Shown here: piece after piece, positions 1-26,087 of the stretch
How the letters are laid out: every line of letters begins with the position of its first letter
Numbering within the stretch: position 1 is the stretch's first letter
DNA from: a virus
Reading direction: 5' to 3' (one strand)
DNA: 26,087 bases
IMG/VR virus record: IMGVR_UViG_3300022602_000371
Coordinates: 1 to 26,087 of that record
Notes under the pieces: model-generated
Seen by the model: only the letters and a program-made list of their open reading frames with translations
Databases searched by the model: none
Told to the model about the DNA's origin: nothing
Program-made: the position numbers and the translations under genes

Positions 1-1270
1 TTTCGCTATCAAGTAATACATTGCCTGCGCTTTTACTAACTTTGGCAGCGCAAAGGGCCAAATATCTAAAGGAGTCACTGGCGTGGCTGTGATGGTCGTG
101 CTTTGGTTTATTTCTAAAAACCTGGGCTTTATCGTCCCACTCGCGTGAGTAACCGCGCAGATGCTCAATACCCTCGGCGGTTGCTTTCTCATCAAAATAG
201 CAAAGTGGCAAAATCTGACGCGCAGCCTCGATGCCATCCAAAATATCCATATTGACTACGATTTGCGGAATAATCCCCGAAGAAATAAACGCCTCTACGA
301 TGGAGCGCCCAGTTTGCAAAGACTTGGCCCTGGCATCATGCGGCAGCCAAACTTGTTTAACTTTGAATGGCAAAGACTTGATCCATTCAATGTAATGACT
401 GATCGGTTGGCTGTTTGATTCATAAAATAAAACCAATTTGTAACCACCAGGCACTGTCTGCCAGCCCCACCAGGAGCAGGAGTCTGTGTATCCCAGGTCA
501 CCAACTAATTCAATTGGTATTGAGTAATCAATATCATCCGTTGCTTGGTAATCTTTGACGCGCCCTTCTTCATACGCCCTGCCAATATCTTTGGCCCAGA
601 TGGCCCCAGGAATGGAAGCATCGAATGAGCATTCAAATTCTCTGAGATAAGCATCTTCTGTCATCTGCGCTTTGGCATCGCGCAACTCGTCAGCATCTAA
701 TATCCCAGACTCGCTGCCCTTCACTTCTACCAGCATGTGAGTCTTCGGATTTAATCTGGCCTCTTCGCGCAGATTCCAAAACATGTTGTAGCCTTTAGGG
801 GTGCCTGCGAAAATGGCCCAGCCCTTGCGGTCCGCTAACGCAGGACGCAGCACTGAGTAGTATGCGCTGGGACTCATATCCCCGACCTCATCCAAAACTA
901 TGCCGTCATAGTAATTTCCGCGGAGCGCATCTAAATTATCGGTACCGCCGCAGATAATTCGCCCTACTGTCCCATGAGCGCTTTTAAGGAAAACTGTCAA
1001 TTCAGCCTCATTGGGTGGCTTAGCCCAGTAATCCCTACTTAATTCTTTTAAATAATTCCAGGCCACTGATTTCGCCTGGCTCCTGTATGGGGCAAAGTAC
1101 CCGAAGGAGGGATTCTCTTTTTTAGTTTCTAGGCAGCCCAAAATGAGATCCACCACGCAACTCACTGTCTTGCCTGCGCGGCGATGACAGACCAGGGTGG
1201 TCCAGCGCTTGCCGACCCTGTTATGCATGGCAGCCGCGAATGGGCGCGGAGAGTATTCAGACCACTTCAT
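1..1270 (-). CDS. Terminase large subunit (3' end outside window)
   Basis: This is the ATPase/nuclease motor that packages DNA into the prohead. My translation from the ATG at 1270 gives 423 residues with no stop before the left edge, so the C-terminus is missing. Visible motifs are a Walker A-like CHRRAGKT (residues 28-35), Walker B IVLDE (124-128), a coupling motif AGTPKG (155-160), and RNase H-fold nuclease acidic residues in GDLGYTD (D258), LPHDA (D312) and HASDSFRY (D399). The start overlaps the end of the small-subunit gene by 14 bases and has no clear Shine-Dalgarno, so translation is probably coupled. Portal and capsid genes should follow off the left edge. The family assignment is secure. 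Confidence 0.95.
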   Translation of the reverse strand, partial: MKWSEYSPRPFAAAMHNRVGKRWTTLVCHRRAGKTVSCVVDLILGCLETKKENPSFGYFAPYRSQAKSVAWNYLKELSRDYWAKPPNEAELTVFLKSAHGTVGRIICGGTDNLDALRGNYYDGIVLDEVGDMSPSAYYSVLRPALADRKGWAIFAGTPKGYNMFWNLREEARLNPKTHMLVEVKGSESGILDADELRDAKAQMTEDAYLREFECSFDASIPGAIWAKDIGRAYEEGRVKDYQATDDIDYSIPIELVGDLGYTDSCSWWGWQTVPGGYKLVLFYESNSQPISHYIEWIKSLPFKVKQVWLPHDARAKSLQTGRSIVEAFISSGIIPQIVVNMDILDGIEAARQILPLCYFDEKATAEGIEHLRGYSREWDDKAQVFRNKPKHDHHSHASDSFRYLALCAAKVSKSAGNVLLDSE

Positions 1271-1892
1271 TTTTAGAATTTTTTGTAGGGGCGGCCATAT
1301 TAAAATTAGCACCCCCCGCCTGCCGATCAGATGCCCCTGGGTGCGCTGCAGCATTTTTTATCTGTGCGGCCCGCGCAGCCCCGCCCAGCTTGGCGTTGGC
1401 GCGTGATGCTCTCACTCTCTTAGGGTCGCGGCGTACTATTACAGGCCTGCCAGGCGGTTTATCGGATATAGCATCCGATTGTGTATCAGGCCCAGCAAGG
1501 CTCTGCTGTTCGTCTGTGTCTAAATGCTCTGACACATCAACAATCCTGCGCTGATTTAACCAGGGCGCAACTACCATCAACGCGCCGCTGTGTTCTACCT
1601 TATTCGTTTCGCTCCAACCCATCTGAGTCTTCGCATACAGCTGCTGAGCAGCCACATTCATATTGTCTACAGCATTGACCACAATCGCGTTAGCGACCTT
1701 TGCATGGGTCTTAGCGCGGCCAATCTCCATGTCGGCCAGGTAATACTTGGTTAGTGTGTCTACATTGATCTTTAGGGTGGCAGCGATCAGCTGCTGCGAG
1801 AGTCCAAAACCAGCCAGCGAGGCCGCGATTTCACGCGTCTGCTCTGTGGGTACATGCGGCTGGAAGGGAATAAATGCTTTTTTACGACCCAT
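1257..1892 (-). CDS. Terminase small subunit
   Basis: 211 residues. The N-terminal third is an HTH-type DNA-recognition domain (TREIAASLAGFGLSQQLIA... around residues 18-50), as in small terminases that bind the packaging site. The middle (about 60-100) has the MGWSETNKVEH pattern common in phage TerS proteins just before the basic tail. The C-terminal third is basic and low complexity (Arg/Ala/Lys), which would suit DNA binding or oligomer contacts. It lies directly upstream of, and overlaps, the large subunit. A purine-rich AGAGA stretch lies 5' of the ATG. Family recognised by sequence style and by position. Confidence 0.85.
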   Translation of the reverse strand: MGRKKAFIPFQPHVPTEQTREIAASLAGFGLSQQLIAATLKINVDTLTKYYLADMEIGRAKTHAKVANAIVVNAVDNMNVAAQQLYAKTQMGWSETNKVEHSGALMVVAPWLNQRRIVDVSEHLDTDEQQSLAGPDTQSDAISDKPPGRPVIVRRDPKRVRASRANAKLGGAARAAQIKNAAAHPGASDRQAGGANFNMAAPTKNSKNEVV

Positions 1893-1969
1893 TTTCTCTA
1901 TATCTCTCTGATCTGCCTAATTTTTAAGCAATCCAACACAATTCCTGTTGTTTGCGATTTTACATCTTC

Positions 1970-1987
1970 GTTTCTATTTTGGAAACA
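1970..1987. promoter_or_regulatory. 18-bp element, copy 1 (terminase operon)
   Basis: GTTTCTATTTTGGAAACA, with 5-bp inverted arms (GTTTC/GAAAC). It matches the element at 3795-3812 at 17 of 18 positions. Read on the minus strand, TTTCCA lies 17 nt before TAAAAT, so it may include the -35 region of a promoter for the terminase genes, with the repeat as operator or activator site. Position and repetition are seen; function is inferred. Confidence 0.5.
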
Positions 1988-1989
1988 CA

Positions 1990-2193
1990 TTAGTCAAACC
2001 AAAGGCCCTCATCACCACGATGTCCCATTGACCACTGATACCAGATGTCAGAGATCAATCTCTGGCGTCTTTTCTCATCCATCTTAGGATTGCTCAAATA
2101 CTCTCTTAACCAGGCTTTGCCATTCTTTACACGCATCTTCAATAACTCTCTCACTTCACATTGATGACGCCATTCTGGGCTGTTTTTATCCAT
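1990..2193 (-). CDS. Small hypothetical phage protein
   Basis: 67 residues, rich in charged residues and Trp (SPEWRHQCEVRELLKMRV... and IWYQWSMGHRGDEG). It resembles small uncharacterised phage proteins with an N-terminal WRHxCEVR segment, but I cannot name a function. No transmembrane segment or metal motif is visible. It lies just upstream of the small terminase gene on the same strand and downstream of a block of tandem GGGATT repeats that forms its 5' leader, so the repeats may control it. The Shine-Dalgarno is weak (AGAG). Confidence 0.6.
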   Translation of the reverse strand: MDKNSPEWRHQCEVRELLKMRVKNGKAWLREYLSNPKMDEKRRQRLISDIWYQWSMGHRGDEGLWFD

Positions 2194-2203
2194 GATTTAC
2201 TCT

Positions 2204-2233
2204 AATGGGATTGAATGGGATTGAATGGGATTG
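2204..2233. repeat. Three tandem 10-bp repeats AATGGGATTG
   Basis: Three perfect head-to-tail copies of AATGGGATTG with a 10-bp period, followed by AATCCC so that GGGATT-G-AATCCC forms an inverted pair at 2227-2239. A fourth copy lies at 2304-2313. Inverted partial copies (AATCCCAT/AATCCCRTT) are at 2333-2340, 2437-2445 and 2449-2457, and one direct partial copy is inside the helicase gene at 3304-3312. Helical phasing suggests a protein-binding array, either iterons of a replication origin or an operator. Confidence 0.6.
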
Positions 2234-2255
2234 AATCCCGATAGCAAGATAGATA

Positions 2256-2290
2256 CACATATAAAAAAACCCATAGGTTTTTATATGTGT
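2256..2290. other. AT-rich hairpin downstream of the helicase gene
   Basis: ACACATATAAAAA pairs perfectly with TTTTTATATGTGT (13 bp) around a short loop that includes CCCATAGG. It lies between the helicase stop (2340) and the next minus-strand gene. It could be a transcription terminator, although the AT-rich stem is unlike a classical one, or a melting/cruciform element of an origin, since the GGGATT repeats flank it. Confidence 0.5.
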
Positions 2291-2339
2291 AATCCTATTG
2301 GTGAATGGGATTGGATTTTTTTTCTCTAGGGTAATCCCA

Positions 2340-3494
2340 TTAGAAAGCATCAGAATTAACCTCCGATGTAACAGCAGTAAGGTATGAATTTTTACGGCCT
2401 TTTGCCTTGATTTCGGGTGGCAGCGGGACCAATCTCAATCCCGTTGGCAATCCCATTAGCGATGCGATTGCAGCATTCACTGCATTCTTATCTTTTTTGA
2501 GTGCTACTCTCACATCATTGCCGCTTGGATAATCCAACTCAGGGACAATATCTAGGATGTCTTGCTGCAGCTGTGAGAACTCTTTGCGGCAAGCCTCAAT
2601 GTGTCTATTCGTGGTGGATGATTTGCGTGGTACTGTGTAGCGGTATTCAATATCCACTGTTTCGCCGAATCTGTCTGTGGCCTGGGCATATTGGATTGAG
2701 CCTTCAAACATGATTTCGTTATGGATTGACTCCTGGCGGCGCTTACCCATTTTAAGAATCCTGGCGCCTTCATTGTTGTTATGCTCTGAAGATAGGACAG
2801 CAGTCCACATTCCATCGCCTTCAACTGATCCCGCGCCCCTTGCGGTAGAGTTTTGGGCAACTTCAATGCCAGCGCCCTTTGATGTCTTAGCCAGGTGAGT
2901 GATGATCCATGAAGATACACCCCACCTTGAATAGGCTTGTTTAAGGATAGCCATAAACCCAGAGGCTTGGGCATTGTCATTCTCATTAAGTAGATCAAAG
3001 TTGGCTGACGATGTATCAAACACCATCAATGGACTAGTTTCTATACCGCGATGTTGTACTACATCCACCTGGCTTTCAATCATCACATCTTGCAGCTGCG
3101 CGACTGTCAGCCTTGTAGAGGCAATCACCTGGAATCGCTCAGTCACTTTGGCCCAGGTTGCATCGTCCCATTTAAGGAATACGCGCATACCATTGAGAAT
3201 GAGCATGACTTGCTCATCATCCTCGGTGAAATAGATCACCCTCCTAGGCATTTCTACTTCCAGGTCACACACTGGCGATTTAAAGCCTGCGATGGCCAAT
3301 ACCAATGGGATTAAAGCGGATGTCTTACCAACACCAGCTGATCCCGATATAACACCAACACCTTCTGGAATGATCTTATTGATTACCCACTTAGGCGCAC
3401 TAAATCCTTTAGGAATCTTGATGCGCCTGGCATATATCTTGTGTGAGTCATCAGGCTCTGAGCCTGGGAAATTCACTACATTCTCTGGCATCAT
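2340..3494 (-). CDS. RepA-like hexameric helicase/ATPase (AAA_25 type)
   Basis: The likely product is a RecA-fold ATPase that opens DNA for phage replication. From the chosen ATG at 3494, which overlaps the previous stop as ATGA, there are 384 residues. Walker A GSAGVGKT is at 51-58. The following strand ends RVIYFTEDD, as in RepA-type helicases. Walker B is PLMVFDTSSANFD, and WIITHLAKTSKG fits a sensor/arginine region of this family. The C-terminal 100 residues look like a variable, possibly winged-helix part. No primase or polymerase is visible in the window, so host polymerase is probably recruited. An in-frame start 11 codons upstream is less likely because of the ATGA overlap. Confidence 0.85.
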   Translation of the reverse strand: MMPENVVNFPGSEPDDSHKIYARRIKIPKGFSAPKWVINKIIPEGVGVISGSAGVGKTSALIPLVLAIAGFKSPVCDLEVEMPRRVIYFTEDDEQVMLILNGMRVFLKWDDATWAKVTERFQVIASTRLTVAQLQDVMIESQVDVVQHRGIETSPLMVFDTSSANFDLLNENDNAQASGFMAILKQAYSRWGVSSWIITHLAKTSKGAGIEVAQNSTARGAGSVEGDGMWTAVLSSEHNNNEGARILKMGKRRQESIHNEIMFEGSIQYAQATDRFGETVDIEYRYTVPRKSSTTNRHIEACRKEFSQLQQDILDIVPELDYPSGNDVRVALKKDKNAVNAAIASLMGLPTGLRLVPLPPEIKAKGRKNSYLTAVTSEVNSDAF

Positions 3495-3688
3495 TCGGCA
3501 CCATCTTTGTATTGCGAATCGTCCCACTCCCTTTCCACCTTATGCATATAGGTGGCCAGAGCGACAACTTCGGTGCCTGTGAATATAACTTTGCTGCCCA
3601 TCAGCAGCGACTTTGCATCAGCCAACTGCTCAGCCATTTCTTCCAGAGTGATCTCATGGATAAATTTTCTTGTTAATGGCGCTGTCAC
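3491..3688 (-). CDS. Small hypothetical protein, first gene of helicase operon
   Basis: 65 residues starting at GTG (3688) with a strong AGGAGG four bases upstream. It is mostly helical and acidic (ITLEEMAEQLADAKSLL..., then FTGTEVVALATYM). There is no recognised domain. It sits at the head of the minus-strand replication operon and overlaps the helicase gene by four bases, which suggests a helicase accessory or regulatory role. That role is inferred from position only. Confidence 0.65.
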   Translation of the reverse strand: MTAPLTRKFIHEITLEEMAEQLADAKSLLMGSKVIFTGTEVVALATYMHKVEREWDDSQYKDGAE

Positions 3689-3747
3689 ATTCCCTCCTAA
3701 TAATTAAATAAATAAAGTCCCCAGCAGCCTGCCAATGACAAGTTGGC

Positions 3748-3761
3748 ACTATCGCGATAGT
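3748..3761. promoter_or_regulatory. Perfect 14-bp palindrome ACTATCGCGATAGT
   Basis: A perfect 14-bp palindrome in the leader of the helicase operon, about 60 bases upstream of its GTG start. The neighbouring GCCAA/TTGGC pair lies immediately to its left. Its size and position suit a dimeric repressor or Cro-like operator. Confidence 0.5.
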
Positions 3762-3794
3762 TGGCCGCCGAGGATTGATAATTTATCACAAGTG

Positions 3795-3812
3795 GTTTCT
3801 ATTTCGGAAACA
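3795..3812. promoter_or_regulatory. 18-bp element, copy 2 (helicase operon)
   Basis: GTTTCTATTTCGGAAACA, one mismatch from the copy at 1970-1987. On the minus strand TTTCCG is followed after 17 nt by GATAAA, the same geometry as copy 1. The element therefore probably belongs to a shared promoter or operator of the two leftward operons. Confidence 0.5.
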
Positions 3813-3952
3813 GTACAAACCCGATGATGATTTTTTATCGATAGCCCCACAGATAATTCGCCTTCGCCCTAGGGCTATAGTTTTGTGGTTGATGATTTAG
3901 AAATTACTAAATGTAGTGTAAGCCTTTGACTCACATCAAAAATATCTCAAGG

Positions 3953-3982
3953 TATTTAAGAAATATCATTGCTATTTAAGAA
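3953..3982. repeat. Direct repeats TATTTAAGAA, 20-bp spacing
   Basis: TATTTAAGAA occurs at 3953-3962 and 3973-3982, exactly two helical turns apart, just upstream of the putative repressor promoter. This is consistent with side-by-side binding of a regulator. Confidence 0.45.
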
Positions 3983-4007
3983 TTTGTGGCACACAATTTG
4001 CTTTCCA

Positions 4008-4027
4008 GATAAACATCACTGTTTATC
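4008..4027. promoter_or_regulatory. Inverted repeat GATAAACA-N4-TGTTTATC (operator)
   Basis: Perfect 8-bp arms with a 4-bp spacer, 30 bases upstream of the repressor start codon and overlapping a possible -10 hexamer. This is the expected place for an autoregulatory operator of the adjacent XRE-type repressor. Confidence 0.55.
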
Positions 4028-4057
4028 ACTGATTACAACTAACTAACGGAGTAGACT

Positions 4058-4651
4058 GTGAGCGACTCAATTAAGCGCCAAATTAACAAAGGCTGGATAG
4101 CTGACCAACTTACGAGGTTGCAGCTATCACAACGCGCCCTGGCCACGCGCATGAATGTAGACCCAGCAAGCTTTAGTAAGACACTAAACGGCACCCGCAG
4201 ATTGCAGATTGATGAGGCCACCAGATTGGCCAGCATATTCAACTGCAAGTTATCAGAGGTCCTAGAAAATTTTGGCCTAACCAGGAAAGATGGTTTGGCC
4301 ACAGTGGAATTGATCGGCTGCTTTGATGGCAGCGGTATCGTAACGCCCCATGACTGGAATGCGCGTGTCCACGATATATTTGATCCAGAGATCCCTAAGT
4401 TTTGTCTGCAGTCCCATGTTGGCGGCGTTATGGATGGTTGGATGTACTTCATCAAGATTGATAAGACCCCTATCCAGTTAGACCAGGCTGCTATGTTCAC
4501 CCTGGACGATGGCACCCAGGTATTGGGTTTTGCTAAGCGCGGTTACTTACCAGGTGAGTACCGCATCATGTCCTACGATGGATCTCAACTCAAGGGCCAG
4601 CACAAGCTGACCACGATGCAAGAGTTGGTTGGGGTAGTACCACCCAGATAA
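4058..4651 (+). CDS. Phage repressor-like XRE-family regulator
   Basis: 197 residues, GTG start at 4058 with GGAG upstream. The N-terminal HTH spans about residues 12-70 (ADQLTRLQLSQRALATRMNV, then PASFSKTLNGTRRLQIDEATRLASIF), a typical XRE fold. The C-terminal half (TLDDGTQVLGFAKRGYLPGEYRIMS) looks like the beta-rich domain of S24/LexA-type repressors. I see no Gly-Asp-Ser-Met active site or obvious Ala-Gly cleavage site, so it may not self-cleave. It is transcribed divergently from the helicase operon across a palindrome-rich region and ends in its own terminator, which fits the lysogeny master repressor. Confidence 0.8.
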   Translation: MSDSIKRQINKGWIADQLTRLQLSQRALATRMNVDPASFSKTLNGTRRLQIDEATRLASIFNCKLSEVLENFGLTRKDGLATVELIGCFDGSGIVTPHDWNARVHDIFDPEIPKFCLQSHVGGVMDGWMYFIKIDKTPIQLDQAAMFTLDDGTQVLGFAKRGYLPGEYRIMSYDGSQLKGQHKLTTMQELVGVVPPR

Positions 4652-4655
4652 GAAA

Positions 4656-4678
4656 AAGGACCCGAAGGTCCCTTTTTT
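4656..4678 (+). terminator. Rho-independent terminator of repressor gene
   Basis: GGACC-CGAA-GGTCC stem-loop (4658-4671) followed by C and six T, five bases after the repressor stop. The flanking A run would also form a weaker terminator for the converging minus-strand gene that ends at 4677. Confidence 0.85.
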
Positions 4679-5081
4679 ATTCCAGCAGCTGCTTAATTCT
4701 TTTTATCCTGGGAGCCAGGACTGTAAAGTCTAGCAATTTAGTCCTAGGGTCGTTAAGCCAATCAAGATCTTGATCTGTGTGATATGGGTTATATCCCACA
4801 GCATCTTCAATCTTTTTAATGTTGATTGCACACCTTGCTTTATAGGCATCTACTCCAGGGTTGCCAAGTTTCCTGGCAAGAGCATAGCTCATGCCAAGAT
4901 GGCCAGCTATGGCTTTATAGGTATATCCCTGGATTTTTAAATCAATAATAATGTTGCTTGTCTTTTCAAACAATTCTTTTGTCACTCTGCGCTCAAACTC
5001 CCAGGCGCTTGTTATTGGGCCAAAGCCATCGCTAAAAACAGTAGTGACTTGTGATAAAGGGGGTAGATTATTTTTTCTCAT
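4677..5081 (-). CDS. Hypothetical protein with HTH-like segment
   Basis: 134 residues from the ATG at 5081, which overlaps the recombinase stop as TAATG. A longer form would need a TTG at 5093. The segment around GYTYKAIAGHLGMSYALARKLG reads as a helix-turn-helix of the resolvase/sigma-like kind, so DNA binding is likely. The rest (DQDLDWLNDPRTKLLDF...) is not recognised. As the last gene of the operon carrying the first tyrosine recombinase, it might act as a directionality factor or regulator of that enzyme. This is inference from position. Confidence 0.6.
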   Translation of the reverse strand: MRKNNLPPLSQVTTVFSDGFGPITSAWEFERRVTKELFEKTSNIIIDLKIQGYTYKAIAGHLGMSYALARKLGNPGVDAYKARCAINIKKIEDAVGYNPYHTDQDLDWLNDPRTKLLDFTVLAPRIKRIKQLLE

Positions 5082-6001
5082 TATTGTCCGCAATCTATTG
5101 GTGATAAATGCGCGTATCGGTCAAGCAGTGTGATGCTGGACCACCCGCCCAGGGCTTTAATCTTTAGCAGCGGCGTACCAGCTTTAGCTAGGCTGCTGGC
5201 CCAGTAATGACGCAGATCATGCCAGCGCGTATCTGGCGGCAATAGAGCGCGTTTTAAGGCGTTCTTCCAGGTGCGGTGATTGACTACCTTACCGCCGAAT
5301 ACATACACAGCATGCAGGCTCTGGCAGGCCATGACGCACTCATATGCCTCATCGTTCAATGGTACGCGCAGCGCTTTACCATTCTTCATCTGGCTGCCAT
5401 TGATCAACACTGTGCGGCCATCAAAATCTACCTGGTCCCAGGTGAGTTGATACACATTGGCCTGGCGCAATCCAGTGGCCAGGGCAAACTGCGCAGCCTG
5501 GCTGTGTGGGTGTGGCAGCGCAGCCCACAGCATTTTGAATTCAAACTCTTTTGGCAACTCAACTTCGCGCTTTTCTTCCTGGAAGTATTTGTACCTGGGC
5601 GCGATTGCAATCCAACCATGCTCAGCTGCCTCAGTCATCACGCCAGACATAAAGCTGCTGTAGCGATTCTTAGTAGCAGCTGTGTGCTTTTCAGATAGCA
5701 AGTCAATCATCCTGGCGCGAGTCAGTTTCTCTAATGGCTCCTGGCCGCACTTAGCAATGAAGTAACGCGCTTTCAATTCATCATTGACGCGATCTTTCTT
5801 ATGGGTGTTAAGGCCCATCCACAACTCCACTGCCTGGGCCACTGTGTAACCAGCTGCGTCAGCTGTCAGGATCTCATCAATGCGCTTGCGCTCAAAGTCC
5901 TGGGCAGCTGCCAGGTCTGATGTCTTAGTAGTTTCGCGATAGCGCTTGCCCTGGTGTGAGAATGTCATCCAGTAGATATTGCCGCGTTTAATTAAACTCA
6001 T
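5081..6001 (-). CDS. Tyrosine recombinase/integrase 1
   Basis: 306 residues from the ATG at 6001, chosen because GGAG lies seven bases upstream; the open frame reaches further 5' without support. The N-terminal 45 residues look like an arm-type binding region (RGNIYWMTFSHQGKRYRETTKTSD), followed by a SAM-like core-binding domain. The catalytic set appears complete: R179 (ATGLRQANVY), Lys in SQMKNGKALRV (206/209), H261 and R264 (WHDLRHYW), W287 in the third-histidine position (LGGWSS), and Y296 (DRYAHL). It belongs to a five-gene leftward operon with microproteins upstream. A second complete recombinase lies at 9996-10973, so its job may be integration at another site, excision, dimer resolution or inversion. 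Confidence 0.9.
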   Translation of the reverse strand: MSLIKRGNIYWMTFSHQGKRYRETTKTSDLAAAQDFERKRIDEILTADAAGYTVAQAVELWMGLNTHKKDRVNDELKARYFIAKCGQEPLEKLTRARMIDLLSEKHTAATKNRYSSFMSGVMTEAAEHGWIAIAPRYKYFQEEKREVELPKEFEFKMLWAALPHPHSQAAQFALATGLRQANVYQLTWDQVDFDGRTVLINGSQMKNGKALRVPLNDEAYECVMACQSLHAVYVFGGKVVNHRTWKNALKRALLPPDTRWHDLRHYWASSLAKAGTPLLKIKALGGWSSITLLDRYAHLSPIDCGQ

Positions 6002-6011
6002 TTTGTACTCC

Positions 6012-6074
6012 TTAAATGTAATAGCGATCAGCTGCAATAAACGCGATAAGTGCAACAAGTAGGACGATGCTCAT
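6012..6074 (-). CDS. 20-residue hydrophobic microprotein
   Basis: ATG at 6074, preceded by AAGGAGGT, one of the strongest ribosome binding sites in the window. It encodes MSIVLLVALIAFIAADRYYI and a stop. It is nearly all one transmembrane-like segment with a charged, aromatic tail. It sits 9 bases after the previous gene and 10 before recombinase 1, and its stop codon is followed by the GGAG of the recombinase. It may be a real membrane microprotein or a leader that sets recombinase translation. Confidence 0.5.
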   Translation of the reverse strand: MSIVLLVALIAFIAADRYYI

Positions 6075-6083
6075 ATGACCTCC

Positions 6084-6260
6084 TTACTTAAATAAAATAA
6101 CGATCAAGATCGCGATCAATGGGAATGCAATCGCCGCTGAGATTAGTAGTGCGCCCAGGTAGATCACTGCAGCCACCGCCAAAGCAAGGGCCAATAGGAC
6201 CCACAAGAACTCGGTCTTGGAATAAAGCCAGCCCAGGGCGTACATGATTTTGTATTCCAT
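6084..6260 (-). CDS. Small membrane protein, two predicted TM segments
   Basis: 58 residues from the ATG at 6260, which overlaps the previous stop as TAATG and has GGAG eight bases upstream. After a short polar start (MEYKIMYALGWLYSKTE) the rest is hydrophobic and would span the membrane twice (FLWVLLALALAVAAVIYLG and ALLISAAIAFPLIAILIVILF). The family is not recognised. Neighbours on both sides are also tiny genes. Superinfection exclusion or a holin/antiholin-type role is possible, without direct evidence. Confidence 0.6.
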   Translation of the reverse strand: MEYKIMYALGWLYSKTEFLWVLLALALAVAAVIYLGALLISAAIAFPLIAILIVILFK

Positions 6261-6397
6261 TATTTGCGCTCCACAATGCGTGAATACTCGTTGTAGTTTT
6301 TGCGCTTGTAGGCCTTGCACTCTTTCTCTGAACCGATAAAGAGGGTGATAGACCTGGTAATGTCTACTACTGCGAAGTTATCTTGTTTTAATTCCAT
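6260..6397 (-). CDS. 45-residue hypothetical protein
   Basis: ATG at 6397, reading MELKQDNFAVVDITRSITLF... and ending YNEYSRIVERK, with the TAA overlapping the next ATG. It is soluble and basic at the C-terminus (KAYKRKNYNEYSR). The tight coupling to the membrane protein gene and good codon structure support a real gene. It is the first gene of the recombinase 1 operon. A possible leftward promoter is TTGTAC-N18-TATTGT in the region 6435-6470. Confidence 0.55.
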   Translation of the reverse strand: MELKQDNFAVVDITRSITLFIGSEKECKAYKRKNYNEYSRIVERK

Positions 6398-6593
6398 TCT
6401 GTCTACTGCCTTTCTGTTTTGTCATCAACAGCCTCAACAATACTCCTTAAATTTCGATAAGTACAATCGGATGTAGCTATTTCGTTTCACATTGTGATAA
6501 AAAGTGAATATTGGGGGTATTTGGGGGTATTTCGTGGAGATTTTCGCAATTGTGCCTGTTTAGAATGGAGATTCCAACGACAAAAGGATAGTA
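6398..6593. promoter_or_regulatory. Divergent promoter region between recombinase 1 and early operons
   Basis: 196 bases separating leftward and rightward operons. It contains TCACA-T-TGTGA (6487-6497), two tandem TTGGGGGTAT copies (6511-6530), and a TAGAAT hexamer (6561-6566) that could be the -10 of the rightward early promoter. Its role as promoter/operator region is inferred from gene orientation. Confidence 0.55.
6511..6530. repeat. Tandem TTGGGGGTAT repeats, possible arm-type sites
   Basis: Two perfect 10-bp copies back to back, in helical phase. G-rich direct repeats of this kind are common as integrase arm-binding sites near tyrosine recombinase genes. Here they lie upstream of the recombinase 1 operon. 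No tRNA-like core is visible nearby. Confidence 0.4.
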
Positions 6594-6734
6594 ATGACTA
6601 CAAAATCTCACCGCCAATATGCCGCCAGGGTTGCTCACCTGGTAGCCCAGGGTGGAAACAAAGAGCGCTTAATGCCACTTTTTTTCTTCCACTTGAAAGC
6701 ATCTTTAAATGATCGAAACCTCAGAAAGTATTGA
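6594..6734 (+). CDS. 46-residue hypothetical protein, first gene of early operon
   Basis: ATG at 6594 with AAGGAT eight bases upstream. The product starts MTTKSHRQYAARVAHLVAQG and is strongly basic (His, Arg, Lys). It overlaps the start of the ERF gene by 26 bases. Size, charge and first position in the early operon would fit a small DNA-binding regulator, but no HTH is clear. Confidence 0.5.
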   Translation: MTTKSHRQYAARVAHLVAQGGNKERLMPLFFFHLKASLNDRNLRKY

Positions 6735-7188
6735 TAAGTTGTCAGCTGCGCTGGCAAAGGCTCAATCAGAATTCAAAATAGCCAAGAAAACGGCCACTAA
6801 CCCTTTTCTTAAAAACAACTACTCAAACCTCAGTGACATCTACCAGGCAGTTAAGCCTGCCCTGGCAGCCAATGGGATCTCCCTGGTACAGAGCAGCGAC
6901 CTCCAGGACGGCAATGTCCAGGTCACGCAGACCAGGCTAATCCACACATCTGGCCAGTGGATGCAAACCACGATGTCAATGATGGTTGGCAAGACAGACC
7001 CGCAGTCAATGGGCAGCCTGCTTTCTTACAGTCGGCGCTATGCCATCACCCAGGCACTCAGCATTGACACAGGCGAACTAGATGACGATGGCAATCGCGC
7101 TAGTGGCACTGGTGTCATTAAAAAACCATTGGCAGATGTAGCTAAAACAATCAAAGCAAAGAAAGTGACGGCAGACGATGACTTCTGA
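6709..7188 (+). CDS. ERF-family single-strand annealing protein
   Basis: 159 residues. This phage recombinase anneals complementary single strands for recombination-dependent repair and replication. The family pattern is clear: KLSAALAKAQSEF at the start, then NPFLKNNYSNLSDIYQAVKPALAANGISLVQ, and the conserved GSLLSYSRRYAITQALSI core near residues 103-121. The acidic end DDDF may contact partners. It overlaps the exonuclease gene by 11 bases, the usual annealase-exonuclease pairing (compare lambda Red beta/exo). No strong Shine-Dalgarno is visible, so translation may be coupled to the 46-residue gene. Confidence 0.92.
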   Translation: MIETSESIDKLSAALAKAQSEFKIAKKTATNPFLKNNYSNLSDIYQAVKPALAANGISLVQSSDLQDGNVQVTQTRLIHTSGQWMQTTMSMMVGKTDPQSMGSLLSYSRRYAITQALSIDTGELDDDGNRASGTGVIKKPLADVAKTIKAKKVTADDDF

Positions 7189-7819
7189 AATCCAACAGGG
7201 AACCCTTGAATGGCACCTGGCGCGAGTTGGCCGTATCACTGCGTCCAATGCCTGGAAGTTATTGGCGAAGACCCAGAAGGGCCTGCCTACAGCTGACTAT
7301 GAGTCTTATAAATGGCAGCTGGTAATTGAGCGCTTAACTGGCAACCCCACTGACACTTATGTCAATGCAGCAATGCAATGGGGCACTGATAAAGAGCCAG
7401 AGGCCAGGGAATTGTTTTCACTAATAAATGAGGTTGAAGTAGTGGAGGTCGGATTCATGGACCACCCTACTATCCCTTATGTCGGTTGCTCACCAGATGG
7501 CCTAATAGATCACGATGGTTTAGTAGAACTCAAGGCCCCCACCACCCGCAATTACCTTGAGGTAAAGCTGTCTGGTGAGCCTCCTAAAAACTATTTTCTC
7601 CAGGTGCAATTTCAATTGATGTGTACCGAGAGAGATTGGGGCAAGCTGGCCTTCTACGATCCACGCCTGCCCGAAGAACTTCAATTCTTCCAATACCACA
7701 TTGATGCTGACCATGAGGTTATCAAGCAGTTAGAAGATGCCGCAATCGCGATCAATGCAGAAGTAGAAACAATCATCAACAACTTAAAAGATAGGAATGT
7801 ATATGCAACTTTACGATAA
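7178..7819 (+). CDS. YqaJ-type (lambda exo-like) exonuclease
   Basis: 213 residues. It resects double-stranded ends to make single strands for the ERF protein. Family signs are GTLEWHLARVGRITAS at the N-terminus, the GTDKEPEARELF helix, and the PD-(D/E)xK core GCSPDGL...GLVELKAP with the D and E-x-K metal ligands around residues 108-124. The later FLQVQFQLMCTERDW segment is also typical. It is co-transcribed with the annealing protein upstream and the SSB-like gene downstream, completing a recombination cassette. Confidence 0.93.
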   Translation: MTSEIQQGTLEWHLARVGRITASNAWKLLAKTQKGLPTADYESYKWQLVIERLTGNPTDTYVNAAMQWGTDKEPEARELFSLINEVEVVEVGFMDHPTIPYVGCSPDGLIDHDGLVELKAPTTRNYLEVKLSGEPPKNYFLQVQFQLMCTERDWGKLAFYDPRLPEELQFFQYHIDADHEVIKQLEDAAIAINAEVETIINNLKDRNVYATLR

Positions 7820-8111
7820 TACGAACACTGGCATCCTTACAGTAAACGACAAGGGCGATAACCCTGCGCGCCCTGATCGCAAAGGCTCCATCAATGTTGA
7901 AGGAGTTGAGTATTGGGTATCAGGATGGATCAAGGATGGCCGCGAAGGCACTAAGTTAGAAGGCCAGAAGTACATGAGCCTCAAGCTTGAAAAGAAAGAG
8001 CCGCGCCCTGGATCAATCTACTCACAAGACGCGCAGGCCAACATTGCTGTAGCGCAAGCAGCCCCAAAGCCAGCAGCCCCAGCAGCAGCGGAGGACGATA
8101 TTCCATTCTAA
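7803..8111 (+). CDS. SSB-like protein with acidic DDIPF tail
   Basis: 102 residues from the ATG at 7803, which has AGGA six bases upstream; an ATG two codons earlier overlaps the Shine-Dalgarno. The first 75 residues are beta-rich with basic and aromatic positions (VEYWVSGWIKDGREG), compatible with a short OB-like fold. An Ala/Pro linker follows, then the terminal EDDIPF, which matches the protein-interaction tip of bacterial SSB. It probably coats single strands made by the exonuclease. A CCCAAAG heptamer at 8063-8069 is in the -1 slippery phase and may matter for the next ORF. Confidence 0.7.
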   Translation: MQLYDNTNTGILTVNDKGDNPARPDRKGSINVEGVEYWVSGWIKDGREGTKLEGQKYMSLKLEKKEPRPGSIYSQDAQANIAVAQAAPKPAAPAAAEDDIPF

Positions 8112-8263
8112 GTATTGATGATGACCTTGACAGCGCGGTTGTCAAGGCTGATTCAGCAGCTGAGAAAGTTAAGAAAGAGAAAATTAAAAAGTCTGTAGCT
8201 GGGGTTAAGGCGATGGCGCAATTTAGTAAGGGCTGGTCTGATAGACCAATTAAGTACAGATGA
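8105..8263 (+). CDS. Charged hypothetical protein with no standard start codon
   Basis: Open frame between the stop at 7988-7990 and the TGA at 8261-8263, which overlaps the next ATG as ATGA. The sequence is protein-like (SIDDDLDSAVVKADSAAEKVKKEK... then FSKGWSDRPIKYR), an acidic start followed by a Lys-rich helix. There is no ATG, GTG or TTG at its beginning. The only internal ATG would leave about 16 residues. Either ATT at 8105 is used behind GGAGG (8090-8094), or ribosomes enter from the SSB-like frame by a -1 shift at 8063-8069. I annotate the ATT version. Real gene likely; start uncertain. Confidence 0.5.
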   Translation: MLSIDDDLDSAVVKADSAAEKVKKEKIKKSVAGVKAMAQFSKGWSDRPIKYR

Positions 8264-8418
8264 ATTTAGAAGATATAAAACTAGCACTCATGACGCAAAG
8301 ATCGGCCATCGTTTTCAAAGACGAACCAACCTTGAAAGAGATTGATTTATTACGCAGCATGCTTGAAGGCGTATGCGACAAAATTATTTTGGAGAAATTA
8401 GATGGACACGATAGTTGA
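8260..8418 (+). CDS. 52-residue hypothetical protein
   Basis: Begins ATG at 8260 within ATGA and reads MNLEDIKLALMTQRSAIVFK, then a leucine-rich helical stretch to DKIILEKLDGHDS. It looks like a short helical protein, possibly a small coiled-coil dimer. It overlaps the following HTH gene by 17 bases. No family is recognised. The continuous overlap chain of the operon is the main support. Confidence 0.6.
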   Translation: MNLEDIKLALMTQRSAIVFKDEPTLKEIDLLRSMLEGVCDKIILEKLDGHDS

Positions 8419-8608
8419 GCGATTACGATCTAAGTATGGTGAGCGCATGACATTAGCAGAGTTAAGTAAGGAGTTGCGTATTCCAGTGGAAACACTTCGC
8501 TGGCATCGGCAGCGCGGATCTGAGATTGTCAAAACTCATAGAGTTGGTATGAAGGTATTCGGAATGACTGACGAAGTAGCTAAACACCTGGAGAGTTTCT
8601 ATGAATAA
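8402..8608 (+). CDS. Small HTH DNA-binding protein
   Basis: 68 residues, ATG at 8402 with GGAG seven bases upstream. Residues about 15-45 (MTLAELSKELRIPVETLRWHRQRGSE) form a MerR/AlpA-like helix-turn-helix with a typical recognition helix. The rest is short and basic. This could be a phage excisionase or an early regulator. The gene overlaps its downstream neighbour by eight bases. Confidence 0.7.
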   Translation: MDTIVERLRSKYGERMTLAELSKELRIPVETLRWHRQRGSEIVKTHRVGMKVFGMTDEVAKHLESFYE

Positions 8609-8816
8609 CAATCACATATGGACAAAATCTTCTACTGACATCACCCTGCGCTGGCGCAAGCTTTACGGCTATGTGCCTGCATCGGAGCAGGCCTTCTATC
8701 AACGAAAGTGGAAAGAGTGGCAGGCCTTCTTAAATAGAACACTAGATGATTTAGAAACACCAGAGCCTAGTGGATTAAACGCGCCTATAGCATTGACAAA
8801 ATGGAAACGAAAATGA
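8601..8816 (+). CDS. 71-residue hypothetical protein
   Basis: Trp/Arg/Lys-rich protein (HIWTKSSTDITLRWRKLYGYVPASEQAFYQRKWKEWQAF) followed by a Pro-containing tail. A short region of similar style occurs in uncharacterised phage replication operons. The function is not recognised. Its stop overlaps the RuvC-like start as ATGA, so the two are probably translationally coupled. Confidence 0.65.
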   Translation: MNNNHIWTKSSTDITLRWRKLYGYVPASEQAFYQRKWKEWQAFLNRTLDDLETPEPSGLNAPIALTKWKRK

Positions 8817-9298
8817 ATAAGGTCTTCATTGGAGTTGATCCAGGTTTATCTGGCGCTGTCGCTGCAGTTGATGGCAAGGGTGACTTACTCGCTATCTGGG
8901 ATATGCCTGTGGTTGAAATGAAGGTTGGCTCCAGCATGAAGAAAAGGATCTGCGCTCAATCCCTGGTGAGTGAGTTGCACCTTTTTAAAAATGATGATGC
9001 CTTCGCTCTCATTGAGCAAGTGTCAGCAATGCCTGGCCAGGGCGTTACCTCAATGTTTAATTTTGGTAAGTCAGCTGGAATCCTTGAAGGCATATTCGCT
9101 GGCCTCATTCTTCCTTATGGTCATGTCATTCCTGGTCGATGGAAAAAGCATCACAACTTAAATGCATCTAAAGATGCTGCGCGTGAATTAGCAATGCGCA
9201 CCTGGCCTGCTAAAGCAGATCTATTCAAACGCAAGAAAGATGATGGCCGAGCAGAGGCCGCACTGATTGCCCTCTATTCGAAGCAGATTGCAAAATGA
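8813..9298 (+). CDS. RuvC-like Holliday junction resolvase
   Basis: 161 residues from the ATG at 8813, chosen for its ATGA overlap; a start four codons earlier is possible. It is an RNase H-fold nuclease that cuts branched DNA before packaging. Visible catalytic positions are D9 in GVDPGLSG, E69 in ALIEQV, and D143/D144 with E148 in KKDDGRAEAALIALY. The MPGQGVTSMFNFGKSAGILEGI segment is typical of phage RuvC relatives. It follows the recombination genes in the same operon. Confidence 0.88.
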   Translation: MNKVFIGVDPGLSGAVAAVDGKGDLLAIWDMPVVEMKVGSSMKKRICAQSLVSELHLFKNDDAFALIEQVSAMPGQGVTSMFNFGKSAGILEGIFAGLILPYGHVIPGRWKKHHNLNASKDAARELAMRTWPAKADLFKRKKDDGRAEAALIALYSKQIAK

Positions 9299-9480
9299 CA
9301 GCGCCTAAAAATCCAGACGATGAACTCGGTAAGCATGAGGCTTTCAATTGCTCACTTGATGAGATAGCAAAAGAGATTGGTGTATCGCACCCAACAGTTT
9401 CAAAGATCATTGACAGCGCATTAAAGAAAATTCGCGGGGAGTTGTTAAAGCGCGGCCTGGAAAAGGATGACATCCTGTGA
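9295..9480 (+). CDS. Sigma-70 region 4-like HTH regulator
   Basis: 61 residues starting in ATGA. The core CSLDEIAKEIGVSHPTVSKI followed by IDSALKKIRGELLKRG matches the sigma region 4 helix-turn-helix plus its trailing basic helix. There are no other sigma domains, so it could be a transcription activator or co-factor that redirects host polymerase, perhaps for late genes. It lies near the end of the early operon, where phage late activators often sit. The next gene starts at the overlapping GTGA. Confidence 0.75.
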   Translation: MTAPKNPDDELGKHEAFNCSLDEIAKEIGVSHPTVSKIIDSALKKIRGELLKRGLEKDDIL

Positions 9481-9968
9481 TTGGACCAGAAGTAACGCTA
9501 TCAAAGCATGAGTATTACAAAGCAATGAGAGTCGGCAGCACTAGGGTGCGCGATGTGTTTATTAACTCTCGCGAAGATAAAAAGAAAACACCAGATACTT
9601 ACTTTGTTGAGAATCATATTCTTGGCGCTCTGTGTGAAATGGCCTATGCAAAGTTGATGGGCATACCTTTTAATCCAGATACAAAAATTGGATCAAGGGA
9701 TTTTCCTAACGCTGAGATACGCGGCACGAAGTACACAGGAGGCAAGCTTTTAATGTATGAGTCTGACCTGGACGAAACACCTTATTTTTTAATGGTCCAT
9801 GTAAACCTATTTACATTCGCTTTAGCTGGTGGGGTATATGGCAAAAAAGGTAAACAACAAAAGTATTGGGACGAATCAATGCCAATACCTTGCTTGGCCG
9901 TACCGCAATCTGAATTGGACATATTCCCAGTAGTACCAACGAAACTCAACCCACTGGAGTTTTTCTAA
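9477..9968 (+). CDS. Hypothetical protein, possible PD-(D/E)xK-like fold
   Basis: 163 residues from the GTG at 9477 (GTGA overlap). The order of elements, helix ILGALCEMAYAKLMG, then strand IGSRDFPNAEIRGT, then LLMYESDLDETPYFLMVHV, resembles the alpha/beta core of PD-(D/E)xK nuclease-like phage proteins. The usual E-x-K is replaced here by EIR, so activity is uncertain. It is placed with recombination functions. I cannot name a precise family. Confidence 0.6.
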   Translation: MIGPEVTLSKHEYYKAMRVGSTRVRDVFINSREDKKKTPDTYFVENHILGALCEMAYAKLMGIPFNPDTKIGSRDFPNAEIRGTKYTGGKLLMYESDLDETPYFLMVHVNLFTFALAGGVYGKKGKQQKYWDESMPIPCLAVPQSELDIFPVVPTKLNPLEFF

Positions 9969-10120
9969 TGATCCCTATCCCATTCCTTGGTTGGCTTAAT
10001 CCAGAAGATGAGCCAGATGAGCAGCAGTCGGATTGTAGTAAGTCATTAACTGACGAGGATCTGAGTGCCCTATTATCTTCGCCAGTGACAATACATCCAC
10101 CTTCTGAGCAAGATGAGTAA
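9968..10120 (+). CDS. 50-residue very acidic ORF, antisense to integrase 2 end
   Basis: ATG at 9968 overlaps the previous stop as TAATG. The product starts MIPIPFLGWLNPEDEPDEQQ and ends in PPSEQDE. It has about 13 Asp/Glu and one Lys. Bases 9996-10120 are also the 3' end of integrase 2 on the other strand, so part of its composition may be a shadow of that gene. Coupling and unique upstream sequence argue for a gene; the antisense overlap argues against. Low certainty. Confidence 0.4.
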   Translation: MIPIPFLGWLNPEDEPDEQQSDCSKSLTDEDLSALLSSPVTIHPPSEQDE

Positions 10121-10973
10121 CCGCGGTATGTCTTGCGTCATGGAATCTAAAATCCAATGAAGCCTTGTCCCGATACTTACGGAATAGCGCGTCAAGCGAG
10201 GCGCTCTTTAATCCAAACAATGGGCCATCTGTTTCGGGTAGTAGCTTCAGTAGTCGCAGCGCTTCTTTTGATAGCGGCACTTGGCGCGGTTTTCCATTCT
10301 TGGTTAGTTTCAACTGTGCTACAGGGCCTTCAATATCACCAGGAGCCAGGCCGCAGATCTCGCCTGCTCTCATACCAGTTTCCAGGGCAAACAATAAAGC
10401 CAGGGCAACTCTCTGCGAAACTGATTGAGCCTCGCTGGTTGGTGTGTATGGAATTTGCTGCAGGAATAGATCAATATCCTGTTTGCTTATTAGTTTCTCG
10501 CGATGCGGAGCCTCTTTCGGTTTCTTAACCAGCTTGATAGGGTTGCTTGCAATAAGCCGCCACTCCAGCATGGCCACCTGGAATACTGAAGACAATAGAT
10601 TTAATTCTCGATTGACAGTGCTGCCAGATACTTCCTTTAGTCTGGCATCACGATACTTGGCTATCAGCGGCACATCTATATGGGCGATCTTCTTTCCCTT
10701 GAATGACTCATGCTGGCCTATTGCCTTGAGTCTGATTCGCTCCCAGCGCTCACCTTTCTTCTTGGGTGATACCTCATTAGCATAGCGCTCTAAAACATGC
10801 GACAGAGGCTCTCTGTCATCTATGCCCATGTCGCGAATTTTCTTCAGCTGCAGCTGCTGCTCTGCTGCCCACAACTGCGCTTTTGCTTTAGTGGCAAAAA
10901 CCTTGCTGACTCTGCGCTTTCCAACTTGTAATTGGACGCGCCATTTGTCATCTATTTTTTGGTATGAGGCCAT
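9996..10973 (-). CDS. int: Tyrosine recombinase/integrase 2 (attP-proximal)
   Basis: 325 residues from the ATG at 10973. The frame runs further upstream, but only to a TTG inside the putative arm sites. N-terminal part (SYQKIDDKWRVQLQVGKRRVSKVFATK) is an arm-binding type domain, followed by a core-binding domain and the catalytic domain. All catalytic positions are visible: R202 (TGMRAGEI), Lys in TKNGKPRQV (225/228), H278 and R281 (FHDARHT), H303 (IIGHSD), and Tyr 312 or 313 (LMTYYNP). The tRNA-like attachment core lies 130 bases upstream, so this is the likely integrase. Its 3' end overlaps the converging early operon. Confidence 0.93.
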   Translation of the reverse strand: MASYQKIDDKWRVQLQVGKRRVSKVFATKAKAQLWAAEQQLQLKKIRDMGIDDREPLSHVLERYANEVSPKKKGERWERIRLKAIGQHESFKGKKIAHIDVPLIAKYRDARLKEVSGSTVNRELNLLSSVFQVAMLEWRLIASNPIKLVKKPKEAPHREKLISKQDIDLFLQQIPYTPTSEAQSVSQRVALALLFALETGMRAGEICGLAPGDIEGPVAQLKLTKNGKPRQVPLSKEALRLLKLLPETDGPLFGLKSASLDALFRKYRDKASLDFRFHDARHTAVTHLAQKVDVLSLAKIIGHSDPRQLMTYYNPTAAHLAHLLD

Positions 10974-10987
10974 ATTTTCGTGGGTGA

Positions 10988-11030
10988 TTTGGTGGGAGAA
11001 TATTATCACCAAATACCACTGAATACCACT
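10988..11030. repeat. Candidate integrase arm-type repeats
   Basis: TTTGGTG (10988-10994) and CACCAAA (11007-11013) form an inverted pair. AATACCACT occurs twice at 11012-11020 and 11022-11030 with 10-bp spacing. A further TTTGGTG is at 11185-11191 on the other side of the core. Repeats flanking a core are the expected attP layout. Confidence 0.5.
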
Positions 11031-11101
11031 AATATGGGGGCTGCGTGGGGGGTGGTAAAACCCCTAAAATCGCCCGCTAAGCCTTATAGAATATAGAAAC
11101 A

Positions 11102-11125
11102 TGGTGCCCGAGGCCGGAATCGAAC
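11102..11125 (-). other. attP core matching a tRNA 3' end
   Basis: On the minus strand this reads as the T-loop (TTCGATT), T-stem 3' half (CCGGC), acceptor 3' strand (CTCGGGC), discriminator A and CCA of a tRNA. The sequence 5' of the T-loop cannot pair with CCGGC and no anticodon arm follows, so the tRNA is incomplete. That is how a phage attP looks for integration into a tRNA gene. A GCCCGAG acceptor would suit a Leu- or Phe-type tRNA; I cannot decide which. Confidence 0.75.
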
Positions 11126-11207
11126 TCGACAGAAACCCCTTTATTTATATGGCTCCAAAAATGCTCTGTGCATTTTTTGGGAGATTTGGTGTTATATTAG
11201 CGAAAAG

Positions 11208-11236
11208 CCAGGTAGCGCTAACTACCTGGATTTTCT
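11208..11236 (+). terminator. Hairpin with short T tract (terminator or leader element)
   Basis: CCAGGTAG-CGCTAA-CTACCTGG is a perfect 8-bp stem followed by ATTTTCT. It lies 27 bases upstream of the HNH gene start. A TATATT hexamer at 11193-11198 could be a -10, which would place the hairpin in the HNH leader. It could terminate rightward reading through attP or attenuate the HNH gene. Confidence 0.5.
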
Positions 11237-11262
11237 AAACAAGTAAGCCGAAAGGGGCCTAA

Positions 11263-12210
11263 ATGTCTGACCAGATTATCTCATCAAAAATATGCCTTGA
11301 GTGCAGGCTTGAAAAGCCAACGGCAGAATTTAAAATAAAAGATTCAAATAAAACCACAATCGGCAAGTGGCTTGCCAGGTGCGTTATCTGCCAGCCTAAG
11401 TACGAAAAAGAACTTAGGGAAAAAACTAAAGAGCAGAGGGCTGCAAAAAATAAAGCCTATAGGGATGCCAATAAAGAAGAGTTAAAAGAAAAACGGAAGG
11501 CTCAAATAGCGCGGGACAAGGACGCAGTTTCAGCCAGGCGAAAATCTATAAGGTCAAGACCAGAAGTAAAACAGAAAGAGGCCGAATATAGAAAAAGGTA
11601 CCTTCAAGAAAATCCAGAAAAGTGCCGAGAATCAGCTAGAAAATGGCATGAGAAAAACAGGGACTACTGTTTGCAGAGAATCAAAGAGTGGAGAGAGAAT
11701 AATTTTGAGCATAGAATGGCGTGGCAGAAAAATTACCTGAAAAAAAATAAGGCTGTTTTAAAACAAAAAACAGATTTATGGAAAAAAAATAATAAAGACA
11801 AAGTTAGGGAAAGCACAAGAAATCGGTGGAATAAAAGAATGTCTAGCGATCCATTCTTTAAGTTAAAAACTAATTTAAGAGGCCTGATCTCTACAGGATT
11901 CACTAGGCGGGGTTATTCAAAATCTTCAAAAACTTGTGAAATTCTTGGTGCTGATTTTGAGGTGGTTTTTAAGCATATTGAATCTCAATTTAAAGATGGT
12001 ATGAACTGGGAAAATCGCGAAGAATGGCATATTGACCATATCATTCCGTTGGCATCAGCTAAAGATGAGAAATCTTTAATAGCGCTTAACCATTACAAAA
12101 ATTTAAGACCTCTATGGTGTTTTGATAATTTATCTAAACATGCTCAAATGCCATCCAATGATGAGATCGCAGGCTATGGCCTGGAAGACTTGTACAAGTT
12201 GGTGGCTTAA
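11263..12210 (+). CDS. HNH endonuclease with zinc-ribbon and long charged linker
   Basis: 315 residues, ATG behind AAAGGGG. The N-terminus has two Cys pairs (CLEC and CVIC) resembling a zinc ribbon. About 150 residues of Lys/Glu/Arg-rich helix follow, with repeated K-x-W-x-x-x-N-type segments. The C-terminal nuclease (about 253-292) shows EEWHIDHIIPLASA, then LNHYKNLRPLWCFDNLSKHA, a standard HNH pattern. It is visibly more A-rich than its neighbours, stands alone on the plus strand between attP and the late operon, and has its own terminator, all suggesting a recently acquired moron or homing-type gene. Confidence 0.85.
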   Translation: MSDQIISSKICLECRLEKPTAEFKIKDSNKTTIGKWLARCVICQPKYEKELREKTKEQRAAKNKAYRDANKEELKEKRKAQIARDKDAVSARRKSIRSRPEVKQKEAEYRKRYLQENPEKCRESARKWHEKNRDYCLQRIKEWRENNFEHRMAWQKNYLKKNKAVLKQKTDLWKKNNKDKVRESTRNRWNKRMSSDPFFKLKTNLRGLISTGFTRRGYSKSSKTCEILGADFEVVFKHIESQFKDGMNWENREEWHIDHIIPLASAKDEKSLIALNHYKNLRPLWCFDNLSKHAQMPSNDEIAGYGLEDLYKLVA

Positions 12211-12216
12211 TTGGTT

Positions 12217-12290
12217 GGGGCTGGACATGCGGTTTGGCGTCTAATAAGGCTATGCCTTATGGTTGCCTCGTTGATGCCAGCCCCATTTTT
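12217..12290 (+). terminator. Branched hairpin terminator after HNH gene
   Basis: GGGGCTGG (12217-12224) pairs with CCAGCCCC (12277-12284), followed by ATTTTT. Inside is ATAAGGC-TAT-GCCTTAT (12244-12260), and GGCGTC/GATGCC can add pairs. The outer stem with its T tract suits a terminator for the HNH gene. The structure overlaps the 3' end of the converging desaturase gene. The multi-branched form is more elaborate than usual. Confidence 0.6.
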
Positions 12291-12955
12291 CTCGCGACCT
12301 GGATATAAAAATAACCCAGGTCAAACCTATTTGGATCAAGAGGTATTCTAGCACTGCCAGGCCTAATATGATGGTCCTTGTGCAGATTGTCTGTCAGCAA
12401 AACTGCGTCCAGCCAATTGATATTTCTGATCTCTGGATAGTGGCAAAAACCAGTCACAACAGCATTTGATAGTAATGGCGTATGTGCCGACTGAATTATC
12501 CATATCAGCAACCCCCACCACCCAAAGAGGGCCACATCAATTGCGCCCAGGACTAAGATCCCTAGCCTGAGATATTTGGTGTATAGATTGCGCTCTAGCC
12601 AGTCATCTGGGCAGCCCTTACCGAAGAAATCAATTTTCTCCTGGTCATTCCAGTGTGGCATGTTGTAGCGGAAAAATAGATTGTAGAAAAATCCTTTAAA
12701 AGCTATCTGCCAGATACCTTGCAGCTGCGGAGAATGTGGGTCCCCCTCTATGTCTGTAAATAGGTGGTGAACGCGATGCTGTGATACCCATTTTTTTGTA
12801 GACACACCATCAAACCAGGTAATCACCCTAAAAAAGTAAGTTGCTCCAGGACTCCAAGTAACCGCTTTATGAGCCAAGCCGCGATGCAGATATAGACATG
12901 TATTGACCATCAAAAGATGAGTAGTCAATACAGTCCATAAAGCAGCCCAGATCAA
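12257..12955 (-). CDS. Membrane fatty acid (acyl-CoA type) desaturase
   Basis: 232 residues from the TTG at 12955, which overlaps the lipoprotein stop as TTGA; the first internal ATG is 15 codons later. It has the three histidine boxes of the membrane di-iron desaturases: HRGLAH (H24-H29), HRVHH (H60-H64) and HKDHH (H192-H196), with hydrophobic spans between them. These enzymes insert a cis double bond into fatty acyl chains using O2 and an electron donor. It is shorter than many bacterial relatives but the core appears complete. It is the last gene of the late/lysis operon and lies close to attP, so it would sit near a prophage end. This is an unusual host-metabolism gene for a phage. Confidence 0.88.
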   Translation of the reverse strand: MIWAALWTVLTTHLLMVNTCLYLHRGLAHKAVTWSPGATYFFRVITWFDGVSTKKWVSQHRVHHLFTDIEGDPHSPQLQGIWQIAFKGFFYNLFFRYNMPHWNDQEKIDFFGKGCPDDWLERNLYTKYLRLGILVLGAIDVALFGWWGLLIWIIQSAHTPLLSNAVVTGFCHYPEIRNINWLDAVLLTDNLHKDHHIRPGSARIPLDPNRFDLGYFYIQVARKMGLASTRQP

Positions 12956-13146
12956 GCCTCTACCTCTTGCCCCGATGGCGTGAAGAGTTGCCCTGGGCAG
13001 TTATAGATGATTGCAGTGCCATCATCCATGTGCTTAATACAAGTGGGCGCCTTCACTGGCCTTTGAGTGCCTCTAAGATAGCGGTACTCTCCTGGAGGGG
13101 TCGTGCTGCACCCCGCTAAGAAAATTACAAGCATGAGCGCTTTCAT
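12952..13146 (-). CDS. Small outer-membrane-type lipoprotein
   Basis: 64 residues with a lipobox: MKALMLVIFLAGCSTTPPG, lipidated Cys at 13. The mature part is polar with two further Cys (PTCIKHMDDGTAIIYNCPGQ), possibly a disulfide in the periplasm. It is coupled by ATGA to the preceding membrane protein gene and by TTGA to the desaturase. It is separate from the Rz1 lipoprotein upstream. Function unknown; its place in the lysis cassette hints at envelope disruption or superinfection control. Confidence 0.7.
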   Translation of the reverse strand: MKALMLVIFLAGCSTTPPGEYRYLRGTQRPVKAPTCIKHMDDGTAIIYNCPGQLFTPSGQEVEA

Positions 13147-13763
13147 CTTTTCTCAGTCAGCATGTCTGCTGCTATGGTTAGATAATTCACTGGGTCTTCT
13201 TTTGGTTGCGTCTTCCAGCCTATAGTGACCTGGCCTATAAACTCATTAGGTGTTGGCGGCACTGAGATACGGCACATGTATGCCGTTGGTCCAAGTCTTC
13301 CGACATAGAAAAAACCTAATTCAGATTGCGGGTAGTTGTAAGCGCTACAAGGCACTTCACCAGCCATAAGGTGGATGACATCCTGGTTGTTTTCTTTGTT
13401 GCCATTAAAGAGTGGGATCTTCATGCCATCCATGTCTTTAGCCCTGGACATATCCTTGTTATAGACCCGCACTACTTTGCGATAGCCCACAATAGGATCA
13501 ACATCTAAGATCGCTACCAGGTCAGCACCAGTTGCTTTAAACAGAAGCTGCGCAGCATCATCCATCCTGGAGTAATCCATCTTTGGAAGAGTTTGATTCT
13601 TCTGGTAAGCACCGATGAGTAGAGCCTGGTTGGAGTAGATGAAATATCCACAGAATGACAGCACACCCAGGAAGGCAATCGCTGCCACCTTCCAGGGTTT
13701 GTCAATGTATTGCAGCAGGGAGTCAAAGGCGCCCTTGAGTTGTGATTGATCTACTTCGGCCAT
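13143..13763 (-). CDS. Single-TM periplasmic protein; possible T4-like holin
   Basis: 206 residues. About 24 cytoplasmic residues, one TM span (about 25-45, VAAIAFLGVLSFCGYFIYS), then a 160-residue soluble domain expected in the periplasm. The size and topology match class III (phage T4 T-type) holins, although I see no direct sequence match. The soluble part (LLFKATGADLVAILDVDPIVG) has a GAF-like look. It lies in the lysis cassette after the spanins, and no other holin candidate is visible there, while the endolysin has no signal peptide. The holin call is therefore positional inference. Confidence 0.55.
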   Translation of the reverse strand: MAEVDQSQLKGAFDSLLQYIDKPWKVAAIAFLGVLSFCGYFIYSNQALLIGAYQKNQTLPKMDYSRMDDAAQLLFKATGADLVAILDVDPIVGYRKVVRVYNKDMSRAKDMDGMKIPLFNGNKENNQDVIHLMAGEVPCSAYNYPQSELGFFYVGRLGPTAYMCRISVPPTPNEFIGQVTIGWKTQPKEDPVNYLTIAADMLTEKR

Positions 13764-13996
13764 GCGTCTGCCAGGGCTGCTTGTTTGTCAGCACACTGTC
13801 CATATTGACCAATCAGGTCGTTAGTAAACTGCACCAGGTCACCAAGATTATTTAGTGGTGGCAGATCTATTTTCGGGCATGGCGCTGCCAGGTTGGCTGG
13901 CGCTGCCGTTTGCAATGTTTGCAGCCTGGGTGAGGAGGCGCACCCCATCAAGAGGGATGACGCAAGCATAAGCGCTGCTATTAGTTTTGATCTCAT
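13751..13996 (-). CDS. Rz1: Rz1-like outer-membrane spanin lipoprotein
   Basis: 81 residues with signal peptide and lipobox (MRSKLIAALMLASSLLMGC, lipidated Cys 19), then a Pro/Leu-containing short periplasmic part. Its first half overlaps the Rz-like gene in another frame (13848-13996), the classical overlapped Rz/Rz1 arrangement. With the inner-membrane partner it fuses inner and outer membranes in the last step of Gram-negative lysis. Confidence 0.85.
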   Translation of the reverse strand: MRSKLIAALMLASSLLMGCASSPRLQTLQTAAPANLAAPCPKIDLPPLNNLGDLVQFTNDLIGQYGQCADKQAALADAWPK

Positions 13997-14234
13997 TGTT
14001 TAGACTCCGAGTAATGTTGGTCTGGGTGGTTTGTTTTGCTGCTTTAAGTTGCTCGTATTGCGTGGAGATAGCATTCTCCCTGGCGATGGCGGCGTCATGC
14101 TCTGCAGTTGCCTGCTGATTTAATTCAAGTTCTCGCTCCATCCACTTGGCCCTTTCAACTTTCTGACCAGTGAAAAATATCGCCAGCACTGCAATCACGA
14201 TTGCAGCGATCTTGCCAAGTAGGATTGGGTTCAT
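13848..14234 (-). CDS. Rz: Rz-like inner-membrane spanin
   Basis: 128 residues: N-terminal TM anchor (about 5-22, LLGKIAAIVIAVLAIFFTG), then a long charged helix likely to be coiled coil (VERAKWMERELELNQQATAE...). The start overlaps the endolysin stop as ATGA. The C-terminal third is encoded by DNA shared with Rz1. Length and layout are normal for i-spanins. Confidence 0.85.
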   Translation of the reverse strand: MNPILLGKIAAIVIAVLAIFFTGQKVERAKWMERELELNQQATAEHDAAIARENAISTQYEQLKAAKQTTQTNITRSLNNEIKTNSSAYACVIPLDGVRLLTQAANIANGSASQPGSAMPENRSATTK

Positions 14235-14848
14235 GCTGTCATTACCTCCAGGGCTGCTTTGTAGTTTGCTGTGCGCTCATCAATGCCAACTAAGCCGCCA
14301 TTGATAATCTTTGTGCATGCAGTGCAATCACTTGCATGGTCATTAAGGTTGTGCGATTTCCAAAAGAATGCAGCCGATAAAGCAGCCACAGCAGCCTGGG
14401 CCACGATGTCTGGTGTATCCATAATCTCTGGCATATTCAATGCGTCAGCCAATGCCTGGTAGTTAGAACGGCCAGTAGTTTGGAAGTAGCCGCGCCCAAT
14501 AAACTTAAACCCATCACCAGAGGCCTCACCCTGGTTACCCATACGATCACCATAAACATGGTTTGCGAATGCTTGTGGATTGTGTTCGTAAGGCATTGCG
14601 CTTTCTACTGTCGGGAATCTTTTTGGCCAGATAGCATGTAGGCGATCAGCGCGATAGTTAAGACCTTCAGAGGTATGCAAAAACTTGCCAGATTCATGTG
14701 ATGCCTGCGCTAAAAATTGAGCAACTTGCTCTGCGCTTTCAATGCCAAACTTATTGCAGGCATCTTCTAAAGATTGTGCAACTCGGTCAGCTGTGGCCTG
14801 GTCAGCAAGGCCTGCTTTTACTAATTGATCTGGGGTTATAGTAGGCAT
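14231..14848 (-). CDS. GH19 chitinase-like endolysin
   Basis: 205 residues. It is a muramidase-type phage endolysin of the glycoside hydrolase 19 fold. Visible family signs are FLAQASHESGKF with catalytic Glu 52 and the second Glu 61 (TSEGLNY), then WPKRF, NHVYGDRMGN and the substrate-cleft GDGFKFIGRGYFQTTGRSNY. The first 40 residues are a helical cap (TPDQLVKAGLADQATADRVAQ). No signal peptide, so a holin is needed. AAGGA upstream lies inside the end of the preceding oxygenase gene. Confidence 0.93.
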   Translation of the reverse strand: MPTITPDQLVKAGLADQATADRVAQSLEDACNKFGIESAEQVAQFLAQASHESGKFLHTSEGLNYRADRLHAIWPKRFPTVESAMPYEHNPQAFANHVYGDRMGNQGEASGDGFKFIGRGYFQTTGRSNYQALADALNMPEIMDTPDIVAQAAVAALSAAFFWKSHNLNDHASDCTACTKIINGGLVGIDERTANYKAALEVMTA

Positions 14849-14850
14849 GA

Positions 14851-15630
14851 TTATTTTCCTTTCGTTACGAATTGTTGGCGTACTGCTTCAAATTTCTCCA
14901 GCAACTCAGGACTAATCACTGCTTGATCAATTCCTTTTCGCATGTCTGCTGCCAGGGATTCAAGCTGGGTAATATCGCCGTCATAGTGGAAGGTCTTGGT
15001 GTTTTTACCGACATCGTAAAAATCCATGATGAGGTGGTAGCGATCTTGGTCGCTGTCGTTGCGGATCTGGTGGTAACGATTGACCCACACTGCATAAGCT
15101 TTACCAGCCTCTTTGTGTAGGTGAACTCCATCACAGATATAAACGCATTTAGGATTTGTGATTAAGGGGATATGCAGCCTGGCCATGTAATCACCAAAGC
15201 CAGCATCGCTGTGAACCATTGACTTGGCACCAGCTTTCAAACAAGTAACACGCGCCCTGCGTGGATACATTCCCAGGGCAGTCAATTTAATGAGTAATGA
15301 TGCAAACTCACCTACATAGGCTGCAGTAGGTTTATCGCACTCCATTGAGTGATTGATTCCAAAGAATTTAAGGGCCTCATAGTTTGGGCCATTGCGCTGA
15401 CTAAAGATGTCTAAACGGCCATCGTTATCGTTGTCGTGGAAGACATCAAAACCATCGCGCCAATCACCAGTGCGTGAAGTAACACTCCAACCACCAAAAC
15501 CGAAATAAGCAGGAGTTTCATAATCTTCACCTTGGACTACCTGGCTGCCTAATGGCATGATGCGCTCCTGGAGGTCCTTCACTAGGGCTGCATGATCAAA
15601 TTTTAGAAAATCCAACTCTTCATAAAACAT
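14851..15630 (-). CDS. Aspartyl/asparaginyl beta-hydroxylase-like 2OG oxygenase
   Basis: 259 residues. The cupin core is visible from residue 125: MVHSDAGFG gives Fe ligands H140 and D142, RLHIPLITNP follows with R151, then VNRYHQIRNDSDQDRYHLIMDFY with distal ligand H187 and a 2-oxoglutarate-binding Arg at 197. This order fits the Asp/Asn beta-hydroxylase family, which hydroxylates Asp or Asn side chains, in animals within Cys-rich EGF domains. The N-terminal 120 residues are not recognised. The gene overlaps the next oxygenase gene by 11 bases. A peptide substrate in the neighbouring Asn-Cys protein is an inference. Confidence 0.82.
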   Translation of the reverse strand: MFYEELDFLKFDHAALVKDLQERIMPLGSQVVQGEDYETPAYFGFGGWSVTSRTGDWRDGFDVFHDNDNDGRLDIFSQRNGPNYEALKFFGINHSMECDKPTAAYVGEFASLLIKLTALGMYPRRARVTCLKAGAKSMVHSDAGFGDYMARLHIPLITNPKCVYICDGVHLHKEAGKAYAVWVNRYHQIRNDSDQDRYHLIMDFYDVGKNTKTFHYDGDITQLESLAADMRKGIDQAVISPELLEKFEAVRQQFVTKGK

Positions 15631-16162
15631 GGTTGGCCTCTAGCATTTTGATTACCTGGTCATAGGTGTGGCTTGCAGTTGCCAGCTGCGCAGCAATTCT
15701 TACTTTGTCGGTTTGCGGTTTGACTGAGTGAGGGATCGTGACATTGAGGACCCAGGCTTCGCCTTCTTGGGCGCAGAAGCTGCCGACTTCGCAGAGGTCT
15801 TCTTCTTCGTAGATACGACCTTCTTCGTGCTGGTTTTCAATGGTGTATGTTTTGGGGTTATCGGTTTTGGCTCTATAGAAGCGGGTGCTGCAGCCATCGG
15901 TTTTGATATAAAAATTGATTGCAGCTTTGATACCAGAGTCTGTATGAGGGGGTACATTTGTATTGATCTCCACTATGGATAAACAAAAGTCTTTCCGATA
16001 CTGCTCTGGAATGACCGCTAATAATTCGTCAGCATTTTCTATGTCGGCGTAGTGATAATGAAGACCTCTAAAGACTCCATCTTCTACATTCCCACACTTA
16101 AATTGAGTGCCTGTATACACATGGTTTTGCACCTGTATAGGAAAAGCCAGTTTTCTATACAT
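15620..16162 (-). CDS. 2OG-Fe(II) oxygenase (second)
   Basis: 180 residues. VPPHTDSGIKAAINFYI gives H73 and D75 of the iron site. VTIPHSVKPQTDKVRIA gives the distal H145 and the co-substrate Arg 155. This is the small double-stranded beta-helix oxygenase pattern also seen in phage and peptidyl hydroxylases. It has six Cys, possibly by chance. It overlaps both flanking oxygenase genes, which suggests joint production. The substrate is unknown; protein hydroxylation is the favoured guess from the neighbourhood. Confidence 0.78.
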   Translation of the reverse strand: MYRKLAFPIQVQNHVYTGTQFKCGNVEDGVFRGLHYHYADIENADELLAVIPEQYRKDFCLSIVEINTNVPPHTDSGIKAAINFYIKTDGCSTRFYRAKTDNPKTYTIENQHEEGRIYEEEDLCEVGSFCAQEGEAWVLNVTIPHSVKPQTDKVRIAAQLATASHTYDQVIKMLEANHVL

Positions 16163-16799
16163 TTTTCAAACTCTTCATGGCATCTGTCCAGGATTTGATA
16201 ACCATCGCATTGGGCGCGTCTGCGTCCACTACCTGGCGCATATCTGCAGATATAGAAACACGCAGCTGCTCTGACTCATTCTTCATGACTTCGTGCAGCA
16301 CATAGGATGGGAATATGACCAGCTTGCCGTCTTGAGGCTCTATGTGTTTAAAGTTACCGCTATCACCATTGAATAAGCCGTTGCTATCCATCATGTGGCG
16401 GGTGGAATAAATCACCATGTCACCGCAATACTTTGGGGCCTTCACATAGTAGGTGGCCACCAGGCTGCAGTCATTATGGCCATGCGCCTCAATACTCTCT
16501 CCAGGGCCTTTGACATTGACCCAGCCAAGTGAGTATTCAAGCTTGATATTAAGATCGCGAACCTCTTCAATATCACCAAAAACACATTCGTAGGATTTCT
16601 CCAGAATGTAAGCCTTCAACTTATCCAGGTTAGGCCTGGAGTAATCCCATAAACTGGTCTTAACATTAGCATCAATACCAGAAGAGATCCAGGCGCCAAC
16701 ATCTGCAATCTCTTGCATTAGGGTGGCGTTGAATTGATCGTCAAACCCAGTGTCAATCTCCCACACTGGGCTTAACCACCATTGGCTAAGTAATGCCAT
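16155..16799 (-). CDS. 2OG-Fe(II) oxygenase (third, PF13759/TIGR02466-like)
   Basis: 214 residues from the ATG at 16799, chosen for AAGG nearby and because the 38 upstream codons overlap the preceding gene out of frame. Motifs: HGHNDCSLVATYYVKAPKYC (iron site H108/D110 within H-x-D), PQDGKLVIFPSYVLHEV (distal H169) and EQLRVSISADMR (Arg 180). This matches the putative 2OG oxygenase family found in many phages near structural genes. It differs clearly from the other two oxygenases here, so the three are not simple duplicates. Confidence 0.85.
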   Translation of the reverse strand: MALLSQWWLSPVWEIDTGFDDQFNATLMQEIADVGAWISSGIDANVKTSLWDYSRPNLDKLKAYILEKSYECVFGDIEEVRDLNIKLEYSLGWVNVKGPGESIEAHGHNDCSLVATYYVKAPKYCGDMVIYSTRHMMDSNGLFNGDSGNFKHIEPQDGKLVIFPSYVLHEVMKNESEQLRVSISADMRQVVDADAPNAMVIKSWTDAMKSLKNV

Positions 16800-17130
16800 T
16801 GTTCGCCTTGCGCTCTGCTGCCTTGCGAGCCTTCCACTCGTCATAGCATTTAATGATTGGGCAGTCATACTCAAAATCAATGCCAGGATGTGGATTAGCA
16901 TTAGCCGCTGCAAAGCGCTTGCCTTGAATATGCTCCAGGATGTCCATGCCTGGTACGAATAGCTGCTCTAGTACATCGGCGTAATCGTTGAGCATCTGCA
17001 TGGCGCGATCACGATCTTTATCGGATAGCCCTAGCATCTTGTTAGGGATCTCAATATCCAAGTAGTGGATCGCATGCTTGCGATAAAGGTCTAACTCTTC
17101 ACCAGTATTAAATTGAAGTGTGGACGGCAT
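16786..17130 (-). CDS. Small hypothetical protein of the modification cassette
   Basis: 114 residues from the ATG at 17130, which has GGAGAG four bases upstream; an ATG at 17142 would place the ribosome site inside the gene. It is helical and acidic (KDRDRAMQMLNDYADVLEQLFVPGM), with a C-terminal basic tail (DEWKARKAAERKA). There is no known domain or TM. It overlaps genes on both sides, between the Asn-Cys-rich protein and the third oxygenase. It could be a substrate-binding partner (RRE-like role) or structural protein. Unknown. Confidence 0.65.
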   Translation of the reverse strand: MPSTLQFNTGEELDLYRKHAIHYLDIEIPNKMLGLSDKDRDRAMQMLNDYADVLEQLFVPGMDILEHIQGKRFAAANANPHPGIDFEYDCPIIKCYDEWKARKAAERKANNGIT

Positions 17131-18001
17131 TTTTCTCTCCATGTAAAAGTTTGTCGATTGCTACCACTGCACTAGCAGTCCAATGGCTTAAATAGAAAGC
17201 AGCCCACATTGCGTAAAGCACTGGCAAGCGATGGCGCTTGTTCTTATCTCTCACGCGTGGAATCTTGTCCAAAAAGCGACAAATAGGTACTCCAATAGCC
17301 ATAAGCACACGACCACGAAGATTGTCATTACTGACAGCGCCCATAAGATAAGCCATGTGTAGACTCCAAGGACTACCAATATTGAGAGCCATTCTTGTGA
17401 TTGCTTTCTTCTGCGCCTCATTGCGTTTGTCATCGTCTTTAATCCAAAACATAAAGGTTGGACCTTTGCCATCCATCCAGGCGGTAACGATTCGCGCCCA
17501 GCGAATGTAGCCACGATAGACAGCTTTGTCATTCTTGTAGAGCCACTTGCCGTAGGCTTGGTCAGCAGCGAAAATCTTTGCCGACATCAAACCTTTGTCA
17601 TGCAGCTTAGAGCAGATGATCTTGCTGCAATTACACGCGCAGTTACAGTTGTAGCTAACTTCACCAGTAACGCAGTTGTACCCAGCTGGGCCACAGTTGC
17701 CGCCTGGCTGCAGATATGGTTTGTCATCACAATTCACGCAGTTGGTATAGCCAGCAATTAAGCAGTTAGTACATTGAATGTTGCCGCAGTTGCAGTTGCT
17801 TGTGCAGTTGCCATTCTCACAATTGCCCTCAGTAGTATTCTGAAAATAATTCATGCCGTAGAAGGCAGACAGGCGTGGTGGGTTAGATCGTAGTGATGGC
17901 TTAATTTCGTTTTTTAGCCACTCTAATCCTGTAGGGCCACCATGCCCGATCTCTGCATTTACTGTACTAATGCCAATGGCACCACCGCCTGGAGTTGTCA
18001 T
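17108..18001 (-). CDS. Asn-Cys-rich virion-type protein, candidate modification substrate
   Basis: 297 residues. The N-terminus (GAIGISTVNAEIGHGGPTGLEWLKNEI) resembles a motif common at the start of phage tail-associated proteins. Residues 60-130 hold 15 Cys, 12 of which directly follow Asn. The C-terminal half (MSAKIFAADQAYGKWL..., MDGKGPTFMFWI) is a pattern I associate with uncharacterised phage proteins next to tail genes, and ends in a hydrophobic, possibly membrane-seeking stretch (VLYAMWAAFYLSHWTASAVVAI). The start is 2 bases after the radical SAM stop with GAGGG upstream. The Cys block could bind metal, form disulfides, or be enzymatically crosslinked or hydroxylated by neighbours. Function inferred only. 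Confidence 0.7.
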   Translation of the reverse strand: MTTPGGGAIGISTVNAEIGHGGPTGLEWLKNEIKPSLRSNPPRLSAFYGMNYFQNTTEGNCENGNCTSNCNCGNIQCTNCLIAGYTNCVNCDDKPYLQPGGNCGPAGYNCVTGEVSYNCNCACNCSKIICSKLHDKGLMSAKIFAADQAYGKWLYKNDKAVYRGYIRWARIVTAWMDGKGPTFMFWIKDDDKRNEAQKKAITRMALNIGSPWSLHMAYLMGAVSNDNLRGRVLMAIGVPICRFLDKIPRVRDKNKRHRLPVLYAMWAAFYLSHWTASAVVAIDKLLHGEKNAVHTSI

Positions 18002-18003
18002 GC

Positions 18004-19389
18004 TTATACCCTCACTTCGTTAATAGGAATGATCTTGCGTACTACTTTTTCTTGATGCTCAAATTGATTACCGAATACATCCTGGCGCTCTAGTGGCAGC
18101 CCTTCACCATCGATGCGAACTGGTATGTATCCAGTCATGTTGTTGAAGGCCAGAGCGAAGTGAACTAAGTTGTCGCTGTAAGCATTCGCGCAGCTGGTAT
18201 CCCAATATTCACCCTCTAAGAACATGCATGCGCCCTGGCATAAATGCAGCACTGGGCATGATGGACAATCCTTTCGATGCGACCAGTGAGTAGCAGTGTT
18301 TAACTTCACATTGGAGTAGTCATCCAGGGTGCCAATCTTGTGTGATTCGCCATTCATGGCCGTTTCGTTAGAAGACACATTCTGGCAAGTGATTACATTG
18401 CCAGTCAGATCAACCGCTAAAACATTCTTCTGATCCATGCCACACTTTTGGCCTAATCCATCAGCATGGGCGTGGCCCAATACGGCCTTAGTGAAATTGT
18501 TGATTTTGTTGATCTGCATCTTGAATGGTGACTGACCATCTACTGAGAAAATGTCAGCAAAGGCCTTACGCCTAAATGCAAAATGCTCTTCTTTGGTTTG
18601 CAGGGAATTCTGTAGGCCATCCTGGTCATACGCATCTACCAGGCTGCCTTCGCCCAGGGAGATATTCTCATCGCCTGTCAATTCAATAAACCAATCACCA
18701 ATTTCTTTGCGACTGTTATTACGGCGCGATAGCATAGAGTTAAAAGAGATCCCCTTGCCCAGGCGCGTCATCATGCGATAAAAACCTAAGATAGTTTCTT
18801 TTTTCTCTGGATCATCAAAAGGGTCTGGGCCGCGTACAAATTGACCTGGGCCATCGTGACTGATAGACACAGCAAAGTTGTGCATCATCAGAAAATCAAT
18901 GATGTCATCATCAAGCAGGCTGCCGTTAGTGATCAGCGAGAACTTTGGCTTATCCTTCCAGGACTCAAAGCGGGCCTCAATAGCCTCTACTAATGGCTTT
19001 AATGTCTTGATGTAAGCAAGCGGCTCACCACCCCAATATTCAACACGAAGACCCTCTTCTTCCGAGAACTCCAGGACATTTAATTTTTCAATAAATGGCC
19101 CAATGTCTTTAGCGGTTGTTGATTCGCCTTTTTCTACAAATCTCTGGCTGCAATATTCGCAGCTGTAATTACATTCCAGGCCTAATTGAATCTTTAGGTG
19201 TGTAATGTGATTTGATTTAGCGCCAGGGGTTTCTTTTGACACAATTTGAATGTCATTAGAGGTTTGTACTGATCCATCTGAAAACTCAAATACTGCGCCG
19301 TCATCACTCTTTAAATAGTTGGTGATGTTGTCGTATGTGAATGACTTCTTTTCGCCAGTTGGTTTTTCTGCGTGGATAGTGAATAGCAT
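18004..19389 (-). CDS. Radical SAM/SPASM peptide-modifying enzyme
   Basis: 461 residues. Radical SAM cluster motif CNYSCEYC (C73, C77, C80) with WGGEP at 119-123. The C-terminal SPASM domain has the full set: C316, C335 (GNVITC), C375-x2-C378-x5-C384-x3-C388 and C400, enough for two auxiliary 4Fe-4S clusters. This layout is that of anaerobic sulfatase-maturing enzymes and RiPP maturases, which oxidise or crosslink residues in protein or peptide substrates. The first 60 residues are an extra N-terminal domain that may bind the substrate. The gene lies 17 bases after the tail fibre gene and 2 bases before the Asn-Cys-rich gene. No exporter or protease is nearby, so a virion substrate is more likely than a secreted peptide. 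Confidence 0.92.
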   Translation of the reverse strand: MLFTIHAEKPTGEKKSFTYDNITNYLKSDDGAVFEFSDGSVQTSNDIQIVSKETPGAKSNHITHLKIQLGLECNYSCEYCSQRFVEKGESTTAKDIGPFIEKLNVLEFSEEEGLRVEYWGGEPLAYIKTLKPLVEAIEARFESWKDKPKFSLITNGSLLDDDIIDFLMMHNFAVSISHDGPGQFVRGPDPFDDPEKKETILGFYRMMTRLGKGISFNSMLSRRNNSRKEIGDWFIELTGDENISLGEGSLVDAYDQDGLQNSLQTKEEHFAFRRKAFADIFSVDGQSPFKMQINKINNFTKAVLGHAHADGLGQKCGMDQKNVLAVDLTGNVITCQNVSSNETAMNGESHKIGTLDDYSNVKLNTATHWSHRKDCPSCPVLHLCQGACMFLEGEYWDTSCANAYSDNLVHFALAFNNMTGYIPVRIDGEGLPLERQDVFGNQFEHQEKVVRKIIPINEVRV

Positions 19390-19406
19390 GGGTGGTATGC
19401 CTTCGA

Positions 19407-20087
19407 TTAGTTGTAAGCAACAATGTCACCAGCAGCGGTGACAGAGTTAAATCTGACATCAGCGCCAAGTGATGCTTTGCCGTTTTGTAGGTCAGTGATA
19501 TTGCTATCGTGAGTACCAAGGCGAGTTTCAGCAGCTGCCATACGAGCCTCTAAGTTGTCGCATCGTGTTTGTAGTGCAGCAATTGCAGCGCCGTTAGCTG
19601 CCACATTGGCATTGGTTACAGCCAATTCAGCTACTAGGGAATCAATACGAGCATTAGCAGCAATGATCTCGGAGTTAAGAGAATCACCACCAGAGTTGAT
19701 CATTAGCTCCAAAGCAGAGGCACAGTCATCTACATATCGTTTTGTAGAGAATGATTCTGGCAAAGTTGGATCAATTCCTGCGAAATAAGAACCACTAATT
19801 TCGAAAATCTCAATGCCCTGGACAGCAAAACCCACTACACCAGAAGACTTTCTAAAAAATCCAGTAGATGGCTCCAGGGTGAAAGAAAGACCTGGAGCGC
19901 CCAGCACACCATCGTATAACTTGAATGGCGCTTTCATTCCATTGGTGCCGTTGGTATCTAACGCGTCTGACATAGCAGTCGCAATGTCATCCATCGTAGT
20001 GTTGGCCCAATCGGATTCAATCACAGTGCCAGTGGCTACTGGATTACCAATCGGTAGTGAGAATTTTCCTGTTGAATTGCGTGGCAT
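19407..20087 (-). CDS. Tail fibre protein, lacking a C-terminal chaperone domain
   Basis: 226 residues, AGGAG upstream of the ATG. N-terminal module (STGKFSLPIGNPVATGTVIES... ATAMSDALDTNG) is typical of phage tail fibres. A 140-200 coiled coil (ELMINSGGDSLNSEIIAANARIDSLVAEL...) suits a trimeric shaft. The protein ends at ADVRFNSVTAAGDIVAYN, where related fibres usually continue into SDRRLK and an S74 chaperone domain. That domain is found instead in the gene at 23492-24865. It has two Cys (near 130 and 170). The radical SAM gene follows at once. Confidence 0.75.
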   Translation of the reverse strand: MPRNSTGKFSLPIGNPVATGTVIESDWANTTMDDIATAMSDALDTNGTNGMKAPFKLYDGVLGAPGLSFTLEPSTGFFRKSSGVVGFAVQGIEIFEISGSYFAGIDPTLPESFSTKRYVDDCASALELMINSGGDSLNSEIIAANARIDSLVAELAVTNANVAANGAAIAALQTRCDNLEARMAAAETRLGTHDSNITDLQNGKASLGADVRFNSVTAAGDIVAYN

Positions 20088-20088
20088 T

Positions 20089-21738
20089 TTATTGCTCCTG
20101 TTGGATAACTGAATCTATAGCTGGTATTGTAAATTTGTTTGCCCTTAATGCTTGTGCAATTGGTGACTGAATGCCATATTCGCCAAGCAAAAATTTCTGA
20201 CCTGGGCCAGTTGTATAAAGACCTTGTTTAACTAAGTCTGACATTGTTTTTACATAACCCTGATTTGATGCAAGCAACTTTTCTGCGGTACCAGGGCCAA
20301 CTTCTGGAATGCTACTACCGAGAACCTTTTGGGCATCTAAAACCTCTTTCTGTAAAGGCATTTTTTGTCTTGCAAAAGCAGCCTTACCAGGGGTGCGATC
20401 ACCCGCTTTAATTGCGCTTAATACCTGACTTGGAGAGAACACACCCTGGGTCTGAGCGCCTATCATGCTGTTGGCTCTTTGGATTGGTTTAAAGGCTGTA
20501 TAAGACTTGTTTAGGTCTGTCAGTAGGCCTTGCATATCTTCTGGTACAGATCGGTTTCTAAGGGCTGCTAAAGTATCTTTTAAAGCCTCATAGTGATTGG
20601 CGCGAGTAGCATCACCCTTGCCCCATGCTGCTTTAATTGCATCATCAGCTGTACCCATTCCGCGCTTAATTGCATCAAAACCAACACCCCAATTAGGATG
20701 GCGCTCAACGCCTAAAACTTCATCGCCAATCTTTTTTGCAATTCCGTTTACAGCGGCAATATCTTCTGGAAAGTAGTTTCCAACATCATCCAAAATTCCA
20801 TTAAATTTCTGGTGAAATAATTCGTCTGGCACAACTTGGCCCTTATATACCTGGCCGTATCCTTTGTTGTAAACCTTTGCCAGATCTTCCATCATGTCTG
20901 GGCCTAGAGAAACTTTATTACCAGCTGGTGTGGCCTTATCAATCATGGTTTGCGCCCATTGCTCCATAGCCTGGCGCTCTTGGCCTTTGATCGCGGAGCC
21001 AGTGTGTGGAAGCGCTCTTAATCCCTCTACTTTTGCTCTAAATGCTGAGTCTTGTGGGGCTTGTTTCCAGCGGGGAACATCAATGCCCTTATCAAGCATC
21101 GCCTGCGCTTCGGCGGTAATTGGTGTGCCTTTAAATACGCCGCCAAGATACTTGCTTGCACCAGCCAAAAGGCCCTCACCAACTAAAGATCCAGCGCCTG
21201 TTTCTAGGGCTGCAGTAGCTTTTTGATCCCATGATCCTGGGGTAATAACACCAGAGGTAACGCCAGCGCCTGCAGCGCCTCTTAATGCAGCCATTGCTTT
21301 AGGTAAGAATGATGCGCCTTTAGCGGCCAATCCTTCAGCACCAGCGCCAGCAAACATAACAGCATCAGTACCAAACTTACCGATAGATGATGCAGCGCCA
21401 GTTTTATCTACATAAGCATCACCTTGGTCTACTAATGCTTTATTAACACCGCCAAGGCCAAGCTTTTTATCAATAATGTCACCAAAATCTTGAACACCTT
21501 TTGGCAGCATATCTTTAAGGCCAAGAGCAGCCGAATCTAAAGAGTGCTTAGCGCCACCATACAGTTGAGTCAATATCCCATCTTTATTGTGGTCACCACC
21601 AGAAAATGTGTCAGCCTTATAGTCCTTGCTGTTGATTTGAGTTTGCAACTGCGCCCAGGCCTGCTCCTGGGTAGATCCCTCTGGCCCCTCAACTGTGTAC
21701 TTCTGACCATCTGGCGAGGTAAAAGTAAATTTAGACAT
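20089..21738 (-). CDS. Internal virion/DNA ejection protein
   Basis: 549 residues. N-terminal FTFTSPDGQKYTVEGPEGSTQEQAWAQL is a short module often found in podovirus internal proteins. It continues with Ala/Gly-rich, amphipathic helices (about 110-200), as expected for a protein that can be threaded through the tail and cross the envelope. The ATG follows the transglycosylase stop directly (TAAATG). Position after the lytic transglycosylase fits the gp20/gp16-like ejection genes of P22-type phages. The exact counterpart is not recognised. Confidence 0.7.
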   Translation of the reverse strand: MSKFTFTSPDGQKYTVEGPEGSTQEQAWAQLQTQINSKDYKADTFSGGDHNKDGILTQLYGGAKHSLDSAALGLKDMLPKGVQDFGDIIDKKLGLGGVNKALVDQGDAYVDKTGAASSIGKFGTDAVMFAGAGAEGLAAKGASFLPKAMAALRGAAGAGVTSGVITPGSWDQKATAALETGAGSLVGEGLLAGASKYLGGVFKGTPITAEAQAMLDKGIDVPRWKQAPQDSAFRAKVEGLRALPHTGSAIKGQERQAMEQWAQTMIDKATPAGNKVSLGPDMMEDLAKVYNKGYGQVYKGQVVPDELFHQKFNGILDDVGNYFPEDIAAVNGIAKKIGDEVLGVERHPNWGVGFDAIKRGMGTADDAIKAAWGKGDATRANHYEALKDTLAALRNRSVPEDMQGLLTDLNKSYTAFKPIQRANSMIGAQTQGVFSPSQVLSAIKAGDRTPGKAAFARQKMPLQKEVLDAQKVLGSSIPEVGPGTAEKLLASNQGYVKTMSDLVKQGLYTTGPGQKFLLGEYGIQSPIAQALRANKFTIPAIDSVIQQEQ

Positions 21739-23091
21739 TTAGTGTTTCTCCACTTTCCAGTTTGGCGCCACTGTGCCGCTACTTGCACCAGAGATTGGAC
21801 CAGATCCAGATGCGGCCCCATACCTTCTGTCAATTTCGTTGTTAATCATTGTGTCTGCGTCAGCATTGATAAAGCCATGCTTGTCATAGAACTGTTGATA
21901 CATTTCTCGTTTTTCGTGAGCAATTTTCAGTAGGGTTTCGTTAGCCTGGCGAATAGCAGCATTGGCATTACCATCGTTACCAATATTCACATTGGCAGTC
22001 TTAAACAAGCTGCGCTCATAGTTAGAGATAGCGCCCTGCCCTTTAGGAATGTCTGTGGCAAGCTTGTTTTGGATCTGAATCATCTGCTGCTTATCAGAGC
22101 CAAAGTGCGCCCAATCTGGGGCTAATTTGTCATACAAACTTCCAGAAGAGTTGTTTCTATTTAACTCTCCAAAGCGGTCAAGGTTCTGCTGCTTAGACTT
22201 TAAGTCACCTTCATACTGATTTAATTCTGTAAGTTTTGCATTAGCAGAGGCAGATGCCGCTGGCAGCATTTTTTCTCTTTCCCTTGCATTTGCCCAAGGT
22301 GTATGTATTCCACTAGCTTTAGCGGCATCAATCTGCGCCTGATTTTCTGCATAGTTGTTTTGATTGATCTCTATATCCCTTGCTTTAAGGTATTTGTAGT
22401 AATCAGATTGAGCATCACCAGTAGAAATCACTGTGCCGTCTGGCATCAATGTCATGTTAGGGCTTAGTTTGTTAGGGTTCTGGGCTGCATTAGCATCTTC
22501 AAATAATGCGTTTCCAAAGTTTGCAATACCCTTATCGCCAGATAACATCGCGCCAAGAGCAAGCGGCAGATTCTTTGCTCTATTTTCTCTGGTGGCTTTA
22601 TATTTTTCTGCTAATGCAGCTGGTAGAGCGAAAGATTTAACATCGCCACCAGATGTTGCAAGCGCAACCTGAGTTGGGTCCATATTATCGTTGGCCATAT
22701 AGCCAGTTGTTCTTGGAAAATTTGTTTGTCCCATGACTTTACCTGTGTAGTTAAATGTTTCTGGCTTATCTGGCGCTCTGCCAGCCATTACTAAATCACC
22801 TTGGCGAATACCGCCGTTATAGTCTGCAGCCGCAGCTGCTTTATTGCCGTTGCGTCTTTGTAGGTTTTCACTTAAAAGGCGCATTGATGCGTTAAGATTT
22901 TGGTCAGGATCAAAAGGATCTGTAACACCATAAGCGCGAATAATTGGACCAGTAAGCTGCCCCAATCCACGCGCACCAGTTGGTGACACTGCATTAGGGT
23001 TGTAGTTGCTTTCAGTCCTAATAATGCTGTGAGCAAACTGAGGGTCTACCCCCCAGACTTGCGCATAGTGATTGACCTTATCTTCGTACAT
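21739..23091 (-). CDS. Internal virion protein with lytic transglycosylase domain
   Basis: 450 residues. Residues 1-110 are a soluble lytic transglycosylase (SLT) domain: SIIRTESNYNPNAVSPTGAR with catalytic Glu 27, GLGQLTGP, and AAADYNGG. It cuts peptidoglycan as DNA enters the cell. The remaining 340 residues are helical, Asn/Gln/Ala-rich, and probably assemble with the other internal proteins. The combination of an N-terminal SLT and a long structural part is typical of T7 gp16-like ejection proteins. It is adjacent to other virion genes on both sides. Confidence 0.87.
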   Translation of the reverse strand: MYEDKVNHYAQVWGVDPQFAHSIIRTESNYNPNAVSPTGARGLGQLTGPIIRAYGVTDPFDPDQNLNASMRLLSENLQRRNGNKAAAAADYNGGIRQGDLVMAGRAPDKPETFNYTGKVMGQTNFPRTTGYMANDNMDPTQVALATSGGDVKSFALPAALAEKYKATRENRAKNLPLALGAMLSGDKGIANFGNALFEDANAAQNPNKLSPNMTLMPDGTVISTGDAQSDYYKYLKARDIEINQNNYAENQAQIDAAKASGIHTPWANAREREKMLPAASASANAKLTELNQYEGDLKSKQQNLDRFGELNRNNSSGSLYDKLAPDWAHFGSDKQQMIQIQNKLATDIPKGQGAISNYERSLFKTANVNIGNDGNANAAIRQANETLLKIAHEKREMYQQFYDKHGFINADADTMINNEIDRRYGAASGSGPISGASSGTVAPNWKVEKH

Positions 23092-23093
23092 GA

Positions 23094-23489
23094 TTAGCTG
23101 CCAGCAGATTCGCCATCAGGGCCGTTATAACCAGCTGCTAACTTATCTAATGAGCCGTAGCTTTGTGGGCCGTAGCCTTGCTGGCCGCCTTGAGTTGTTG
23201 GGTCTTGTGGATTACCACGAAGGGCTTTAATCAAGTCCTGCGCTTTATCAGCACGATTCTTAACCATGTAACCACCCATACCTTGACGCATTGCTGCGTT
23301 GAGGCCCTGGAGTGGAGATTGGCCAACATAAACCTTACCAACCATATCGCCGCCAGGTTGCTGCGCATTGAATAAGCCTTGTGTAAGGCTGCTATCAGGC
23401 ATACCAGCTAAACCAGCAGCAATTTTCCACTGGTCATCTGCCGTCATTGGTTGCTGAACACCATACATATTTGTTGTTGGATCTGACAT
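23094..23489 (-). CDS. Hypothetical virion-associated protein
   Basis: 131 residues, Gly/Gln/Pro-rich (QQPMTADDQWKIAAGLAGM..., QGGQQGYGPQSYGS). Low-complexity C-terminus. It lies 2 bases before the transglycosylase gene and 2 bases after the S74-domain gene. In P22-like gene order this is the place of small ejection proteins (gp7-like), but there is no visible sequence match. Function unknown. Confidence 0.65.
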   Translation of the reverse strand: MSDPTTNMYGVQQPMTADDQWKIAAGLAGMPDSSLTQGLFNAQQPGGDMVGKVYVGQSPLQGLNAAMRQGMGGYMVKNRADKAQDLIKALRGNPQDPTTQGGQQGYGPQSYGSLDKLAAGYNGPDGESAGS

Positions 23490-23491
23490 TT

Positions 23492-24865
23492 TTATACCCC
23501 TAAAAGTTTGCTGTAATTAACCATCAAGTAACCAGAGTCAGCCTTCTTAACAGCATCTGGATACACCTTTGCTACCTCATCGGCCATCACACCAATTTCT
23601 TTGGTCTGGGAGCCAAGATACCTAAACTCATACACATTCAATTTGCCCATGTGCATCGTGCCTACTTTGCGGATGTCGCGCTTTAAGCGGCGGTCAGAGA
23701 AACCGAACATGGAAGCAGCTTGCAAGCCTGTACCAAGTAGGCCCATAGCACCCTGCTGATTGTTGTTGTTATAGGCATTAGTAGCATTAGCCTGGTCTTG
23801 ATTGAACGCAGCCTGATTTTGTGCAGCGCCTGTGTAGTTCACGCCGCCGTACTGAGTAGCAGTGTTGAATGTCGGCATGTTAGGCATCGATACTTGCTGA
23901 CCACTCATGAGTGCATTCATGTTGTTGAGCATGTTGTTTTGATTCTGTACTTGCTCACCAACTTGTGCCTGGCGTAATGTATTTTGGTAATTAGACTGAC
24001 CAATGGCTTGCTGATAAGCCTGCTGCTGAGCAGTGTTGGCGTTATTGATAGCAGTGTTACCGAATGTGCCTGCAGACTGGCTCATATTCTGCTGATTCAT
24101 GAGTGCAGCATTCTGAGCATTCATCTGACTCACATCCATACCCTGTAACGCGCCAGCAGCTGCGATACCGCCCTGTGTTGCGCTATTCATAGCCTGGTTG
24201 TAGGCGTCATTCTTCTGGAATGCGAAGTTGTTTTGCGCTCTGTTGTACGCATTGGAATTACGGCTAATGCCTTGCGCTGCCAGCTTTGCATCCAGGTCGC
24301 TTTGACCTTGTTGGAATCGTGGGTCCAGGCGGGATGTTGCCTGGTTATAAATAGAATTAGCTACAGGTTGATACATACCAGATCCACCAATGCCAGTAGT
24401 TTGCATTTGGTTGGCGTTATTCATCGCCGACATCTGGTAATTAGTATTAACTCCTGGGCCTGTGTAACCCTGGCCCCACTGAGATACCTTGCTGTAATCA
24501 ATTGGAGTAGAGATTGCAGCGCCAGCATTAGGCATTAAATTGAGCGCAATATCAGAGCGCCCATTTTGCATGGATAGCTGTGAATTTAGAGCCTTTTGAG
24601 CATCTGGAGTCAGACTGGTATTTTGTGTCCAGTTGGTAACGGCCTGGCCTGTAGCTGGATCAGTACCAGCAGATGCCTGCCATGATTGCTGACCCCAAGG
24701 AGTATTGATTGTGGGTCTATTTGCCCAGGTATTCGCGGTTGCCGCTTCTTTGTTTGACTGAGCAGTTGCCTGCGCTGCGCCAGTATAGTCTGGTGTCGCT
24801 GGAGTTGCTGGCCCACTGCTGCCGCCGCTAAATAAATTACCTACTGCATTGACTATGCCGCCCAT
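23492..24865 (-). CDS. Structural protein with C-terminal S74 chaperone domain
   Basis: 457 residues, GGAG eight bases upstream. The first 380 residues are extremely Asn/Gln/Ala/Gly-rich with many YxNxx-type segments, expected to be an extended or coiled-coil structure. The C-terminus (about 386-457), FSDRRLKRDIRKVG... then KEIGVMADEVAKVYPDAV..., is the intramolecular chaperone (Peptidase_S74) domain, with the Ser-Asp self-cleavage site at its start. Its position after the gp10-like gene suggests a tail needle or tail-tip role. Such domains assemble trimeric fibres and are then cut off. Confidence 0.8.
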   Translation of the reverse strand: MGGIVNAVGNLFSGGSSGPATPATPDYTGAAQATAQSNKEAATANTWANRPTINTPWGQQSWQASAGTDPATGQAVTNWTQNTSLTPDAQKALNSQLSMQNGRSDIALNLMPNAGAAISTPIDYSKVSQWGQGYTGPGVNTNYQMSAMNNANQMQTTGIGGSGMYQPVANSIYNQATSRLDPRFQQGQSDLDAKLAAQGISRNSNAYNRAQNNFAFQKNDAYNQAMNSATQGGIAAAGALQGMDVSQMNAQNAALMNQQNMSQSAGTFGNTAINNANTAQQQAYQQAIGQSNYQNTLRQAQVGEQVQNQNNMLNNMNALMSGQQVSMPNMPTFNTATQYGGVNYTGAAQNQAAFNQDQANATNAYNNNNQQGAMGLLGTGLQAASMFGFSDRRLKRDIRKVGTMHMGKLNVYEFRYLGSQTKEIGVMADEVAKVYPDAVKKADSGYLMVNYSKLLGV

Positions 24866-25266
24866 AATACTTTCTCCATTATTGAAGTCTTTTCTTTAAA
24901 ACCAACTCGCTCATAAAGTCTTGCTGCAGACTTTTTAGCTAACGCCATAATCCGACTGGCACCCTTTTCTTTTGCAAAATTACATACCTCATCAAACGCA
25001 TCCTGGCTGGCCATACCTCTTCCAGCTGCGCATACAATCATGCAGATGGAACCATTAGCCTCTTCGCTAAAAGAGAGAACATATATTCCAGCGAAGCCAC
25101 CATCACCAATAGCCATAAGAAGCACAAACTCGCCTGTAAGAATTTTTTCAATTGCTTGCTCCGTAGTTAAAGTATCTGTGTCTGCAAGAGCAGACTCAAT
25201 CAACGGCTCTACAGTGCCAAGCATTGGACCTAATTCAGAGGGTTTGATTATTTCTAAGTGCATCAC
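24853..25266 (-). CDS. GNAT-like N-acetyltransferase
   Basis: 137 residues starting at GTG 25266 (GTGA overlap) or the ATG right behind it. It has the GNAT order: LLMAIGDGGFAGIYVLSF, then an acceptor-like loop GRGMASQDAFDEV in the place of motif A, AKEKGASRIMALAKKSAARLYERVGFKEKTSIME as motif B. These enzymes transfer acetyl from acetyl-CoA to amines or protein N-termini. It is located between two structural genes and overlaps both, so it is probably a virion-protein modifier or a tail-assembly protein with this fold. Substrate unknown. Confidence 0.75.
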   Translation of the reverse strand: MMHLEIIKPSELGPMLGTVEPLIESALADTDTLTTEQAIEKILTGEFVLLMAIGDGGFAGIYVLSFSEEANGSICMIVCAAGRGMASQDAFDEVCNFAKEKGASRIMALAKKSAARLYERVGFKEKTSIMEKVLWAA

Positions 25267-26087
25267 ATCAAACCCCCAACTTCTACTGAAAGTAATGCGC
25301 CTGCGTAAACCATATTGCGATTACCTTTGACACGCATCTGTAGGGCGCCTGTATAGCCAACACCTTCAACTCCTACCCAGGAGGCGTAGGGGTTAGCAGA
25401 CGATACCCACTTAGCTTCATCCCAGATTGCGCTGTCCCAGATTGAGTTACCCAGATCGGCTTTATCAGCGCTGATAGATAGCGCTTTTGGTTGGTAATCA
25501 ACAATAATATTCACCGCAATTTGTGGTGGGTTGCTGCCAATAAATAATGGGCGAACCATCAAGAATCGCTTGAGGTTTGTAGGTGCGCCAAAGTCATTAA
25601 ATGCAGTGATGACTGATCCAACCACATCGGTGCCTTCACTAAATGCTACAGCTGCAGTTGGCCCGATTTCACCATCGCGATCACTATTAAAGCCTTCATA
25701 AATGATGCCGTTTTGATCTGCAAAGTAATGCTTGCGATCAAAGATTTCAGAGCAATAGATTGGTACGCCAGTGAAAGTAGACCACTGGCCTGTAGAGATA
25801 CATTGCACCAGCTGGCGATAGAGTCCATTAGATCTGCGTGGTGCTGTAACTATCATCATGTCTAACCAAGGCAATACGCGCAATTCCCAGTTAGAAGAGT
25901 AAAGATCTTCTGACATCTTCTGTGAAAGCATCGGATAGATTTTGCCAATGATTGGATTGACAATGCCATCTTCAATATTCTTACCAGTGGTAAGCGAGGA
26001 CATTGAAATAATGCCCAGGTCTGTCAAGATGTAAAGATCGCCAGAAACCCTGGAAAAGAATTTATCGCCTTTAGGCACATTGCCAAC
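25263..26087 (-). CDS. Tail stabilisation/adaptor protein (P22 gp10-like), 5' end missing
   Basis: The frame is open to the right edge, and a GTG at 26078 is probably internal, so this is the C-terminal 270 or so residues of a longer gene. The sequence is beta-rich with repeated short strands (GDLYILTDLGIISMSSL, GQWSTFTGVPIYCSEIF, HYFADQNGIIYEGF), typical of beta-propeller packaged-DNA stabilisation proteins in podoviruses. Genes after it follow the P22 order of needle then ejection proteins. The stop overlaps the GNAT start. Confidence 0.7.
   Translation of the reverse strand, partial: VGNVPKGDKFFSRVSGDLYILTDLGIISMSSLTTGKNIEDGIVNPIIGKIYPMLSQKMSEDLYSSNWELRVLPWLDMMIVTAPRRSNGLYRQLVQCISTGQWSTFTGVPIYCSEIFDRKHYFADQNGIIYEGFNSDRDGEIGPTAAVAFSEGTDVVGSVITAFNDFGAPTNLKRFLMVRPLFIGSNPPQIAVNIIVDYQPKALSISADKADLGNSIWDSAIWDEAKWVSSANPYASWVGVEGVGYTGALQMRVKGNRNMVYAGALLSVEVGGLM

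Follow-up and report, generated by a model that had tools for sequence, protein, structure and literature searches.

The stretch of viral DNA analysed here (the window; 26,087 nucleotides, positions 1 to 26,087 of IMG/VR record IMGVR_UViG_3300022602_000371) probably encodes a RiPP-like maturation cassette, carried by a phage and directed at an Asn-Cys-rich (NC-rich) stretch of a virion protein of the tail-fibre type. We confirmed the minus-strand operon of six genes proposed in the initial annotation, which encodes a radical SAM/SPASM enzyme, an NC protein, a small protein (SM) and three 2OG oxygenases (OX1 to OX3) and is flanked by a fibre-like gene on one side and an endolysin gene on the other. 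The tight packing described for it was also borne out, with spacings of +2, -35, -14, -8, -11 and +2 bases from SPASM through NC, SM, OX1, OX2 and OX3 to the endolysin, and the OX1 start was set at ATG 16799 and not at the upstream TTG 16913 given by the ORF lister. The six-gene list was correct as far as it went and missed a desaturase homologue, which lies outside the range 14851 to 19389 and belongs to the system. No near matches to the window were found in the phage collection. The features are as follows:

18004 to 19389, minus strand: radical SAM/SPASM enzyme, 461 aa, phrog_1802-like, with CxxxCxxC and the complete seven-Cys SPASM set
17108 to 18001, minus strand: NC (Cys-Asn) protein, 297 aa, three modules, proposed substrate, 74 viral relatives
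17828 to 18001, minus strand: N-terminal module of the NC protein, residues 1-58, MTxPxSGxIxxSDINxEIG...FYGxxYFQN
17627 to 17824, minus strand: NC-rich region, residues 60-125, proposed modification site, 14/16 Cys of the NC protein
17252 to 17626, minus strand: core of the C-terminal helical domain of the NC protein, residues 126-250
16786 to 17142, minus strand: small protein (SM) of 118 aa, a conserved member of the cassette, without a family match
16155 to 16799, minus strand: OX1, 2OG-Fe(II) oxygenase, PF13759/TIGR02466 (phrog_81), conserved H106xH108...H169...R180
15620 to 16162, minus strand: OX2, 2OG oxygenase-like, invariant H73xD75...H145...R155
14851 to 15630, minus strand: OX3, Asp/Asn beta-hydroxylase superfamily (PF05118), conserved H140xD142...H199
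12257 to 12955, minus strand: desaturase homologue of the membrane di-iron type with conserved His boxes; in relatives its counterparts are located within the cassette
19407 to 20087, minus strand: fibre-like gene immediately upstream (context), coiled coil, weak tail/adhesin PHROG matches
14231 to 14848, minus strand: endolysin, GH19-type, phrog_181 (context), 2 bases downstream of the cassette

Overall, sequence statistics showed that SPASM and NC-rich sequence are near-obligate companions in phages and prophages that are unrelated to one another. In an unbiased, motif-first scan of viral contigs, NCNCxCNC was encoded in an ORF at 69 loci and SPASM was present at 45 of them, on the same strand in 45/45, while most of the motif loci lacking it were truncated; where the DNA pattern lay outside an NC-reading ORF, used as a control, SPASM was found at 1/50 loci (Fisher p value 7e-14). 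Searching from the other side, with 86 SPASM loci chosen blind to NC and at least 3 kb of upstream sequence available, a CxCxC protein was encoded no more than 4.5 kb upstream in 78, usually at a fibre-type C-terminus, and of the eight misses, one (L202) had a frameshift in its copy and another (L212) a short stretch that the ORF calling passed over. In genome-derived NC tails, 57% of the Cys are preceded by Asn, and a spacing of 2 predominates between Cys. The same kind of statistics showed that the partner enzymes follow the NC sequence and not the domain attached to it, as SPASM, 2OG or desaturase genes were present at 0/30 loci where the C-terminal domain occurs without NC. Relatives carrying SPASM mostly without the NC protein or oxygenases would have spoken against the initial annotation; this is not what was found, because SPASM tracks NC in both searches and all complete window-type relatives carry 2OG oxygenases. 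The pairing thus resembles RiPP systems in general, in which a maturase adjoins a dedicated substrate and is kept with it, and from this co-location SPASM and NC would be enzyme and substrate. The proposed substrate resembles a virion protein.

The SPASM enzyme carries a CxxxCxxC motif (C73/C77/C80) and, as initially claimed, all seven auxiliary-cluster Cys (C316-x13-G-x4-C335, C375xxC378x5C384x3C388, C400), which are invariant in 23 aligned relatives down to 42% identity, and it passed the SPASM domain model TIGR04085 (33.4 compared to a cut-off of 27). Its nearest curated SPASM models are the PapB ranthipeptide maturase and QhpD, both of which form Cys thioethers. No curated RiPP-maturase cut-off was reached by the window enzyme, which scored 91.2 bits against the whole-protein cut-off of 340 for PapB (NF047865) and 81.5 against 453 for QhpD (TIGR03906). 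Similar to ranthipeptide maturation (PapB/freyrasin, NxxcA, SCIFF/CteB), a SPASM enzyme adjoins a Cys-rich substrate, PapB is the nearest NCBIfam model and CteB, the SCIFF maturase, is among the nearest solved enzymes. Established thioether acceptors in those systems include Asn and Asp; in NxxcA, for example, Cys23 is linked to the C-beta of Asn20 (PMC8326336). Unlike in those systems, the phage substrate is of the fibre type with an internal or C-terminal Cys region densely packed with Asn-Cys dipeptides, enzymes of the 2OG, desaturase or halogenase kinds join as partners, and the curated cut-offs are missed. QhpD, which matures quinohemoprotein amine dehydrogenase, offers a further parallel in that a SPASM enzyme introduces Cys thioethers into a functional protein and not into a peptide destined for secretion; it differs from the window enzyme in the large shortfall in score, the phage context and the repeated NC motif. 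We infer that a thioether is the likeliest product of the SPASM enzyme on Asn-Cys.

Another of the closest known systems is that of phrog_1802, annotated as 'radical SAM domain-containing protein', in Achromobacter phages JWF and 2-1, where the SPASM enzyme is 42% identical, an endolysin is nearby and a fibre protein with NCNCDCNC is encoded two genes upstream. These loci differ in having no window-type NC protein and in a Hint domain after the NC motif (directly after it in phage 2-1), and no 2OG match was found near their SPASM genes.

In the window NC protein, residues 59-130 contain 15 Cys, 12 of them directly after Asn; this count was reached in 0/20,000 segment shuffles. Its N-terminal module is also found in short NC proteins (L072-L074, L154, L173), and short NC proteins without the C-terminal domain still have SPASM, while the C-terminal domain is also attached to other phage proteins, where Gly-rich stretches precede it. 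In the predicted structure this domain is helical (pLDDT about 85) and the NC region is disordered when unmodified; no PDB structure matched the predicted fold at E up to 0.001, and a PDB sequence search with the NC profile gave no meaningful match. Neither the window NC protein nor L072/L134 matched any family, fibre families included, and the placement of the window protein as a putative virion component therefore rests on relatives and gene order: NC proteins L079 and L090 match tail-fibre families, and most NC motifs form the very C-terminus of fibre-type proteins, many of them 200-600 aa long and some with tail-fibre homology. Because the NC proteins of other loci are tail-fibre proteins, modification of a virion component close to the fibre tip would be the best reading, and to this extent the initial proposal of virion-protein modification stood. 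SM matched no family (best PHROG match E = 0.011), and we rejected it as a partner of the C-terminal domain, as it is not homologous to the small proteins found after that domain where the domain stands alone. In prophages, an INT protein encoded between fibre and SPASM has a confidently predicted, beta-rich, Ig-like-looking C-terminal domain.

The three oxygenases are non-identical Fe/2OG enzymes, one of the Asp/Asn beta-hydroxylase type, in line with the initial assignment. OX1 passed the PF13759 cut-off (67.4 compared to 27) and that of TIGR02466, and OX3 passed that of PF05118 (40.6 compared to 22.6), while OX2 stayed under the PF05118 cut-off (18.7 compared to 22.6), its HxD...H...R being invariant nonetheless. 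At least two 2OG oxygenases were present in 52/52 complete window-type cassettes, and a desaturase in 25/52. Counts of OX1 were taken from all-against-all clustering. A 2OG profile match was lacking at 19/57 prophage loci, and OX3 was not found in the phage collection. OX3 resembles AspH in passing the family cut-off; it differs in that it has an HxD...H triad and that the EGF consensus is absent from the candidate substrate. AspH-type hydroxylation of Cys-rich domains, cited initially as known chemistry, was dropped as a model because the consensus for EGF-like domains, Cx[DN]x4[FY]xCxC, occurs in only 2/58 NC proteins.

An alternative explanation for these partners, which we consider unlikely, is that host lipids or LPS are the targets of the oxygenases and the desaturase (LpxO-like, desaturase-like), e.g. 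against superinfection, and that only the SPASM-NC pair performs modification. The desaturase homologues match PF00487, and both the desaturase and PF05118 families also hold lipid-modifying enzymes, lipid A hydroxylases being among the latter. Phage 2OG genes are, moreover, usually filed as auxiliary metabolic genes (PMC10452541). However, in 52/52 complete relatives the OX genes belong to the operon of overlapping genes, compared to 0/30 loci that have the C-terminal domain only; in prophages, 2OG genes are often located between the fibre and SPASM genes, and in Bradyrhizobium hipponense (L283) a desaturase-like gene lies between NC tail and SPASM.

Three further readings concern the NC stretch itself. 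An anSME-like SPASM enzyme could make formylglycine-type aldehydes from Cys at the fibre tip, perhaps binding the host covalently; anSME is among the few solved relatives, shares the SPASM architecture with all seven auxiliary Cys, and is the annotation of the JWF copy. We regard this as very improbable, as anSMEcpe Asp277, which follows auxiliary-cluster Cys276 and which we take to be the catalytic base, aligns to the invariant Gln336 of the phage family, many tandem Asn-Cys are unlike a single FGly site, the anSME cut-off (TIGR03942) was missed (64 compared to 349 bits) and no sulfatase is present; anSME-type chemistry was rejected on the Gln substitution. Just as improbable is a diffusible RiPP, a bacteriocin or signal, whose precursor would be the NC protein. 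NC proteins of about 130 aa adjoining SPASM, halogenase and B12-type radical SAM genes do resemble a natural-product cluster, yet most NC motifs end fibre-type proteins, S74 and Hint domains are attached, the genes lie between tail and lysis genes, and no exporter or peptidase was noticed in the cassettes. Alternating Cys are also a plausible set of metal ligands, and the NC region is predicted to be disordered, so that the tail might be a metal- or Fe-S-binding tip with SPASM loosely linked and acting on another target; the tight two-way association of SPASM and NC makes this marginally the least probable reading of all.

In the preferred reading, maturation of a fibre-type virion protein, SPASM would take hydrogen from Asn, or a neighbour, and link the Cys sulfur to carbon, and several C-beta or C-alpha thioethers would convert the disordered Asn-Cys tail to a compact, protease-resistant tip. 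OX1-OX3 would afterwards hydroxylate residues in or near the tip, Asn being the natural candidate, and the desaturase homologue would contribute further oxidation. The C-terminal helical domain may serve in folding or processing, after which the modified NC stretch would form the end of the fibre, a role likened to that of the Hint domain and of the S74 chaperone found in the same position elsewhere (L147). The likely benefit would be a stable or chemically diversified host-contacting tip.

The core of SPASM, NC and oxygenases stood as initially described, and the system proved wider: in addition to the desaturase, variants elsewhere include a halogenase, a second, B12-type radical SAM enzyme (none in the phage collection), Hint and S74. 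NC tails ending in Trp carry a PF04820 tryptophan halogenase in 15/15 related cassettes, compared to 0/112 others, and the halogenase may act on the terminal Trp. On the SPASM tree the association arose once or twice, too few events for an independent-pairs test, and is thus clade-level evidence and not a repeated one. The window cassette is one of the most elaborate forms of the wider system, which is also carried by apparent prophages of cultured Limnohabitans, Thalassobacter stenotrophicus and Magnetospirillum. Our confidence is evenly divided on whether a general phage system builds receptor-contacting fibre tips post-translationally, with SPASM cross-linking the Asn-Cys tail and the tip being diversified by an interchangeable set of oxygenases, desaturases, halogenases and B12-type radical SAM enzymes.

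The wider SPASM-NC system was found in no curated family and, as the initial annotation had supposed of this gene set, no description was found in the literature searched (partial coverage, preprints excluded). To our knowledge, phage virion proteins are not established substrates of radical SAM enzymes. With the system comes a large family of enzymes that would modify peptides at the scale of proteins, and phage genes for oxygenases, halogenases and desaturases whose function is unclear gain a testable role. In cyanophage genomes, 2OG oxygenases occur in 76/153 and tryptophan halogenases in 20/153 (PMC10452541); if the general system is real, some of these 'auxiliary metabolic genes' would be virion-modifying enzymes. 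If the proposed maturation is correct, fibre tips would bear cross-linked, hydroxylated or halogenated residues that are invisible to sequence-based and unmodified structure prediction, with a bearing on host range and on the reading of fibre structures. The presence in many phages of fibre proteins with an unusual NC stretch, next to enzymes of the peptide-remodelling kind, suggests that these viruses adjust the chemistry of the part with which they contact the host.

The radical SAM/SPASM enzyme and the Asn-Cys (NC) sequence form a near-obligate pair, with the partner enzymes tracking NC. When viral contigs were scanned for DNA able to encode NCNCxCNC, with SPASM scored at >60 bits, the motif lay within an ORF at 69 loci, of which 45 carried SPASM, in 45/45 on the strand of the motif, compared to 1/50 control loci with the same DNA pattern outside an NC-reading ORF (Fisher p 7e-14); locus counts here and below come from similarity-sampled collections, cover the matches listed, include related loci that are not independent of each other, and are not prevalence estimates. 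The sole control locus with SPASM has its motif about 50 bases or less from the contig end, so that the gene may be cut off. Fifteen ORFs that encode NC and reach 75 aa or more had no SPASM alongside, and for 14 of these the downstream DNA was shorter than 2.5 kb. Starting from SPASM, with the Achromobacter phage enzyme as query and a SPASM alignment against bacterial genomes, a CxCxC protein was found no more than 4.5 kb upstream in 78 of the 86 loci that had 3 kb or more of upstream DNA. The eight misses include one locus with the motif in another frame (L202) and one with a short CDCVCACNC stretch adjoining SPASM (L212). Prophage-like SPASM hosts include Limnohabitans, Polynucleobacter, Paraburkholderia, Burkholderia paludis, Thalassobacter, Magnetospirillum and Bradyrhizobium.

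The NC protein of the window has three modules, with the NC region flanked by an N-terminal module on one side and a helical C-terminal domain on the other. This C-terminal domain was found without NC sequence at 30 loci, in most cases preceded by a Gly-rich stretch in a large phage protein, with SPASM, 2OG oxygenase or desaturase genes at 0/30 of them, while SPASM is kept beside short NC proteins that lack the domain; it is thus the NC sequence, and not the attached domain, that the enzymes track. The domain is also present in cyanophage SynMITS9220M01, after a Pro/Arg-rich stretch.

In most phages, the NC sequence is the extreme C-terminus of a fibre-type protein (e.g. ...RYNCNCDCNCC-stop), and two of the relatives tested (L079 and L090) gave tail-fibre family matches. 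It is directly followed by a Hint domain in Achromobacter phage 2-1, by an S74 chaperone in the compared locus L147 and by the helical domain in window-type proteins. Since self-cleavage can release Hint and S74 domains, we infer that the NC stretch is frequently left as the fibre terminus; that the helical domain is likewise self-removing is a guess. A virion structural protein of the window (23492-24865; phrog_6121) ends in S74-like sequence (SDRRLKRDIRKV...). Next to SPASM of the same family, two Magnetospirillum loci (L291 and L294) have tails of the form YCSYCSYCTCACSDCSC in place of NC repeats. In two other loci (L093 and L192), which may represent a separate subtype, a Cys-rich-repeat protein (repeat TCQGCQTCQGCQKCQ in L093) ends in an NC tail, and two differing radical SAM genes lie close by.

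The window, 26 kb long, corresponds to a virus record of IMG/VR, and no near match was found among 50,697 phage records. We confirmed the six-gene operon of the initial annotation, comprising SPASM, the NC protein, a small protein (SM) and the 2OG oxygenases OX1, OX2 and OX3, tightly packed on the minus strand between the fibre-like gene and the endolysin; the noted 2-base gaps or overlaps correspond to spacings of +2, -35, -14, -8, -11 and +2 bases through to the endolysin. Neighbouring features are:

19407-20087, minus strand, fibre-like gene, upstream flank of the operon
14231-14848, minus strand, GH19-type endolysin, downstream flank of the operon
12257-12955, desaturase homologue, outside the range 14851-19389 of the initial annotation

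The SPASM enzyme carries CxxxCxxC (C73, C77, C80) and, as annotated, the complete SPASM Cys set (C316-x13-G-x4-C335; C375, C378, C384, C388; C400), all invariant in an alignment of 23 relatives with identity down to 42%. Within residues 59-130 of the NC protein, Asn precedes 12/15 Cys (as many in 0/20,000 shuffles), and across its relatives Asn precedes 75% of NC-region Cys. The oxygenase motifs are H106xH108...H169...R180 in OX1 (start codon ATG 16799), H73xD75...H145...R155 in OX2 and H140xD142...H199 in OX3. With two differing phage integrase genes (5081-6058 and 9996-11012) and a repressor-like gene (4058-4651), the phage looks temperate from its gene content.

The NC protein search matched 74 viral loci among the matches listed. 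Records per cluster, many of them fragments and including the window and its own record, numbered 76 for NC, 71 for SPASM, 63 for SM, 62 for OX2, 58 for OX3, 56 for OX1 and 31 for the desaturase. Among window-type relatives with enough downstream DNA, at least two 2OG oxygenases were found in 52/52 loci and a desaturase in 25/52. In relatives, the desaturase gene sits within the cassette, either separating SPASM from NC (as one or two copies) or among the oxygenases, and is therefore part of the system. The window's type is a single, well-supported clade on the SPASM tree (SH-aLRT 99), and contigs bearing the cassette vary in length between a few kb and 357 kb, so that it is not tied to a single phage type, several compared records being fragments.

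In prophages, a protein without annotated function lies between fibre and SPASM at 46/57 loci, and a 2OG oxygenase, commonly in that interval too, is near at 38/57, by profiles built from the same loci that may miss distant types. Where short NC proteins carry Trp, either in a terminal ...CACACW or as FW ahead of an S74 domain, they are accompanied by a tryptophan halogenase (PF04820; E 3.7e-96 at the compared locus L072) at 15/15 non-identical loci, compared to 0/112 others, a clade-level match and not repeated evidence because the association has one or two origins on the SPASM tree. Halogenase loci often have a second radical SAM enzyme, termed B12-type from our reading of its sequence, Pfam giving the radical SAM domain only.

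The cassette of L072 (5420-13234) combines a 2OG-like gene, the B12-type enzyme, a short NC protein, SPASM, an uncharacterised 230-aa protein, two 2OG oxygenases, the tryptophan halogenase and an S74-type fibre. An apparently independent recruitment is seen in Bradyrhizobium hipponense (L283:5564-9200), where the NC tail (ACACDCNCNCG) is separated from SPASM by a desaturase-like membrane protein. In cyanophage S-SRM01 (L337, MW015081.1 35686-48852; 5995-8576), a 'gp37-gp38 adhesin tip complex' gene has a flavin-dependent halogenase immediately upstream; the adhesin gene encodes a Cys-/Trp-rich stretch (NWWGNCWWEASQW) and then a Gly-rich part, and the phage may have a halogenated fibre tip without SPASM. 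Pelagibacter phage HTVC008M (L336, KC465899.1 56829-72085) has a tryptophan halogenase in or beside the neck/tail/terminase region, together with several 2OG or phytanoyl-CoA dioxygenase-like genes.

CteB and anSME are among the closest solved relatives of the window SPASM. Asp277 of anSME, the catalytic base there, aligns with an invariant Gln in the SPASM family, which argues against formylglycine formation. The closest curated models are the Cys thioether formers PapB (ranthipeptide) and QhpD, with the window SPASM far below both cut-offs. Given these models and the known acceptors, Asn in NxxcA (Cys23 to Asn20, C-beta) and Asp in freyrasin (six thioether links) (PMC8326336), the likeliest product by analogy would be multiple thioethers from Cys to Asn or a neighbouring residue; alpha links in place of C-beta are possible. 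Alongside such thioethers, the oxygenases would most likely hydroxylate NC-region residues. The unmodified NC region is predicted to be disordered (pLDDT ~30), which fits, without proving, a segment that needs covalent shaping.

A search of the open-licence literature, without preprints, found no paper in which radical SAM enzymes are described as modifying phage fibres. Pelagimyophage host-recognition islands differ by 'radical SAM' cassettes without assigned function (PMC7029224). Among 153 cyanophage genomes, 76 encode 2OG oxygenases and 20 encode tryptophan halogenases, both of which have been classed as auxiliary metabolic genes (PMC10452541). The system may be grouped with RiPP-like maturation and, in phage biology, may be new in kind.
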